Source: Bacteroidota bacterium (GTDB lineage Bacteria; Bacteroidota; Bacteroidia; UKL13-3). Taken from it: DNA of 64,000 nt. A program made the position numbers and the translations under genes. Numbering within the stretch: the first letter of the stretch is position 1; every line of letters starts with the position of its first letter. The stretch spans positions 1-64,000 of the forward strand of contig CANHGM010000003.1 in the NCBI GenBank assembly GCA_947460345.1, given 5' to 3'. Positions 1-64,000 of the stretch are shown here, one piece after another. The notes under the pieces were generated by a model. It ran no database searches. It worked only from the letters and a program-made list of their open reading frames with translations, and had not been told where the DNA came from.

Positions 1-7
1 ATAACAT

Positions 8-286
8 TTAGCCGAGTAGACGAAAAAGCCCCGCAAAAAAGCCCTTGAGACCACTAATCTCAAGGGCTTTTTCTGTTCTACTCGGTGTTGACTGAAACGC
101 GTCAGTTCTTAGGGAAAAAAGTAGCTTTTCCAACAAGTCCATTTGTATATGTTTCCTAAGAGTTGAATCTTGGTAGTATACATTTTTAAGCGCTGTATAT
201 ATTTTTTCAAGGTCATTGTATATATTTTGAGTGTGCGTGAGCTGCAATTTTGTATATATTTTTGTTTGGGACTGTTCCTTCCCCAT
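8..286 (-). CDS. Hypothetical protein downstream of the IS91 transposase (doubtful)
   Basis: A 92-residue ORF starts from an ATG in the same orientation as the transposase and downstream of it. I recognise no domain. Its upstream half contains three TGTATATATTTT repeats (read on the plus strand at 194-205, 217-228 and 251-262), and its last 25 or so codons lie within the nested hairpin at 12-85. A gene whose end is a terminator-like hairpin is suspicious, so this may be a chance ORF over a structured transposon end. It could equally be a small accessory protein of the element. Confidence 0.25.
   Translation of the reverse strand: MGKEQSQTKIYTKLQLTHTQNIYNDLEKIYTALKNVYYQDSTLRKHIQMDLLEKLLFSLRTDAFQSTPSRTEKALEISGLKGFFAGLFRLLG
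12..85. repeat. Nested hairpin at left end of IS91-like element (terminator or transposon end)
   Basis: An inner stem of 15 bp pairs 36-50 with 58-72 around a 7-base loop and is followed by a T run on the plus strand and preceded by an A run, so it would act as a terminator in both directions. An outer stem pairs CCGAGTAGA at 12-20 with TCTACTCGG at 77-85. Such nested structure fits either a bidirectional terminator or the structured end (ori/ter) of an IS91-family element. Confidence 0.6.
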
Positions 287-363
287 ACTGCAATTTTTGT
301 TTGTTTGCAGTCATATGATTGTGGTAGAATGAAGAGGTAGTATCGAGGTTTATAATATATATT

Positions 364-1524
364 TCATTCACGTTTAATTATATGTTTTTGTTTATAAGTA
401 ATAGACACAAGCTCCAGCCGTCCTTGTTTGCAGCAAGGGCATTGTAGCGGATCTTTGCCATAGCGTGAGGCAAACTTGATATACCAAGGCGTGTCTACTT
501 TGGGTGGATGAAGCGGTAGTTTGAGCGTGGAGAGTATATCATTGATACGGGTGGTGCGTTTATAGTTTTTATATATACCGTAAGAACGAATTTTGCAAAA
601 ACCCTTGGGCAATATATGTTGCGTAAACCTGCGTATAAACTCATATCCATCAAGTGTCATCATTGCCTTTTGTCCGCCTTTGTTATAGTTTTTATATTCA
701 AAAGTGACGCGGTTGTCATCATCTATATTTTTGATGCGGTGGTTGGTAATCGCTACTTTGTGGGTGTATCTGCCCAAGTATTCTATTACTTGTTCAGGTC
801 CGCCAAAAGGCTGTTTGGCATATACAATCCAGTCTTTGCTATAGAGTTTATTAAGCATGGATATACATGCATCGGTATCGGTTAGCTTGAGTTTATTCGT
901 GCGTATATATACTTTAAGTTGTTCTATCATTCTTGCCCGATAAACTTGTTGCATGGCTTGCACCGGATAAAGCGCTCTATACTTTACTTTCTTGCCCTCT
1001 ATCCATTTGCTTTGAGGGTTGAGTCCGCCACCGGTAACAATGCAATGCACATGTGGATGGTAAGAAAGCTGTTGCCCCCAAGTATGAAGAATGGAAATGA
1101 TGCCTGTTTCGGCTCCCATATACTTTTGGTCTGCCGAGAATCGCTTAAGTGTATAGGCACTTGTTTCGAACAGTAAACTATATAATTTTTTTTGGTTGCC
1201 CATAAACAAACTATTGAGTTCATGAGGAACCGTAAAAACGATATGATAATATTTGCATGGTAGAAGTTCGCGCATGCGAGCTTCTATCCAATCTTCTTTG
1301 CGCAGTGCACCACAACTCGGGCAATGACGGTTGCGACAGCTATGGTATTGCATCTGTTGGTTCTTGCAACTCTCCGCATTGCATGTATATAAGTGATAAC
1401 CCAAGGCTTGCGTGCGACACTCGGTGAGTTGATGTAACACATGGTGGGTAGGTTTGGGGGCATGCTCGTGCCAATTCGGAAGCCATTTTAAAAGCTTCTG
1501 AATACTAAATGCAGTCTCCATCAC
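364..1524 (-). CDS. tnpA: IS91-family transposase (HUH/Y2 rolling-circle type)
   Basis: A 386-residue transposase that nicks and religates single-stranded DNA at the ends of the element. An N-terminal zinc-binding domain shows Cys and His residues spaced through residues 36-71 (including C63, C68 and C71). The HUH metal-binding motif is HPHVH at 156-160. The catalytic tyrosines lie in YLGRY (Y249 and Y253), the paired-tyrosine arrangement of IS91. A short C-terminal CPCC motif near residue 364 resembles a further metal knuckle. Length is normal for the family and there are no internal stops, so the gene looks intact. It directly follows the tyrosine recombinase gene with no spacing, so the two are probably co-transcribed. 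Confidence 0.95.
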   Translation of the reverse strand: MMETAFSIQKLLKWLPNWHEHAPKPTHHVLHQLTECRTQALGYHLYTCNAESCKNQQMQYHSCRNRHCPSCGALRKEDWIEARMRELLPCKYYHIVFTVPHELNSLFMGNQKKLYSLLFETSAYTLKRFSADQKYMGAETGIISILHTWGQQLSYHPHVHCIVTGGGLNPQSKWIEGKKVKYRALYPVQAMQQVYRARMIEQLKVYIRTNKLKLTDTDACISMLNKLYSKDWIVYAKQPFGGPEQVIEYLGRYTHKVAITNHRIKNIDDDNRVTFEYKNYNKGGQKAMMTLDGYEFIRRFTQHILPKGFCKIRSYGIYKNYKRTTRINDILSTLKLPLHPPKVDTPWYIKFASRYGKDPLQCPCCKQGRLELVSITYKQKHIIKRE

Positions 1525-2376
1525 TTATATATTCTTCACATCCAATGGCACTCTTTCGAGTTCGTTTTGATTGTATAATTTGTCGAGCGGAGAAACAATG
1601 CCCATGCGTTTTTTGCTTTGCAGATGAAGGTATATCATAGTCGTTTCAATTTTTGAATGACCAAGCAGTTCTTTGATAGTATGAAGGTCGGTTCCTGCAT
1701 CAAGCATGTGGGTGGCAAAGCTGTGGCGGAGGGTATGTGCACTATAGCCTTTGTCTTTGAGCCCTGCTGTCACAAAGGCTCGGTTTAAGTGCCATTGAGC
1801 TGCTCGTGGGTGTATATATTTTTCGGGAGTTTTGCCTTCGAATAAGTATACTTTAGGTTTGTATATCACCCAATATTCTCTGAGTGTTTGCAGACAAGTA
1901 GAGGATAGTAGCAGTCGCCTGTCTTTGCGTCCTTTGCCTCCGCGTAATTGTATATACATTTCCTTTGAGTTGATATCTTTGATGAGAATCTTGGTACATT
2001 CCTCTAATCGCACACCGGTAGAATAAAAGAACTCGATAAAGGCACGTTGCTTTAGGTTCTCGCACGAGGCAATCAAATGTTTTACTTCTTCCTCTGTCAT
2101 GATATTGGGAAGTTTGAATGCCTTTTTGGGATAGAGTTTACTGGGAAGTATATATGGTTTCTTGGCCACATGTTTGAAGAAGAAGCTCAAAGCATGAGCA
2201 GTCATTCGGCATTTATCTCTGCCACTGCCAAGGGTGTTCTTGAGATAAAGTATATAATCTTCTATCTCGGAAGTTGTTACCTCGCTTGCAGACTTTTCAG
2301 GGTAGTACTCTGCAATAAATCGAATTTCACGCACATAGTTGCGGATACTGCTTGGAGCATAATCGCCCACCTGCAT
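1525..2376 (-). CDS. Tyrosine recombinase (XerC/D-like integrase) linked to IS91 element
   Basis: A 283-residue site-specific recombinase. An N-terminal SAM-like core-binding domain covers about residues 1-85, followed by the catalytic domain with R123 (GVRLEE), K148, H214-x-x-R217 (HTLRH), H240 (LGH) and nucleophile Y249. All catalytic residues are present. IS91-family elements in Bacteroidota and Proteobacteria often carry such a companion integrase. The chosen ATG gives a slightly short N terminus. In-frame coding-like sequence (HEGSQAEIAQLIKI) extends upstream to an A9 run at 2421-2429, just after another ATG at 2430-2432 that is one frame away, so a slippage-based longer product is possible. 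Confidence 0.92.
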   Translation of the reverse strand: MQVGDYAPSSIRNYVREIRFIAEYYPEKSASEVTTSEIEDYILYLKNTLGSGRDKCRMTAHALSFFFKHVAKKPYILPSKLYPKKAFKLPNIMTEEEVKHLIASCENLKQRAFIEFFYSTGVRLEECTKILIKDINSKEMYIQLRGGKGRKDRRLLLSSTCLQTLREYWVIYKPKVYLFEGKTPEKYIHPRAAQWHLNRAFVTAGLKDKGYSAHTLRHSFATHMLDAGTDLHTIKELLGHSKIETTMIYLHLQSKKRMGIVSPLDKLYNQNELERVPLDVKNI

Positions 2377-2514
2377 GATTTTGATAAGTTGGGCTATCTC
2401 TGCTTGAGAGCCCTCATGGATTTTTTTTTCATGATGTAATTGATTTAGTTTTATATTTGTTTAATGAACTTAAACACGAATGTATATATTTTCGTAAGTA
2501 TGATATATGCGATT

Positions 2515-2535
2515 CTCCCTGCCGTGAGGCGGGAG
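2515..2535. repeat. GC-rich hairpin at right border of IS91-like element
   Basis: CTCCC-T-GCC at 2515-2523 pairs with GGC-GGGAG at 2528-2535 around GTGA, with one bulged T. It sits between the integrase upstream region and the attC-like site and is a good candidate for the subterminal hairpin of an IS91 ori or ter end. Confidence 0.5.
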
Positions 2536-2538
2536 TTT

Positions 2539-2597
2539 CAGTTCAACAGCACCTATGCGCCATTAAAACGAGCGCATAGCTGCAAAACGTTATGCGG
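2539..2597. repeat. attC-like integron recombination site, short form (upstream of cassette)
   Basis: The site reads from outer arm CAGTTCAAC and AACAGCAC (2545-2552), through a perfect 8-bp stem CTATGCGC/GCGCATAG (2553-2560 with 2572-2579), to CTGCAAAACG (2580-2589) and then TTATGCGG. Folded, it leaves unpaired bases on one arm only, as the extrahelical bases of attC do. Cleavage in integrons falls after the G of GTT, here after 2589. The outer left arm (complement GTTGAACTG) does not pair with the TTATGCGG on the right, as expected when each half belongs to a different cassette. The matching half was lost or displaced by the IS91 element. Confidence 0.75.
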
Positions 2598-2667
2598 CAT
2601 GCTATGACGACACACAAGACGACAGACATAGGGACGACCAACCAACAAATTTTAAATGAACTATTTC

Positions 2668-2675
2668 TATATTTG
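2668..2675 (+). promoter_or_regulatory. -7 box TATATTTG of cassette genes
   Basis: This is a perfect Bacteroidota TAnnTTTG box ending five bases before the ATG at 2681, so transcription would start at or next to the start codon (leaderless mRNA). No convincing -33 TTTG was found. Confidence 0.55.
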
Positions 2676-2680
2676 ACACC

Positions 2681-2887
2681 ATGACGCAGACAAAAAAAGT
2701 AATCATATTTATCGCAACTATTGTTGTTGTTCTATTTTTAAACATGGTATTAATGATTTATGAAAGCAAAACAGGTTTGCGACTTAGCCGCTGGCTGACC
2801 TTTATTGTTCCAATAGGAATTGCATATTTTGTAATTTTCAAATCAGGCAATGACAATAAACCCAAAAATGAAAAAAGCCATGAATGA
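2681..2887 (+). CDS. Small membrane protein, first gene of integron cassette
   Basis: A 68-residue protein with two hydrophobic segments (about residues 7-27 and 39-53) and a charged, Lys/Asn-rich C-terminal tail. Family not recognised. The ATG lies five bases after a -7 box, which supports this start. The 3' end overlaps the next gene by a few codons in another frame, suggesting translational coupling. Function unknown; because it travels in an integron-type cassette, an accessory envelope role is possible but not shown. Confidence 0.6.
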   Translation: MTQTKKVIIFIATIVVVLFLNMVLMIYESKTGLRLSRWLTFIVPIGIAYFVIFKSGNDNKPKNEKSHE

Positions 2888-4067
2888 CTTCAATCTAAAA
2901 ATTAAAAAATATTTTATATGTGCTTTAACCAGTTTCATATTTCTATTGACAAGTCAACATTCGTATAGTCAAGATTATTTTGAGTTCAAAAATCCTTCGT
3001 TTTCATTTTCTATTCCAAACGGATGGAAAGAATATAATAAAAACCCATCATTACTCATGTATGGAAAATATGTTAAGGTAAATAATGGAATAATAGGCGG
3101 TATTTTAAGGGTTGGGCAAGACATCTATACAGGAAGTCTTGAAACCATATGGAGCCTAAATCCAGAGGCAGAGAAGAAAGAATTGGAAAAAGAAGCAACC
3201 TTACGAAATTTCAGTTTTGCAAAAGAAACGATTAATGGACTTAAAACAGTAAAAATAAATTTTGAGACTACTATTGGTGAAAATGATAAACGCAAGGAGT
3301 TTAAGGCTGTAATTTATAAGTTCCTTGTAAAACAAGACAAAAAAGAGCATGTTATTTTCTTTTTTCTAATCACTGACCCGAAGGATTTCAATAACGACAA
3401 TAATGATTTATTGAAAATAATTTCAACATTAAATTTAACATCACAAAAGACAATTTTTAACTCTCAAAAAGAAGTTCAGTTCAAGCAGAAAAAATATACA
3501 ATTTCTAAACCAGTTGACTATGATTACTTTTCCAATTCAGTTTTCAAAGACATGAAAATTAATGAGTTTACAAAAACTTATTGTTTCACAGATGATATTA
3601 GTATTTATGACTTTGAGCTGCTTGTTCCCAAAAAATTAAATGAACAACCGACAATTCATTTCTATACAATGAATGCACTCAAGGAACAAGAAGTTACGCC
3701 AGATAATTTTGTGGAATATAAACTATTTTGGAAAGAAATGTATGAAAAATCAAACTATGAAAAACTATTAAATAGTATAATTTCAGATAGTCTTTTGTTC
3801 TGTAAGTACGAATTTTCGGACACCAAGCCAATGACATTTACGCATCTTAAGGATGAAAATAAATTACTATCAACACTTGTTATAATTAATGCTAAAACTG
3901 AAATTGAGGTAATAAAGAAAATATCTATTACAAATTACATCTATTTAAACGATATTGTAATTTTCATTAAGTTAACTCAAGACTATAAAACCTTTTCCGA
4001 CATAGAAAAAATTCAAAACAAGTCTAACGTTATTGTTTCAGAATTTCTTAAAAATAACGACAAATGA
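2880..4067 (+). CDS. Secreted hypothetical protein, second gene of integron cassette
   Basis: About 395 residues. A signal peptide is visible (basic start, hydrophobic core FICALTSFIFLLTS, cleavage near HSYSQ), so the protein is exported. The mature N terminus (FEFKNPSFSFSIPNGWKEY) resembles the opening of PsbP/MOG1-like lipid-facing folds found in many Bacteroidota secreted proteins, but I cannot assign a family. In-frame ATGs exist at 2850, 2868 and 2880. The last is chosen because it gives the best signal peptide and only an 8-base overlap with the preceding gene. The stop overlaps the start of the third gene by four bases (ATGA). Confidence 0.7.
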   Translation: MNDFNLKIKKYFICALTSFIFLLTSQHSYSQDYFEFKNPSFSFSIPNGWKEYNKNPSLLMYGKYVKVNNGIIGGILRVGQDIYTGSLETIWSLNPEAEKKELEKEATLRNFSFAKETINGLKTVKINFETTIGENDKRKEFKAVIYKFLVKQDKKEHVIFFFLITDPKDFNNDNNDLLKIISTLNLTSQKTIFNSQKEVQFKQKKYTISKPVDYDYFSNSVFKDMKINEFTKTYCFTDDISIYDFELLVPKKLNEQPTIHFYTMNALKEQEVTPDNFVEYKLFWKEMYEKSNYEKLLNSIISDSLLFCKYEFSDTKPMTFTHLKDENKLLSTLVIINAKTEIEVIKKISITNYIYLNDIVIFIKLTQDYKTFSDIEKIQNKSNVIVSEFLKNNDK

Positions 4068-4291
4068 AAACATCAGCAATAGTCCTCTTAATAATTGGTG
4101 TTCTGCTATTACTTATGCAATATGCAGCATACAAGGGTAATGATTTTCAATTTCCAGCTTTCTACAAAGGTGACGACTTTGTAACATCACTATCAATTAA
4201 CTCCGGTAAAATAATTGGCTATAACTTTTTTGGTTTACTCGGACTTATTTTAATCATAATTGCTATGACAAGAAAATCAAAGCCCAAATGA
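4064..4291 (+). CDS. Small two-helix membrane protein, third gene of integron cassette
   Basis: A 75-residue protein with hydrophobic segments at about residues 4-23 and 52-68 and a short basic C terminus (TRKSKPK). Its ATG overlaps the TGA of the preceding gene (ATGA), so translation is probably coupled. Its stop lies 15 bases before the attC-like site, the usual position of the last gene in an integron cassette. No family recognised. Confidence 0.65.
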   Translation: MKTSAIVLLIIGVLLLLMQYAAYKGNDFQFPAFYKGDDFVTSLSINSGKIIGYNFFGLLGLILIIIAMTRKSKPK

Positions 4292-4305
4292 GACAAGAAG
4301 CACGA

Positions 4306-4440
4306 CCGCATAACAGCACATTGGCAATAGGCGGGGTTTCGTCTTCGCTTGACAGTTTTGTGGTAGCCGAAAGTTCAGTTCTCCGAACTAACTTTTGTGC
4401 TAAAAAGCCCGCCCATCGCCAATCTGCAAAACGTCAAACT
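4306..4440. repeat. attC-like integron recombination site, long form (end of cassette)
   Basis: Outer arm CCGCATAAC at 4306-4314 overlaps AACAGCAC at 4312-4319. Inner arms 4320-4335 and 4408-4423 are complementary at 14 of 16 positions, the other two being G-T pairs. CTGCAAAACG follows at 4424-4433, then TCAAACTG. AACAGCAC and CTGCAAAACG are identical to those in the site at 2539-2597. The region between the arms is a 72-base variable structure with its own small hairpin (AGTTC/GAACT). The base after the cut is TC instead of TT, as may occur when the following cassette is degenerate. Confidence 0.8.
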
Positions 4441-4603
4441 GTCTAAAAACTAAAAAATGCAACCAATTTTAAATAAGTTATTCGGACTCCTATCTTTGAA
4501 AAATAATTATATTCAAATCTCAGAGCATTGTTTCTGAGTTTTCAGACAGACTGACGTTTTAAGCAACCTTAAAATAGAACTTGACAAGTTGAAAATTAGA
4601 ATC

Positions 4604-4611
4604 TATATTTG
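4604..4611 (+). promoter_or_regulatory. -7 box TATATTTG before DUF4160 pseudogene
   Basis: Perfect TAnnTTTG box three bases before the ATG at 4615, again implying a leaderless transcript like that of the neighbouring cassette. Confidence 0.45.
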
Positions 4612-4614
4612 CTT

Positions 4615-4892
4615 ATGCCTAAAATTACTATTTATAAATTTCTGACTTTTTAAATTTTCGTCTACGATGCGCTAATGAGCCACCGCATTTGCATATTGTT
4701 AAAGAAAAAGAAAATCGACAACGTTCTGCAAAAGTTTGGTTGGAGACTTTTAAAGTTGTTGAAAAAGTTACACTAAACGAGAAGTAATAAAATCAAGCAA
4801 TTAGTTTGATTAAAAAGAATCAAACAATACTAATTGAATCGTTTAATAAGGTAAAAAATGGTCAAAGAATAACCACTATAAAATTAAAATAA
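4615..4892 (+). pseudogene. Broken DUF4160 protein gene
   Basis: The reading MPKITIYKFLTF, then IFVYDA, then NEPPHLHIVKEKENRQ, continuing to ITTIKLK, matches the layout of DUF4160 proteins (short proteins with a PHIHV-like motif, often paired with DUF2442 in toxin-antitoxin-like operons). Lesions: an in-frame TAA at 4651-4653, a two-base GC insertion after 4669 (GATGCGCTAAT where GATGCTAAT is expected), and a double stop near 4783. The promoter and start are still present. A 22-codon ORF follows directly at 4893-4958. It may be the start of a lost partner gene, and I could not confirm a family for it. The remnant lies just downstream of the attC-like site and may be a degenerate cassette. Confidence 0.7.
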
Positions 4893-4974
4893 ATGATAAC
4901 TACACTCAAAAATACCAAAATTTGTATCGAAAAATTAAATTTCGATATTGTTAAATAAGTATCTATATCAGTTT

Positions 4975-6549
4975 ATGAAAAAAAAATATGCATGTATAAT
5001 ATCTTTAATTTTGTGTTTTGTAGTGCAAATATCCAATGCACAAGACATCAATATATCAAATGGAAAAGTATTTGATGGCGAACCTTTTATAGCCATTAAC
5101 CCCATCAACCATCAAAATATAGTAGTGGCTTGGATGGGTTATGAACCAGGAAATGGATTATTGCTTTCTATCAAAGTTAAAAGCAGTGTTGATGGTGGTA
5201 AAAATTGGTCGGCCGCCTACTCCATTCCGCATATGTCAGCCAATTACAAATCTGCTGATGTATCGATGAAGTTTGACAAAAACGGCAATTTGTTTTTATG
5301 TTATATAGATTACAGAGAATCTCCTGATTCAGGTGGTGTATATGTAACTGAATCGACCAATGGCGGTAAGAATTGGTCGGCTTCTGTTAAAGCAATTGAT
5401 GCCTATGCTGATGGCGGAAAAATACCTCTAGACAGACCATGGTTTACTTCAAGTGACGATGGAAATAATATATATATCACCACCAAACCAGCTCCATGGG
5501 TAGCTGCACCCAACAGACCTTATTTTGTGTATTCAAACAACAGAGGTAAGACATGGAAACCATGGCGATATATTGACAGTACCAATAACTTTGTTGGCGG
5601 GTTGATTGATGCACCTATGGCTACTATTTGCTATGCAGGTCAATCTACTATACATATGGTTTATCCGAGTTATTTGGTGAGTCAGAGTCCGTTTGCTAGG
5701 TTTTTATTGGCGAGTTCGACCAACCATGGCCAAAATATAACTTACCAAGAGGTGATTAAAAACACGGTCACTTATAAAAACGACAGTGCCAAATTAGGTT
5801 ATAAATTGATAGCCAACCCAGCAGACAGCAACCATTTGGTTTTTGTATATATATATGCTCCGAGTACCGATTATGATGTGATGATGGTAGAAACAAAAGA
5901 TGGTGGGAAAACGTGGTCTAAACCATTGCGAATAAACGATGATGCCTTTGGTAACAAGAAAATGCAAGATTTATGTTGGGCCGCATTTGATAGCAATGGC
6001 AGTTTAATTGTGTCTTGGAGAGATAGAAGAAATGGCACAGGCGATGGATATGCTGCAGCAGCTGATATATATTTTGCATATAGAAACAAAGACTCTTTAA
6101 ACTTTCAAAGCAATATAAAATTAAATTCAACTTTGGCTGCTTATAACAAAATATTGGCACAAAATGGCAACGACTTTATGTGTATAGATATAGTGAACGA
6201 TACTTTATATGCTACTTGGTCTGATGCCAGAGGAGGCACATTAGATGTTTGGTTTGTGAAGATGCTAGCAAATAATGGTAAAGTAGTTGGTATGTCACAA
6301 ATAAATGAAGAAGAACAGGTATTATATATATATCCAAATCCAAGTCATGATCGTATATATATACAATTGAAAAACAAAGCTATAATTTCGACAATAGTTA
6401 TACTAGACGAACAAGGAAAAAGTTTTATAAATATAGATGTAAACCAACCACAAGTTGACCTGAATATTTCTGAATTAAGTACAGGTATTTATATATTAAA
6501 AATAGGAAGTGGAGAGCGTATCTATACCCAAAAAATACTGAAACAATAA
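4975..6549 (+). CDS. Secreted Asp-box (sialidase-like beta-propeller) protein with T9SS sorting domain
   Basis: About 524 residues. The first Met after TTG is chosen as start because it opens a clear signal peptide (KKKYACIISLILCFVVQISNA). At least four Asp-box motifs are visible (SVDGGKNWS, STNGGKNWS, SNNRGKTWK, TKDGGKTWS), which form the turns of a six-bladed sialidase-type propeller. The C terminus (YIYPNPSHDRIYI, ending in YTQKILKQ) is a type A T9SS sorting domain, so the protein is exported across the outer membrane and anchored or released. Asp boxes alone do not prove sialidase activity, and I see no sialidase arginine triad to rely on. It probably stands alone transcriptionally. Confidence 0.85.
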   Translation: MKKKYACIISLILCFVVQISNAQDINISNGKVFDGEPFIAINPINHQNIVVAWMGYEPGNGLLLSIKVKSSVDGGKNWSAAYSIPHMSANYKSADVSMKFDKNGNLFLCYIDYRESPDSGGVYVTESTNGGKNWSASVKAIDAYADGGKIPLDRPWFTSSDDGNNIYITTKPAPWVAAPNRPYFVYSNNRGKTWKPWRYIDSTNNFVGGLIDAPMATICYAGQSTIHMVYPSYLVSQSPFARFLLASSTNHGQNITYQEVIKNTVTYKNDSAKLGYKLIANPADSNHLVFVYIYAPSTDYDVMMVETKDGGKTWSKPLRINDDAFGNKKMQDLCWAAFDSNGSLIVSWRDRRNGTGDGYAAAADIYFAYRNKDSLNFQSNIKLNSTLAAYNKILAQNGNDFMCIDIVNDTLYATWSDARGGTLDVWFVKMLANNGKVVGMSQINEEEQVLYIYPNPSHDRIYIQLKNKAIISTIVILDEQGKSFINIDVNQPQVDLNISELSTGIYILKIGSGERIYTQKILKQ

Positions 6550-6576
6550 GAAACCGTTTCTTAAGGCTATATCCCA

Positions 6577-6584
6577 TATATTTG
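6577..6584 (+). promoter_or_regulatory. -7 box TATATTTG upstream of the radical SAM gene
   Basis: Perfect TAnnTTTG box 13 bases before the ATG at 6598, with TTTC about 16 bases upstream as a weak -33 element. Confidence 0.4.
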
Positions 6585-6597
6585 TGATTGAAAATAT

Positions 6598-8241
6598 ATG
6601 CAAATACTGCTCACTACCCTTAATTCGAAATATATACATCTGAACCTAGCCATCAGGCTTTTATACGAATTAAATAAAAAACACGAAGGTCTAGATTGGA
6701 AAGAATTTACCATTAAAGAACCGCAAGATGAAGTAGCGGCTCACTGTGCTCAATACGAAATTGTTTGTTTTAGTTGCTATATATGGAATATTACCCAAAC
6801 CCTTGAAGTTGCTGCTAAAATAAAAAAACTGAATCCCAATACCAAAATATTACTTGGGGGACCAGAAGTGAGTTATGAGTGGCAAGAGGTGATTGCACTT
6901 CCACAAGTTGATTTTATCATTATTGGCGAAGGAGAAATTCCGTTTAGAGATTTTGTGAATGCCTACCCTAACGTGTCAGACGTGGCGGGATTGGTGAGAA
7001 AACTGGGTGATGGGTTTCATTATACTCCATCGAACGAAACTTTCAATCTTGAAGAATTTAAAGACGTAAACCCATATATAAACGAACCTCCAGAAAATTT
7101 ATATAACAAAGTATTATATATAGAAACCTCACGAGGCTGCCCATATAAGTGCGAGTTTTGCCTGGCCAGTTTAGACAATAAAGTGAGGTATTTGCCCATA
7201 GATACCATCAAACAGAACTTATTATACTTGATGCAACACGGCAAGGTAATTAAGTTTTTAGATCGCACCTTCAATATCAAAAAAGATTTCACGATAGATA
7301 TATTCAAGTTTATACTGGAAAACCACAGACCTGAAAATGTGTTTCAGTTTGAGATTACGGCAGACATTGTGCACCCGGACATTATTCAATATATACAAGA
7401 GCATATTCCACAAGGATTGTTAAGGTTTGAAATAGGCATACAAACCGTGAATCAGAAGGCTAATTTAGAGGTGAGTCGCAAACAAAATTTCGATAAGACC
7501 AAAAGCATTATTGAGCAATTGAGCAATAAAATAGAAATGCATTTGGACTTGATTGTGGGCTTGCCGCTCGATTATTTTGAAGATGTGAAATACAGTATCG
7601 AAGAAGTATTCAAACTCTATGCGCCTGAATTGCAACTGGGCTTTTTAAAGTTCTTGAAAGGCACCCCGATGCGTGACAAACTAGACCAGCATGAATACAC
7701 CTACGACCCGCTCCCACCCTATCAGATTATTGAAAGCAAATATCTATCGAAAGATGAGTTGGAGCAGATAGTGATTTTAGAAAATATCTTAGAAATATAT
7801 TGGAATAAAAAACGCACCATATATACTTTTAAATATATAAGCGAGCATTACAGCATTTTTGATTTTATGCTCAAATTTGGGAAATATTTTGCAGCCCGTA
7901 AGAACTTTCACAGATATACGTTGAATGATATATACGAACTGTTAGACTCTTATATATACGAACAATTTAAAGGAGATAAATACCTAAAGCAAATCTTGGC
8001 CATAGACTATTATTTACAACATAAAATAAAGCCTAAAAGTTTGATACATGGCGAAGTGAAAAAAGAAGAAAAATTGAGATTGATAGCGGCCCACAACTTA
8101 AACCACCACAAGTATAGACACGTGATTTTACCCATCCATTTCGACTTTGATCACTTTGATAAGACCAATGAAATAGTGGACAAAGAATCGGTGGTGATGA
8201 TAGAATATAATGGGGTGAACAGGCCTTATGTGGTGGGGTGA
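6598..8241 (+). CDS. B12-binding domain/radical SAM protein with DUF4080 C terminus
   Basis: A 547-residue protein. The N-terminal 140 residues form a Rossmann-like cobalamin-binding domain (LLGGPEVSYEW, then GEGEIPF). The radical SAM core follows, with the 4Fe-4S motif CPYKCEFC (C181, C185, C188). The C-terminal 150 residues match the layout of DUF4080, which accompanies this subclass. Such proteins are cytoplasmic and probably perform radical methylation or a related modification, with substrate unknown. Length is normal and the gene intact. It stands between intergenic gaps and is probably monocistronic. It is dense in TATATA words (ten occurrences by hand count). Confidence 0.88.
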   Translation: MQILLTTLNSKYIHLNLAIRLLYELNKKHEGLDWKEFTIKEPQDEVAAHCAQYEIVCFSCYIWNITQTLEVAAKIKKLNPNTKILLGGPEVSYEWQEVIALPQVDFIIIGEGEIPFRDFVNAYPNVSDVAGLVRKLGDGFHYTPSNETFNLEEFKDVNPYINEPPENLYNKVLYIETSRGCPYKCEFCLASLDNKVRYLPIDTIKQNLLYLMQHGKVIKFLDRTFNIKKDFTIDIFKFILENHRPENVFQFEITADIVHPDIIQYIQEHIPQGLLRFEIGIQTVNQKANLEVSRKQNFDKTKSIIEQLSNKIEMHLDLIVGLPLDYFEDVKYSIEEVFKLYAPELQLGFLKFLKGTPMRDKLDQHEYTYDPLPPYQIIESKYLSKDELEQIVILENILEIYWNKKRTIYTFKYISEHYSIFDFMLKFGKYFAARKNFHRYTLNDIYELLDSYIYEQFKGDKYLKQILAIDYYLQHKIKPKSLIHGEVKKEEKLRLIAAHNLNHHKYRHVILPIHFDFDHFDKTNEIVDKESVVMIEYNGVNRPYVVG

Positions 8242-8338
8242 TATTAGCAGTTAGTTTAGCTACTGATTAATTTGGGGACAAGAAGCTTACAATTTAAAAG
8301 AGTATATTATAATAAATACCAGTCTAACATTGATTGGA

Positions 8339-8431
8339 AGGATTGATTTGATTACCTTGATTTTTATTGGAAAAAATATTTATATTATTGAGAGGCGATT
8401 AATTAGAATAGAAAGTAATCAATTTAATCCT
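8339..8431. repeat. Imperfect inverted repeat in intergenic region
   Basis: The arm at 8339-8355 pairs with 8415-8431 at 15 of 17 positions around a 59-base AT-rich loop. The right arm continues into CCTATAAATCATGGTACAGAC, a phrase I associate with dispersed intergenic repeats in Bacteroidota, though I cannot verify that here. It lies between two convergent genes. Confidence 0.4.
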
Positions 8432-8459
8432 ATAAATCATGGTACAGACAAAAATACCC

Positions 8460-8876
8460 CTATTCTTTCCCTTTATTAAACAACTTATAACCTAACAAAG
8501 CCATAGGTATATATGCACCGATAATATCTACACAAGCAAACCAAACAGGTGATGGCAACATATATACATTGGCTATTCCCCCTATCATAAATAGTACACC
8601 AATGACTATCGCAAATTTTTTATGATGCGAACTAGCTAATAAGGTACATAATGCTGCACCTACAAAGGTTCCTAAAGCATGAGCTAAAAATGGCATTAAG
8701 AAATGTTTAGGTTCAAACAAATGCATGGTGTTTTTGACTCCTTCTAAGGTGGTTACATCAGCACCGTTAGGCGGTGGTATGATATACCTGCTGATATTGA
8801 TTATAAAACCATTGACCACACTTCCAAGTAAAATACCAGTGATGATAGCCAAACTGTTGCGTAAAATATTTTTCAT
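8460..8876 (-). CDS. Small four-helix membrane protein, unknown function
   Basis: 138 residues with hydrophobic segments at about residues 7-28, 60-82, 88-106 and 110-130. Conserved-looking Gly/Pro and His residues (HALGTFVGAALCTLL) suggest a small inner-membrane protein of the kind widely labelled hypothetical in Bacteroidota. It is the only minus-strand gene between two plus-strand blocks. No catalytic motif seen. Confidence 0.7.
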   Translation of the reverse strand: MKNILRNSLAIITGILLGSVVNGFIINISRYIIPPPNGADVTTLEGVKNTMHLFEPKHFLMPFLAHALGTFVGAALCTLLASSHHKKFAIVIGVLFMIGGIANVYMLPSPVWFACVDIIGAYIPMALLGYKLFNKGKE

Positions 8877-8943
8877 TTATATTTAAATTTTGATATTGTA
8901 AAAATGAGCATAAAAAAATAAATAAACAAGTAATTAAAATTCT

Positions 8944-8951
8944 TATTTTTG
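8944..8951 (+). promoter_or_regulatory. -7 box TATTTTTG of tandem lipoprotein genes
   Basis: TAnnTTTG box 19 bases before the ATG at 8971, upstream of both paralogous genes. Confidence 0.45.
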
Positions 8952-8970
8952 TGATACATACATTTAAATT

Positions 8971-9360
8971 ATGAGAACTATATATATATGTTTATTGCTT
9001 ATCATTTCTTTTAGCTTTTCGGGCTGTAGGAAAAGTGTTTATTTAAAATATGTTTTAATAAATGAATCTGGTTTTGATCTAAATGTAGAAGTAAATGCAG
9101 ATTCAAAACGAAGCTTTGTTTTAAAACCTAAGACATATGAAGAGATTTACAATGTGCATTATAAAACATGGTCTAAAATAGGAACTCAAGCATCTATTTA
9201 CATCAAAGAACTAAACATTACAAATGATAAAAATGTAAAGATAAAAAAAGACTTTAGGAATCAAGACAATTGGCAACCGGAATCATTTACTAGAACAAAA
9301 AACATAAGAGAAGAAGACCACCTTATATATTTATTTTTTATTGAAAATAGTGACTTCTAA
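8971..9360 (+). CDS. Small lipoprotein, tandem paralogue 1
   Basis: 129 residues with a lipoprotein signal (hydrophobic segment, then SFSGC with lipidated Cys at about residue 19). The body is predicted beta-rich and shares with its downstream neighbour the order GCRK, NxSxxDLxVEVNxxSK, WSKxxTxxxxYIKEL, VKxKKxxR and a final xDF. No known domain recognised. The two genes are separated by ten bases and form a recent-looking duplicate pair, probably one transcript. Confidence 0.7.
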   Translation: MRTIYICLLLIISFSFSGCRKSVYLKYVLINESGFDLNVEVNADSKRSFVLKPKTYEEIYNVHYKTWSKIGTQASIYIKELNITNDKNVKIKKDFRNQDNWQPESFTRTKNIREEDHLIYLFFIENSDF

Positions 9361-9370
9361 TTATTCAACG

Positions 9371-9760
9371 ATGAGACTTAACAATTTTATTTTTCTTATA
9401 CTTATAACAATCTGTTTTTCTGGCTGTAGGAAAACCATGATGTTGGTATATTGGTTGATGAACAAAAGCCAATATGATCTTGCCGTTGAAGTAAATACTC
9501 ACTCCAAACAGTTTTACACTATAGCGAGTGGTGGAAGAGAAGTTATTGCATTAGAGAATATTAAATATTGGTCGAAAGTGGCTACTTCCCCTAGAGTATA
9601 TATAAAAGAACTTTCGGTTGTAAATAACCAAAACGTACAAATGAAAAAAAATTACAGAATTGACACCAATTGGGAGGTTCAAGTATCGACACCAAACAAT
9701 GCTTTTAATGCTAGAAATTCACAATCATATGAGCTACATATTTTAGACACCGATTTTTAA
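9371..9760 (+). CDS. Small lipoprotein, tandem paralogue 2
   Basis: 130 residues. Start set at the ATG before RLNNFIF because it gives a clean lipoprotein signal ending in CFSGC; a TTG further upstream would overlap the preceding gene. It is clearly related to the upstream gene by aligned motifs (NKSQYDLAVEVNTHSK, YWSKVAT, VYIKELSVVNNQNVQMKK). Function unknown; lipid anchoring suggests the periplasm or outer membrane. Confidence 0.7.
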   Translation: MRLNNFIFLILITICFSGCRKTMMLVYWLMNKSQYDLAVEVNTHSKQFYTIASGGREVIALENIKYWSKVATSPRVYIKELSVVNNQNVQMKKNYRIDTNWEVQVSTPNNAFNARNSQSYELHILDTDF

Positions 9761-9838
9761 TATTATTGCAATTAAATTATTTGAGTATAGATATAAAAAA
9801 TAACCTCGATATTTGCTTAGTTAAAATGCATTAAACCA

Positions 9839-10846
9839 TTGAAATTAGTAGCAGACAACCACCAAGTACTTTTATTTACGCATCCGCACCGTACTTACGA
9901 CTACCAAGAATATACCCAACACCATTTTGAGATGATTGAATGGGCTTCTAAGTTTGAAGCCGAAGGAATGTTGTGCAGCACCAGCAGTTACGACTACTTC
10001 GATCCTTTTCTTTGGGCACAATTTCTTTGCAGCAGAACTGAAAAATTAAAACCTTATATTGCTGTTAACCCCATCTATATGCACCCATATACTGCAGCTA
10101 GAATGGTGGCTTCGCTTACCCACTTATATCAACGTAAAATTTGGGTGAATTTTATTACAGGCTCTGCCAAAGCAGATATGCAACAAATAAACGATCTAAT
10201 AAACAAAGAAGAACGCTACGACAGGTTATATGAGTTTATTGAAGTTTTTACAGCATTACTTAAATCGCAAATGCCCGTGAACTATGAAGGGAAATATTAT
10301 ACCGTAAGTAAATCTAGTTTGCGAACACCCTTGATAGACGAACTTTTCCCAGGTATCACCGCAGCTGGTGAGTCTGATGGAGCCATCAAAATTTCAGAAG
10401 AATTGCATATACCGTTGATGACTATGTTGCCTAGTGATATGCCCACTTCTCAAAATATCACCCATAAAAGTTTGGCCTTTGGCATCATTACCAGACCTAC
10501 CAGAGAAGAGGCTATTGAAGCATCGTATGCCTTATACCCAAAAGATAAATTTGGTCAAAAACTACTTCAATTCTCTATGGCTGACAATGATACTTTATGG
10601 AAAGCTAGAATATATGACGAGCTCACCAACAACCATGCAGAGAATAGCTTGTATTTCTTAGACCCTTTTAAATACAAATACGCCGATTGCCCATATATAC
10701 TTGGAAGTTATGATGAGATAGCTGAGTTGATTAGTAAAATAGCCCAGTTAAAACCACATTCATTTGTGCTCACCATTAGAAACGAAGAAGAATTTACGCA
10801 TATAAACACCGTTTTTGAGATGGTAAATACTCTTTGCGAAAAATAA
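9839..10846 (+). CDS. LLM-class flavin-dependent oxidoreductase (luciferase/alkanesulfonate monooxygenase-like)
   Basis: 335 residues read from a TTG start; no in-frame ATG exists nearby and the protein is complete from this point. The bacterial luciferase-like TIM barrel is recognisable (FTHPHRTYDYQEYTQHHFE, RMVASLTHLYQRKIWVNFI, PGITAAGESDGAIKI). Enzymes of this group use FMNH2 and O2 to oxidise sulfonates or similar small molecules. No dedicated flavin reductase or transporter lies next to it, so the substrate stays open. The next gene (ispH) follows 43 bases later. Confidence 0.82.
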   Translation: MKLVADNHQVLLFTHPHRTYDYQEYTQHHFEMIEWASKFEAEGMLCSTSSYDYFDPFLWAQFLCSRTEKLKPYIAVNPIYMHPYTAARMVASLTHLYQRKIWVNFITGSAKADMQQINDLINKEERYDRLYEFIEVFTALLKSQMPVNYEGKYYTVSKSSLRTPLIDELFPGITAAGESDGAIKISEELHIPLMTMLPSDMPTSQNITHKSLAFGIITRPTREEAIEASYALYPKDKFGQKLLQFSMADNDTLWKARIYDELTNNHAENSLYFLDPFKYKYADCPYILGSYDEIAELISKIAQLKPHSFVLTIRNEEEFTHINTVFEMVNTLCEK

Positions 10847-10889
10847 AAACAAAATAAACTTTTGAATGTTATTACTAATAGATTTATAA

Positions 10890-11735
10890 ATGAACAATTT
10901 ACACGTAACTATAGATCCTCAATCAGGCTTTTGTTTTGGAGTGGTATATGCCATCCAAATGGCAGAAGACTATTTAGCTGAAAATGATTATTTATATTGT
11001 TTAGGCGATATTGTTCACAACGAAGAAGAAGTTGAACGGTTAAAGAAAAAAGGGTTGAAAATAATTGACCATGAATTTCTACACACACTTCAACACGAAA
11101 AAGTTTTGATACGTGCACATGGCGAACCTCCTGAAACTTACCAATTGGCTTTAAAAAACGATATACAATTGATTGATGCCAGTTGCCCAGTGGTTTTAAA
11201 ACTTCAAAACCGGGTGCGTGAATCGGCCAATGAAGACAAACAAATTATGATATATGGCAAACACGGTCATGCTGAAGTGGCTGGTTTACTGGGTCAAACC
11301 CTTGGCAAAGCCATTGTGATTGAAAAGTTTGAAGAGCTTGACCAATATGAGTTGCCTAAAGAACTGATCTTATATACACAAACCACCAAGAGCAGCAAAA
11401 ACTTATATAAACTAAAAGAAGAACTTGAAAACAGAGGAATAAATGTAGATTTTAATGACACCCTTTGTCGACAAGTATCTAACAGAGATGGACAGCTTAG
11501 GCAGTTTGCTCAAAAATTTGATAAGATTATTTTTGTGTCAGGCAAAAAATCGAGTAATGGTAAAGTGCTGCATGATGTGTGCAAAGAACAAAACCCCAAT
11601 ACATGGTTTGTGAGTAACTCAGCTGAAATTAAAAAAGAATGGTTTACTGAAAACGATACCATTGGCATATGTGGTGCCACCTCTACCCCACAATGGTTGA
11701 TGGAAGAAATAAAGAATACAATAGAACATATATAA
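10890..11735 (+). CDS. ispH: 4-hydroxy-3-methylbut-2-enyl diphosphate reductase (IspH/LytB)
   Basis: A 281-residue cytoplasmic iron-sulfur enzyme making the last step of the MEP isoprenoid pathway (HMBPP to IPP and DMAPP). The three cluster ligands are C15 (GFCFGV), C99 (DASCPVV) and C193 (TLCRQVSNR). Catalytic and substrate-binding residues H43, H77 (RAHGEPP), H127 and E129 (HGHAEV) are all visible. Normal length. It is followed by one base, then glutathione peroxidase, then a carotenoid hydroxylase-like gene, so isoprenoid supply and use are linked in one likely operon. Confidence 0.96.
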   Translation: MNNLHVTIDPQSGFCFGVVYAIQMAEDYLAENDYLYCLGDIVHNEEEVERLKKKGLKIIDHEFLHTLQHEKVLIRAHGEPPETYQLALKNDIQLIDASCPVVLKLQNRVRESANEDKQIMIYGKHGHAEVAGLLGQTLGKAIVIEKFEELDQYELPKELILYTQTTKSSKNLYKLKEELENRGINVDFNDTLCRQVSNRDGQLRQFAQKFDKIIFVSGKKSSNGKVLHDVCKEQNPNTWFVSNSAEIKKEWFTENDTIGICGATSTPQWLMEEIKNTIEHI

Positions 11736-11736
11736 C

Positions 11737-12306
11737 ATGAAAAAATTACTCATTATAGTAGCATCACTTTTAACTGGTGGACTTTTGTTTGCTAAGTTTA
11801 TGCCTACAGCCAAGCCTACCGTTGTTTCAGATATCAAAAACTTTTACGACCTGCAATGCAAAACCATAGATGGTGATGATTTCTCGTTTGCTAAACTCAA
11901 AGGCAAAAAAGTATTATTGGTGAATGTAGCTTCATACTGCGGTTATACAGGCCAATATGCCGACCTTCAAAAACTACAAGACCAATACAAAGACAAATTG
12001 ATAATTATTGGTTTTCCTTGTAATCAATTTGGTATGCAAGAGCCTGGTAGCAAAGAGTCTATCAAAACATTTTGTTCTACTAAATACCATGTTACTTTTT
12101 TGATGATGGACAAATTGCATGTAAAAGGTAAAGACCAACATGCCGTTTATCAATGGTTGACAAATAAAAACTTAAATGGCATAGAAGACACAGAAGTGAA
12201 ATGGAATTTTAATAAATATTTGGTAGATGAAAATGGGAAATATCTCAAACATTTTGCGTCTAAAGTAGAACCATTATCAGAAGAAATATCAACTTTACTT
12301 AAATGA
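11737..12306 (+). CDS. Glutathione peroxidase family thiol peroxidase
   Basis: 189 residues. An N-terminal hydrophobic segment (residues 3-19) suggests export or membrane anchoring. The peroxidatic Cys is C68 in NVASYCGYTGQY (Cys in place of selenocysteine), with the conserved FPCNQFG motif and WNFNKYLVD near the C terminus. The tetrad Cys-Gln-Trp-Asn can be traced. Most bacterial members use thioredoxin in place of glutathione. The stop overlaps the start of the next gene by four bases. Its place between ispH and a CrtZ-like gene may mean protection of isoprenoid or carotenoid lipids from peroxides (inference). Confidence 0.93.
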   Translation: MKKLLIIVASLLTGGLLFAKFMPTAKPTVVSDIKNFYDLQCKTIDGDDFSFAKLKGKKVLLVNVASYCGYTGQYADLQKLQDQYKDKLIIIGFPCNQFGMQEPGSKESIKTFCSTKYHVTFLMMDKLHVKGKDQHAVYQWLTNKNLNGIEDTEVKWNFNKYLVDENGKYLKHFASKVEPLSEEISTLLK

Positions 12307-12773
12307 TCTATCTCTTATATTTTTTAACCGTATTAGGTGTTTTTTTGTTTATGGAAGGAGTGGCTTGGTTCACCCATAAATATATCATGCATGGCTTTTT
12401 GTGGAGTTGGCATAAGAGTCACCACCACCCATATGATGGTTTTTTTGAGAAGAACGATTTGTTTAGCATCGTGTTTAGCATTCCATCAATATCATTATTT
12501 TTATGTGGATTAGTGTTTCAAAACAATTGGCTATATGCCATAGGATTGGGCATTTTGTGTTATGGTATTTTCTATGTTATTTTTCATGATGTGATAGTGC
12601 ATAGAAGAGTAAAAATAAAATACAAAGCCACCTCTGATTATATGAAAAGACTCATCAGGGCTCATAAAGTGCATCACAAAACCCAAACTAAAGAACATGC
12701 TGAGGCATTTGGTTTTTTGTTTGCTCCTAAGAAATATGCAGTGAAAGACAAGTTAGATTTGCTTGATAATTAA
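12303..12773 (+). CDS. crtZ: Beta-carotene hydroxylase-like fatty acid hydroxylase (CrtZ family)
   Basis: A 156-residue integral membrane di-iron hydroxylase. His clusters HKYIMH, HKSHHH, HDVIVH and HKVHHK supply the iron ligands, and the C-terminal AFGFLFAPKKY is typical of bacterial CrtZ. It would hydroxylate beta-carotene rings to give zeaxanthin. It overlaps the glutathione peroxidase gene by four bases and shares the ispH operon. Other carotenoid genes are not in this window, so substrate remains inferred. Confidence 0.9.
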   Translation: MIYLLYFLTVLGVFLFMEGVAWFTHKYIMHGFLWSWHKSHHHPYDGFFEKNDLFSIVFSIPSISLFLCGLVFQNNWLYAIGLGILCYGIFYVIFHDVIVHRRVKIKYKATSDYMKRLIRAHKVHHKTQTKEHAEAFGFLFAPKKYAVKDKLDLLDN

Positions 12774-12876
12774 TTGTTGGTTTTCGTTTTTTGATTTTAT
12801 TTATACGTTGATAAATTAATTTTAGCTGTAGCTTAAAAATCTTCAATTTTGCAGACTAAAAAAATTAGATTTTTAA

Positions 12877-14103
12877 ATGAATTTCAGAAACTTTCTATTT
12901 GTTTTAATTGTAACATCTTGTTCAGGTATTTTTATCTCTTGCAAAGGAGAAGTAAAGCAATCTCCCGCCAAACTCACAAACACTGATACTACCAAAACTG
13001 ACACCACTAAAAAAGAAGTTGAAGTAGACCCAGGAACTAGTCTGAACGACCTAGCCCGTTTTTTTGCAGGTTTAGAACCCAAATCAGATAAAAAACTGAT
13101 GGCCTTATCTAAAGATTCTGTTTGGATAAAGCACAGCCTATTGATGAACAAAGGTTTTGGCAATATTGAAAAAAACAGATTTTCAGTAATCAGAAAATGG
13201 AGAGATGTAGAATTGAAAGAAGCCAATTCACAAAACATAAAAAACATGTTTTACCCGTTGAGTGGTCCTGATTTTCTGAACGCGTTTATCTTATTCCCCA
13301 ATCACATCAATTATATGATGGTGGCTTTAGAACCATCAGGTAAAGTAAAAGATGTGACCAAACTTAAAAACGATGATATCAAAAAATACTTGGGCAATAT
13401 ATCAGGCAGTTTAATAGATATTTTTAATAGAAGTTATTTTATCACCAAACGCATGAGTGGCGATTTTTCTAAATGGAAAATTGAAGGCAACTTACCAACC
13501 ATGATGGTGTTTTTAGCCAGAACTGACAATACCATTAAAGATATTAAAAGAGTAGCTATTGACTCTACAGGTAAGTTATTAGAGTTTGACTTAAACGCAG
13601 TGGTACCTAAAATGTATATAAGCAAAGGTGTTAGAATAAATTTTGTGCATGCCAACGATACCTTTGAACGTCACTTATATTATTTCTCAACCAACTTAGG
13701 TGATATGGAGTTTGATAACATGAAAGGACTGGATACCAATAAAGGTTTTGTAACTTTTGTTAAAAACTACGGTCCCTTTAATTCTTTTTGCAAAGCAGCT
13801 AGTTACTTGTTTCATTATGGTACATTTAGTATTGCTCGAAATCTAGTCTTAGACAATAGCAAACACCACGTACAAGACGATTCAGGTATTGGCTATAAAT
13901 TCTTTGATAAAACAAAATGGTCGTTTAAATATTACGGTAAATATTCAAGACCAATAGAAGAGTTTAGAAAAATATATGAAAAAGATTTAGAGCAAGCCAT
14001 GAAAATTGACTCAGCCAATGTGAAACCATTGCCATTTAAATATGGCTACCATTGGGGCAAAGGCACTGTGAGTATGATGTATGCTAAAAAAATAGTTAAA
14101 TAA
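12877..14103 (+). CDS. Hypothetical lipoprotein
   Basis: 408 residues with a lipoprotein signal ending in FISC (Cys at about residue 22), followed by a Thr/Lys-rich linker (DTTKTDTTKK). The globular part contains the phrase MFYPLSGPDFLNA, which I have seen in a conserved group of uncharacterised Bacteroidota lipoproteins. No catalytic motif is evident. It precedes the beta-lactamase-like gene by 16 bases in the same direction, so they may be co-transcribed. Confidence 0.7.
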   Translation: MNFRNFLFVLIVTSCSGIFISCKGEVKQSPAKLTNTDTTKTDTTKKEVEVDPGTSLNDLARFFAGLEPKSDKKLMALSKDSVWIKHSLLMNKGFGNIEKNRFSVIRKWRDVELKEANSQNIKNMFYPLSGPDFLNAFILFPNHINYMMVALEPSGKVKDVTKLKNDDIKKYLGNISGSLIDIFNRSYFITKRMSGDFSKWKIEGNLPTMMVFLARTDNTIKDIKRVAIDSTGKLLEFDLNAVVPKMYISKGVRINFVHANDTFERHLYYFSTNLGDMEFDNMKGLDTNKGFVTFVKNYGPFNSFCKAASYLFHYGTFSIARNLVLDNSKHHVQDDSGIGYKFFDKTKWSFKYYGKYSRPIEEFRKIYEKDLEQAMKIDSANVKPLPFKYGYHWGKGTVSMMYAKKIVK

Positions 14104-14119
14104 AGATATATATTTACTA

Positions 14120-15511
14120 TTGCTACGTTTTTTAAAATATACTATATATATACTTTTAATTGGAGCACTAGCTTCGAGTGAGGTTTCAGCACAAACTAAA
14201 AAAAAGAAGAAAGCCAAAAAGCATCATAATTCAATTAAAAAACATAAAAAAGCAAAATACTACAAGCCTTTGCCTCCACCTGCTCCTAAGCCTGTGTACG
14301 ACTTTGCACAATTGCAAGATACAGCCAATCCGTTAGAGAAAATATTCTCACAAGATCAAACATTTTACAACGACTTTCTTGCCAAAAAAGACCAAAGACG
14401 TATACAAATTATTTATACTAGAATAGATAGAGATAAAAACAATATACCCTCTTTTAAAGAATATAAGTTTAATGTAAGCCCATATACCTATTTCTACCCA
14501 GCCAGTTGTGTAAAACTTCCATTGGCAGCTTTAACTTTAGAAAAGCTTCACCAACTAAATATTCCAGGAATATCAAAAGAAACACCGCTTACAGTTGATT
14601 CAGTAAATACTTGTCAGTACCCAACCATATGGGACAGCACGGCTAGTGGCTACAGGGCTTCGTTTGGGCATTATATAAAGAAAATTTTGTTGGTGAGCGA
14701 TAATGATGCATACAATCGCTTGTTTGAATATAATGGCACACAACATATACATAACAGATTATCACAACTAAATTTACCTGATATAAGAATCACACATCGG
14801 TTTTTTGCTTGCGACAGCATTGCCAATAAATATACCAATAGATTTAATTTTTTAGACCCAACTGGTGCTGTGTTTTATACTCAGCAAAGCATGTATGACA
14901 GCAATATATATTCTAGACCGATAGGAACTGTTACCGTTGGAAATTCATATTTAGATTTTGATAACAAGCTTAAACCTTATCCTAAAAACTTTAGTGATAG
15001 AAATTATTTCAAACTAGAAGATATAAATGGGGTGTTAAAAAGACTCATCTTTCCTGAATCATTTAACAGAAACCAACGATTTGATTTAGACGAATCAGAT
15101 TATAGATTTATGCGAAAATATATGAGTACTTATGCCACTGAAAGTATAGAGCCTATATACGACTCGGTCCATGGTTATTTTGATTGTATCAAAAAATATT
15201 TAGTCTATGGACAGAAAAGAGATACGGTGGTAAACAAACAATTGCGAATCTTTAATATTGTGGGATTTTCGTATGGCTTTTTAGTAGACTGTGCTTACAT
15301 CATCGATTTTGAAACCCAAACAGAGTTTATGTTAAGTGCTGTGATATATAGCAATGAAAGTGAAATTCTTAATTGGAATAAATATGAATATTACACCGTG
15401 GGGATGCCATTCTTAAAAAAACTAGGCCAGGATATATTGAAGTTAGAAAAACAAAGGCCCAAAGCATTAGTGCCAGACTTAAGTCAGTTTATATTTGATT
15501 ATAAAAAATAA
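14120..15511 (+). CDS. Secreted serine hydrolase with class A beta-lactamase-type motifs
   Basis: 463 residues from a TTG start that opens a plausible signal peptide (LRFLKYTIYILLIGALASSEVSA). A strongly basic Lys/His-rich stretch follows (residues 29-50). The SxxK motif appears as SCVK (about S129) after PA, and an SDN triad as VSDNDA (about residues 192-194). These are the active-site motifs of class A beta-lactamases and related peptidases. A clear KTG motif was not found, and the size is larger than resistance enzymes. A peptidoglycan or other amide hydrolase in the periplasm is more likely than drug resistance. Confidence 0.75.
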   Translation: MLRFLKYTIYILLIGALASSEVSAQTKKKKKAKKHHNSIKKHKKAKYYKPLPPPAPKPVYDFAQLQDTANPLEKIFSQDQTFYNDFLAKKDQRRIQIIYTRIDRDKNNIPSFKEYKFNVSPYTYFYPASCVKLPLAALTLEKLHQLNIPGISKETPLTVDSVNTCQYPTIWDSTASGYRASFGHYIKKILLVSDNDAYNRLFEYNGTQHIHNRLSQLNLPDIRITHRFFACDSIANKYTNRFNFLDPTGAVFYTQQSMYDSNIYSRPIGTVTVGNSYLDFDNKLKPYPKNFSDRNYFKLEDINGVLKRLIFPESFNRNQRFDLDESDYRFMRKYMSTYATESIEPIYDSVHGYFDCIKKYLVYGQKRDTVVNKQLRIFNIVGFSYGFLVDCAYIIDFETQTEFMLSAVIYSNESEILNWNKYEYYTVGMPFLKKLGQDILKLEKQRPKALVPDLSQFIFDYKK

Positions 15512-15515
15512 CACC

Positions 15516-15905
15516 ATGCAACATATATACAAAGAAGGTGATATGACCAGCCTAACATTTACAGTAAAAGATACTGACACAGCCACTTTTGAAAGTGAAA
15601 CTGTACACCCTGTATATGCCACATTTGCTTTAGGTAGAGATGCAGAATGGACCTGTAGGCAGTTTGTATTAAACATGAAAGAAAATGACGAAGAAGGCAT
15701 AGGTACATTTCTCACCATCACACATCATTCACCGGCATTGCTTGGTCAAACAGTTTTGATAGAAGCCACCGTCAAATCTATCATCAAACATGAAATTATT
15801 TGTAGCTATATAGCCAAAGTTGGAGAACGAATTATAGCAACTGGTGAAACAGGGCAAAAAATATTAAAGAAAGAAAGACTAGAACAGCTTTTTAACAGTT
15901 TGTAA
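15516..15905 (+). CDS. Hotdog-fold thioesterase family protein
   Basis: 130 residues. The start is the first ATG after the preceding stop (five bases earlier). The sequence follows the FlK-like thioesterase pattern: EGDMTSLTFTVKDTDTATF, HPVYATFALGRDAEWTCR, GTFLTITHHSPALLGQTV, then GERIIATGETGQKIL. These enzymes hydrolyse small acyl-CoA or related thioesters. Substrate unknown. Probably co-transcribed with the hydrolase upstream. Confidence 0.72.
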   Translation: MQHIYKEGDMTSLTFTVKDTDTATFESETVHPVYATFALGRDAEWTCRQFVLNMKENDEEGIGTFLTITHHSPALLGQTVLIEATVKSIIKHEIICSYIAKVGERIIATGETGQKILKKERLEQLFNSL

Positions 15906-15969
15906 ATTGAGCAAAAGCTTAGCTATATCAGTGTAAGTTAAGCAGTTTAAATAAACCAACGATACTTAT

Positions 15970-15977
15970 TATATTTG
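15970..15977 (+). promoter_or_regulatory. -7 box TATATTTG upstream of the 784-residue repeat protein
   Basis: Perfect TAnnTTTG box 47 bases before the ATG at 16025, in a 119-base intergenic space. Confidence 0.5.
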
Positions 15978-16024
15978 CATAATTAGAATTTAATACCAAA
16001 ACATATACACTTTATCATTAACAC

Positions 16025-18379
16025 ATGAAATTAAAAAATATACTTTTATTATTTATAATCTTTACCAGCACTCAATTATTTTCTCAAAACCAAATCATAT
16101 TTCAACAAAGCCAGAAGCAAAGCATTTTGATAAACGAAATGTATGCACAAATGACTGGAAGTAGTGAAGTGAGAAATATATTAAACATACTCAATACGAA
16201 CAATACCAAAGCATATAATAAAGCCGAGTATAGTCTTGGATTGTATTACGATATTAGATTAATACAAACTTATCAAAACAATTACAATGCGACTTTAAGA
16301 CTTACCAATATAGCTACTGAAGGGGAAGTTTTGGTTGATGGTTTTAGCGTATCAAACAACCTGATACCAGACATGTTCACTTTTGATATACAGTTGATAA
16401 TGCCCAATGGATTTATCAGAACACAAACCCATTATGACAATATAAAACCCAATATGGATGGTACTTTAGTGAATGTTAATTTTATGGATACTTTATATTT
16501 GGCTGGTTCTGCATTAAGAATTGTTAACCTAAAATTAGGGTATACATATATCATCAGACAAAATTTAGAAAAAAGAATCAAGCTTATCAAAACATATAAA
16601 TCTATTAATCCATCAGAATATAACAACAACCTGAAACGCCAGAACTGGATTAATATTGATAGCTTAGAATCGTTACAAAAAATATATACCAATTCAAAAA
16701 TATTTTACAAAGAAATTGTTGCTGAAAATTTGCAACAACTAGGTTCAGACCCTGATGGTAAACTAAACCAATTAAACGAACTTAAATATACATTAGAACA
16801 ATGTAACCAACAGTTAACTGATATGAGCTCTCATGCCCCTTCATTGTATTATCAAAAAGGATTAGAAAATATAAAAAACAACAACATTTTGATGGCTGAA
16901 AAGTACTTTTTAAAATGTAATAACAATCAAAATACTTTCTTCCCTCCTGCTTTGCTACAACTAGCTAAGGTAGATTATATGAACAACAAATTAGACTCAG
17001 CTTCTACTAAATTATTGAAAGTAAAACCCTCTATAACCGATTCATTGAAACCCGAAATGCAAACGTTGGCAAATAATGTATTCAACGGTTTTCAAGCCAA
17101 TATTAGTAAAAGTATAGTTCAGAAACAGTATGTCAGTGCATTGAGCACGTTAGAGTCATCAAACAGTATATGTACAGCATTTCAATTGCAAGGTTGTGAT
17201 GTTCAGATTAATAAAAACAAAAAAACAATTATCGAAAGTACCTATAGCCAATATTTATCTGAAGCCAATACCAACTATTTAGCAAAAAATTATACGGTTG
17301 CCGAAGAGAAAACCAATGCAGCGTTAAAACTCACTACAGATTACCCTAGAGAAATATCTAACCCTAAACTAGCCTCTGACTTATATAGTAAAATAAAGCA
17401 ATCGCAATATGATGCATATATAGAAAACGGAAAGAAAATGTCTAAGAATGCTTATGGAGATGAGAACGCATTGGCTGAATTTAAAAAAGCAAAGGACATA
17501 CAAGATAAAAATTTAGTAAAAACCAATCCAACATTACCTAGTTTGATTAAAACTTCAGCAAAGAATATATACATTAAAAAACTGAATGCTATTAAAACCA
17601 ATTTAGCTACTAGCAAACTCTCCGATTCTAAAGTGCAATTCAATACCGTTTCACAAGAGATAAATAGCTACGAATTAACTTCAGACGTTGACATCAAAAA
17701 GTTGATGAATGAACTGAATCAAAAACTTGGGAACAAAGAATGCGAAGAAGCCAATATTGCAGTAAATGATATCCTAAAAACAGCAAAAGAACTTGAAAAT
17801 AAAAATGATTTTACAGCTGCATTCGTGCAATATCAAAAAGCTTCATCATTAATTCAATCTAACAAAAATTGCAATATTGATTCGAACAATATATATAAGC
17901 AAAAACAACTGATAACTCCTTGTGTGACGTATGAAAAAATGCTGAGTGATGCACAACAAGAAGTTAGCAAAACCAACTATTCTAAAGCCATAGAATGGTT
18001 AGATAAAGCATCAGAGTTATATACAACCAGCAAGTTAGAAACTTTTAACAAACCTGCATTAAACCGAGAAGAATGGACTATCAACCAAACAAATGATATA
18101 TATTTTAGGTATCAAATTGCTGATTATTATTACAAACAAAAAGACTATACAGCTTCATTAAGATTGGTGAAATCTGCCATAGATGCTGGCATGAACTATA
18201 AGCTAACAGAAGACTTGCAACAAAAACTAGGTAAATCATTAGCCAATAAAGACCATGCGAGCAAAACCAATTCGCCTAAAGTGTGGGTACTTTCATATAT
18301 ATCAGGCAACGAAAAGAAATTGAAATATTTCAAAAGCGAGTATCTGAAGCAATGGAAATTGTTAGAAAAAAACAAATAG
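16025..18379 (+). CDS. Secreted TPR-like repeat protein
   Basis: 784 residues with a signal peptide (KLKNILLLFIIFTSTQLFS). The middle and C-terminal parts are helical and show TPR-like spacing, with phrases such as LYYQKGLENIKNNNILMAEKYF, ALLQLAKVDYMNNKLDSA and FRYQIADYYYKQKDYTASL. No catalytic motif. Likely periplasmic or surface scaffolding protein. It is followed eight bases later by a T9SS-exported protein in the same direction, so the two may act together at the cell surface. Confidence 0.7.
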   Translation: MKLKNILLLFIIFTSTQLFSQNQIIFQQSQKQSILINEMYAQMTGSSEVRNILNILNTNNTKAYNKAEYSLGLYYDIRLIQTYQNNYNATLRLTNIATEGEVLVDGFSVSNNLIPDMFTFDIQLIMPNGFIRTQTHYDNIKPNMDGTLVNVNFMDTLYLAGSALRIVNLKLGYTYIIRQNLEKRIKLIKTYKSINPSEYNNNLKRQNWINIDSLESLQKIYTNSKIFYKEIVAENLQQLGSDPDGKLNQLNELKYTLEQCNQQLTDMSSHAPSLYYQKGLENIKNNNILMAEKYFLKCNNNQNTFFPPALLQLAKVDYMNNKLDSASTKLLKVKPSITDSLKPEMQTLANNVFNGFQANISKSIVQKQYVSALSTLESSNSICTAFQLQGCDVQINKNKKTIIESTYSQYLSEANTNYLAKNYTVAEEKTNAALKLTTDYPREISNPKLASDLYSKIKQSQYDAYIENGKKMSKNAYGDENALAEFKKAKDIQDKNLVKTNPTLPSLIKTSAKNIYIKKLNAIKTNLATSKLSDSKVQFNTVSQEINSYELTSDVDIKKLMNELNQKLGNKECEEANIAVNDILKTAKELENKNDFTAAFVQYQKASSLIQSNKNCNIDSNNIYKQKQLITPCVTYEKMLSDAQQEVSKTNYSKAIEWLDKASELYTTSKLETFNKPALNREEWTINQTNDIYFRYQIADYYYKQKDYTASLRLVKSAIDAGMNYKLTEDLQQKLGKSLANKDHASKTNSPKVWVLSYISGNEKKLKYFKSEYLKQWKLLEKNK

Positions 18380-18386
18380 TATATAT

Positions 18387-19667
18387 ATGAAAGCATTCAA
18401 AAAACTTTTACTAATATTTAGTTTATTAATTATTGGATTCAAAGTTCAAGCAAAACTAAGAATTATAGGAGTTGACCCTTTGAATGGTGTTTTAGCTTTT
18501 AAAAATTATTATCCTTCTGATATAAATTTAAATCAATTCATCTTATCATATAACAATATTGACACTGCTCTCGGATTGTTGCCCATTATATCGGGTGATA
18601 CTATTGTTAAATCGATGTCAATAGTTTTTATTAATGTTAAAAATCTAAATTATACTCATGGGTATTTAGCATTACATGATTTTAGATATATTCAAAAAAT
18701 AGGCTATAGTGGTGGATTAATGGACTATATGCAATGGGGGCAGCCTGGACATAAATATGAACAACTGGCTGATACAACTTTTTACTTAAAATATGACACC
18801 ATTGCTATGAAAAATGACACCATAAGGGTTTGGAAAATAAGAAGTTATATAAGCACTGCCGCTCCTTTTAGCTTCTTCGGTAACTCTATAGACAGAGGCG
18901 TTTCATTTTGGCAATCATATAAACTGCCACAGTTAGGTATTAAAATAGTAGAGGTTATTCCTAGTCTTGATATTATTAAATTTAAGAATATTGGAGGAAG
19001 CAATGTGGATGTAACTTCTTTGATTATATGTAGTGGAAACAATTGTATTGACTCATTAAAAAACACTACCCTTCTCAAAGGAAGTTTGAATTTACCCAAG
19101 AATGATACATTGGTGATTACGGGCTTATCGCTGCCTGATACCATAGGGAATGTATCCTTATTCTTTCCGATCAATATGAAAGATACTGTAAACTTGATAG
19201 ACTTTGTACAATGGGGTGGATATGCTCAAGGATACAGTTATTTAGCCCATCTCAAAAACCTTTCAGACAGCAATTCATATATACCATCGTTACCCAAAGA
19301 TACTTTATACTATACAGGAAATTTCACTAGACCTCAATTCAATACTAATTATTGGAAAGCTTATCACTATATAGCTGATACCACCCATCACAACACTACA
19401 GGTATTGCTAATATTTTAAGTTCCACATATATAGATGTATATCCTAACCCTTCACAGAAATTGGTATATATACAAAACAAAACCTCACAAAGTTATATAT
19501 ATAGATTATTAAATGGCAATGGCTCTGTGGTTAAAGAAATAAATGGTAACAATGTTATAACAGAAATGGACATTGAAGAATTGCCAAACGGAATGTATTT
19601 ATTGCAAATTTTATCAAGTAACTTTGCCCCAGCAACTCAAAAAATTATTATTAAAAACAACCCATAA
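18387..19667 (+). CDS. T9SS-exported surface protein
   Basis: 426 residues with an N-terminal signal peptide (FKKLLLIFSLLIIGFKVQA) and a C-terminal type A sorting domain (IDVYPNPSQKLVYIQN, ending in KIIIKNNP). Two similar internal segments begin near residues 26 and 185 (IIGVDPLNGVLAFKN and IVEVIPSLDIIKFKN), each followed by SDINLNQF- or SNVDVTSL-like stretches. This suggests two copies of a lamin-tail-like beta domain. Function unknown. Confidence 0.75.
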   Translation: MKAFKKLLLIFSLLIIGFKVQAKLRIIGVDPLNGVLAFKNYYPSDINLNQFILSYNNIDTALGLLPIISGDTIVKSMSIVFINVKNLNYTHGYLALHDFRYIQKIGYSGGLMDYMQWGQPGHKYEQLADTTFYLKYDTIAMKNDTIRVWKIRSYISTAAPFSFFGNSIDRGVSFWQSYKLPQLGIKIVEVIPSLDIIKFKNIGGSNVDVTSLIICSGNNCIDSLKNTTLLKGSLNLPKNDTLVITGLSLPDTIGNVSLFFPINMKDTVNLIDFVQWGGYAQGYSYLAHLKNLSDSNSYIPSLPKDTLYYTGNFTRPQFNTNYWKAYHYIADTTHHNTTGIANILSSTYIDVYPNPSQKLVYIQNKTSQSYIYRLLNGNGSVVKEINGNNVITEMDIEELPNGMYLLQILSSNFAPATQKIIIKNNP

Positions 19668-19669
19668 TT

Positions 19670-20131
19670 ATGTACGAAATTATCAACGGACTTCACGCTT
19701 GGAACAGATGGTTCATCACCATTGTGCTATTGGTGGTATTATATAAATCATTCACAGGCTGGAAAAAGAAAAGTATATTTGAAAAAGCAGACAATACCAT
19801 GAGTTTGGTGTTGATGATTTTATGTGACCTTCAATTGTTAGGTGGATTGATATTGTATATATGGTTGAGTCCGCAAACACAAGCGGCATTTAACGATTTT
19901 GGAGCCGCTATGAAAAATAGTGCTTCTAGGTTTTGGGCGGTTGAGCACATATTTGGAATGGTGATAGCTTGGGTGCTTATTCATATAGGAAGAAGCCAAA
20001 GCAAAAAAGCTGCGACTGACGAGTTGAAACACAAAAAGTTATTTATATTTACAGTAATAGCTTTTCTAATTATTATGGCTACTATTCCTTGGCCAGGCAC
20101 AGCAGCCAACAGAGCATTGTTGCCTTTCTAA
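19670..20131 (+). CDS. Four-helix membrane protein, cytochrome b-like of unknown function
   Basis: 153 residues with four hydrophobic helices (about residues 11-26, 43-64, 87-106 and 124-140). A His in helix regions (GLHAWNRW near residue 8, EHIFGMVIAW near 91) hints at heme ligation. Homologous small proteins in Bacteroidota carry only general names. It starts two bases after the T9SS protein gene, so it is likely co-transcribed. Confidence in function is low. Confidence 0.65.
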   Translation: MYEIINGLHAWNRWFITIVLLVVLYKSFTGWKKKSIFEKADNTMSLVLMILCDLQLLGGLILYIWLSPQTQAAFNDFGAAMKNSASRFWAVEHIFGMVIAWVLIHIGRSQSKKAATDELKHKKLFIFTVIAFLIIMATIPWPGTAANRALLPF

Positions 20132-20135
20132 TTTA

Positions 20136-20726
20136 TTAAAAAACAATACCCGACTTTAACACCAGTGGAGCAAAGTAAGGTGAATAAGAATCGCTGCTAG
20201 GCATCACTTGATATAAAATGCTAGCATACGTATAACTGTTGTCGCCAAAAACGCCACGTTTATAGCCAAATCCAACTAAGACCAATTTGTCCCAAGTTCT
20301 TTTTATTTCAGGGTTTTGAGTATTGATCACCGGGAAATAAGGCATATTCATGATGCCCGCTTCGGCAGTTAAAAAAACATTTGAAGTAAAAAAACCTCTA
20401 GCAAAAAGAGATGGGCCATAATATGTATAAAACTTATTTCCTCCCCCAGAAATGGGTGTGCTTACAAAATTAAATTGCAAACCAGCTGTGAGTTTTTCGT
20501 GCAATGAATAACCTAATTGTGCTCCTAAGTCGATAGGTGGTATTCCAAAGATGGGCACACCCACTTGAAAACAAAAGCTGAGTTTATCTTTAAAATCTTC
20601 AGGTAAAAACTTGTTATGAGAAGTTGAATCTCTGTTTGGATTCTCTTCACTGTATTGAGCTATAACGCTATTGCCCAAAGCCATGAACAATATAGTAGCT
20701 ATAATAGTTAATTTTATATGTTTCAT
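20136..20726 (-). CDS. Outer-membrane beta-barrel protein
   Basis: 196 residues with signal peptide (KHIKLTIIATILFMALGNSVIA). Alternating hydrophobic strands with aromatic ends (KLTAGLQFNFVST, KLVLVGFGYKRGV) indicate a small outer-membrane barrel, and it ends in a hydrophobic strand (VLKSGIVF). Convergent with the preceding plus-strand gene, four bases apart. No transport partner nearby. Confidence 0.7.
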   Translation of the reverse strand: MKHIKLTIIATILFMALGNSVIAQYSEENPNRDSTSHNKFLPEDFKDKLSFCFQVGVPIFGIPPIDLGAQLGYSLHEKLTAGLQFNFVSTPISGGGNKFYTYYGPSLFARGFFTSNVFLTAEAGIMNMPYFPVINTQNPEIKRTWDKLVLVGFGYKRGVFGDNSYTYASILYQVMPSSDSYSPYFAPLVLKSGIVF

Positions 20727-20817
20727 TTTATATACAATATTACATACAAAGGGTTAATAAGTTTCAGAAATTATAAATGTTTTTTACTTAATTTCGCTGC
20801 ACAAATATATATAAACC

Positions 20818-21882
20818 ATGATTCATAATTTTTCTGCCGGCCCAGCCATCCTACCCCCTTCTGCTATCAAAGGTTCTATTGAAGCTATTCAAAACTTTGC
20901 AGGCACAGGATTGTCAATTTTAGAAATATCTCACAGAAGTAAACAATTTGAAGCTGTGATAGAAGAAAGTATACAACTAGTGAAAGAGCTTTATCAAATA
21001 CCTGATGGATACTCTATCGTATTTCTTCAAGGTGGTGCCAGTTTGCAGTTTGATATGATACCTATGAATTTGTTAAACGAAAACGAAACTGCTGCGTATT
21101 TAAACACGGGTGTTTGGGCAAACAGAGCCATTAAAGAAGCCAAACTTTTTGGAAACGTGAATATCATCGCTTCATCAGAAGATAAAAACTTTAATTTTAT
21201 TCCTAAAGGTTATACCATTCCTTCAGATGCTAAGTATTTCCATTGTACTTCAAACAACACCATTTATGGAACGCAAATGCAATCGTTCCCTAATAGTCCC
21301 ATTCCATTAATTTGTGACATGAGCTCAGATATTTTTAGCAGACCTATAGACATTAACCAATTTGATATGATCTATGCCGGAGCACAAAAAAACATGGGCC
21401 CAGCAGGTGTTACTTTAGCCATTATCAAAAATGATATACTAGGTAAAGTTACTCGTAAAATTCCCACCATGCTTAACTACCAAGTGCATATTGACAATGG
21501 TTCTATGTACAATACGCCATCTGTGTTTGCTATATATGTTTCTATGCTCACACTTAAATGGGTAAAAGAAATGGGTGGCACAGCAGCCATGGAAAAAAGA
21601 AATACAGAAAAAGCCAATTTGTTATATGCTGAGATTGACAGAAACTCATTATTTAAAGGCACTTGCGAAGTGGAAGACCGTTCGAAAATGAATGTTTGTT
21701 TTGTGTGTAACAATGCTGAACACGAAGAGAAATTTACTCAACTAGCCAAAGAAAAACAATTAAGTGGTATAAAAGGACACCGTTCTGTAGGTGGGTTTAG
21801 AGCCTCTTTATACAATGCTTTGCCATTAGAAAGTGTTCAAGCTTTGGTAGATGCTATGCAACAATTCGAAAAAAATATATAA
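20818..21882 (+). CDS. serC: Phosphoserine aminotransferase
   Basis: 354 residues. A PLP-dependent aminotransferase that converts 3-phosphohydroxypyruvate to phosphoserine with glutamate. The N terminus [11 protein letters not shown] is typical of SerC, and the PLP lysine is K191 in [26 protein letters not shown] near the C terminus binds the phosphate group. Ten bases before serA, so the two form a serine-synthesis operon. Normal length and intact. Confidence 0.97.
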
Positions 21883-21891
21883 GCTACTGTT

Positions 21892-22866
21892 ATGACTAAA
21901 ATACTTGCCAACGACGGAATAGACAGCACCGGCAAAAAAATGCTAGAGGATGCTGGTTTTACTGTAGACACCCAAAAAATTGCACAAGAAGAATTAGCTG
22001 AAAAACTAAAATCGTATGATGCGATAACGGTGAGAAGTGCTACTAAAATTAGAAAAGACATTATAGATGCCAATCCACAATTGAAGCTGATAGGCAGAGG
22101 TGGTGTAGGCTTAGATAATATTGATGTAGAATATGCCAAACAACACAGCATCCGTGTAATCAATACACCTATGTCGTCATCGGCATCAGTGGCTGAGATG
22201 GTATTTGCACATATATATTCAGGAGTGAGGTTGTTGAGTCACACCAACAGACAAATGAATTTAGACCCAATAAGCACATTCAATAATTTAAAGAAACTTT
22301 CGAGTAATGGAGTGGAATTGCGTGGCAAGACCATGGGTATCATTGGATTTGGTAGAATAGGACAAGAAGTGGCTAAGATAGCATTTGGTATGGGCATGAA
22401 GGTTATGGCATTCGACCCGTATGTACCAGAAATTGAATTGCCTTTCTATTTTCATGAAGCTTATAACTTACCATCTGTAAAGATAAAGTTAACCACTTAT
22501 AGCAAAGAAACGGTATTAAAAGAAGCAGACTTTATATCATTGCATGTGCCGTTTAACGAAGGCGACAAAGCAGTGATAGGAGCAGCAGAATTAAACTTAA
22601 TGAAAAAAGGAAGTGGCATAGTGAACTGTGCACGTGGTGGGGTGATAGATGAAGCAGCATTAACAGAAGCATTAAAGAGCGGACATTTGATGTTTGCTGG
22701 CTTAGATGTGTTTACCAGTGAGCCCCCAAAAGAAAAAACAGAATTGTTTACTTTGCCAAATATCAGTTTGAGTCCGCACGTGGGCGGCAGCACTGTAGAA
22801 GCTCAAAACAGGATTGGGATTGAATTGGCGGAGAAGATTATAGATTTCTTTAAAAACAACAAATAG
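21892..22866 (+). CDS. serA: D-3-phosphoglycerate dehydrogenase
   Basis: 324 residues, a short SerA without a C-terminal ACT domain. The NAD-binding motif GIIGFGRIGQEVAKI starts near residue 150. The catalytic Arg lies in NCARGGVIDE, and the catalytic Glu and His lie in TSEP and SPHVGGST. It oxidises 3-phosphoglycerate to 3-phosphohydroxypyruvate, the substrate of the SerC encoded just upstream. Followed by a clear terminator at 22889-22916. Confidence 0.95.
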   Translation: MTKILANDGIDSTGKKMLEDAGFTVDTQKIAQEELAEKLKSYDAITVRSATKIRKDIIDANPQLKLIGRGGVGLDNIDVEYAKQHSIRVINTPMSSSASVAEMVFAHIYSGVRLLSHTNRQMNLDPISTFNNLKKLSSNGVELRGKTMGIIGFGRIGQEVAKIAFGMGMKVMAFDPYVPEIELPFYFHEAYNLPSVKIKLTTYSKETVLKEADFISLHVPFNEGDKAVIGAAELNLMKKGSGIVNCARGGVIDEAALTEALKSGHLMFAGLDVFTSEPPKEKTELFTLPNISLSPHVGGSTVEAQNRIGIELAEKIIDFFKNNK

Positions 22867-22888
22867 TGTTCATTACAAAATCAAATAT

Positions 22889-22916
22889 AAGCCTCGATTT
22901 ATCGGGGCTTTTTTTT
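22889..22916 (+). terminator. Rho-independent terminator after serC-serA
   Basis: AAGCCtCGA pairs with TCGgGGCTT around a short AT loop and is followed by a run of eight or more T. Confidence 0.8.
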
Positions 22917-23053
22917 ATGGGCGGGAAGGGTTATATATATAAATATGTTTGGGGAATTATTAAAGAGTGATTTATCTGAATTAAAAATTAAAATAAAAAC
23001 AATACTCGACTCTATTTCATAAAAGTATATTGATAATGATGGATTGAACTTTA

Positions 23054-23081
23054 TTTGGTTGTATATTTAGCTATATATTTG
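23054..23081 (+). promoter_or_regulatory. Promoter of the dihydrofolate reductase-like gene
   Basis: TTTG at 23054-23057 and TATATTTG at 23074-23081, separated by 16 bases, fit the Bacteroidota -33/-7 pattern (usual spacing 17-23). The ATG follows 48 bases downstream. Confidence 0.55.
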
Positions 23082-23129
23082 TTGAAGAAAAATATTTACT
23101 ATTCTTATAAAACACAACAATAAACAACT

Positions 23130-23696
23130 ATGAGAAACTTGATATTTTTTATGCATTCATCTCTCGATGGATTTATAGCTGGCCTCAACGGTGAAATGAA
23201 TTGGATTAGTTTTGATGATGAGCTGTTCGACTTTGTTGCCACCATGACAAACAAAGCAGATGCGGCTCTATATGGCAGGGTTACCTTCGACATGATGCAA
23301 AGCTATTGGCCCAATGCTGGCAATCAACCCAACGCCTCTAAACACGACAAAGAACATTCAGCCTGGTATAAGCAAGTATCCAAAATTGTGTTGTCTAGAA
23401 CCCTTAACCAAACTGACTTTGAAAACACCACCATTATTAGCGACCAACTGGCAGACCAAATCAATCAACTAAAAAAACAAGAGGGTAAAAACATACTTAT
23501 CTTCGGAAGTCCTTCTGCTTCTCACGCTTTATTAGGACTGGGATTAATAGATGAGTTTTGGGTATTTGTAAATCCCATATTACTTGGACAAGGAATTCCA
23601 TTGTTTAAAGGAATAACAGAGCCAACCAAACTCACGCTTTTAGAAACAAAAACATTTAATTGCGGTGTGATCGCTTTGCATTATGTAAAGAAATAG
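23130..23696 (+). CDS. Dihydrofolate reductase family protein (RibD C-terminal-like)
   Basis: 188 residues. The opening NLIFFMHSSLDGFIAG and GRVTFDMMQSYW, and later GKNILIFGSPSASHALL, match the RibD C-terminal/DHFR-like fold that binds NADPH. Stand-alone members are usually uncharacterised reductases. It has its own promoter. The following genes (GNAT, methyltransferase, broken GNAT) form a run of small modifying enzymes in the same direction. Confidence 0.85.
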   Translation: MRNLIFFMHSSLDGFIAGLNGEMNWISFDDELFDFVATMTNKADAALYGRVTFDMMQSYWPNAGNQPNASKHDKEHSAWYKQVSKIVLSRTLNQTDFENTTIISDQLADQINQLKKQEGKNILIFGSPSASHALLGLGLIDEFWVFVNPILLGQGIPLFKGITEPTKLTLLETKTFNCGVIALHYVKK

Positions 23697-23736
23697 TGTA
23701 TATATTTAACTTTAAGAATTTACTTCGCATAAACAA

Positions 23737-24207
23737 ATGCAACCACATATAAGAGCATATAAACAAACTGACAAAGATGCGTGTTTACAAGCCTTTATTA
23801 GCAATGTGCCCCAGTTTTTTACAGAAGCAGAAATTGCATATTTTTCTAATTTCTTAGACTATTTCCAACAAATAATTGCAAACAATAAAACTTATTATTA
23901 TGTGGTGATAATTAATGATACCCTAGTAGGATGTGGTGGCTTTGGCGATAAAGACGGAACAGATACCATCACTTTGGCTTGGGGTTTAATACACAACAAA
24001 TACCACAAAAAAGGCTTAGGCGAACTATTATTACAACACAGGCTGAACGAAATAAAACATATATACCCTACGAAACCCATATATATTGATACCACGCAAC
24101 ACACTTTTGGTTTCTTTGAAAAATTTGGTTTTACCACCACTAAAATCACACACGATTATTATGAAAAAGGAATGCACCGCTACGATATGGTCTATCATCA
24201 ACAATAA
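23737..24207 (+). CDS. GNAT-family N-acetyltransferase
   Basis: 156 residues. Motif A of GNAT folds is visible as YHKKGLGELLLQHRL (acetyl-CoA pyrophosphate loop), preceded by the strand ITLAWGLIHNKY and followed by YIDTTQHTFGFFEKFGF. Substrate unknown. The methyltransferase gene starts six bases downstream, so co-transcription is likely. Confidence 0.85.
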   Translation: MQPHIRAYKQTDKDACLQAFISNVPQFFTEAEIAYFSNFLDYFQQIIANNKTYYYVVIINDTLVGCGGFGDKDGTDTITLAWGLIHNKYHKKGLGELLLQHRLNEIKHIYPTKPIYIDTTQHTFGFFEKFGFTTTKITHDYYEKGMHRYDMVYHQQ

Positions 24208-24212
24208 ATAGA

Positions 24213-25013
24213 ATGGAAAAAGAAAAAAACTATATAACTATAAACAAACAATCGTGGAATAAAAGGACCGATGCCCATTTTCATTCTGATTTTTATGATG
24301 TAGATGGATTTATAAAAGGCAATACCTCTTTAAACAGTATAGAGTTAAATCTTTTAGGTGATGTAACAGGCAAAAGTATTTTACACTTACAATGCCATTT
24401 TGGGCAAGATACACTTTCGCTGCAAAGATTAGGAGCAACTGTAACAGGCGTAGACCTATCAGATGTATCTATTGCATATGCCAATGAATTGGCTGCTAAA
24501 GTTGGCCTCTCTCCTACTTTTATCTGCTGCGATATTTATGAATTGCCCAAGTATTTAAATCAAACATTCGATATTGTATATACTAGTTATGGTACCATAG
24601 GTTGGCTGCCTGATATGGACAAATGGGCATCTATCGTCTCACAGTTTTTAAAACCAAATGGGAGATTTGTTTTTGTCGAATTTCATCCGGTGGTTTGGAT
24701 GTTTGACGAAGAATTTAAAAACATTGGTTATAATTATTTCAATACAGGAGTAATTATAGAATCAGAAAGCGGTACATATGCTAATAGAGATGCCCCCATT
24801 ACCCAAGAATACGTGATGTGGAACCACAGCATGAGTGAAGTGATGAATAGTTTAATTAAAAACGGTCTCGAAATAAATTTGTTAGAAGAGTTTGATTATT
24901 CTCCTTATAACTGTTTTAAAGAAACGATAGAAATTGAACCGAAGAAATTCCGAATTATACATTTAGAAAACAAAATCCCTATGGTATATTCTATTATGGC
25001 TACTAAAAAATAA
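24213..25013 (+). CDS. Class I SAM-dependent methyltransferase
   Basis: 266 residues. Motif I appears as SILHLQCHFGQDTLSLQRLGA (GxGxG replaced by QCHFGQ, as in one subgroup of UbiE-like enzymes), followed by VTGVDLSDVSIAYA and FDIVYTSYGTIGWLPDM. Substrate not known. Same direction as the GNAT gene upstream, six bases apart. Confidence 0.85.
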   Translation: MEKEKNYITINKQSWNKRTDAHFHSDFYDVDGFIKGNTSLNSIELNLLGDVTGKSILHLQCHFGQDTLSLQRLGATVTGVDLSDVSIAYANELAAKVGLSPTFICCDIYELPKYLNQTFDIVYTSYGTIGWLPDMDKWASIVSQFLKPNGRFVFVEFHPVVWMFDEEFKNIGYNYFNTGVIIESESGTYANRDAPITQEYVMWNHSMSEVMNSLIKNGLEINLLEEFDYSPYNCFKETIEIEPKKFRIIHLENKIPMVYSIMATKK

Positions 25014-25080
25014 TATATATAATTTTCAAAAAACATATTACTTTAGAATCTATATATAAAACTATGGATTCAATGATTCA

Positions 25081-25562
25081 ATGATTGAAAAAGAAAGACT
25101 TAATATTAAGAGAACTTGTTGCCTATGATGATATAGGCATGTACCAACTTGACTCAAACCCTGAAGTTCATAAATACCTAGGGAATAAGCCTGTAACAAA
25201 CATCGAAGAATGCCAACAGGTGATTGAAATGGTCAGAATACAATATATAGAAAATGGCATTGGCCGATGGGCTATGATTGAAAAATCTTCAGGTGATTTT
25301 ATAAGTTGGAGTTTACTTAAATATATGAAAGAACCTATCAACCACCATGTAAATTTTTACGAAGTGGGTTACAGACTGAGGCAAGAATTTTTAGGGAAAG
25401 GCTTCGCCACTGAATATACCAAAGCATCATTAAAATATGCCTTTGAAGTATTAAATTCACAAGAAGTATATGACATTTACCCATATTGATAATCTGAACT
25501 CAAGAAAAGTACTTGAGAAAAGTGGATTGAAATGGCTCGGAACTTTTGTATGGCAAGATTAG
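25081..25562 (+). pseudogene. GNAT acetyltransferase (RimJ/RimL-like) with two frameshifts
   Basis: The reading MIEKERL (from ATG 25081), then ILRELVAYDDIGMYQLDSNP through VYDI, then THIDNLNSRKVLEKSGLKW to WQD and a TAG at 25560-25562, is a normal RimJ-like N-acetyltransferase. It needs two one-base corrections: an extra A near 25102 (CTTAATATT) and an extra T near 25482 (ATTTACCC). As it stands the middle ORF begins at a TTG and stops early at 25489, losing the last 25 or so residues including the conserved SRKVLEKSGL helix. Two independent indels suggest a decaying gene, but assembly errors in homopolymers cannot be excluded. Confidence 0.75.
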
Positions 25563-25811
25563 AACAAACTTCCATGTATCTGGTTAAAAATAACTAAGGA
25601 GGAGTGGATAGCTTTAAGGCTTACATAACTTTGATTGTAGAGAACTGGTTTATGATATCTAAATACTTTTACCTCGAATAAGCTCAACCATTTAGACCCC
25701 TATTTCTTCATCTCATTTCGACGCTTTTTTTCAATAGGTTATAAATCAGATATTACCTAAAAATCAGATTTTCAATTAAATGAAATTTTTCAATTTTCAT
25801 TATTTCATACC

Positions 25812-25819
25812 TATTTTTG
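25812..25819 (+). promoter_or_regulatory. -7 box TATTTTTG of hppA
   Basis: TAnnTTTG box followed by GCCGCCCTAAAA, almost the same as the sequence after the rpsF -7 box (GCAGCCCTAAAA). Its position shows that translation starts at the ATG at 25843 and not at the earlier in-frame ATG at 25780. Confidence 0.6.
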
Positions 25820-25842
25820 CCGCCCTAAAATTAAATAAACAT

Positions 25843-28155
25843 ATGAACAACGATTTAGTAATTTACATGATACCCCTTCTTGGTATTATTGGTTTAGTAG
25901 TAATGGCGGTAAAGTCTGCTTGGGTAAGTAAACAAGATGCTGGCGATAAAAATATGCAAGAGTTAGCTGGTTATATAGCTGACGGTGCTATGGCATTCTT
26001 AAAAGCAGAATGGAAAGTATTAAGTATTTTCGTTGCTTTTGCAGCTATACTATTGGCTTATTCAGGAACTATTCATGAAGTAAACGGAAAAGAAATCCAT
26101 TCAAGTTGGATTATTTCTATTGCATTCATCATCGGTGCAGTTTTCTCTGCTACCGCTGGTTATATAGGTATGAAAGTGGCAACTAAAGCCAATGTTCGAA
26201 CTACACAAGCTGCTCGTACCAGTTTAAAACAAGCTCTTAAAGTATCATTCACAGGTGGTACAGTTATGGGTCTTGGCGTAGCTGGACTTGCTGTTCTTGG
26301 TTTAGGTGGTTTATTCATCGCTTTCCTTTCAATCTTTGCCGACTTAGGCGATAACACTGTTAAAACAGCTATCGAAGTATTGACTGGCTTCTCTCTTGGT
26401 GCTGAGTCTATTGCTTTGTTTGCTCGTGTGGGTGGTGGTATATATACCAAAGCTGCTGACGTGGGAGCAGACTTAGTAGGTAAAGTAGAAGCTGGTATTC
26501 CAGAAGATGATGTGCGTAACCCTGCAACTATTGCCGATAACGTAGGTGATAACGTAGGTGATGTGGCTGGTATGGGTGCCGATTTATTCGGTTCATACGT
26601 AGCAACTATATTAGCTACAATGGTGTTAGGTCAAGAAATTGACGCAAGCTCTGACCATTTCAATGGCATGTCTCCAATCCTATTGCCAATGGTTATTTGT
26701 GGCTTAGGTATCTTATTTTCTATAGTAGGTACTTGGTTTGTAACCATTAAAGATGAAAAATCTAATGTACAAAATGCTTTAAACTTAGGCAACTGGGTTT
26801 CTATGCTAATTACAGTTGTAGCTTCATATTTTATTGTAATGTACATGCTACCTGATACCTTAAATTTACGTGGATACGAATTCACCAAACTAAATGTGTT
26901 CTTTGCTATAGTAGTAGGAACCGTTGTAGGTGCTATCATGAGTATTGTCACAGAATATTACACAGCAATGGGTAAAGCGCCTGTAATGTCAATAATTCAA
27001 CAATCTTCTACAGGCCATGCTACCAACATTATTGGTGGTTTGTCAGTAGGTATGAAATCAACTGTTATTCCTATTTTAACATTGGCGGCTGGTATCATCA
27101 CATCATATTATTTTGCAGGTTTATACGGTGTAGCAATTGCAGCTGCTGGTATGATGGCAACTACTGCTATGCAGTTAGCTATTGATGCCTTTGGACCGAT
27201 AGCTGACAACGCAGGCGGAATAGCTGAAATGAGCCAATTACCTCCAGAAGTTCGTGAGCGTACTGATAATTTAGATGCTGTAGGTAACACCACTGCAGCT
27301 ACTGGTAAAGGATTTGCTATTGCTTCTGCAGCTCTAACTTCATTAGCCTTATTTGCAGCATTCGTAGGAATTGCAGGTATTGATGCTATCGATATATATA
27401 AAGCTCCTGTTTTAGCTGGATTGTTTGTAGGAGGTATGATTCCTTTCATTTTCTCAGCATTGTGTATACAAGCAGTAGGAAAAGCAGCAATGGACATGGT
27501 TCAAGAAGTACGTCGTCAGTTTCGTGAAATTCCGGGCATAATGGAATATAAAGCTAAACCTGAATATGAAAAATGTGTTGCTATTTCAACAAAAGCCTCT
27601 ATAAGAGAAATGATGTTGCCTGGTGCTATTGCTTTAATCACACCGGTATTAGTTGGATTCACATTTGGTCCAGAAGTATTGGGTGGTTTATTAGCTGGTG
27701 TAACTGTATCAGGAGTGTTAATGGGAATTTTTCAATCTAATGCTGGTGGTGCTTGGGACAATGCTAAAAAATCATTTGAGAAAGGTGTATTGATAAATGG
27801 CGAGATGTATTATAAAAAATCTGAGCCACATAAAGCTTCAGTAACAGGTGATACTGTAGGTGATCCATTTAAAGACACTTCAGGTCCATCTATGAATATA
27901 TTAATCAAATTGATGTCAATTGTTTCATTAGTAATTGCTCCATATATTGTAGGAATTGAAGGAATTAAATCTACGCAAGGACAAACAGTCAATGGACATG
28001 CAACTGAAATGTGTTGCCCTGATCACAAATGTGCAGATAAAGGCGAATGCAAAGAAGAAGGAAAAGAATGTCACGCAAAAGGACATCAAAAACCCATTTT
28101 AGATCAACAAAACATAGATAACAGTTCAACTACTCAAGAAAATAAAGTTCAATAA
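25843..28155 (+). CDS. hppA: K+-dependent membrane-bound pyrophosphatase (ion pump)
   Basis: 770 residues from the ATG just after the promoter. It couples hydrolysis of pyrophosphate to pumping of Na+ and/or H+ across the inner membrane. About 16 hydrophobic helices are visible. The catalytic site starts near residue 205 ([18 protein letters not shown], then [16 protein letters not shown]). [12 protein letters not shown] near residue 481 has Ala where K+-independent enzymes have Lys, so potassium dependence is expected, which in this class usually goes with Na+ or mixed Na+/H+ pumping. After the last helix comes an unusual hydrophilic tail of about 60 residues containing five Cys within 22 residues ([15 protein letters not shown]) and several His. 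Confidence 0.95.
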
Positions 28156-28174
28156 AAACTAAGTATTAAAAAGA

Positions 28175-28693
28175 ATGGCTAAAGTAAAATTACAAGATAT
28201 TGTTGCTGTTTCAGGGCAATCAGGATTACATAAAATTTTGGGAAGATCAAGAACAGGAATCATAGTAGAAGCATTAGATTCAACTAAAAAGAGAATGGCT
28301 GTTTCGCTCACCACAAAGGTTTCTGTATTAAATGAAATTTCAATGTATTCTAAGCATGATGACATAAATCTTAGTATTATACTTTTAAATTTAAAAAATA
28401 GTGAAGTATCTAATCCGGGCAAAAATGCACAACCAGATGAATTAAAAAAATTCATGTTAGTAGCCTTACCTGATTATGATCAAGAAAGAGTTTATTTATC
28501 ACATATTCAAAAGTTAGCAAATTGGTTTACTATAATTAAAGATATATTAGACTATGAAGATTTAGAAAATGTAATTAATCCTAAAAATACTGAGGAAGAA
28601 ACTAAAACTGAAACAACAACTGTTGAAGAAGTAAAAGAGAAAAAGCCAAAGAAAACAACTAAAAAAGCATCAGAAAAGCCAGCTGAGGAATAA
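28175..28693 (+). CDS. DUF5606 domain protein
   Basis: 172 residues. The N-terminal 60 residues (KLQDIVAVSGQSGLHKILGRS, DSTKKRMAVSL) match DUF5606, a domain seen almost only in Bacteroidota. The C-terminal 45 residues are a Glu/Lys/Thr-rich, low-complexity tail. Cytoplasmic, function unknown. It lies 19 bases after hppA and before the ribosomal operon. Confidence 0.85.
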   Translation: MAKVKLQDIVAVSGQSGLHKILGRSRTGIIVEALDSTKKRMAVSLTTKVSVLNEISMYSKHDDINLSIILLNLKNSEVSNPGKNAQPDELKKFMLVALPDYDQERVYLSHIQKLANWFTIIKDILDYEDLENVINPKNTEEETKTETTTVEEVKEKKPKKTTKKASEKPAEE

Positions 28694-28696
28694 AGT

Positions 28697-28727
28697 TTTG
28701 ATTTATGATTGAAACGCAGTATTTTTG
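28697..28727 (+). promoter_or_regulatory. Consensus promoter of the rpsF operon
   Basis: TTTG at 28697-28700 and TATTTTTG at 28720-28727, separated by exactly 19 bases, match the Bacteroidota consensus TTTG-N19-TAnnTTTG. The leader to the ATG is about 30 bases, and no S6-S18-binding motif was seen in it. Confidence 0.8.
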
Positions 28728-28760
28728 CAGCCCTAAAAATTAACCAATATTCATATATAA

Positions 28761-29141
28761 ATGAAACAGTACGAAACCGTAATCATCATCACTCCTGTTC
28801 TAAGTGAAGAACAAATGAAGGATACCGTTGCCAAATACAGGCAGATGATTGCAAAAGAAGGCGGTGAATTGGTACACGAAGAATCATGGGGGTTAACTAA
28901 ATTAGCCTACCCTATTCAAAAAAAGTCTACCGGTTTTTACCATTTATTCGAATACAAAGCTGACTCTAGCTTTGTTGCCAAGTTCGAATTAGCATTCAAA
29001 CGTGACGAGCGTTTGATGAGGTTTTTAACAACCTCACTTGACAAGCATGCTATTCTTTACAATCAACGCAAACGCAATGGTGAACTTAACAGCCAAAAAG
29101 CTAAAAAGGAATTAGAAAAACAAGAATCAGTTAAAGCGTAA
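28761..29141 (+). CDS. rpsF: 30S ribosomal protein S6
   Basis: 126 residues. Typical S6 start [15 protein letters not shown], internal [23 protein letters not shown], and the basic [11 protein letters not shown] near residue 97. Slightly extended Lys/Glu-rich C terminus. First gene of the S6-S18-L9 operon, five bases from rpsR. Very few TATATA words, in contrast with less conserved genes around it. Confidence 0.97.
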
Positions 29142-29146
29142 TCAAC

Positions 29147-29428
29147 ATGTCAAGTAAACAAAAAGCAACCTCTAAAACACAATTTGCATTTGCGAATCAA
29201 AATGCAGAACCTTTAAAAAAGAAATATTGCAGATTTAAGAAAAATGGCATTAAATATATTGATTACAAAGATGCTAACTTTCTTTTAAAATTTGTAAACG
29301 AACAAGGTAAATTACTTCCTAGAAGAATTACTGGAACTTCTTTAAAATTCCAACGCAAGGTATCTCAAGCTGTTAAACGTTCACGTATATTAGCTTTAAT
29401 GCCTTATGTAGCTGATGGTTTAAAATAA
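29147..29428 (+). CDS. rpsR: 30S ribosomal protein S18
   Basis: 93 residues. Signature [35 protein letters not shown], then [10 protein letters not shown], is unmistakable. Partner of S6 in the 30S platform. 21 bases before rplI. Confidence 0.97.
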
Positions 29429-29449
29429 TAATTAATTGAAAGGAAAAAA

Positions 29450-29893
29450 ATGAAAATCATTCTTAAACAAGACGTAAAGTCACTTGGATATAAAGACGAT
29501 GTATTGGTAGTAAAAAATGGTTATGCAAATAACTTCTTATTGCCTAAAGGTATGGCAGTACTTGCTACTGACTCACAACTAAAAGATTTAGCTGAGAACA
29601 TCAAACAAGCACAATTTAAACAAGACAAATTAAAAGCAAATGCTGAGAAATTAGCTGAATCTTTAGTAGATTTAACAGTTTCAGTTGGTGCTAAAGCTGG
29701 TGCTAATGGCAAAATATTTGGATCAGTAACTTCTCTTCAAGTAGCTCAAGCACTTAAAAATAAAGGCTTTGATATTGATAGAAGAAAAATTGTTTTAGAT
29801 AACGATATTAAAATGTTAGGTACCCATACTGCTACTTTGAATTTATTCAAAGGCATTCATGTTCCTATTACCGTTGAAGTAGTATCTGAATAA
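29450..29893 (+). CDS. rplI: 50S ribosomal protein L9
   Basis: 147 residues. N-terminal domain KIILKQDVKSLGYKDDVLVVKNGYANNFLLPKGMA, then the long connecting helix (residues 41-74), then the C-terminal domain starting at AGANGKIFGSVT. Normal length. Last gene of the operon and followed by a strong terminator. Confidence 0.97.
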   Translation: MKIILKQDVKSLGYKDDVLVVKNGYANNFLLPKGMAVLATDSQLKDLAENIKQAQFKQDKLKANAEKLAESLVDLTVSVGAKAGANGKIFGSVTSLQVAQALKNKGFDIDRRKIVLDNDIKMLGTHTATLNLFKGIHVPITVEVVSE

Positions 29894-29941
29894 AAAATAG
29901 ATTTAAAAAGTATTAGCTAAAAATAACTAATACCATTTGAT

Positions 29942-29973
29942 AAAAAATCCATACCATTCGGTATGGATTTTTT
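29942..29973. terminator. Terminator after rplI
   Basis: A 14-bp perfect stem AAAAAATCCATACC/GGTATGGATTTTTT around ATTC. Symmetrical A and T runs make it usable from both strands. Confidence 0.9.
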
Positions 29974-30146
29974 ATTTTAAGTAATTTTCAATTTTGAAAT
30001 GTCAAAATTAAATCGCTTAAATTTGTATAAGAAATTAATAATGAGACTCTAACACTTGTTAGGAATAGTCAAAAGATTTTATCCAAGCAACGAATCTCAA
30101 ATTTATTTCGTCTTTAAGTTAGTTCTCACTAATGGCAACATTTTAA

Positions 30147-30350
30147 ATGATTAAAACAATGCTTCAATCAATTAAAAAAAACTTACCCATCAGTTTTCTG
30201 AAAGTGTTATCACTTACAGTTTTCGGAATCATGAATATCAAAGCCCAAATATCGCAATCTACTATTGTTATTATTACGGGTTTGGTTTTGTTCCTAGTTT
30301 TCTTTGTTGCGTTCATTTGGATAAGAAAGAGCAACGGCAACGAAGTGTAA
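30147..30350 (+). CDS. Small signal-peptide plus one-helix membrane protein
   Basis: 67 residues: a basic N terminus, a hydrophobic signal-like segment ending in NIKAQ (residues 16-33), and a second hydrophobic helix (about residues 40-58) with a charged tail RKSNGNE. The layout resembles the N terminus of secreted membrane proteins such as CcoP or anchored cytochromes, but no further domain follows. It lies at the edge of a decayed region, so it may be a remnant. Family not recognised. Confidence 0.4.
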   Translation: MIKTMLQSIKKNLPISFLKVLSLTVFGIMNIKAQISQSTIVIITGLVLFLVFFVAFIWIRKSNGNEV

Positions 30351-30362
30351 CCATCACAAAAA

Positions 30363-30408
30363 ATTTTGCAATTTAGAAAGAGAAAAAAATCTTATTAAAT
30401 TGCAAAAT
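30363..30408. terminator. Hairpin after small ORF, possible terminator
   Basis: ATTTTGCAATTTA at 30363-30375 pairs with TAAATTGCAAAAT at 30396-30408 around a 20-base A-rich loop. It lies 13 bases after the stop of the small membrane protein gene. Confidence 0.5.
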
Positions 30409-30504
30409 AAAATTCTTTACAGTTAAAATCTGTAATTAAGACAGACAAACAATAACAGTGAGAGAAAGAAACAAAGACATTTCAAACAGCTTTAAAATAG
30501 TTAT

Positions 30505-30750
30505 GTATTTGAGTTTTTGAACTTAACTGAACCACACAGTGAAAGTAATTATAACGTGGACTTGATAAACAAATAAAGAATTTTATCCTCGAACTAGTAA
30601 AAGAATTCTTATTTACAGGAGAAGAATATAAGTTGCAATTTGGTAATAGCGACTTAATATAGAGTTGCTTTTATATTACCGAGGACTAAAATGTATGGTT
30701 GCGATTGAACTAAAAGCGGATAAGTTTAAACCAGACCATTTAGGACAGTA
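30505..30750 (+). pseudogene. Broken DUF1016 (YhcG-type PDDEXK nuclease) gene, C-terminal part
   Basis: Across frames the sequence reads VFEFLNLTEPHSESN, FILELVKEFLFTGEEYKLQFGNSD, and LLLYYRGLKCMVAIELKADKFKPDHLGQ. This is the core of the DUF1016/YhcG nuclease domain, with the E-x-K active site preserved in IELKADKFKPD. There are several frame changes and stops (TAA at 30573-30575, a frame change near 30580 and another near 30655). The N-terminal half is not visible, and the C-terminal end is cut by the IS256-type remnant at about 30750. YhcG proteins are often found near restriction systems or in mobile islands. Confidence 0.7.
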
Positions 30751-30983
30751 TCATAAAAATTATGATGACGGCTTCTTGGTATGGCTAGCTCTAGTTTGCC
30801 TCCATGACCTAAAACACTGCTCATTCGGTAGCCATTAGAAACGTCTGAATGTCCTGTGTTAAATTCATTTCGCTCAAATCTCATGATGCTCTCTAATGAT
30901 AATCTTAGTAACTCTTGATAGCCATTTTTTCCATTTACTATCTAGTTTAAAATTTCGGTAATTTGTGATTGTGTAAAGTTCAT
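30751..30983 (-). pseudogene. IS256-family (mutator type) transposase, N-terminal remnant
   Basis: The minus-strand reading MNFTQSQITEILN, a stop, then GYQELLRLSLESIMRFERNEF, DVSNGYRMSSVLGHGGKLELAIPRSR and HHNFY, fits the N-terminal region of IS256-type transposases (NGY, GKLEL, PRxR pattern). There is one in-frame stop and the catalytic part is missing. The fragment is joined directly to the broken DUF1016 gene, so the element inserted there and was later deleted. Confidence 0.7.
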
Positions 30984-31037
30984 TTTGTGTTTTTGTTGAG
31001 TTGTTTTCACAAAAATCGTCTTTTTGAACTTTACACA
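30970..31037. repeat. Inverted repeat at the outer end of the IS256-type remnant
   Basis: TGTGTAAAGTTC at 30970-30981 is perfectly repeated in inverse orientation at 31026-31037 (GAACTTTACACA). The outer copy, extended by GTCCCAAAAAG on the minus strand, looks like the terminal inverted repeat of the lost element. The inner copy includes the transposase start codon and might be a transposase-binding or autoregulatory site. Confidence 0.45.
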
Positions 31038-31109
31038 CTTTTTGGGACATTATCAGCAATTTACTATTTAAGTATGTAAAAAACTAATTACATATATACT
31101 TTAAAACAA

Positions 31110-32042
31110 TTATTTATATATCTGCACCACTTTCTCCCCTCCTAACGATTGACAAGCCCTATACATTCCTTCTGAATTGAAAGACATATATATATTGCCT
31201 AGACTATCGATAGAAACCAAGCCACCTTCTCCCCCTATTTTCACTAATTTATCGTGCACTACTTTGTCGCATGCGTCTTTCAAACTAAAGCCTGCATAAG
31301 CCATTAAACAAGAAATATCATGGGCTACCACCGCTCTAATAAAAAACTCACCATGACCCGTGCAGCTTATGGCACATGTTTGATTGTTGGCATAAGTACC
31401 ACTGCCTATAATGGGGGTATCTCCTATCCTATTGTACCGTTTATTGGTCATGCCGCCTGTGCTTGTGGCAGCAGCTACATTCCCAAATACATCAAGGGCA
31501 ACGGCTCCTACGGTTCCCATTTTCTTTTCTGAAGTATGGTCAAGAGCCATTCGTTGCTCGTCAATTATTTTTTGTAATTGATTCCATCTGTGTTCGGTAT
31601 AAAAATAAGCATCAGATTCAAAGTCTAAATGTATACTCTTTGCAAATTCTTCAGCACCGGCTCCATATAACATCACAAACTCACTTTGCTCCATTATGGC
31701 TCGGGCTAGTTTAATGGGGTTTTTGATGTTTTTAACTCCTGAGGTGGCCCCGCCATCAATATTTCTACCATCTACTATGGCTGCATCCATTTCGTGCTTG
31801 CCTTCGTGGGTAAACACTGCACCTTTGCCTGCGTTGAACAAAGGACAATCTTCCAATGCCACCACAGAAGCTTCAACGGCATCTATAGCCGAACCGTTTT
31901 TAGTGATGATTTCAGCACCAGCTTGCAAGCAATGTTCTAATGCTTGTAGATATTCTTTTTCTGCCGTAGCAGTCATTTCAGCTTTTAAAATGGTGCCGGC
32001 TCCACCATGTATCGCTATTCCGGGTTTAATATTATTACTCAT
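31110..32042 (-). CDS. Isoaspartyl peptidase/L-asparaginase (Ntn hydrolase)
   Basis: 310 residues. The start is set at MSNNIKPGIAIHGGAG, since a longer reading would overlap the preceding gene. The plant-type asparaginase signature is clear: IHGGAGT near the start, AGKGAVFTHEG, and the autocleavage site KKMGTVGAVALD with T177 as new N-terminal nucleophile. GSGTYAN and CTGHGEFFIR bind the substrate. It removes isoaspartyl dipeptides and/or hydrolyses asparagine. Four bases after dgkA in a minus-strand run. Confidence 0.93.
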   Translation of the reverse strand: MSNNIKPGIAIHGGAGTILKAEMTATAEKEYLQALEHCLQAGAEIITKNGSAIDAVEASVVALEDCPLFNAGKGAVFTHEGKHEMDAAIVDGRNIDGGATSGVKNIKNPIKLARAIMEQSEFVMLYGAGAEEFAKSIHLDFESDAYFYTEHRWNQLQKIIDEQRMALDHTSEKKMGTVGAVALDVFGNVAAATSTGGMTNKRYNRIGDTPIIGSGTYANNQTCAISCTGHGEFFIRAVVAHDISCLMAYAGFSLKDACDKVVHDKLVKIGGEGGLVSIDSLGNIYMSFNSEGMYRACQSLGGEKVVQIYK

Positions 32043-32046
32043 TTTT

Positions 32047-32403
32047 TTATAAATATTTTGACCATATATATATGCCCACACAAAAGGCTAATATTGAAGC
32101 CAACAACACTGCTGCTGCGGCTATATCTTTTGCTTTACCTGCCAATGGGTGAAAATTGGGTTGTGCTAAGTCTACTGTTTTTTCTATGGCTGAATTTAAC
32201 ATTTCTGCAACCATCACCATTACAATCAATATAGCTATAATGATAAAATCTTGTTCAGATATATGCAATATATAACTAATGACAAGAGCTAAAACAGCTG
32301 AAAGCAAATGGATTTTGGCATGCTCTTCTTCTTTAAAAAATATATACACCCCATTGAAAGCGGCTTTAAAAGACAGTATTCTTTTGGAGATATATTTCTT
32401 CAT
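32047..32403 (-). CDS. dgkA: Diacylglycerol kinase family membrane protein
   Basis: 118 residues. Three hydrophobic helices, the conserved EEEHAKIHLL segment and AEMLNSAIEKTVDL, are hallmarks of the DgkA/undecaprenol kinase family (active-site Glu residues included). It phosphorylates diacylglycerol or undecaprenol at the inner membrane. Between a membrane protein and an isoaspartyl peptidase with almost no spacing, so these minus-strand genes are probably one operon. Confidence 0.93.
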   Translation of the reverse strand: MKKYISKRILSFKAAFNGVYIFFKEEEHAKIHLLSAVLALVISYILHISEQDFIIIAILIVMVMVAEMLNSAIEKTVDLAQPNFHPLAGKAKDIAAAAVLLASILAFCVGIYIWSKYL

Positions 32404-32404
32404 C

Positions 32405-32875
32405 TTAATTTATATCTATGATATTGATATCAGTTTCCATATTATTAACTTCTTTGGAGATGGGAAATTTAATAAAGTAAAACCCTGAAATGGCTGTGAC
32501 TATATATATAGGGATGAATATAGTTGGTAACAAAACTGAACCAAAATTAATTGTATATATAATAAACAACCCTATAAAATCTATTAACAACAAACAAATT
32601 AAAGCCAAATATTTTTTTTGTTGATCCGTTTTTGATGATTTCAAAATGTAGAACAATACTATGCCATATATGATGATGCCTATAAGTACACCCACACCTG
32701 AAAAAAAAGTATATAGCAAGAAATAATTTTCAATACTGAACAACATTTCTGAGCTTTGTTTATTTCCTATATAAGAAAGATAATAAACATACGACATCAG
32801 AAAAGTTGGCACTAACAGCAACCAAAGCCAATTCAAGAATAAATAGAAAGTGAGTTTTTTTATAACCATGAACAC
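32405..32875 (-). CDS. Membrane protein of unknown function
   Basis: 156 residues with four hydrophobic helices (about residues 8-30, 50-76, 88-108 and 112-132) and an acidic C-terminal tail. No known family. One base after the rRNA methyltransferase gene and one base before dgkA, in the same direction. Confidence 0.7.
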   Translation of the reverse strand: MFMVIKKLTFYLFLNWLWLLLVPTFLMSYVYYLSYIGNKQSSEMLFSIENYFLLYTFFSGVGVLIGIIIYGIVLFYILKSSKTDQQKKYLALICLLLIDFIGLFIIYTINFGSVLLPTIFIPIYIVTAISGFYFIKFPISKEVNNMETDINIIDIN

Positions 32876-32876
32876 A

Positions 32877-33614
32877 TTATTGAGCTCTAAAAATATTGTC
32901 TAATATAATTGCCGTAGCCACCCCCACATTGAGCGACTCTGCATGACCTAAACGTGGAATAGTAACCGGATATTGTATCGAATTTTTTAATGCTTCGTTT
33001 ATTCCGTTGGCTTCATTCCCCATCATCATATAAAAAGATTCAGGGAATACCGTTTGATGTATATTTTGACCTTCTAAAACAGCCCCATAAATAGGCAATG
33101 GGTTGTTTTGTATAAAAGATGTCAGTTCAGTATATGCTATATTTACTCTAAACAATGACCCCATAGCCGCTTGAACTGTTTTGGGGTTGTATATATCAAC
33201 AGATTGATGGCTACAAATAATTTGATTGATACCATACCAATCAGCCAACCTGATGATGGTGCCCATATTGCCAGGGTCTTTTATATCATCTAAAATTAAA
33301 TTACATCCTTTACTTAACTTTATTTCAGATGGTTGAGGTATTTCAACCACAGCAATAACGGGTTGAGGCGTAACATAAGTCGAGATTCTTTCTATGGTTT
33401 TAGAATCAACTGAAATACATTTTATCTCATTGGGGCACAATGTTTGAAAATGTTCGAAATCTGAATTTCGCACAATCAGCTGATTAATCCGTAAATTTGA
33501 ACCGAATAATTCAACTACATTTTTAATACCTTCAACAACAAAAAGCCTGTGAATCTCACGAAACTTCTTCTGTTTCAACGACTGAATCAATTGTATTTGA
33601 GCTTTGCTAAGCAT
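32877..33614 (-). CDS. TrmH/SpoU-family RNA 2'-O-methyltransferase
   Basis: 245 residues. An N-terminal substrate-binding domain (KKFREIHRLFVVEG) is followed by the knotted SPOUT catalytic domain with NLILDDIKDPGNMGTIIRLADW, MMGNEANGINEAL and IPRLGHAESLNVGVATAI, the three SpoU motifs. It methylates ribose 2'-OH in rRNA or tRNA. Its start overlaps the divergent tamL start region by about 18 bases. Confidence 0.93.
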   Translation of the reverse strand: MLSKAQIQLIQSLKQKKFREIHRLFVVEGIKNVVELFGSNLRINQLIVRNSDFEHFQTLCPNEIKCISVDSKTIERISTYVTPQPVIAVVEIPQPSEIKLSKGCNLILDDIKDPGNMGTIIRLADWYGINQIICSHQSVDIYNPKTVQAAMGSLFRVNIAYTELTSFIQNNPLPIYGAVLEGQNIHQTVFPESFYMMMGNEANGINEALKNSIQYPVTIPRLGHAESLNVGVATAIILDNIFRAQ

Positions 33615-35912
33615 AGTGCAATATTAAGCATTGTTTTTATAGGTATCACATGGCAGTCGTGTCAGTTTCCTAAATTATTAAAAGAAAATGAATATTTACT
33701 TGACCAAAACAAAGTAAAAGTAAATAATAAAAAACTGAAAGAAGGAATTGAAGCCAATATCAAACAAAAACCCAACAGAAAAATACTAGGCACTTTTAAG
33801 TTTCATTTAACCATCTACAGAATAGGAAGTACTTTTAAGAAAGCCAATAGGTTTAGTTCTTTTTTGACCAACAAAGTGGGAGAACCGCCAGTGGTATTAG
33901 ATTCAACTATTTGCGACTTATCTGTAAAACAAATACAAATATTTCTAAGAAACAATGGTTACTACCAATCAAAAGTAAATTACACCGTAAAAACGATTAC
34001 AGTTAAAAAAGTAGTGAGACTGTCAACAGTAATTTATAGCATTGAAACTGGTAATGTATTGTCTAATGCAGATGTGGTTTTTAATATTGCTGATAGTGCC
34101 ATCGAATCTGTTTTAGCCAAACAATGGAAAGATACTTATATTAAAACGTATGAGCCTTTTTATTCTGACAGATATATAGCTGAAAGAGAAAGGCTAACAA
34201 AGGTGCTTAGAAATGAAGGGTATTATACTTTTTCAAAAGAATATATATCATATGAAGTAGATAGTATTGCAGACAAAGCACATATCAAAATGATACTTAA
34301 AAATCCTTCAGAACAAACATTTCATCAAGTATATAAAATTAACAATGTTTCTGTTATAATTGATACACTTGCCACAGGTAAAAGCATTGATCAAACTTTA
34401 TATTATAACGGAGTACTGTATAAGAAGAATGGTTATAAACTTAACGAAGAACTGCTATCAAGAGGAATTAAAATTTTACCTAATATGTTGTATAGACAAG
34501 ATAGTGTTGAAGAAACCTATGTGAGTTTGGTACAAATTCAATTATTTAAATTTGTAAATATCAAATTTGAACTTGCAGACTCGGTTAATTATACACTCAA
34601 CTGTATTATCACACTTAGCCCTAAGTTAAAACAAGATATAACCTGGGAACCAACCTTAACAGTGGCCGACCAACCTAACTCAACAGGAATTTCAAACCAA
34701 TCGTTTAGAAATTATGGAATTGCAAACGTGTTTAGTTATACCAATAACAACTTGTTACACAAAGCAGATATATTTAAAGCTAAAATTAGAAATACTTTTG
34801 AAGTACAATTTAGAGAAAATAACAAAGTATATTTTAGTTCTGAAAACAGTTTAAATCTTTCATTAGACTTGCCCGGAAGATCTCCATTAGGATTTATTAG
34901 CAAACCCAAAAACTTAACCAATATATCTCAAATTTCTGTTTCAATCATTTTCGAAAAAAACAGAGATTTTGATAGACGTTTGATGGTCATGGGTTACGGT
35001 TATTCTTTTAAATGGAAAAAATTGAAAAACACGATATTCACCTGGAAACCATTTGAGCTTAGTTATATCAGAACAGAAAACTTAAGTGTGGCTTTAGATA
35101 CTTTATTGAACAAACCTCAAGGTGCTTTTCTTAAAAGTTTGTTTGGAAAAAACTTTATCAATTCAACCAGATTTAGTTTGATGTATAGTAAAAACTTAAA
35201 CAAACGAACTGTTTGTTCTGTTAGATATACACCAATTGAAGTTGCAGGAAATTTATTGAATTTAGTTATTCAAGAACCTGACCTATCTACAAACCTAAAG
35301 ACCATTTTTGGTGTCAGATTTTTTAGTTATGCCAAAAGTGAAATAGATGCAAGGTTATTATATGATATTTCTAGTTCATTGAAATCAGCCTTTAGATTTT
35401 TTGGCGGTGCTGGAATACCCTATGGAAAAAATACGCCTAACATTATGCCATATGAGAAACGTTACTTCTGCGGTGGTTCTAATAGTTTGAGAGGTTGGCG
35501 TCCTAGAACTTTGGGGCCTGGAAATTTTAAAGATGTAGACAATCCATTGAACAGAACTGGAGATATGAAGTTAGAAGCCAATGCCGAAATACGTTTTCCT
35601 TTGCATCTATATAAAAATTATTTTGAAGGAGCACTGTTTGTTGACGCAGGAAATATTTGGAATATACAAAAAGACAATTCGTACCCAAATGCTGAATTTA
35701 ATTTTAAGAGTTTAGCTGATGCTGTGGCTATAGATGCGGGTTTTGGACTGCGATTGATTTTCCCATTTTTTATTGTGAGAGCCGATGCGGCTGTTCCACT
35801 AAGAGACCCAAGCGAACTGCCAGGCATTAGGTATCAGTACTATAAATATAATAGCGTAAGCAATACTTTTAAAGCCATTAATTTAAGCTTTGGAATAGGC
35901 TATCCTTTTTAA
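33597..35912 (+). CDS. tamL: TamL, BamA-family outer-membrane assembly lipoprotein
   Basis: About 771 residues from a TTG start, though other alternative starts upstream are in frame. The N terminus is a lipoprotein signal with Cys about residue 22 (GITWQSC), followed by LLKENEYLLDQNKVKV, typical of the Bacteroidota TamL branch of BamA/Omp85. POTRA-like repeats cover roughly the first 360 residues. The C-terminal half is a 16-stranded barrel with RYFCGGSNSLRGWRPRTLGP (the conserved Omp85 loop-6 region) and GFGLRLIFPF. It helps insert outer-membrane proteins together with TamB, which is not in this window. Confidence 0.9.
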   Translation: MSFAKHSAILSIVFIGITWQSCQFPKLLKENEYLLDQNKVKVNNKKLKEGIEANIKQKPNRKILGTFKFHLTIYRIGSTFKKANRFSSFLTNKVGEPPVVLDSTICDLSVKQIQIFLRNNGYYQSKVNYTVKTITVKKVVRLSTVIYSIETGNVLSNADVVFNIADSAIESVLAKQWKDTYIKTYEPFYSDRYIAERERLTKVLRNEGYYTFSKEYISYEVDSIADKAHIKMILKNPSEQTFHQVYKINNVSVIIDTLATGKSIDQTLYYNGVLYKKNGYKLNEELLSRGIKILPNMLYRQDSVEETYVSLVQIQLFKFVNIKFELADSVNYTLNCIITLSPKLKQDITWEPTLTVADQPNSTGISNQSFRNYGIANVFSYTNNNLLHKADIFKAKIRNTFEVQFRENNKVYFSSENSLNLSLDLPGRSPLGFISKPKNLTNISQISVSIIFEKNRDFDRRLMVMGYGYSFKWKKLKNTIFTWKPFELSYIRTENLSVALDTLLNKPQGAFLKSLFGKNFINSTRFSLMYSKNLNKRTVCSVRYTPIEVAGNLLNLVIQEPDLSTNLKTIFGVRFFSYAKSEIDARLLYDISSSLKSAFRFFGGAGIPYGKNTPNIMPYEKRYFCGGSNSLRGWRPRTLGPGNFKDVDNPLNRTGDMKLEANAEIRFPLHLYKNYFEGALFVDAGNIWNIQKDNSYPNAEFNFKSLADAVAIDAGFGLRLIFPFFIVRADAAVPLRDPSELPGIRYQYYKYNSVSNTFKAINLSFGIGYPF

Positions 35913-36252
35913 ATAGGGACTATATATATATATACAAAAATATAGTGCGTGAGCGAATTGTGTTTTTATATAAATCTATCAATTTTTTTTTACTCAAACC
36001 TGATTTAAACTACAGCTTGAATCCGAAGGATTCAAATATGTATAAGTCTACAGTTTATGTGTGTATGTATGACCCAATATCTCTATGTTAGATTTCTTTT
36101 ATAAACATTAAATCCCTTAGGGATTATGGTTTAGAGCTATGATTGGCTTTTATGAGGAATATATTATGTTCTTTTATAAAAATCCATATTTATTATATAT
36201 ATACTTCTGCTGGTATTATCTATACATACAAGTATATAAAACCAAGAAAAAC
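35913..36252. other. Intergenic region with two REP-like palindromes
   Basis: No gene was found in these 340 bases. Two strong palindromes with three-base loops stand out: TTGAATCC-GAA-GGATTCAA at 36017-36035 and AATCCC-TTA-GGGATT at 36111-36125. Several TATATA runs occur near 35921 and 36197. Confidence 0.6.
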
Positions 36253-37926
36253 CTACAACTTCGCTTTCACAAACTGCATCAATTCTCTAATATTATCCTG
36301 GCTAAAGTCAAACTTAACACCTGCTGTTTTATATATCTCAGGCATCGTGGCTGCATAGCCTAGTTTCAGAGCATTCTTATACATGTCTAACCCAGTTTGT
36401 TTGTTGTGTAGATAGTTTCTCCAAACACCTATGGCTCCCAATTGTGCTATACCATATTCTATATAATAAAAAGGTACTTCAAATATATGCAATTGTTTGT
36501 GCCAACCATAAGGTCTTATATGTTCGTAACCTGTCCAATCTACAACACCTGTGCTATATTCATTCGTTATTTGTAACCAAGCTGCTTTTCTTTCATCACG
36601 AGTATGACCTACGTGTGTATATATCCAATGTTGAAATTTATCTACTATAGCTATCCATGGCAATACTTCAAGTACCCCTTCTAAATGCTCTGTTTGAGCA
36701 CGTGTATGATCTTCTTTAGATGTATAAAAAACTTGTTGTGCATCACTCGAAATTAGTTCCATACTCATACTGGCCAATTCAGCTACTTCACTCGGGAAAC
36801 TCTTCATGGCATTCAATTCTAACTTATGGGATAAAACAGAGTGGAATGCATGCCCTGCTTCATGTACCATGGTTTCAACATCTCTTGTATTGCTGGCTGA
36901 ATTCATAAATATAAAAGGATAACCACTTACAGCCAAAGGGTAATTATACCCTCCTGGAGCTTTCCCTACCCTACTCTCTAAATCAAAATGGCCCATATTA
37001 CTCATGGTTTGGATAATATTTTTGAACTCATCATCTACTAATCCAAAACATGACAAAGTTTTTTGAAGCAAATCATTGCCATCAGTAAATGGTTTTAATG
37101 CTTCTCTGCCTTGGGTATCCACTTCAGTATCCCATGGTTTATAGGTATCTAAAGCCAATTCAACTTTTCTTTTTTCGTCTAATGATTTTACAATTGGAAC
37201 CACTTCATTTTTTACAGACTCATGAAATTTTTGGCAATCAGATACTTGGTAATCAAACCTGCCTAATGCCGCAAACATATAGTCTCTAAAATTGTCGAAC
37301 CCAGCGTTTTTGGCCACTTGCGTTCTAAGTGTTACCAATTGGTCAAACAAATCTTCTAACGCATCAGCATCTTGAATTCTTCTAGAAGTTATTTTTTTAA
37401 AAGCTTCTTTTCTGAGTTCTCTATTGGTGCTTTTATAATAATTAGCCGCTTGTTGCAAGGTCAATGTTTTGCCTTCCATTTCTATGGCCATGGCACCGCT
37501 AATGGCACCATATTTTTGAGACAAGGTTTGAATCTCTACATATAACGGAATGTTTTCTTCTCTATATATTTCAAGTTCTTTTCTAACTTTTCTGAAGTAG
37601 GTAAAATATTCAGGTTTCTCAATTTTTTCGAGAAACGGACTGTCGATCATTTTTCTATTTAGAGCATCATTTATAGGCGAAATTTTAGGGTCTATTTCTG
37701 ACACAAAAAACAAATAGGCTTCTTCTCTGGCCTTGTCGGTTGTGTCGCAAGTCATTTTTATATAACGCCAAGCCATATCCTCTTCAATCACACTTTCTAA
37801 GGCACTTCTGTCTATAAGCCATTGGTGAAGGTCTTCTGTAGACGATATAGTTCTATCAACTAGGTTTTTGTAAAAGGGTTCTAAAGAGCTCCAATCACTT
37901 ATTTTAAAATCTTTAGGTATAAACAT
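36253..37926 (-). CDS. pepF: M3-family oligoendopeptidase
   Basis: 557 residues. The zinc-binding motif HEAGHAFHS lies at about residue 345, with the downstream Glu in SEVAELASMSMELIS. The N-terminal helical domain matches oligoendopeptidase F-like enzymes (FLEKIEKPEYFTYFRKVRKELE). Cytoplasmic peptide degradation. Ends close to miaB (15 bases apart), same direction, so probably an operon. Confidence 0.92.
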   Translation of the reverse strand: MFIPKDFKISDWSSLEPFYKNLVDRTISSTEDLHQWLIDRSALESVIEEDMAWRYIKMTCDTTDKAREEAYLFFVSEIDPKISPINDALNRKMIDSPFLEKIEKPEYFTYFRKVRKELEIYREENIPLYVEIQTLSQKYGAISGAMAIEMEGKTLTLQQAANYYKSTNRELRKEAFKKITSRRIQDADALEDLFDQLVTLRTQVAKNAGFDNFRDYMFAALGRFDYQVSDCQKFHESVKNEVVPIVKSLDEKRKVELALDTYKPWDTEVDTQGREALKPFTDGNDLLQKTLSCFGLVDDEFKNIIQTMSNMGHFDLESRVGKAPGGYNYPLAVSGYPFIFMNSASNTRDVETMVHEAGHAFHSVLSHKLELNAMKSFPSEVAELASMSMELISSDAQQVFYTSKEDHTRAQTEHLEGVLEVLPWIAIVDKFQHWIYTHVGHTRDERKAAWLQITNEYSTGVVDWTGYEHIRPYGWHKQLHIFEVPFYYIEYGIAQLGAIGVWRNYLHNKQTGLDMYKNALKLGYAATMPEIYKTAGVKFDFSQDNIRELMQFVKAKL

Positions 37927-37940
37927 TCGGTTTGTTTTTT

Positions 37941-39308
37941 TTATTCTATCACTTTACCAATTAACGAAGTCACAGAAACACGTTCTATCAATACATTCAC
38001 GTAATCTCCTTTTTGGTGGTTGCCTTTAGGAAATATACAAATAATGTTTTGATCGTTTCTGCCCATTAAGTCTTCTTTGCTTTTCTTAGAATAATTTTCG
38101 ACCAATACTTTGCATATTTTACCTATATATTTAAGGTTGTTGTTGGCAGACATTTGGTTTTGAACTTTAATAATTTCGGTTAGCCTTCTGCTTTTAACAT
38201 CATCCTTTACATCATCAGGATATTTACGAGCAGCAAGCGTTCCAGGTCTTTCGCTGTATGAGTACATATATGAAAAATCGAAATTGGCCCATTTCATTAA
38301 GCTGATTGTATCTTGATGCTCTTCTTCAGTTTCAGAACAAAAACCACTGATCACATCGCTACTGATACCACATTCAGGAATGATTTCTCTAATACGAGTT
38401 ACTTTACTCATATACCATTCGCGGTCGTAAGTTCTGTTCATCAATTCTAGAATTCTACTGTTTCCGCTTTGAACAGGTAAGTGTATATATTTGCATATAT
38501 TGTCATATTTGGCAATGGTATGCATTACTTCATCGGTAATGTCTTTAGGGTGAGAAGTACTAAACCTCACACGCATGTTTGGGTCTACCAAAGCTACTTT
38601 TTCGAGCAGTTGAGCAAAGTTGCAAGTTTCGCTGCCATCTTCATTTTGCCAAAGGTACGAATCTACATTTTGGCCTAGCAAAGTCACCTCTTTATAACCA
38701 TTTTTATGTAAATCTTCAACCTCTCTTACAATGCTGTGGGCATCTCTACTTCTTTCTCTGCCTCTGGTGAAAGGTACTACACAAAAAGAGCACATATTGT
38801 TACAACCCCTCATGATACTCACAAAAGCAGAAACGCCATTGCTATTCAACCTCACCGGACTAAGCTCAGCATAAGTTTCTTCACGGCTAAGTAAAACATT
38901 TACAGCTTTTTCGCCATCTTCAACTTGAGAAATCAAATTGGGTAAATCTCTGTATGCATCTGGGCCAACTACTAAATCTACTAATTGGTCTTGCTCTAAC
39001 AGTTTAGTTTTTAAACGCTCGGCCATGCAGCCCAAAACGCCTACTATCAAACCTGGTTTTTTTCTTTTATTGTTTTTAAGTGCGGCCAAACGGTGCCATA
39101 TTCTTTGCTCCGCATTTTCTCTAATGGCACAAGTGTTTAATAAAACCACATCTGCCTCAAACTCGTCGTTAGTTTGTAGAAAACCACCATCTATCAATAC
39201 CGAAGCTACTATTTCACTATCGCTAACATTCATAGCACAACCATACGTTTCTATATACAATTTTTTAGATGCCGTTTTAACGGGAATATCGTCAATTATT
39301 AATTCCAT
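37941..39308 (-). CDS. miaB: tRNA-2-methylthio-N6-dimethylallyladenosine synthase
   Basis: 455 residues from MELIIDD, since an earlier in-frame ATG is unlikely. MTTase domain cluster ligands C24 (TYGCAMN), C60 (LNTCAIRE) and C94 (LGCMAE); radical SAM ligands C169, C173 and C176 (CNNMCSFC); C-terminal TRAM domain (residues 390-455). It adds the methylthio group to A37 of tRNAs reading UNN codons. All catalytic Cys are present. Co-directional with the M3 peptidase gene. Confidence 0.96.
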
Positions 39309-39473
39309 ATATTTTTGAAAAAGGTATGCAAAATTAAGCAAATTGAGCCTAAAAAAATAGAATTAAAAACCATTTTTTTTTGACAGTAGAACACATACCA
39401 ATCTGTTGCAAAATATACTAAGAATAAAAGTATTTTCAAATATTTTTTACTTTATCATTAAGTTGGTTAGCTA

Positions 39474-39481
39474 TATATTTG
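39474..39481 (+). promoter_or_regulatory. -7 box TATATTTG before the secreted TPR gene
   Basis: Perfect TAnnTTTG box seven bases before the ATG at 39489, so the leader is very short. Confidence 0.5.
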
Positions 39482-39488
39482 TAGTCTT

Positions 39489-40361
39489 ATGAAAAAATAT
39501 ATACTTCTTGTTTTCATAGCATTTGCTACTTCAAACATCAAAGCCCAAAACATTCAAACGGCAGACTATTTTGTAGGTCTTGGAGAAAGATTTTCCTATA
39601 AAAAACAATATGACTCAGCCATTTGGGCATTTAAATATGTATTAGAAAATTTCCCAAACAAAAACCAAGAATGTAGCAGGGCTATGTTTAGAATAGCTGG
39701 GGTATATGAGCGTGACAGTGTAGGGATGGCTCTTAAATGGTACAACAAAATTATAGATAGCGAAAAGGTAAATGACAAAGACAAAGGCATGGATTTGCTT
39801 GAGCCTTATGCCAACTACAAACACAACTCATGTATCAGAATAGCAGCGTTACAAGCCAAAAGAAAAAATTATGATGAATCGTTAAGGTATTTAGATTTGG
39901 CTTTACATACCTATAAATTTAACACCTATGTAGCTACTTCTTTCGAATCTAAAATGGTAAACATTGCTCAAAACCAAAGTGAATACTACAAACAACTAGG
40001 CTATGATGACAGTGCCATTTATATATTGGTTCAGAAAATTTTTGATACGAATATTAAATACAGACTTCCTGAAATGGATGAAAAATCGAGTAATGAAGTA
40101 GATTTTTATGGTAAAATATCAATTACAGCAGCTAAACTCATCGATAATAAATATGGACTTGGCCCCTTTAAATTTGAACTAAACAAAGCCTTAGGCAAAA
40201 TGAAAGTGAAGAAAGACAGTAAAAACCATTTGGCTGTTTGTACTTTCAAATTATATGGTATTACTTATAAAATTACATCAACATTAGATTTTTATAAAAA
40301 AGCTAATTTTATATATGACTTCAAAGCATCAAAACTTTGGATTGAATTAGAAAAAGGTTGA
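39489..40361 (+). CDS. Secreted TPR-like protein
   Basis: 290 residues with signal peptide (KKYILLVFIAFATSNIKAQ). Helical repeat segments (YKKQYDSAIWAFKYVLENFP, RKNYDESLRYLDLALH) have TPR spacing; the last 90 residues are more beta-like. Likely periplasmic. No known partner; the next gene is convergent, three bases away. Confidence 0.7.
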   Translation: MKKYILLVFIAFATSNIKAQNIQTADYFVGLGERFSYKKQYDSAIWAFKYVLENFPNKNQECSRAMFRIAGVYERDSVGMALKWYNKIIDSEKVNDKDKGMDLLEPYANYKHNSCIRIAALQAKRKNYDESLRYLDLALHTYKFNTYVATSFESKMVNIAQNQSEYYKQLGYDDSAIYILVQKIFDTNIKYRLPEMDEKSSNEVDFYGKISITAAKLIDNKYGLGPFKFELNKALGKMKVKKDSKNHLAVCTFKLYGITYKITSTLDFYKKANFIYDFKASKLWIELEKG

Positions 40362-40364
40362 TTT

Positions 40365-41435
40365 TTATCTAATAATATATATGCTGGGAGCCTCATTTTT
40401 TTGTAAACTTCCCACCATATAATGTTTGTTTTTTACAGATATGCTTCCATTAACGCTGCTTATATTTTCTATATACTCAAACCATTGGTTGCTATCATTG
40501 TTTTTTCTAATTAATATCGCATCTTCACTTATTATATATACTTCATCATTTTCAATATATATCTTAAAAGGATTACCTAAATGACTTTGGTCAAGTGGGG
40601 TAAAATGTCCCAAAGTATTTACATGTTCAGATTCATAAAAAAAGTATTGCCCATTTATGGTTCCTACTGCCATTAAATGCCCTGAAGAAGAAACGTTAAA
40701 ACATTCAGCCTCAAAAGAAGAAGGTATTTTTACTTGGGTAACTGTAGAATTTTTAATTTCATAGTTTTGAATTTGAGGATATACTTGTATAGAATCTTTA
40801 AATATATGATGTATACAAAATATATGGCCATTTTTCAATTCGATATTTCTTATATAACCACCGGTTAAAACATGTTTACTTGTAGCCAAACCATCAGTAG
40901 ATAAATACAAATATTCAAATCCATTTACATTTTCTATATATGCAATAGTATCGTCAGTGAAAGCCATAATTTGGGTGATGTTTTTTTCTAATGTAATTAC
41001 GGTATCCCATGTCTGAATTGAGATTGATGACTTTAACACTTTTGACTCATGTATGGTATAATGACCATCAGATTTTAACACATGCAACACCGTATATATA
41101 CTATTTTTAGTTTTAGAAAAATTACTTAATTGGCCTTTTCCTATCAATTGCTTCGTGAATTTATTGCCATGGTTGTTGCTGGTATATATATAAGCTAATT
41201 GTTCAAAGTCTATCGTTTGATAATTTTCCATATCATCATTCCACCTTGAGAGCCCTACTAAAATAGAACTGTCTTTAAAAGCCAATACACCATTTAAACT
41301 AAAAAATGCATCTTTTATAGAATCTACAGGTACGTTATAAAATTGAAGAGCAGTTTTGGTTTTATTATCTTCACACGAACCACACATAATGGCGATGATG
41401 GAAATGAATAATACCACTTTTATTTTTTTTCTCAT
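40365..41435 (-). CDS. Hypothetical lipoprotein, predicted beta-propeller-like
   Basis: About 356 residues from MRKKIKV. The lipoprotein signal is IIAIMCGSC, with Cys near residue 20. The rest is rich in beta strands repeated every 40-50 residues (GVLAFKDSSILVGLSRW, KSSISIQTWDTVITLEKN, NGQYFFYESEHVN), suggesting a propeller of the kind seen in BNR/photosystem-type sensors. No catalytic motif. Confidence 0.65.
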   Translation of the reverse strand: MRKKIKVVLFISIIAIMCGSCEDNKTKTALQFYNVPVDSIKDAFFSLNGVLAFKDSSILVGLSRWNDDMENYQTIDFEQLAYIYTSNNHGNKFTKQLIGKGQLSNFSKTKNSIYTVLHVLKSDGHYTIHESKVLKSSISIQTWDTVITLEKNITQIMAFTDDTIAYIENVNGFEYLYLSTDGLATSKHVLTGGYIRNIELKNGHIFCIHHIFKDSIQVYPQIQNYEIKNSTVTQVKIPSSFEAECFNVSSSGHLMAVGTINGQYFFYESEHVNTLGHFTPLDQSHLGNPFKIYIENDEVYIISEDAILIRKNNDSNQWFEYIENISSVNGSISVKNKHYMVGSLQKNEAPSIYIIR

Positions 41436-41489
41436 TCTGCTTACAAAAAAAGTTATAATCAATGGATTAAAGAAATAAATATGAAATTA

Positions 41490-41497
41490 TATCTTTG
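41490..41497 (+). promoter_or_regulatory. -7 box TATCTTTG before the TlpA-like gene
   Basis: TAnnTTTG box 38 bases upstream of the ATG at 41536. Confidence 0.45.
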
Positions 41498-41535
41498 CAT
41501 ACAACTTTTCACAGCTAATTTCGTCTTTAACTTAT

Positions 41536-42951
41536 ATGACAAAATATTTTTCAGTATTCATTTTACTATGTTTCACATTTGTTGCACAAGCTCAAGTATC
41601 AGAGAAATTTAAACCCTTTGGATTTAAAGATGCTGATGGGTACAAATATTTAGAAGGATTTGAACTCAAAGCCAAAATCAAAGGACTGCCTGATAAAAAA
41701 GTATACCTAACAGCGGTGCGTGGCGGTGAATCTTTATTGATAGATAGCATCGTTTCGAATAATGGATATATAGAATTTTCGAATAAAAATTCGCCATTGA
41801 GAGGAATGTATAGAGTGATACTTGACCAAGAAAAGTATTTTGAAATTATACTGTCAAATGAGCTTACACAGGTGAGCACTTCCTACGAATCGCCAATGGA
41901 AGATATGGTAGTAACCTATTCAAGAGAGAACAGGTGTTACTACTATTATATCAATAAAATGATAGCTTTTGAAAGACCCCTAGCTGCACTTTATGAATCA
42001 CCAAATATTGACCAAGAATTTCTAGGCCATTTTACGGATAGCATCATCAGAGAAAAGAACTTTTACAGCAAAGAATTGGCTTGGAATTTTAGCGAAACAT
42101 TTGCGGCCAAACTCATCAGAAGTCTTAAAATACCTGAAAGAGCCGATTTTAAACCTGCCGATGTGATGAAGTTCGAAGACAGAATGAGCTTTATGAAAGA
42201 ATATGCTTTTAGCAATATAAACTTTGGCGATAGCGAACTTTTAAGGTCAGATATATTTTATTACAGCATCAAATACTACCTCGACAATTTGGTGCAACCA
42301 CAAGACGAAGAAAACTATATTAAAGCATGTGATAAGATAATGGCTTTGGCGTATAAAAATAAAAATGTATACGACTATATATTAAAGCTGTTGATGAATG
42401 CCTTTACTGAAATAAGAATGGACGTGGTATATACCCATTTAGCCGAGAGATATATGTTAAACGATGAAGAATGTACCACTGTTGACACCTCTAAGCGTTC
42501 TATCAAAGACAGGGTTACTTTATTAAAGAAAACAGATATAGGCATAGTAACCCCAAGCTTAAACTTACCAGATAAAAAAGGAAAGAATATAGACCTCATG
42601 AAAATGAATGCCAATGGCGTTTTGATTTTATTCTGGTCGACCCATTGTAAGCACTGCAAAAAATCATTTCCTGAAATAGAGAAAATATATAACCAATATA
42701 AGAAGCAAGGGTTGGTGATATATGCGGTGAATATTGACAGTTTAAAAAGCGAATGGAAGACTGCTCTACAAGTGATAAAAACAGATTGGGTGCATACCAT
42801 AGCCACTGAAGGCATAGACAACCCGCAGTTAGTCAATTATTCGATAAGGGCTACCCCTAAGATGATTTTGATAGATAAAGATAAGAAGATAGTGGCTAAG
42901 CCTAAGAATACAATTGAGTTGGCTACGGAGGTTGGGAAGTTGTTGAAATAG
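41536..42951 (+). CDS. TlpA-like thioredoxin-fold protein with DUF4369-like N domain
   Basis: 471 residues. Signal peptide (TKYFSVFILLCFTFVAQAQ), an N-terminal domain with the DUF4369 pattern (FELKAKIKGLPDKKVYLTAVRGGESLLIDS), a helical middle domain, and a C-terminal thioredoxin fold with CKHC at about residues 371-374 (FWSTHCKHCKKSFPE) and cis-Pro in RATPKMILID. A periplasmic disulfide reductase, often used for cytochrome or metalloprotein maturation. Ends 8 bases before a T run. Confidence 0.88.
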   Translation: MTKYFSVFILLCFTFVAQAQVSEKFKPFGFKDADGYKYLEGFELKAKIKGLPDKKVYLTAVRGGESLLIDSIVSNNGYIEFSNKNSPLRGMYRVILDQEKYFEIILSNELTQVSTSYESPMEDMVVTYSRENRCYYYYINKMIAFERPLAALYESPNIDQEFLGHFTDSIIREKNFYSKELAWNFSETFAAKLIRSLKIPERADFKPADVMKFEDRMSFMKEYAFSNINFGDSELLRSDIFYYSIKYYLDNLVQPQDEENYIKACDKIMALAYKNKNVYDYILKLLMNAFTEIRMDVVYTHLAERYMLNDEECTTVDTSKRSIKDRVTLLKKTDIGIVTPSLNLPDKKGKNIDLMKMNANGVLILFWSTHCKHCKKSFPEIEKIYNQYKKQGLVIYAVNIDSLKSEWKTALQVIKTDWVHTIATEGIDNPQLVNYSIRATPKMILIDKDKKIVAKPKNTIELATEVGKLLK

Positions 42952-42994
42952 GTTTTTTTTATTTTAATTTAGTATTGTTAAAAGCACCATTGAA

Positions 42995-43264
42995 AGCCTG
43001 AAAGGCTGGCATTATTATAAAGAATGACTATATATACAGGAATATAAACCCCGGAGGGGTGACATTATAACTTTGCTTCAAGGTACGGAGAATGCAATTA
43101 AAGTTTTTAGAAGGCTGTTGTTGCCGTTCTTCAAGAACGGTGACTTAAAAATAAAAAGCTAGGTCTGTGACCTGGGAAAATTAAGAATGGCATTTAATAA
43201 TTGATATGTTTGAAACCGGTTTACAAACCATACAATCTTTGAATACAACATCATTCTTGAAGAA
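42995..43264. repeat. Cluster of REP-like short palindromes with three-base loops
   Basis: The gene-free stretch 42952-43306 contains a series of small palindromes: AGCCT-GAA-AGGCT (42995-43007), ACCCC-GGA-GGGGT (43048-43060), CCGTTCT-TCA-AGAACGG (43124-43140), AGGTC-TGT-GACCT (43161-43173), GGTTTACAAACC (43218-43229) and TTCT-TGA-AGAA (43254-43264). Most have exactly three bases in the loop. Such repeats resemble REP elements mobilised by RAYT transposases in Bacteroidota. No RAYT gene is in the window. Confidence 0.6.
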
Positions 43265-43306
43265 CGGCGTTAACGTGGATTTATACAAGGTTATTACGAT
43301 AACACA

Positions 43307-43723
43307 ATGCAAAACATAAAAGCTGACAAACCAAACTGGTCAACATTTGCAGATATTTTTAAAAGTGCCAAAATTTATCAATAAGCAATCTTCAAAAATT
43401 AATTTTAAGCTGTGGCTAGAATTTGAATTATTTGACCCTAACAAATGGGATATTGAAAACGAGTTCTTTAACATTCATGTTGACTTAGAAGATGGGCGAC
43501 ATTATGGACTAACAATTTGGACTTATAAATTTTTAGAAACAACTGTTCTCCAAGATAAAGAAACAGGAGAAAATCTAAATAGTCTTTATCAAATCCCCCT
43601 GATTCATTTGTAAGAGAACTTACAAGAGAATGCATAACACAAGCAATAGAAGACTTACTTAAAATTGATGATTTAGAAAAAGTAATAAACTCAAGTATAT
43701 TCGACAAGAAATATAACAAATAA
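43307..43723 (+). pseudogene. Frameshifted gene of unknown family
   Basis: Three joined readings make one protein-like sequence of about 138 residues: MQNIKADKPNWSTFADIFK, then VPKFINKQSSKINFKLWLEFELF through NSLY, then DSFVRELTRECITQAIEDLL and VINSSIFDKKYNK. Breaks fall near 43365 and 43592, each corrected by a single-base change. The middle ORF alone is 88 residues. The acidic, aromatic-rich composition resembles small immunity-type proteins, but I recognise no family. It lies next to the REP-like cluster, away from native-looking sequence. Confidence 0.5.
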
Positions 43724-43801
43724 AAACTGGTTATAATAGAAGGCAAGTGTAACCCACCCATTAGATTACATTCATTTTACTTTTAAACTTTGCCTAAAGG
43801 C

Positions 43802-43809
43802 TATTTTTG
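43802..43809 (+). promoter_or_regulatory. -7 box TATTTTTG before the ECF sigma operon
   Basis: TAnnTTTG box 60 bases before the start of the sigma factor gene. TTTG at 43789-43792 is too close (9 bases) to be its -33 partner, so the upstream element is unclear and an ECF-type promoter may overlap. Confidence 0.4.
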
Positions 43810-43869
43810 TGCTGTTGGAAACTGTTGCACCCTTTAGCATATATATAAATATTTTAGATTCTTATACCC

Positions 43870-44436
43870 TTGGAAGAAGCAGAACTTATAGCTAGAATAT
43901 TAAACAACGACAAGAAAGCTTTTGACTTACTTGTAAAAACATATAGGCAACAAATTATCAATACCTGTTACAAATTCTTATTAGAAAAAGCTGATGCTGA
44001 AGATGTATCGCAAGAAGTTTTTGTAGAAATATATTACTCGCTAAAAAATTTTAGAGGCGATTCAAAACTCTCTACTTGGATATATAGAATTGCCGTGACC
44101 AGAAGTTTAGATGAAATTAAAAAAAGAAACAGAAAGAAAAGAATAACTGCCTTAGGCAAAATGCTACATCTGGATGAGATTGCCCAATGGATTGGGGGTG
44201 GCTCAAGACCCGACAAACTCATGGAAGCCAAAGACCAGTGGAATGAAATATCAGCGGCGTTAAACGCTTTGCCCGAAAACCAAAGAGTGGCTTTTACCCT
44301 CAGTAAAATAGATGGGTACTCAAACACCGAAATTGCCGAGATTATGAATACCACAAACAGTGCAGTGGAATCGCTTATACACCGTGCTAAAAAGAAAGTC
44401 AATGAAGAATTATCTAAGATTTTAAAAAAATATTGA
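43870..44436 (+). CDS. ECF (sigma-24-type) RNA polymerase sigma factor
   Basis: 188 residues from a TTG start. Region 2 is clear (NDKKAFDLLVKTYRQQIINTCY, then DAEDVSQEVFVEIYYSLKNF, then STWIYRIAVTRSLDEIKKRNRK), and region 4 has LPENQRVAFTLSKIDGYSNTEIAEIM followed by the recognition helix. Length is close to CnrH-type metal-responsive sigma factors. Its neighbours are a 99-residue single-pass membrane protein and a CpxP/CnrX-like membrane-anchored sensor, suggesting a membrane-controlled switch. It probably drives its own operon. Confidence 0.92.
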   Translation: MEEAELIARILNNDKKAFDLLVKTYRQQIINTCYKFLLEKADAEDVSQEVFVEIYYSLKNFRGDSKLSTWIYRIAVTRSLDEIKKRNRKKRITALGKMLHLDEIAQWIGGGSRPDKLMEAKDQWNEISAALNALPENQRVAFTLSKIDGYSNTEIAEIMNTTNSAVESLIHRAKKKVNEELSKILKKY

Positions 44437-44487
44437 CATACAAGTGACAGAATATTTTAAATACGTCGTCTTATAATTATATCACTC

Positions 44488-44787
44488 ATGAAAGAATCAG
44501 AAATACAACAACACATTTCACAAAAAATACAACTGTATGAGCAATTAGCTTTTGTTGAGCCTAGTGATGATTGGGAACAAAAACTACATTCGAAAATGAC
44601 ATTGGTTTCACACAATCGGCATTTTAAAAGTCAGTTATATATAGGCGTTGTTTTATTACTCCTCGTTAATATAAGTATCATCGCAAATACTATTTGGGTG
44701 CAAGTAAAAAAAAGCAGTGCCAAGAAAATCGAATATAAATTAATAGAATCTGAATTGTTGAGCAACACTTTTTCTTCAAATAACTAA
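44488..44787 (+). CDS. Small single-pass membrane protein, putative anti-sigma factor
   Basis: 99 residues: about 50 hydrophilic cytoplasmic residues with a helix (QQHISQKIQLYEQLAFVEPSDDWEQKL), one membrane helix (about residues 53-71) and a short periplasmic end. Size and layout match small anti-sigma factors such as CnrY, which trap the sigma factor with a short cytoplasmic helix. No sequence family recognised; the call rests on position and topology. Confidence 0.6.
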   Translation: MKESEIQQHISQKIQLYEQLAFVEPSDDWEQKLHSKMTLVSHNRHFKSQLYIGVVLLLLVNISIIANTIWVQVKKSSAKKIEYKLIESELLSNTFSSNN

Positions 44788-44791
44788 TACC

Positions 44792-45286
44792 ATGGATATA
44801 TTCTCTCAAAACAAAGTACTGATTAGGTTGGTGGTTATACTCACCGTATTAAATATTGGGGTGATTAGCTTCTTCTCTTATAGAGCTGTTCAACACCGCG
44901 AACACCCTGGAGATGGACCTCCTCCCCCACCTCAAGATATCACTGAAGTGTTGAAACAAGAATTAAAGTTAACGCCACAACAAGTAAAACAATTTAAAGA
45001 TTTGCGTGCTTCTTTTCATGTGAAAGAAAGAGAAATTCATGAAATAATTAAAGCCGGCAGAGACTCTATGAACACCGAGATGTTTAATAAAAATACCAAT
45101 ATGAACTGGGTTAAAGCCATAGCTAAAAGGGTTTCAGAAAATGAGTATCAAATGGAATTGCTCAGAATAGAACAATCTACTGAACTTAAGAAAATATGCA
45201 CGGCCGAACAAATAGAACGGTTTGAAGAATTGGTGATAGAAATTAGAGATTATTTTAAACCCAAAGACAAACCCAGAAGACGATGA
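44792..45286 (+). CDS. Membrane-anchored periplasmic metal sensor (CpxP/Spy/CnrX-like)
   Basis: 164 residues. N-terminal signal anchor (residues 10-28), a Pro-rich linker (GDGPPPPPQD), then an all-helical domain with ELKLTPQQVKQFKDLRASFH and IEQSTELKKICTAEQIERFEEL, the LTPxQ repeats of the CpxP/Spy/heavy-metal-resistance family. CnrX, the nickel/cobalt sensor, has this fold and also sits beside an ECF sigma and a small anti-sigma. Its 3' end overlaps mbnP by four bases. Metal ligands cannot be assigned by eye; His and Met residues are present (FHVKEREIHEI, NTNMNW, EYQMELL). Confidence 0.8.
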   Translation: MDIFSQNKVLIRLVVILTVLNIGVISFFSYRAVQHREHPGDGPPPPPQDITEVLKQELKLTPQQVKQFKDLRASFHVKEREIHEIIKAGRDSMNTEMFNKNTNMNWVKAIAKRVSENEYQMELLRIEQSTELKKICTAEQIERFEELVIEIRDYFKPKDKPRRR

Positions 45287-45969
45287 GATTATTTATCGGG
45301 TTATGGTTTTGGTTCATGGTATATATAGGGAATGCACAGTCAACGGTGATGCATGCCCTTACTTTTACACATATATATGGCAAAAATACATTTGCTTTAG
45401 ACAGCGTTTGTTATCCTGTTCAACACACAGACAGTATCTCATTTTCACATTTATCGTATTATATATCTAATATCGAATTGGTATATAAAAACAAAACCGT
45501 TTGGAAAGAGGAAAACAGTTATCATTTGATTGATGTTGAAAATATATATACCCAAGCGTTTCATATATATACACCTCAATCGTTGGTATATGACCACCTT
45601 GTTTTATATATAGGCATAGACAGCACCACCAATGTTTCGGGGGCTATGGGTGGCGACCTAGACCCAACCAAAGGCATGTATTGGACCTGGCAAAGTGGGT
45701 TTATCAATTTAAAACTTGAAGGCCAATACAAAAAAAGTGGATTTAAAAACCAAGAATTTCAATACCATATAGGTGGGTATCAAAACGAGTTTAACACGTA
45801 TAGAAAAATTAGTTTGAAAACAGCTGCTAAAAAAGATATGGATATATGGGTTGATATAGAAAAACTGTTCTCCAATACCGACTTATCAGTGCAGCACCAC
45901 ATCATGTCTCCAGGCAAAGAAGCAGTTTTGGTTTCTGAAAAATTCGCATCGATGTTTAAACTTAAATAG
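45283..45969 (+). CDS. mbnP: MbnP-family copper-binding protein
   Basis: 228 residues with signal peptide. The MbnP pattern is clear: HLSYYISNIELVYK, YHLIDVENIY, then GGDLDPTKGMYWTWQSGFIN, with W134 and W136 as candidate tryptophans. In characterised MbnP proteins a Trp is oxidised to kynurenine by the partner MbnH and helps bind copper. The gene overlaps the sensor gene upstream by four bases and mbnH downstream by one, so all are one transcript. Periplasmic or surface location. Confidence 0.9.
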   Translation: MRLFIGLWFWFMVYIGNAQSTVMHALTFTHIYGKNTFALDSVCYPVQHTDSISFSHLSYYISNIELVYKNKTVWKEENSYHLIDVENIYTQAFHIYTPQSLVYDHLVLYIGIDSTTNVSGAMGGDLDPTKGMYWTWQSGFINLKLEGQYKKSGFKNQEFQYHIGGYQNEFNTYRKISLKTAAKKDMDIWVDIEKLFSNTDLSVQHHIMSPGKEAVLVSEKFASMFKLK

Positions 45970-47003
45970 TGATAAGGAAACCTATATATATATGCATGGT
46001 ATTAGGTATATTTATATATGCGTTTAAAACGGATTTTTCTGTGTTATTTAAAATTCCTGAGCAATGGCCTAAGCCAATATATTCGTTCGACAAAAACCCG
46101 TTAACCCAAGAAAAAATAGCCCTTGGCCGCTTTTTGTTTTATGATCCTATCTTATCAAAAAACAATACCGTTTCTTGTGCTTCGTGTCACTCGTCGTACA
46201 ATGCGTTTACCCATGTAGACCATGCTTTGAGCCATGGAATAGACGGCAGAATTGGTACGAGGAATTCGCCAGCGTTGATGAATTTGGCTTGGCACAAATT
46301 ATATATGTGGGATGGAGCTATAAACCACCTAGACATGCAAGCTTTGGCTCCTATGAGTCACCCTGACGAGATGGGAGAAAAAATAGACCATGTGGTATAT
46401 AAACTTCAACACACGACACACTACCCTGCTCTTTTCTACAAAGCTTTTAATGACAGTATTATTACAGGTGAGCATCTTTTAAAATCTATATCACAATTTA
46501 TGTTGACACTGGTGAGTGCTGAGGCTAAATATGACAGTGTGATGCGAGGGCAATCTGAGTTTACCCAGCAAGAGAAAAATGGATATATAATCTTTAAACA
46601 ACAATGTGCCTCATGCCACCAAGAGCCGCTGTTCTCATCGTTTGAGTTTGAGAACAACGGATTGCCTATGGATACAGTGTTAAACGATATAGGCAGAATG
46701 AAAATAACCAAAAACCAAAACGATTCATTGAAATTTAAAGTGCCTACGTTACGCAATATCGAATATACGTTTCCATATATGCATGATGGTCGATTTAATA
46801 AACTCTCTGCGGTAATTAATCATTACGAACGCGGGATAGTGAAAAGCAACACTTTGTCAAAAAAATTGCAAACAAACATGGTTTTAACTTCTAACGAAAA
46901 AGTAGATTTAATTGCGTTTTTACTTACGTTATCAGATAAAAAGTTTTTGTTTAATAACCAATATAATTTCCCTAAAGAACTACTACCCTACCTCAACAAA
47001 TAA
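45969..47003 (+). CDS. mbnH: MbnH-family di-heme cytochrome c peroxidase-like enzyme
   Basis: 344 residues from a GTG start, with an N-terminal hydrophobic segment. Two c-type heme motifs are present: CASCHSSYN (near residue 70) and CASCHQEP (near 215). The fold follows MauG/cytochrome c peroxidase (IALGRFLFYDPILSKNNTVSCASCH, RNIEYTFPYMHDGRF). MbnH oxidises a Trp of MbnP to kynurenine; adjacent overlapping genes strongly support that pairing here. Periplasmic, using electrons or peroxide. Confidence 0.93.
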   Translation: MIRKPIYICMVLGIFIYAFKTDFSVLFKIPEQWPKPIYSFDKNPLTQEKIALGRFLFYDPILSKNNTVSCASCHSSYNAFTHVDHALSHGIDGRIGTRNSPALMNLAWHKLYMWDGAINHLDMQALAPMSHPDEMGEKIDHVVYKLQHTTHYPALFYKAFNDSIITGEHLLKSISQFMLTLVSAEAKYDSVMRGQSEFTQQEKNGYIIFKQQCASCHQEPLFSSFEFENNGLPMDTVLNDIGRMKITKNQNDSLKFKVPTLRNIEYTFPYMHDGRFNKLSAVINHYERGIVKSNTLSKKLQTNMVLTSNEKVDLIAFLLTLSDKKFLFNNQYNFPKELLPYLNK

Positions 47004-47021
47004 ACTATATATAAAAAATCA

Positions 47022-48605
47022 ATGAAAAAAATATACGTATTCATTTCCCTATATTTCCTAACGTATCATATATATGCACAACGCAATGTGATATTGATTA
47101 TAGCTGACGACTTAGGCACCGACTACTTGGGTTGCTACGAAGACTATGTGGACACGGTTGACATACCCAATATAAGAGGCTTGCTCAAAAAAGGTGTGCG
47201 TTTTAAAAATGGTATGACCAATCCCGTTTGTTCCTCAACTCGCTCAGGCATACTTACCGGCAGGTACAGTTTTAGAACAGGAGTAGGTGGAATAGTTGGC
47301 GGCACAGGCGGATCAAACCAATTAGACACATCAGAGCAAACCATTCCTAGGTTGTTAAAAAAACATAATGCTCAAATTTCAACGGCAGATATAGGCAAAT
47401 GGCACTTGCACAACCCCGCTCCTGCCAAGCAACTCACTTACCCTAACCTTATGGGCTACGACCATTTTGAAGGACCTTTTATTGGTCAGCTGCCCAGTTA
47501 TACCAACTGGACCAAATATGTAAATGGCACCCCTGTAACAGTGACAAACTATGCCACTACCGAGAATGTAAACAATGCTTTAAGTTGGCTTAAAACCATC
47601 AACCTACAAAACCCATTCTTTCTTTGGTTGGCGTTTAATGCCCCGCATGCTCCTTATCATTTGCCACCTGTAGGTTTGCATACGTATAAACAACTAAGCG
47701 GCACCCAGCAAGACATCAATAAAAATCCTAAGAACTATTTCAAAGCTATGTTTCAGGCTCTAGACCATGAAATTGGCCGCCTATTCGACTCGTTGAAAGT
47801 GCATAATATATATGACAGCACCGATATCATTTTTATAGGCGACAATGGCAATACCAACCAAACAGCTCAAATAGCAGATTTAGACAAAGCCAAAGGAACC
47901 ATCTATCAATATGGAGTGCATACTCCTTTTATTATTTCGGGTCCATCGGTGGTAAACCCAAACAGGGTAAGCGATGCCTTAGTTAATACCGTTGACTTAT
48001 TTGCTACTATTATGGATATATTTGGACATAGCAATTGGGCTACTTATATACCCAGCAACAAACCCACTGATACCAAAAGCATCATGCCTATATTGAAAGA
48101 TCAAAGTACCCAAATAAGGCCTTGGTCGTTTTGCGAAATATTTAAACTCACCACCGACTCAGCCGATGGAAAAGCCATGAGAAATATAGATTATAAGTTG
48201 ATTAAGTTTGACTATGGAGCAGAAGAATTTTATGATTTGAAAAACGACCCTAACGAATCGAAAAACTTATTAAAAGGATTATTGAACCCTACAGAAGTTA
48301 ATAACTATTTTTACTTATGCAACGAAATGAATACCTTGATAGGCAAAAACAATTCCTGCAACACACAAGTTGGTATAGACCCTGATATCTATATATCAAA
48401 ACTTAATAATATATATCCAAACCCATTCACCACTTATATATATTCACCAACTAAAAACACTGAATATATATTGAGAAACAGTATAGGAGAAATGATATAT
48501 ACAGGCAAAGATATAAGTGACATAGATTTTACTTTTTTACCATCGGGTGTATATATCTTGCACAACTTAAATACTCTGACAACATATAAGCTAATAAAAA
48601 ATTAA
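47022..48605 (+). CDS. Sulfatase-like hydrolase with T9SS sorting domain; formylglycine motif altered
   Basis: 527 residues. Signal peptide; metal-binding IIADDLG at residues 26-32; active-site loop PVCSSTRSGILTGR with C70; GDNGNTNQTAQ and later metal ligands; C-terminal type A sorting domain (YPNPFTTYIYS, ending in KLIKN). The sulfatase consensus is C-x-P-x-R, but here it is C-S-S-T-R, without Pro. The Cys could still be modified by a tolerant enzyme, or the protein may act as a phosphatase or be unmodified. It follows mbnH by 18 bases. Confidence 0.88.
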   Translation: MKKIYVFISLYFLTYHIYAQRNVILIIADDLGTDYLGCYEDYVDTVDIPNIRGLLKKGVRFKNGMTNPVCSSTRSGILTGRYSFRTGVGGIVGGTGGSNQLDTSEQTIPRLLKKHNAQISTADIGKWHLHNPAPAKQLTYPNLMGYDHFEGPFIGQLPSYTNWTKYVNGTPVTVTNYATTENVNNALSWLKTINLQNPFFLWLAFNAPHAPYHLPPVGLHTYKQLSGTQQDINKNPKNYFKAMFQALDHEIGRLFDSLKVHNIYDSTDIIFIGDNGNTNQTAQIADLDKAKGTIYQYGVHTPFIISGPSVVNPNRVSDALVNTVDLFATIMDIFGHSNWATYIPSNKPTDTKSIMPILKDQSTQIRPWSFCEIFKLTTDSADGKAMRNIDYKLIKFDYGAEEFYDLKNDPNESKNLLKGLLNPTEVNNYFYLCNEMNTLIGKNNSCNTQVGIDPDIYISKLNNIYPNPFTTYIYSPTKNTEYILRNSIGEMIYTGKDISDIDFTFLPSGVYILHNLNTLTTYKLIKN

Positions 48606-48671
48606 TGTAAAGCAGTGCAAGGATTTTAAAATAACATCGTCAAACGTAAAAAATAAACTCAATTAATATAT

Positions 48672-50039
48672 ATGAGAAAATTCATTCTATTTTGCACAAT
48701 TACCATAACTACCTGTGTGATGCAAGCACAAGTAAGCCCGGCAATCAGTTCTTGGTTAAGAAACACCAACAATATTAAGGGTCGCCATTATAAAAGCGGA
48801 AACTTTACCCCTATCAACGACAATGTATTGGCCAATGTTCAAACCGTTCAATACTCAACTAAAAATGTATATATCTCTACCCAAGGGGTACCTTCTTATA
48901 TTACTGGTCCTTTTTTAGATGGCAACCCTTCAGTAGCCTCTGCACAAAATGCGATATTTAAATTCCCGTTGAATCCGGAAAAAAACAATGGCAATCCGGT
49001 ATCAACCACCATGGGAAATATAGGCGTTTTTATCAACGGAGTTGCCTTGTTCGATTATAGAGATGGGGTGTCTTGGAAAAGCTCTACCAACTCGCTTTGT
49101 GGCGGACCCATCAAACCACAATGTATGGGCGATAACGTTTGGAACAGAGATGCTGTAAAAGCAGAAATGAAAGGATTTGATTGTTCTAAAGGTCACCCAG
49201 CTATGGGCAATTACCACCACCACCAAAACCCAAGTGCCTTTAAATTAGATGCCAATGTAGTGTCGACTATATGCAATTTATATGATGCAGACGGGCTATA
49301 TGTGATGGACAGCACCAAGCATTCACCATTGATTGGATTTGCGTATGATGGTTTCCCTATATATGGAGCATATGCTTATAAAAATTTAGATGGAACAGGC
49401 GGAATAGTGAGAATGAAATCGAGTTTTAGCTTAAGAAATATCACCACTAGAAATACTTATTATACAGGAGCTAGCGTTACCGCTGGACCAGATGTGAGTG
49501 CAACTTACCCGATAGGATATTTTAGAGAAGATTATCAATACACAGCTACATCAGCAGCTACCCCTGATTATTTAGATGATCATAACGGCAGATTTTGTGT
49601 AACCCCAGAGTATCCAAAAGGAACGTATTGCTATTTTGCAACGGTAGATGAAAATTTGAATTCAGCATTTCCGTATATAGTAGGCCCTACCTTTTATGGA
49701 CCTATAGTAGTGTCGAAAGTAACTACCATATCAGAAGTGGTAACTACTTATACCCCTAGCAATACAGGCATATCATTACAAGACATCAAAAATATCAATG
49801 TAGATATATTCCCTAATCCGGCTAGCGATTTGATAGCGGTTCAATTAGGCAATTTGACCAAAGATAATTTACAGGTAGAGCTATTAGACATTACAGGAAA
49901 ATCAATCAGTAAAAAGACATTAAACCAAGGCAGTACAATTGTATATTTTGATACTCAAACATTATATAGTGGAGAGTATATCATTAATATATATATAGGA
50001 ACAGAGACTATCAGCAAGAAGGTAGTTGTGCAGAAATAA
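48672..50039 (+). CDS. YHYH-domain secreted protein with T9SS sorting domain
   Basis: 455 residues. Signal peptide (KFILFCTITITTCVMQAQ). The YHYH domain shows HPAMGNYHHHQNPSAF, IGFAYDGFPIYGAYAY and DDHNGRFCVTPEYPKGTYCYFATVDE. The His-rich site fits metal (perhaps copper) binding. The C terminus (VDIFPNPASDLIAVQ, ending in KVVVQK) is a T9SS type A domain. YHYH proteins have no settled function; here it closes the run that begins with the ECF sigma factor. Confidence 0.88.
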   Translation: MRKFILFCTITITTCVMQAQVSPAISSWLRNTNNIKGRHYKSGNFTPINDNVLANVQTVQYSTKNVYISTQGVPSYITGPFLDGNPSVASAQNAIFKFPLNPEKNNGNPVSTTMGNIGVFINGVALFDYRDGVSWKSSTNSLCGGPIKPQCMGDNVWNRDAVKAEMKGFDCSKGHPAMGNYHHHQNPSAFKLDANVVSTICNLYDADGLYVMDSTKHSPLIGFAYDGFPIYGAYAYKNLDGTGGIVRMKSSFSLRNITTRNTYYTGASVTAGPDVSATYPIGYFREDYQYTATSAATPDYLDDHNGRFCVTPEYPKGTYCYFATVDENLNSAFPYIVGPTFYGPIVVSKVTTISEVVTTYTPSNTGISLQDIKNINVDIFPNPASDLIAVQLGNLTKDNLQVELLDITGKSISKKTLNQGSTIVYFDTQTLYSGEYIINIYIGTETISKKVVVQK

Positions 50040-50492
50040 ATAGCCCCTTAATCGTTCATTACATATAAATGTCGTATATATTTTTATATTAGGCATATTT
50101 TTCAAATTTCTTTAGATTGACATTTTAAAAATCAAAAGAAGGTTAAATTCATTTCTTTTTCACATTATTAAAAAAAAAGATAATTATTTTTCTTTTTCAA
50201 TAATAAAGTCTAAAACATAAGATTGGCAAAATATTGTTCTATTTTAATCAGATTAATTAAGATTTTTGTTTTAAATGCAATTTATTAGACACAGAATTTA
50301 ACCCAAAATTGTCATTAGAAATAAAAAGCGGTTGATTTATTTATATTATTAACGTTCATCCAAAGTCCGGTAAACCATTCTCGTCGCTTCATAGCAAGTG
50401 ATAGTTTTAATATTCGATGACTACCATTTTTTACTATATATACACCTATTGCAAATACTTTATATCTTAAATGATTTTAAATTCCTCAATCG
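50040..50492. other. AT-rich intergenic region without recognised features
   Basis: 453 bases of strongly AT-rich DNA with long A and T runs between the end of the YHYH gene and a convergent lipoprotein gene. No ORF, RNA gene, clear promoter or strong hairpin was seen. Confidence 0.5.
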
Positions 50493-50915
50493 TTATTCAT
50501 CCAGATCTTTGTGAACCTTCATATTTATATCCATGCGTCTGCCAAGATTTGTGGTCCACTTACAATGCCAAGTTTGTGAATTTGACCCAGAACCTGATAA
50601 TATTTCTATACTAAGATTAGTTTGTGCAGTTGGATATTTTCTAAAGGTTTGAATGCTTTTCCCCTCAGCACTCTTCCAAGTAATTTCTTCAGCGAGTGGG
50701 CTTTCGATATTGTAACTGCCGGTTTTGTCACCATATAGTGCAACATAGCCTGCATAGTATCTTAGTTCTACCTGGTTTGTAGTTCCTTGATATACTGCAG
50801 TGCCTTTATAGCTATCAATAATCCACACACCAATAATGGCATTGTCAAATTTTTGCTTTGAGCATGAACCTAATAATGTTGATATTAGGGCAAGTTTAAA
50901 AATGGTTTTATTCAT
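50493..50915 (-). CDS. Small lipoprotein, lipocalin-like
   Basis: 140 residues. The lipoprotein signal ends in LLGSC (Cys about residue 18). The remainder (IIGVWIIDSYKGTAVYQG, EITWKSAEG, NLSIEILSGSG) looks like a small beta-barrel of the lipocalin-like type that is common among Bacteroidota lipoproteins. Function unknown. Ends next to the gap region and is followed upstream by the barrel/propeller gene pair. Confidence 0.6.
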   Translation of the reverse strand: MNKTIFKLALISTLLGSCSKQKFDNAIIGVWIIDSYKGTAVYQGTTNQVELRYYAGYVALYGDKTGSYNIESPLAEEITWKSAEGKSIQTFRKYPTAQTNLSIEILSGSGSNSQTWHCKWTTNLGRRMDINMKVHKDLDE

Positions 50916-50941
50916 AATTATAATAAGTATAAGTTTATTTC

Positions 50942-51865
50942 CTATTTACGCCATTTCTCAAATATACTCCACTGAATTTCTATATAAGCTTGCACACCAT
51001 TTTGGTAGGATATATGATGCGTGGAGGTTTGATACGTATATAAGTTGACACCAAAATTTAAGAACTTAGGACTAGGGAAATCATTATCCGAATTGCCTAA
51101 AATAAATTTAAAATCATGTGTGTATATTTCGCTACTGATTAAGGCTTTGGCATGATGGAAAGCGTACTCAAGCCCTATATATTTATAAGGGTTCTTTACA
51201 CTTCCATATGAGCCAATTGCCACAGCAATTCCGGGGGCCCAAAATTGTTCCTTAAAAGTCATACTTAATGGGGGTAAATAGCTCTTGCCATTATATAATA
51301 ATGAATCGCTGGTCAATCTATTATAATAGTATCGAACAGATGGCCCAATTTTAAAAAATCTTTCAAAGCTTATCATCGCGTTAATTTCTGTATTTCTAAT
51401 CAAGCTGGTCTTTAGAACGTTTTTTGAAGTTAAACCAAAAAAATTAAATAACCTTCCACCGGGCCCAGCACTACCAGGTCCAATTCCACTTTTTTGGGCA
51501 TATATATAATTATTTTTTAATGTAACTTCTGCATCCACTCTGGGTAGTTTGCGGATTCGTTTAAAATGGAAATAATTGGTATAAAAAAAAGTGGGTATAG
51601 TAATCATTACAGGAGTGGATAGCAAAGCTTCAGGCTTGTATGATGGTATGGTGATATCAGGATGATAAACTCCGTTGTTATCATAATAACTATATTTGAT
51701 ATTTTTTGCAGCATAACAATCCATTTTGTTTAACGCACCCAACGGAAGAGATATACCAAAAAATGACCTTAATTGTCTGTTGGTTTTTTTATGCTCTTTC
51801 TTGAATTGTGCAAATGAATGTTTAGCTATGATTGTAAATATAATGATGAATATTTTTGTTTTCAT
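50942..51865 (-). CDS. Outer-membrane or surface beta-rich protein
   Basis: 307 residues with signal peptide (KTKIFIIIFTIIAKHSFA). Repeated amphipathic strands with aromatic ends (SYGSVKNPYKYIGLEYAFHHA, NFGVNLYTYQTSTHHISYQNGVQAYIEIQW) suggest an outer-membrane barrel. It follows the 649-residue propeller protein by two bases, so the two may form an outer-surface complex. No known family. Confidence 0.65.
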   Translation of the reverse strand: MKTKIFIIIFTIIAKHSFAQFKKEHKKTNRQLRSFFGISLPLGALNKMDCYAAKNIKYSYYDNNGVYHPDITIPSYKPEALLSTPVMITIPTFFYTNYFHFKRIRKLPRVDAEVTLKNNYIYAQKSGIGPGSAGPGGRLFNFFGLTSKNVLKTSLIRNTEINAMISFERFFKIGPSVRYYYNRLTSDSLLYNGKSYLPPLSMTFKEQFWAPGIAVAIGSYGSVKNPYKYIGLEYAFHHAKALISSEIYTHDFKFILGNSDNDFPSPKFLNFGVNLYTYQTSTHHISYQNGVQAYIEIQWSIFEKWRK

Positions 51866-51867
51866 GT

Positions 51868-53814
51868 TTAGTATAAATTATATTCTTTAATGTACATATC
51901 CAAATCGTATTGGTTCATAATATAAAACTTCTTTTCATCGCTGGTCACTATTAATTTTACAGGGTGGGTAATAGTAGTAGCCATACTTTTTATAACATTG
52001 CCTGTAGTCATGTCAAATATATAAATATTGTTAGGAACTACTGCCATCATATAATGGTCTTGGTTGAAAAACTTGATGCACTCAGGGGCAATGTTCATGG
52101 GGATGGTAAGTCTTAATGAATAGTCAGAGGTATTGTAAATGTATAGTGCATTTTTACTGTCGGTCCACGAATAGATAAAACTTCCGTTATCGCTAATTTT
52201 CACATAGGGCATGGCAATATCGGCGTGGCTTTCTTCATTGCCTGTAGCTAAATTCCAGCGGGTAAACTTTCCTGACACATCATTGGCCATTATATATTGA
52301 CCACGTATTGAGAAAGTGGAATTATAACCTTGCAATATCTTTTTTTCTAAAGCTACTTTTTTATTCATTAAGTCATATACATATAACATATTATATCCTT
52401 CACGTATGACTTCATAAGCTACATATTTATCATCAGGACTAAAGTTTATATATTTCACATTACCGCCTTCAGCCTGCGGTGGATACAAAGATTTTACTTT
52501 TCTATAAGTGCTGCCATCTTGTTTATAGAGGTCAATATAATTGTCGTTATAGACAGCAAAATAAAAATGCAGGTTGCTTGCTTTTAATATATAATCGGCA
52601 TCCACTTTAAATTTTAAAAAATCAATTTCTGTTCCATTGCTATTAATCACATGGCATCCTTCTGTAGACAATGCATAATAGTTGCCGCCCTCATACCAAG
52701 CTTCTAACGGATATTTTACACCATCGGAAATTGGTGTGGTATTTAAACAATTGTTCAAAGTATAAACGGTTTTATATTTCACATAATCAAAATCTACAAA
52801 GCCATCCACTGCTTCGCTAAAAGTATTTGAGGTAAAATATCCCACTAAATAATCTTCCATGTCGTACACGCCAATGCAGCCTTGGTGGTATGTTTGCGGT
52901 CGCGTATTAATAAGTTGCTGATCAACCTCTTTTCTTTGCGATTTATAATATTCTATTGTTTGTCTCCTTGAACTATTAAAATTGGATGATTCTTGTGATA
53001 CTCTGCTGTAGGATGCGTCTGCCGCCGCACTTATTTCATTGATGGTGTTTGCTACATAATTTGCAATTTCAGTTACTGATTGCTCTAGCTGTTGATTGGC
53101 AATTTGCCTATTATGCATTTGTACAACCTGGTTGTGAAAATTAATCGCATTTTGATTAATCATATTCACCTTGGCTTGCTGCTCTGGTGTCATATCCACT
53201 CCCGGTAATAATAGCGAAGGAGCACACGGATAGTCTATACCATTCACATTTATTTTGCACGGTGGAAGTGATGCCTCAAGTTTTGCAGCAGCTACAGCTT
53301 CATCTTTCGTTTTCGTCTCCGATTCAGTCGCTTTATCTAATTTACTTTTATTGTTAGTAGCTGCTCCAGTACCCCCAGATTTGCTAATATTTCCAGCAGC
53401 TGTTGATGAACCTACAGTTTTATTACTTTCTCCCTGCAATGATGATGATGTTGTGCCCTGCTTCTCTGTTTTTGACTCAGTTTTATCTTTCGATGATGAA
53501 ACAGAGCTAGGACAAAAAACAAGGTTTTTGTATTCAGATTCTTTCTTCTTTTGTGCAGCCACTCTCGCTTTTTCGGCTTCGTCTTCTACTTTCTTTTTTG
53601 CTTCATATTCAGCTTTGCGTTTTGCCACTTCGGCGTCTCTTTTCTCTTGCTCTTTTCTTTCCTCTCCTTGGCAACCCGCGCATGAATTTCCTTCTGGTCC
53701 ATCAGGCAGCACAACACATTTCTGAGGCCGCAGCGCACAGCGACAGCTGAAGTTATGCTGAGCATTGACTCTAAAACTTGTTACTAGTAAAATAACAAAA
53801 TATATTTTTTTCAT
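51868..53814 (-). CDS. Secreted protein with Lys/Ala/Glu-rich segment and beta-propeller
   Basis: About 649 residues from MKKIYFV. Signal peptide; a small Cys-rich stretch (FSCRCALRPQKC, SCAGCQG) right after it; a charged coiled-coil region (KEQEKRDAEVAKRKAEYEAKK); a Ser/Thr/Gly-rich linker; a Gln/Asn-rich helical segment; then a WD40-like propeller in the C-terminal half (KYINFSPDDKYVAYEVI, KISDNGSFIYSWTDSKNALYIYN). The high Ala/Lys/Ser bias differs from neighbours. Function unknown. Confidence 0.7.
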   Translation of the reverse strand: MKKIYFVILLVTSFRVNAQHNFSCRCALRPQKCVVLPDGPEGNSCAGCQGEERKEQEKRDAEVAKRKAEYEAKKKVEDEAEKARVAAQKKKESEYKNLVFCPSSVSSSKDKTESKTEKQGTTSSSLQGESNKTVGSSTAAGNISKSGGTGAATNNKSKLDKATESETKTKDEAVAAAKLEASLPPCKINVNGIDYPCAPSLLLPGVDMTPEQQAKVNMINQNAINFHNQVVQMHNRQIANQQLEQSVTEIANYVANTINEISAAADASYSRVSQESSNFNSSRRQTIEYYKSQRKEVDQQLINTRPQTYHQGCIGVYDMEDYLVGYFTSNTFSEAVDGFVDFDYVKYKTVYTLNNCLNTTPISDGVKYPLEAWYEGGNYYALSTEGCHVINSNGTEIDFLKFKVDADYILKASNLHFYFAVYNDNYIDLYKQDGSTYRKVKSLYPPQAEGGNVKYINFSPDDKYVAYEVIREGYNMLYVYDLMNKKVALEKKILQGYNSTFSIRGQYIMANDVSGKFTRWNLATGNEESHADIAMPYVKISDNGSFIYSWTDSKNALYIYNTSDYSLRLTIPMNIAPECIKFFNQDHYMMAVVPNNIYIFDMTTGNVIKSMATTITHPVKLIVTSDEKKFYIMNQYDLDMYIKEYNLY

Positions 53815-53853
53815 TTGTCGCAAAAATAAAAAAAAACTGAAATAAAAAAAATC

Positions 53854-54177
53854 TCAGATTTTTAAGTATGCATTAAACCTGCTAACAGCTAGTGTTTCCT
53901 GCAGTATAACTAATTTGTAATAATTCCAAAATTGTCTTATCACTTCATCATGCCTGGTAATTTCAGTATGTTCGAACTTGTTTGCTCCACAACAAACACT
54001 TGTAATAAACTGTTTAATCAATTGTGATGATGAATACCCTCTATTACTTCCTTGTTCTGGCAAATCAAGATGATCTAAACATGCATCAAAATCCATTTTA
54101 TCCAACATGTTTTTTAAAAGTAGAATACCTGCCCAAGGGGTTATTTCTTTATCAGTAAACTCTATTTTTATATCCAA
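53854..54177 (-). pseudogene. IS1380-family transposase, N-terminal fragment
   Basis: 107 residues: IEFTDKEITPWAGILLLKNMLDK, then SNRGYSSSQLIKQFITSVCCGANKFEHTEITRHDEVIRQFW, are characteristic of the N terminus of IS1380-family transposases. The catalytic DDE region is missing and the reading ends in unrelated residues. The palindrome at 54272-54292 may derive from the lost end of the element. Confidence 0.75.
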
Positions 54178-54271
54178 TTTCGTTCTAAGTTTTTCTTACT
54201 CAAAATTGACTTGATAAAGCAAATACAAATACACTTTTTTCCAATGATAGCAAGGATTAAGCCGTCACATT

Positions 54272-54292
54272 TTCTAATGACCGCCATTAGAA
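54272..54292. repeat. Palindrome upstream of IS1380 fragment
   Basis: TTCTAATG and CATTAGAA (8 bp each) around ACCGC. CTAATGAC recurs at 54309-54316. Possibly the remains of the terminal repeat of the inserted element. Confidence 0.4.
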
Positions 54293-54442
54293 ATTTTTCC
54301 TAATGACAATTTTGGGAAAAATCCCATGACCATTTATATAATTTAAAATTGTTATTTTAATATCATCATTTTATTTTTAGTTCGGTTTTAAAGTAAAAAT
54401 GAATACCTTCGTCATACCAAATTAAAAAAACATTTTTGCATC

Positions 54443-56137
54443 ATGGACAGAAGAGAATTTTTCTCACCACTTACCAGCTCTATCAAATCTGGTATAAGCT
54501 CCCCTAAACATATAGATCAAATATCAGCTACCAAAAAAGTAAACCGCGGTCTTAGCACAGGTATCACCCCTTATATTGGTGCATGGACCTACGACCAAGT
54601 GGCTCATCTGCTCAGACGAACCATGTTTGGAGCTACCATTGATGATATCAAGTATTTTCTGGGTAAAAATATGGATGCTGCTGTAGACGAACTCCTAAAC
54701 CCTACCGCTGCCCTTCCATCGCCTCCCATCAATGCTTATAATACCGCTCAAGCTATTGACCCCAATGTCATTGCAGGACTAACATGGGTAAACGCCTCTG
54801 ACGACCCAAACTTTAACCCTCAAAGACGCTTGTCGCTCAAAACTTGGTGGATGGGCGTGATGATCAATCAAGATAGAAGCATCAGAGAAAAAATGGTGAT
54901 GTTTTGGCATAACCACTTCTCTACTGAAATAAACACCTACGACTCCCCAATGCTAGCATACAGGCATAATAACCTGCTAAGAATCAATTCCCTAGGTAAC
55001 TTTAAATCTTTTGTAAAAGACATCACCAAAGATGGAGCAATGTTGGTATATCTAAACGGAAACGTAAATACCAAAGCAGCTCCTGACGAAAACTACGCTC
55101 GCGAACTTCAAGAACTATTTACCGTGGGCAAAGACTTAAACCCACATTATTCTGAAGATGATGTGAAAAATGCAGCTAAAGTTCTCACAGGTTGGAGAAT
55201 AAATAACCAAAGACAAGTTTCATTTGATGTGTCTAAACACGATACTACCAATAAAACATTCTCTTCATTTTATAATAATACCACCATCACTGGTCAATCA
55301 TCAGCTAATGCAGGCGACTTAGAACTTGATTCCCTTCTGAACATGATTTTTGCACAAGATGAAGTAGCCCGTTATATCTGTCGAAAACTCTATAGATATT
55401 TTGTATACTACGATATTGATGCTGCCACCGAACAAAATGTGATAGTGCCTCTGGCCAATATATTCAGACAAAACAATTATGGTATTTTACCTGTACTCTC
55501 AGCCCTGTTTAAATCAGAACATTTTTTTGATGCAGCCAATATGGGTTGCTTGATAAAACCGCCTACAGATTTTGTGGTAAGCATGTGCAGAACAACCTAT
55601 TTAAAGTTTCCTGACCCTGGAACGCAATACGACATTCTCTATAAACATTGGGCAGATTTATATATATTTAACTACGCCATAGGACAAGACATTGGCGACC
55701 CTCCGAATGTGGCTGGTTGGCCTGCATACTACCAAATTCCAAGTTACCATGAGTTGTGGATCAATAGCGATTCGTTACCTAAACGTAACCAAATAACCGA
55801 CTATTATGTAGCTGTTGGCAATAAGAAAGGCAACTTTACCGTAATCATGGATTTGATTGAATTGTCGAAAAAAATGACAAAGCCTGATGACCCTAATATA
55901 TTGATTGATGATTTGTGTAAGTATTTACATGCCTCGCTTTCACTATCTGCAACCACCAAACTCACCACCAAAATTTCGACCTTGCTCTCAGGGCAAGCAC
56001 AAGATTATTATTGGACAAATGCTTGGAACGACCATATAAACAACCCCAATGATGCTACTAAAAAGCAAATCGTAACCTTGAGATTAATGCTTTTGTATCG
56101 TTACTTACTTGACCTATCTGAATATCAACTTTCATAA
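54443..56137 (+). CDS. DUF1800 protein
   Basis: 564 residues. Twin-arginine-like start (DRREFF), then HLLRRTMFGATIDDIKYFL, MVMFWHNHFSTE and NYARELQELFTVGKDLNP, the recognised DUF1800 blocks. It stands 24 bases before a DUF1501 gene, a pairing conserved across many phyla. Its biochemical role is not settled; exported, probably via Tat. Confidence 0.93.
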   Translation: MDRREFFSPLTSSIKSGISSPKHIDQISATKKVNRGLSTGITPYIGAWTYDQVAHLLRRTMFGATIDDIKYFLGKNMDAAVDELLNPTAALPSPPINAYNTAQAIDPNVIAGLTWVNASDDPNFNPQRRLSLKTWWMGVMINQDRSIREKMVMFWHNHFSTEINTYDSPMLAYRHNNLLRINSLGNFKSFVKDITKDGAMLVYLNGNVNTKAAPDENYARELQELFTVGKDLNPHYSEDDVKNAAKVLTGWRINNQRQVSFDVSKHDTTNKTFSSFYNNTTITGQSSANAGDLELDSLLNMIFAQDEVARYICRKLYRYFVYYDIDAATEQNVIVPLANIFRQNNYGILPVLSALFKSEHFFDAANMGCLIKPPTDFVVSMCRTTYLKFPDPGTQYDILYKHWADLYIFNYAIGQDIGDPPNVAGWPAYYQIPSYHELWINSDSLPKRNQITDYYVAVGNKKGNFTVIMDLIELSKKMTKPDDPNILIDDLCKYLHASLSLSATTKLTTKISTLLSGQAQDYYWTNAWNDHINNPNDATKKQIVTLRLMLLYRYLLDLSEYQLS

Positions 56138-56161
56138 CCATATATCTAATATACACAGAAA

Positions 56162-57751
56162 ATGAAACGTAGAAATTTTATAAAAAATACCATCCCAGTT
56201 GCACTATTGCCAACTTTTATAAATGGACAACATGTGACAGCTATGGGGCCAAACTCTGTTCTAGGTAAGATGGCTGCCGCTTTTACTGATACCGACCACG
56301 TATTGGTATTGGTACAATTGTCAGGCGGAAATGATGGGTTGAATATGGTGATACCCCTAGACAAATATGGAATTCTTGGCAATGCCCGTAGTAATGTATT
56401 GATACCTGATACCAAAGTGTTAAAACTGAACGGTACGAATGCCACTGGCTTACACCCCAGCATGTCTCATTTACAAAAATTGTATAATGACGGCAAACTA
56501 AATATAGTTCAAAATGTGGGCTACCCTAATCCTAACTATTCACACTTTAGAGCTACTGATATATGGTTATCAGGTTCAGACAGCAACCAAGTGCTAAACA
56601 CCGGTTGGCAAGGCCGATACTTAGCAGGAGAATACCCAAACTTCCCTGCAGGTTACCCCAATGCCAACATGCCTGATCCGCTATCAATAGTAATTGGCTC
56701 ATTAGTATCGCCTGCCTTTCAAGGTCCGGCTGTGAACATGGCCATGAGCATCAGTGATCCAGCTAATTTTTATAACATGATAAATGGCACCACCGACCCT
56801 GTGCCAAATACCCATGCGGGTCACGAACTTAGTTATATACGCACGGTTGCCGACCAAACCACACAATATGCCACTGTAATAAAAGCTGCGGCAGCTAAGG
56901 CTACCAATAAATCTACCTTGTGGCCGGCAGCTAAAAAGAACAAACTAGCCGATCAATTGAAAATAGTTTCGCAATTAATTGCCGGTGGACTAAAAACCCG
57001 TGTATATATGGTGAATCTAGGTGGCTTTGACAACCACTCAAACCAAGTAGATTTATCAGACCATACCAAAGGCGTTCATGCCGATTTGTTGTTCAATTTA
57101 TCACAAGCCATTGAAGCTTTTATGGATGATTGTCAGTTGCTAGGCATAGCCAATAGAATTATGGGAATGACCTTTTCAGAATTTGGTAGAAGAATCGTAT
57201 CAAACCAAAGTGGAGGTACAGACCACGGAGCTGCAGCACCAGTGATATTGTTTGGTAACCAAGTAAAATCAGGCATTACAGGTTCAAGCCCTAACCTTCC
57301 ACAAACACCTACTGTGAATGACAACATAGACATGGAACACGATTTCAGGCAGATATATACTACCATTATGAAAGATTGGTTCTGCTTAAACCCAGCCGAT
57401 GTAAAAGCAACCATGCTTAAAGATTTTACCCCACTTTCAATCATCAATTCTACTTGCAACAGCAATGCTATAGCTGATGATATCAGAAAGAACTCAGGCA
57501 CCAAATTGTTAAGTATATATCCTAACCCTATGACTGACCAAAGCAATTTGTCTATAGAAAGCAAAGGTGGCAATGTATTGGTGAGACTATATACCATGGA
57601 AGGCAAAGAAGTAGAAACCTTAGTAAACGAAAACTTGGCTCCAGGTTCCCACCAAATATCATTTGCTAGAAAAGAACTTACAGCAGGATTATATATTGTA
57701 AGAATGGACCACAACTTAATGGTGCAAACAAAAACCTTAGTAGTGCAATAA
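56162..57751 (+). CDS. DUF1501 protein with T9SS sorting domain
   Basis: 529 residues. Twin-arginine-like start (KRRNFIKN), DUF1501 features VLVQLSGGNDGLNMVIPLDKYG, LGGFDNHSNQVDLSDHTKGVHADLL and FSEFGRRIVSNQSGGTDHGAAAPVILFG (alkaline-phosphatase/sulfatase-superfamily metal site likely). The C terminus (SIYPNPMTDQSNLSIES, ending in TKTLVVQ) is a T9SS sorting domain. Paired with the DUF1800 gene upstream. Confidence 0.93.
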   Translation: MKRRNFIKNTIPVALLPTFINGQHVTAMGPNSVLGKMAAAFTDTDHVLVLVQLSGGNDGLNMVIPLDKYGILGNARSNVLIPDTKVLKLNGTNATGLHPSMSHLQKLYNDGKLNIVQNVGYPNPNYSHFRATDIWLSGSDSNQVLNTGWQGRYLAGEYPNFPAGYPNANMPDPLSIVIGSLVSPAFQGPAVNMAMSISDPANFYNMINGTTDPVPNTHAGHELSYIRTVADQTTQYATVIKAAAAKATNKSTLWPAAKKNKLADQLKIVSQLIAGGLKTRVYMVNLGGFDNHSNQVDLSDHTKGVHADLLFNLSQAIEAFMDDCQLLGIANRIMGMTFSEFGRRIVSNQSGGTDHGAAAPVILFGNQVKSGITGSSPNLPQTPTVNDNIDMEHDFRQIYTTIMKDWFCLNPADVKATMLKDFTPLSIINSTCNSNAIADDIRKNSGTKLLSIYPNPMTDQSNLSIESKGGNVLVRLYTMEGKEVETLVNENLAPGSHQISFARKELTAGLYIVRMDHNLMVQTKTLVVQ

Positions 57752-57777
57752 AGCTGAATATATAACCAAACTTATAT

Positions 57778-58533
57778 ATGACTTTTTATGAGCTGAGCAA
57801 AGTTGAACGCATCAAATTAGTTCGGCAAATACACCAACATATTTGTGGTGATATTGCTAAAAAAAACATTGTCTATATATATAAATATTTTAGCGACGAA
57901 GATACCTATATACGAAAATCAGCTTATATAGAAATTGGGAAAATATATAATCAAGATACGAGTCAGTTAACTGCCATCATCAAGCTATTAAACAGATTAG
58001 CCACAGATACTGATTTTAAAGTAAGACAAACGGTAATAAATGCCGCAGGAGAAATAGGGAAAAGAGATTTTGAAGCGGTAAAACATTTTTTTGACCATGG
58101 CTTGTTTGATGCACACCATTCACCAAGAAATGCGGTGATAGGCTCCATAAAAAAAATGGGTGAAGTGAATCCTAAACCTATACTAAGTTGGGCAAAAAAT
58201 TATATACACCACACAGATAAAGAAATTCGCAGAGAGATTTGTCATGGAATAGAATTGAGAGGTAGAAAATACCCTGAAGATATTCTACCGCTATTAAAAG
58301 AACTGGAGCACGACCCTACTTCAAGAGTATATAAAACTTTGGTGCATGTTATTGGGCAAATAGCTTACAAAAAAGGATGTTTAGAAAAAGTGATTGCTCA
58401 TTTAAAAACATGGAAAAACAGTGCTCTAGTAGCTGAGGCTATTTATGAAATTATAGATGTGCATCACAGATATAGAAACTTTTCATACCTTACCCAAGAA
58501 CAAGCTAAAAAATATATACAAGAGCATTATTAA
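57778..58533 (+). CDS. HEAT-repeat protein (DNA alkylation repair-like fold)
   Basis: 251 residues made almost wholly of alpha-helical HEAT-type repeats (EDTYIRKSAYIEIGKIYN, DTDFKVRQTVINAAGEIGKR, HTDKEIRREICHGIELRG). The layout resembles AlkD/AlkC-like proteins, but the DNA-binding aromatic and Asp residues cannot be confirmed by eye. No signal peptide. It follows the DUF1501 gene by 26 bases in the same direction. Confidence 0.75.
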   Translation: MTFYELSKVERIKLVRQIHQHICGDIAKKNIVYIYKYFSDEDTYIRKSAYIEIGKIYNQDTSQLTAIIKLLNRLATDTDFKVRQTVINAAGEIGKRDFEAVKHFFDHGLFDAHHSPRNAVIGSIKKMGEVNPKPILSWAKNYIHHTDKEIRREICHGIELRGRKYPEDILPLLKELEHDPTSRVYKTLVHVIGQIAYKKGCLEKVIAHLKTWKNSALVAEAIYEIIDVHHRYRNFSYLTQEQAKKYIQEHY

Positions 58534-58558
58534 AACGCAAGATTATATATATAATATA

Positions 58559-59557
58559 TTAAAACTCTTTTTCGCTTTCTATACCAAAGAGTTTTCCAGT
58601 TTTAATTAACTCTAACTCTTCTAATAAATTCTTTTTGTTGCGTGAGGTAAGTTCAGCTGGGTCAAGTGAAGTTAAATCAGGGCGGCCAGCATTTACCCAT
58701 GCTGTATACCAAAAACTAGCTGTGGCAGCAATAGAAAGTTTCATTTGGTTTTCGACCATACCATTTAAAGCTTTGTGAAGTTCTTCAGTATAACTATCAG
58801 CAAACAACAAATTGCCATATTTATTCTTGATAGGTTTACCCTCGTTGTCTAGTTTGTATATTTTTTCTTTGCTGAACTTACTTTTCAAATCTTTGTCAAC
58901 TGACAATAACGTATCAACTAATTTGTGTGAATGCATAATTATATTCCAAGTTTCTTGTTGAATATTTTCGATATATACTGCTTCACCCACTTGCAAATTG
59001 TAATTTTTGCCAAACAACTCTGGTATTCTAGATTCCCATAGGGCATGTATACCTTTTTGGTTAGTCATTTGACCATCATAGTTTGCAGAGGTGTGTAAAG
59101 GCATATGAGCATCGCCTATATAATGACCAAGGTCGGCAGCTAGGAATAATATTTCGGTTTTCTTTCTTTCTTTAAAAGCTTTGGTTAGTTTAACCATCAT
59201 ATCTTGTAAGTACCAATATAAAATACCATTTTGGTTGATATACTTTTCAGGATACTTGGCTTTTAACAACTCTAAAGTTTGCGGAATGCTATCAAGCGGA
59301 GCATAGTTTTCTAAGTCTATATAATGCCTTGGGCTCTCTGCTTTATCGTTGATGGTATACTTGCGAACATCAGGAACTGTAGATTCTTGAGTGATATAGT
59401 CGATATGGTTGTAGAAAAAACCCTGCATGCTAGCAGGAAGAGCAAACACAGCAGCTCTATTGATATGTTCGTGTCCAAAAATACCCCATGAAATGTTGAC
59501 AACAGCACCTAAAACAATGCTTGCAATAATTACTTTTTGTGTTATTAATTTTTTCAT
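58559..59557 (-). CDS. S1/P1 nuclease- or zinc phospholipase C-like secreted enzyme
   Basis: 332 residues. Signal anchor, then the mature N terminus WGIFGHEHINRAAV. Further zinc ligands appear in DYITQESTVPDVRKY, ESPRHYIDL and LAADLGHYIGDAHMPLHTSANYDG. This His/Asp pattern with an early Trp is shared by zinc-dependent phospholipases C and S1/P1 nucleases; the closest general name is zinc-dependent phospholipase C family. Secreted to the periplasm or beyond. Confidence 0.87.
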   Translation of the reverse strand: MKKLITQKVIIASIVLGAVVNISWGIFGHEHINRAAVFALPASMQGFFYNHIDYITQESTVPDVRKYTINDKAESPRHYIDLENYAPLDSIPQTLELLKAKYPEKYINQNGILYWYLQDMMVKLTKAFKERKKTEILFLAADLGHYIGDAHMPLHTSANYDGQMTNQKGIHALWESRIPELFGKNYNLQVGEAVYIENIQQETWNIIMHSHKLVDTLLSVDKDLKSKFSKEKIYKLDNEGKPIKNKYGNLLFADSYTEELHKALNGMVENQMKLSIAATASFWYTAWVNAGRPDLTSLDPAELTSRNKKNLLEELELIKTGKLFGIESEKEF

Positions 59558-59559
59558 AT

Positions 59560-61185
59560 CTATTTTGTTAAAGTAGGTATATATTGATAAAAAACATACC
59601 CGCCATCTTTATATATTTTTTTAAATTTTTTTAGGTAAATATCTGTATTTTTTTCATCATCAATTCTAGCAATCATAAATTGACTTTTATTGGTTTGATC
59701 GATTTCAAATAATGTTTTTACAGGTAAAGTAGCTTCTGCATATAGCAATATCTTATCAGTACAAAAATCGTTATAAGATATAATGGTAGATTGTGGAGAT
59801 TTTACTTTTTCACAAAAGTGTTTGATAGGTGAATCGTAACTATTTTTAATATATTTAAAAGTAGAACCTATATATGCAGCATTAAACATAAACAGAGATG
59901 TACAAAACAAAATCAAACCATTATATATTTGTCTTTTCATTAACAAGAAACAAGAGATAAGCAAAACCACACCTAATATTACTGTTATTATTTTACCTAA
60001 ATAACTATTGTTTAAAGGGTCTAAACAATTTGATAACACATGAGACTGAGTAATATTAGACAATTCATTTTTAAAAGAAGGCAACCAAGCAATAATTAAA
60101 AAAGAAGTAACCACTCCCCCACCTATAAATAAAAAAATACTATTTAAAGCAATAGGCCAATAGAAACTTTCTTTAAGATAAAACACTATAGCAAAAGCAG
60201 CTAAAAAAGACATAGGCACCATCAATAAATACAAAGACCTATAATCGACCAAAGCATATATAGCTACAACCAACATATATTGATTGATCCACTTGATAAA
60301 ATGCCTTTGGTTCATGCTGTTATTGGTTCTTATATTTCTAACTGACACACTCAACACATTCATTGGGAAAGAAGCAATGGTAATTAACAGAGCAATAGCT
60401 GTAAATTTAAGACCATAATGATAAGTGAGAAACAAGCTGTCAATCCATTTGTAAAAAATTGTATATCCAGCATCTAAAAATATTGACAATGGCCATATAG
60501 CAAAAAATATAACCGATAACACAAAGTACATCAACACATCATTGAGTTTATCTTTAACATTAAATCTTTCATTAACCCAATAAAGTAAATAATTACTAAA
60601 ACATATAATGATGGCGACAAAACCCATACTAAGTGAGGCTAATCCCGTATAAATTGCAGCAGCTAAAAAATTTGATGAAGATACATTTTCATTAAAAGTA
60701 GCTCTTTGCAACCTGTAAATTGCCAAAAAACTAAAAGCAAAACCAACCCCAAAAGAAGAAGCTGACCTAAGTAACAAAAAAGAAATTGGTGTAGCTAGCA
60801 AAAGTAAAATCCACCAAAAGGCAACTTTGTCATCAAAATAATTAGATGCAATTTTATATATAGATAAAAGAAAAAATATAGAAACAGCTATACTAGGCAA
60901 CCTAGCTGCCATATATAAATTATCAGTAAAAGACAAAGAAAGTTTTCCTAACCATAAAATCAGAGGTGGTTGACTGTAATCAGGTGAAAAATTATAGGTA
61001 TAATGAAAATATGAATCTGAAATAGACAACTCTCTAATTTTTTCGACCAAAGAAAGCTCTAGCCCATCAAGTGGGAAAATACTTGATGAAAATGGTAAAA
61101 GTACTGACAACAATGAAAGTACAATTAAAAAAAGGGCTATAATGTCAGGCAGTCTTCTCAAAATATTTACCTCAGATTTTGGCAA
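59560..61185 (-). CDS. Membrane glycosyltransferase-like protein (GT39/ArnT type)
   Basis: 541 residues with about ten or more hydrophobic helices. The first periplasmic loop has FPLDGLELSLVEKIRE and SPDYSQPPLILWLGKLS, the acidic-residue pattern of ArnT/PMT-type transferases that use polyprenyl-phosphate sugars. Convergent neighbours are absent; it lies two bases after the preceding zinc enzyme gene in transcription order. The acceptor is unknown. Confidence 0.8.
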   Translation of the reverse strand: MPKSEVNILRRLPDIIALFLIVLSLLSVLLPFSSSIFPLDGLELSLVEKIRELSISDSYFHYTYNFSPDYSQPPLILWLGKLSLSFTDNLYMAARLPSIAVSIFFLLSIYKIASNYFDDKVAFWWILLLLATPISFLLLRSASSFGVGFAFSFLAIYRLQRATFNENVSSSNFLAAAIYTGLASLSMGFVAIIICFSNYLLYWVNERFNVKDKLNDVLMYFVLSVIFFAIWPLSIFLDAGYTIFYKWIDSLFLTYHYGLKFTAIALLITIASFPMNVLSVSVRNIRTNNSMNQRHFIKWINQYMLVVAIYALVDYRSLYLLMVPMSFLAAFAIVFYLKESFYWPIALNSIFLFIGGGVVTSFLIIAWLPSFKNELSNITQSHVLSNCLDPLNNSYLGKIITVILGVVLLISCFLLMKRQIYNGLILFCTSLFMFNAAYIGSTFKYIKNSYDSPIKHFCEKVKSPQSTIISYNDFCTDKILLYAEATLPVKTLFEIDQTNKSQFMIARIDDEKNTDIYLKKFKKIYKDGGYVFYQYIPTLTK

Positions 61186-61242
61186 ATATATCCTTTTTAT
61201 TTTAATTTAACATGAATTAATTGTAAGCAGTATTCAAACAAA

Positions 61243-61268
61243 AAACCGCACCCTTTCAGGTACGGTTT
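61243..61268. terminator. Terminator between Hsp20 and GT39-like genes
   Basis: AAACCGcACC pairs with GGTaCGGTTT around a six-base loop, with one mismatch pair in the stem and flanking A and T runs. It follows the hsp20 gene on the minus strand. Confidence 0.65.
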
Positions 61269-61305
61269 ATCTCATTAAATCGATCTATCATTACATTTAC
61301 AAAGC

Positions 61306-61737
61306 TTATTTCACTTCGATGGTATTTACTTTAGCTAGTTCTTTTTCTTTTTTGGGAATGGTTAAAGCCAAAACGCCATTTTCAAATGTAGCATCAATTT
61401 TTTCAGTGTTGGCTTTTTCACCTAATCTGAAAGAACGCTCAAACATTCCATATTTGGTTTCTATGCGGTGATAGGTTCTGTTTTCTTCAGTTACTTTTTT
61501 TCTTTCGCCACTAATAGTTAACACTTGATTTTCGATTTTCACTTGGATTTCATCTTTCTTAAATCCAGGCAATGCTACATGAACATCATATGACTCTTTG
61601 GTTTCAGAAATATCTACTTTGGGTACAAAAACCCCTTCTGGTCCTGTAAATATTTCAGCGTTTAAATTTCCTAAACGAAATGGATTAAAAGTATCCATAA
61701 AATCGTTTCTGCTTTTTAAATAGTTTTTAGTATACAT
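61306..61737 (-). CDS. hsp20: Small heat-shock protein Hsp20/alpha-crystallin
   Basis: 143 residues. The alpha-crystallin domain covers about residues 40-140: VDISETKESYDVHVALPGFKKDEIQVKI, then VLTISGERK, and the C-terminal GVLALTIPKKE. It prevents aggregation of unfolded proteins. Normal length. Separate transcription unit with a terminator. Confidence 0.95.
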   Translation of the reverse strand: MYTKNYLKSRNDFMDTFNPFRLGNLNAEIFTGPEGVFVPKVDISETKESYDVHVALPGFKKDEIQVKIENQVLTISGERKKVTEENRTYHRIETKYGMFERSFRLGEKANTEKIDATFENGVLALTIPKKEKELAKVNTIEVK

Positions 61738-61871
61738 GCTTTTTAAATTTTAATTGTTTCTTCTTACTTAACACAATATATACCACTAATTATTTGAGCC
61801 ATATTGACTTACAAAATTTTAAAGCTTATAAAATAGCGAAAAAAAAAGTCATCTTTTATAGCAAAATGCTA

Positions 61872-61879
61872 TATATTTG
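61872..61879 (+). promoter_or_regulatory. -7 box TATATTTG before the CotH-kinase gene
   Basis: TAnnTTTG box 25 bases upstream of the ATG at 61905. Confidence 0.5.
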
Positions 61880-61904
61880 CTATAATTATCACATCTATCA
61901 ACAA

Positions 61905-64000
61905 ATGAATAAACGGATACTATTAGTTTCATTTATATATATCATCAGTTTCAATATATTTGGTCAGTTTAAAACACCCAATGTTGTAAACCATTGGCAA
62001 ACGGTAGTTAACGCCAACAGTGTTTGGAAATACTTTTTGGGAACTACAGAACCAGATAGCAATTGGAGGAAAGTCAATTATAATGATACCAACTGGAGTT
62101 CAGGAAAAGGAGGATTTGGCTATGGCGATGGAGATGACTCCACAATAATTGCAAGTAATATCAATTCAATATATATCAGAAAGACTTTTACTTTAGCTGA
62201 CACATCGCTTATATGGGACGCCTTATTAAACATTGACTACGATGATGGATTTGTAGCCTATATAAATGATGTAGAAATTGCTAGGGTTAATTTAGGAACT
62301 CCAGGAGACCACCCAAGATTTGATACACTAGCCCGATCATCGCATGAGGCCAATATGTATCAAGGAAAACAACCTGACTATATATTTATAAATAAAGATT
62401 TATTAAAAAAATGTTTGATACAAGGAGTAAATGTGCTTTGTATACAAGTGCATAATACAAGCAATTCAAATGATTTATCAGCTATAGCATGGCTACATAT
62501 GGGTATTAATAATAGCTCATATATGCTGCCATCTCCCCCTGCTTGGTTCAATGCTCCACTAACAACCCATTTACCCATATTTGTGATAAACACAGCTGGA
62601 CAAGGCATCCCCAATACACCCAAATTGTTTTGTAAGCTTGGGGTTATAGATAATGGTAAAAATCAAAACCATTTAACAGATGTATACAATAACTATTCAG
62701 GAAATATTGGAATAGAAACCAGAGGCTCTTCCTCATCTGGGTTCCCACAACAAAGTTATGGCTTTACTACACTAGACTCAGCTGGGAACAATAACAATGT
62801 GAAATTATTAGACTTCCCAAAAGAACATGACTTTATTTTATATGCACCCTATACTGATAAAAGTTTGATGCGTAACAATTTGATGTATGAAATATCAAGA
62901 CAAATGGGTTGGTATGCCAGTAGGTGTAGGTTTGTTGAACTGGTGTTGAATGGTAACTACCAAGGTATATATGTGTTGATGGAAAATATCAAAACAGATA
63001 AAAACAGAGTAGACGTGGCAACTATGACCAATACTATAAACACAGGCGACAGTATTACAGGTGGATATGTGATGAAAGTAGACAGGGTTAAACAAAATGG
63101 GTTGGGTTATTGGCAATCAGCTATCACTGTATTTAATGCTCAATCAAAAAATTATAATATACAAACCGTAGAGCCAGATATTCCTGATTTAACACAAGCT
63201 CAACGTAATTATATCAAGCCTTATATGGATAATTTTGAATCTATGATGCTTGGAAATAATTATAATTCAAACACCATTGGATACAAAAAATATATAGATG
63301 TAAATTCTTTTATAGACTTTTATATATGTAATGAATTATCTAAAAATGTAGATGCTTATAGATTAAGTTGTTTTTTTTATAAACAAAGAGAAAGTTTGGG
63401 TGGCAGGTTATATATGGGACCTATTTGGGATTTTAATATTGCCTTAGGCAATGCCAACTATTGCAATGGTGGAGACACAACAGGATGGAATACTTGTGGA
63501 TATGACGCCATTCCATTTTGGTTTGAAAGACTGATGCAAGACAATGATTATAAAAAACAATTTGTGTGTAGGTGGCAAAATTTCAGAAAAAATATACTCA
63601 AGCAACAAACCATATATGACTATATTGACTCAGTAGCTGAATACTTAGAAATACCTCAAAAAAGACATTACAAACAATGGCCTATTCTCGGGCAATATGT
63701 GTGGCCAAATTATTATATAGGCAATACATATAAAGATGAAGTAAACTTTTTAAAACAATATACACGAGGTAGGTTAAACTGGATTGATAAAAATTTACCA
63801 AAAGTAACCCCTGCCTGCAAAAGCAATATACTCACCGTTAGTATCACAGAAATCATGTATAACTGCAACCCTAAAACGAATAGTGGCAATTGGATAGAAC
63901 TATATAACAATTCGGCCATAGGGTTAAATATCAGCAATTATGTGCTTAGAGATGAATCAGGTTTTAGAAGTTTTGCTTTCCCAAACAATACCATTTTACC
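61905..64000 (+). CDS. CotH-kinase family surface protein with lamin-tail domain (cut by window end)
   Basis: At least 698 codons with no stop before the window ends. Signal peptide (NKRILLVSFIYIISFNIFG), an N-terminal beta domain near residues 20-190 (WRKVNYNDTNWSSGKGGFGYGDGDD), then the CotH kinase fold: IETRGSSSSGFPQQSYGF, FILYAPYTDKSLMRNNLMYEI, LVLNGNYQGIYVLMENIK, and LYMGPIWDFNIALGNANY (metal site). A lamin-tail domain begins near residue 640 (SITEIMYNCNP, NWIELYNNS). A T9SS sorting domain may follow outside the window. CotH-like kinases phosphorylate secreted proteins in Bacillus spores; the role here is unproven. Confidence 0.88.
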   Translation, partial: MNKRILLVSFIYIISFNIFGQFKTPNVVNHWQTVVNANSVWKYFLGTTEPDSNWRKVNYNDTNWSSGKGGFGYGDGDDSTIIASNINSIYIRKTFTLADTSLIWDALLNIDYDDGFVAYINDVEIARVNLGTPGDHPRFDTLARSSHEANMYQGKQPDYIFINKDLLKKCLIQGVNVLCIQVHNTSNSNDLSAIAWLHMGINNSSYMLPSPPAWFNAPLTTHLPIFVINTAGQGIPNTPKLFCKLGVIDNGKNQNHLTDVYNNYSGNIGIETRGSSSSGFPQQSYGFTTLDSAGNNNNVKLLDFPKEHDFILYAPYTDKSLMRNNLMYEISRQMGWYASRCRFVELVLNGNYQGIYVLMENIKTDKNRVDVATMTNTINTGDSITGGYVMKVDRVKQNGLGYWQSAITVFNAQSKNYNIQTVEPDIPDLTQAQRNYIKPYMDNFESMMLGNNYNSNTIGYKKYIDVNSFIDFYICNELSKNVDAYRLSCFFYKQRESLGGRLYMGPIWDFNIALGNANYCNGGDTTGWNTCGYDAIPFWFERLMQDNDYKKQFVCRWQNFRKNILKQQTIYDYIDSVAEYLEIPQKRHYKQWPILGQYVWPNYYIGNTYKDEVNFLKQYTRGRLNWIDKNLPKVTPACKSNILTVSITEIMYNCNPKTNSGNWIELYNNSAIGLNISNYVLRDESGFRSFAFPNNTIL

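Follow-up and report, generated by a model that had tools for sequence, protein, structure and literature searches.

Near the start of a Bacteroidota contig, between positions 2590 and 4433, lie three small genes flanked by two hairpin-forming repeats. Is this segment a gene cassette of the integron type and, if so, which recombinase would move it? An earlier note, made from the sequence alone, had read it as a complete but solitary cassette with no IntI-type integrase nearby. We re-examined it within the whole stretch of 64,000 nucleotides that was analyzed (the window), together with the remainder of the genome and with related genomes.

The cassette and its boundary sites

The analysis confirmed 2590–4433 (forward strand, 1844 bp) as an integron-type gene cassette with attC at both boundaries. 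The two sites share the identical blocks AACAGCAC (2545–2552 and 4312–4319) and CTGCAAAACG (2580–2589 and 4424–4433), and the R box at the cassette start, GTTATGCGG at 2589, is exactly complementary to the R'' box of the far site, CCGCATAAC at 4306–4314; both observations had been made before and both hold. From these boundaries we infer crossovers of the G|TT type at 2589/2590 and 4433/4434.

The far site, attC2 (4306–4440, forward strand), measures 122 bp from AAC to CG, and its R' box, GTCAAAC, is degenerate and marks the end of the array. The covariance-model search of both sites that the earlier note had called for recovered each of them: attC2 scored 137 bits (E 1.3e-33) and attC1 scored 42 bits (2542–2591, bottom strand) against a model built from 38 sites of the host family, among them attC2 but not attC1. 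A site up to 98% identical to attC2 over 127 bp occurs in another genus. When folded as bottom-strand DNA, attC2 forms a 16-pair stem, including the two G-T pairs noticed earlier in its inner arms, and, beyond a G.G mismatch, an L box of three pairs. The near site, attC1 (2545–2596, forward strand), is the 3' part of an interrupted site and retains the AAC of R'', L'', the loop, L' and R' (GTTATGC); it folds at −13.4 kcal/mol on the bottom strand and −10.4 kcal/mol on the top strand. A chance origin of the sites is excluded by the model scores of 137 and 42 bits, together with the lack of any match to a simple attC1 pattern in 100 shuffles of the window.

As described previously, three overlapping open reading frames fill the cassette, all on the forward strand. 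The first (68 aa, 2681–2887) encodes hydrophobic segments, the third (75 aa, 4064–4291) encodes two such segments, and the second (405 aa, 2850–4067) begins with a signal-like hydrophobic segment; the product of the latter is probably secreted, and its real start codon may be among the ATGs that follow the annotated one. None of the three matched a family in Pfam or NCBIfam. The 405-aa protein is an orphan: it had one distant relative at E < 1e-3 among the 395 class genomes searched (in G009, 33% across 211 residues), and no relative was confirmed by peptide patterns in 84,980 species. Rfam searches of 2400–4700 returned chance-level matches only. Of the promoter that had been ascribed to the cassette, the TATATTTG box at 2668–2675, its sole basis, is present but a clear −33 box is absent.

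The IS91-family element at the left boundary and the window genome

The left boundary is a real attC, as had been claimed, but its R'' box is interrupted, and the apparent R'' box, CAGTTCAAC, is not native; it is the end of an IS91-family element joined to AAC. attC1 is cut within R'' by this element, which, by analogy with copies in the single-contig genome G062, occupies about 6–2544 on the reverse strand, with its right end, GTTTCAGTTC, at 2535–2544 and the junction GTTTCAGTTC|AACAGC at 2544/2545; these boundaries were set from the G062 copies L101, L102 and L106. The element carries a Y2/HUH transposase with a zinc-binding domain (386 aa, 364–1524, reverse strand; NF033538 at 419.6 bits against a cut-off of 125, PF04986 and PF14319) and, as an accessory gene, a tyrosine recombinase (283 aa, 1525–2376, reverse strand; PF00589, and TIGR02249 at 167.8 bits, below the cut-off of 265). 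This pair, at 364–2376, had been overlooked in the earlier reading. That no IntI is nearby remains correct, and indeed none was found in the genome, but a non-IntI tyrosine recombinase lies next to the cassette; it lacks the IntI insert, and the spacing between the catalytic K and H motifs in recombinases of the IS91 type has a median of 66 residues compared to 107 in IntI.

Comparison of the several related elements in G062 defines their ends: on the left, ...CTAAC or ATAAC | AAATAGCG..., and on the right, ...GGTTTAGTTC | AACAGC.... Given these ends, the element sits inside the attC R'' box, between TAAC and AGC, with AAC on either side. Three G062 copies have TAAC as their left flank. In the window, 5 bases separate the left end of the element from the start of the contig (C3), which coincides with window base 1, and the ATAAC at 1–5 (forward strand) is, by the same analogy, the probable left remnant of the interrupted R'' box. 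Within the family, 17 of 18 places with IS91-type ends or recombinase/transposase pairs abut an attC recognized by the model (the exception is L104), several of these places having the shared end motif on the contig rather than the whole element. The junction pattern with two mismatches gave mostly noise; matches were kept only if an attC came after them or element genes were beside them. IS91-family insertions adjoin a GAAC or CAAG tetranucleotide. Elements of the family that carry an accessory tyrosine recombinase seem to be directed to attC at R'', and we know of no report of IS91-family elements behaving in this way. Elements of this kind adjoining attC were seen at 6–2544 of the window and at L101, L102, L105, L106, L107, L109, L144–L151 and L157. 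A separate candidate reading, attC1 as an attI whose upstream sequence recurs in other genomes, was rejected: the G062 copies show that sequence to be the right end of an IS91-type element.

The recombinase at 1525–2376 could also be taken for the cassette integrase itself, standing beside attC1 as intI stands beside attI. It is related to IntI and Xer, and its gene, with a start 169 bp away from attC1, points away from the cassette in the manner of classical integrons. However, the gene travels with an IS91 transposase, the pair is found inside attC R'' boxes at many sites, and the arrays of relatives follow a recombinase of another clade (TyrR350, below), all of which makes this assignment improbable.

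The cassette is not solitary, contrary to what had been proposed: the genome carries eight attC sites at E ≤ 1e-5 (a pair in the window, three on C45, and single sites on C14, C18 and C22), and sites of this type are common in the phylum. Contigs C3, C45 and C22 have ends at or next to an attC. Neither TyrR350 nor IntI was found in the genome, in which the best match was the recombinase of the IS91-type element. Because there are eight attC sites and neither integrase, the genome is a CALIN, the label that had been suggested, provided that the 99.3% complete assembly did not lose an integrase in a gap; two or more attC sites occur here with no integron integrase nearby. Elsewhere in the same genome, a degenerate attC (C18, L004 8820–8935) immediately follows a gene whose product is probably a secreted metalloprotease, perhaps a fossil cassette.

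The attC family, its arrays and TyrR350

With the joined site as query, matches to this attC type were found in 53 of the 64 genomes of the host's order, which comprises one family; many had a length of 122 bp, with identities of up to 98%. A first finder based on regular expressions missed many sites and was replaced by the covariance model, made from an alignment of 38 diverse sites. The type was thereby detected in 139 of 396 Bacteroidota genomes, often in long arrays, including those of Flavobacterium, Chryseobacterium, Kaistella, Pedobacter and Lunatimonas as well as many MAGs. It was also seen on contigs binned into Brocadiaceae, Limnohabitans, Deltaproteobacteria, Sphingomonadales and Methylococcaceae MAGs (L195, L202, L219, L229, L236), through either misbinning or transfer.

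Folding, covariation and model matches agree on the R/L-box hairpin of integron cassettes. In the 38-site alignment, both sides change in 14 of the 19 stem pairs, and pairing holds in 96% of cells; covariation scores 0.562, compared to 0.158 when shuffled and at most 0.098 when slid. A G-T wobble occupies one stem position in 36 of 37 scorable sites and a second position in 27 of 38. Such wobbles are concentrated on the bottom strand (72 versus 12 on the top strand across the 38 sites), which is the more stable fold in 31 of 38. In canonical attC sites, extrahelical bases direct strand choice (PMC2727003); in contrast, the folded bottom strand has no one-sided base in the stem of 34 of the 38 sites, which instead have a symmetric position, mostly a G.G mismatch.

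The arrays of relatives begin directly behind a tyrosine recombinase of approximately 350 residues, here termed TyrR350, and share its orientation. Across consecutive sites, 82 of 84 positions matched in the expected exchange of R boxes (48.8 ± 4.2 when shuffled), and in a second set of 62 cassettes, a few of which also belong to the first set, 328 of 372 positions did so (163 ± 9 when shuffled; 48 cassettes perfect). Complementarity of R'' and R' upon circularization, a hallmark of integron cassettes, is thus exact in the window and nearly so in relatives. Cassette length has a median of 1.0 kb, the longest reading frame runs in the array direction in 59 of 62, and arrays can be long, for example 16 attC sites in 20 kb at L312. 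At that locus, a TyrR350 gene that is split in two and carries internal stops (1430–1873; G439:C2:150830–151869) precedes the array of at least 16 cassettes, the integrase apparently having been lost after the array was built. Two further junctions were noted: an identical GTTCAGCAA follows three attC sites at L317 (G453:C2) in place of the cassette-specific R' box and may be where a further element, inserted at G|TT, ends, and GTCCAAGATCAAAA follows attC in two species (L102, about 8338, and C45 of the window genome, L330), perhaps as another element end or an array terminus.

An attI-like core, TATAAACAA|GTTA, lies about 95 nt past the TyrR350 stop codon. It was found behind 46 of 56 TyrR350-type genes, mostly 89–104 nt from the stop, compared to 9 of 344 other reading frames; the first cassette opens at the GTT after this core, and its start complements the R'' box of the next attC. 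The attI beside the integrase gene that typifies canonical integrons therefore has a counterpart in relatives, and is absent from the window. TAnnTTTG, the −7 motif of Bacteroidota promoters, occurs within 100 nt of the TyrR350 stop in 24 of the 56 (2.5 in shuffles), mostly 82–93 nt before the crossover, and is a candidate cassette promoter.

These regularities bear on the possibility that the repeats are a hairpin family spread by transposition (REP-like or IS200-type non-autonomous elements) and not recombination sites at all. The sites are indeed palindromic, repetitive and very alike between species. Yet a repeat family of this kind would predict neither the exact complementarity of a 3' flank to the next 5' flank, nor an attI core at a fixed place after a recombinase gene, nor genes whose direction follows the array, and we consider it highly implausible.

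TyrR350 is not a canonical integron integrase. It lacks the 41-residue IntI insert that carries the I2 helix, its K-to-H spacing has a median of 66 residues versus 107 in IntI, and the IntI profile TIGR02249 matches it in two pieces, skipping about positions 180–237. Its catalytic residues are invariant in 17 sequences. TyrR350 sequences form a clade with support of 98, apart from an IntI clade with support of 100, in a quick tree with some long branches. Most of those tested had NF040815 (XerA / integron integrase) as best family match, and among solved structures XerA-type recombinases and IntI4 are the closest in sequence. An AlphaFold2 model (pLDDT 81; pTM 0.51, so that the domain arrangement is uncertain) likewise best matched IntI4 (2A3V) and then XerA. 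The N-terminal domain gave only weak leads in Pfam (DUF5710, E 0.027; HARP, E 0.13) and is a candidate reader of DNA structure. Within it (A2 alignment columns 101–170) an ARWS..LKAWHLPD motif was observed, apparently duplicated in L326. At L110, L067, L321 and L278, cassettes of the same type have on their 5' side recombinases that belong to other clades and likewise lack the IntI insert; these attC sites may be served by two or more I2-less lineages.

We then considered whether the sites could be of the ordinary attC kind and depend on a canonical IntI, encoded at another place in the cell or arriving from outside, with TyrR350 as an unrelated neighbor. A search with the attC model around eight TyrR350 genes gave 39 matches, a few of them opposite-strand echoes of one palindromic site, at seven of the eight loci and all on the 3' side, whereas none of this type occurred around 23 canonical IntI genes (225 kb, ten of the loci extending only about 1.5 kb); given that the model was built from host-family sites, this absence denotes specificity, not IntI arrays devoid of attC. 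In the 396 Bacteroidota genomes, sites were present in 37 of the 39 with a strong TyrR350 (E below 1e-110) compared to 102 of the 357 others (Fisher p = 1.7e-16, ignoring phylogeny). IntI showed no positive association with sites in the same genomes (27 of 108 versus 112 of 288); it exceeds the cut-off in 105 of them, and IntI and these sites co-occur in some genomes outside the host's class. In the host family, G005 does have an IntI above the cut-off, but it is the only one of 62 genomes to do so, and among the genomes listed for the class only G100 has one, without a site. The conserved attI core directly behind TyrR350, and sites without the extrahelical bases that I2 reads (PMC2727003, PMC7790495), also speak against service by canonical IntI, which we judge unlikely. 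The 102 genomes that have sites without a strong TyrR350 may be CALIN, carry other array-linked recombinases (as at L110, L321 and L278) or be incompletely assembled; given these genomes, TyrR350 may not be the sole integrase.

Overall, the window most likely holds a cassette of a Bacteroidota integron system with TyrR350 upstream of its arrays, stranded without its integrase; we put the probability of this reading at roughly 85%. In the complete system, TyrR350 lies upstream of the array and in the same direction, with the attI-like core about 95 nt past its stop codon and the cassettes, each ending in an attC of approximately 122 bp, queued behind it. TyrR350 would recombine the folded bottom strand of an attC with double-stranded attI, or with another attC, at G|TT; each cassette would carry its R' half, such that the complementary R''/R' pair is restored on circularization. 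Since TyrR350 lacks I2 and the sites lack extrahelical bases, strand choice would work in another way; candidate means are the N-terminal domain of TyrR350 and the conserved wobbles specific to the bottom strand. The window further shows an IS91-family element that targets attC and has jumped into the R'' box of attC1. Function of the promoter and any present mobility of the window cassette are likewise what we infer from this arrangement.

Relation to known integrons

By anatomy, the TyrR350 system is integron-like, but it departs from canonical integrons in two defining features. Definitions of the integron integrase require an additional domain (PMC9668308, PMC8352920), and an intI gene encoding this domain with its I2 helix is present neither in the window genome nor in the form of TyrR350; the second feature is the extrahelical bases of attC. 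The prevailing theory derives integrons from a Xer-like recombinase that acquired the I2 helix, by means of which the extrahelical bases of attC are read (PMC7790495). In this theory I2 also prevents a deleterious second-strand exchange; its deletion abolishes the function of IntI1 (PMC7790495). We lean, with somewhat better than even odds, towards a separate class of Bacteroidota integrons that recombines attC hairpins without I2 or extrahelical bases, selects the strand through bottom-strand G-T wobbles and perhaps also the N-terminal domain, represents either an ancestral pre-I2 state or an independent invention, and has its own attC-hunting IS91-type transposon. If true, such a natural integron would provide a direct test of the I2-based theory of origin.

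In Bacteroidetes, IntegronFinder 2.0 reported one complete integron, in Salinibacter ruber, where earlier work had found In0 elements only (PMC9024848); judged by criteria based on IntI, the phylum was thereby reported to be nearly free of integrons. No description of an I2-less Bacteroidota integron system was found in the open-access full-text literature, a scope that excludes bioRxiv and most subscription papers, and the TyrR350 system is a widespread integron type of this phylum that has apparently not been described before. Surveys based on IntI (PMC9024848) would then have missed a large reservoir of cassettes in a major phylum, to which Flavobacterium, Chryseobacterium, Kaistella and Pedobacter belong.

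Several known systems share parts of this arrangement. The IS91 family has the same Y2_Tnp and Zn_Tnp_IS91 transposase and a hairpin near one end, but the element described here also carries a tyrosine recombinase and adjoins attC, between the TAAC and AGC of R''. XerA, XerC and XerD share their spacing with the catalytic domain of TyrR350, to which the latter adds an N-terminal domain, an adjacent attI-like site and a cassette array. CALIN are clusters of attC sites lacking an integron integrase (PMC9024848); the window genome likewise has several attC sites and no integrase, but its attC type is devoid of extrahelical bases. Inverted integrons, in which IntI is in reverse orientation, are typical of Spirochaetota (PMC9668308, PMC8352920) and also transcribe their integrase toward the cassettes, though theirs is an IntI with the additional domain. 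The layout also resembles that of the sedentary chromosomal IntI integrons, including the large arrays of Vibrio: one attC per cassette, the order of R and L boxes, the G|TT rule, an unpaired central spacer, long arrays, genes in the array direction and an attC length that is near-constant within a lineage are all held in common. In contrast to these integrons, TyrR350 has no additional domain or I2 helix and falls in a separate clade, its attC sites have no extrahelical bases, and its gene shares the direction of the array and has attI at the 3' end.
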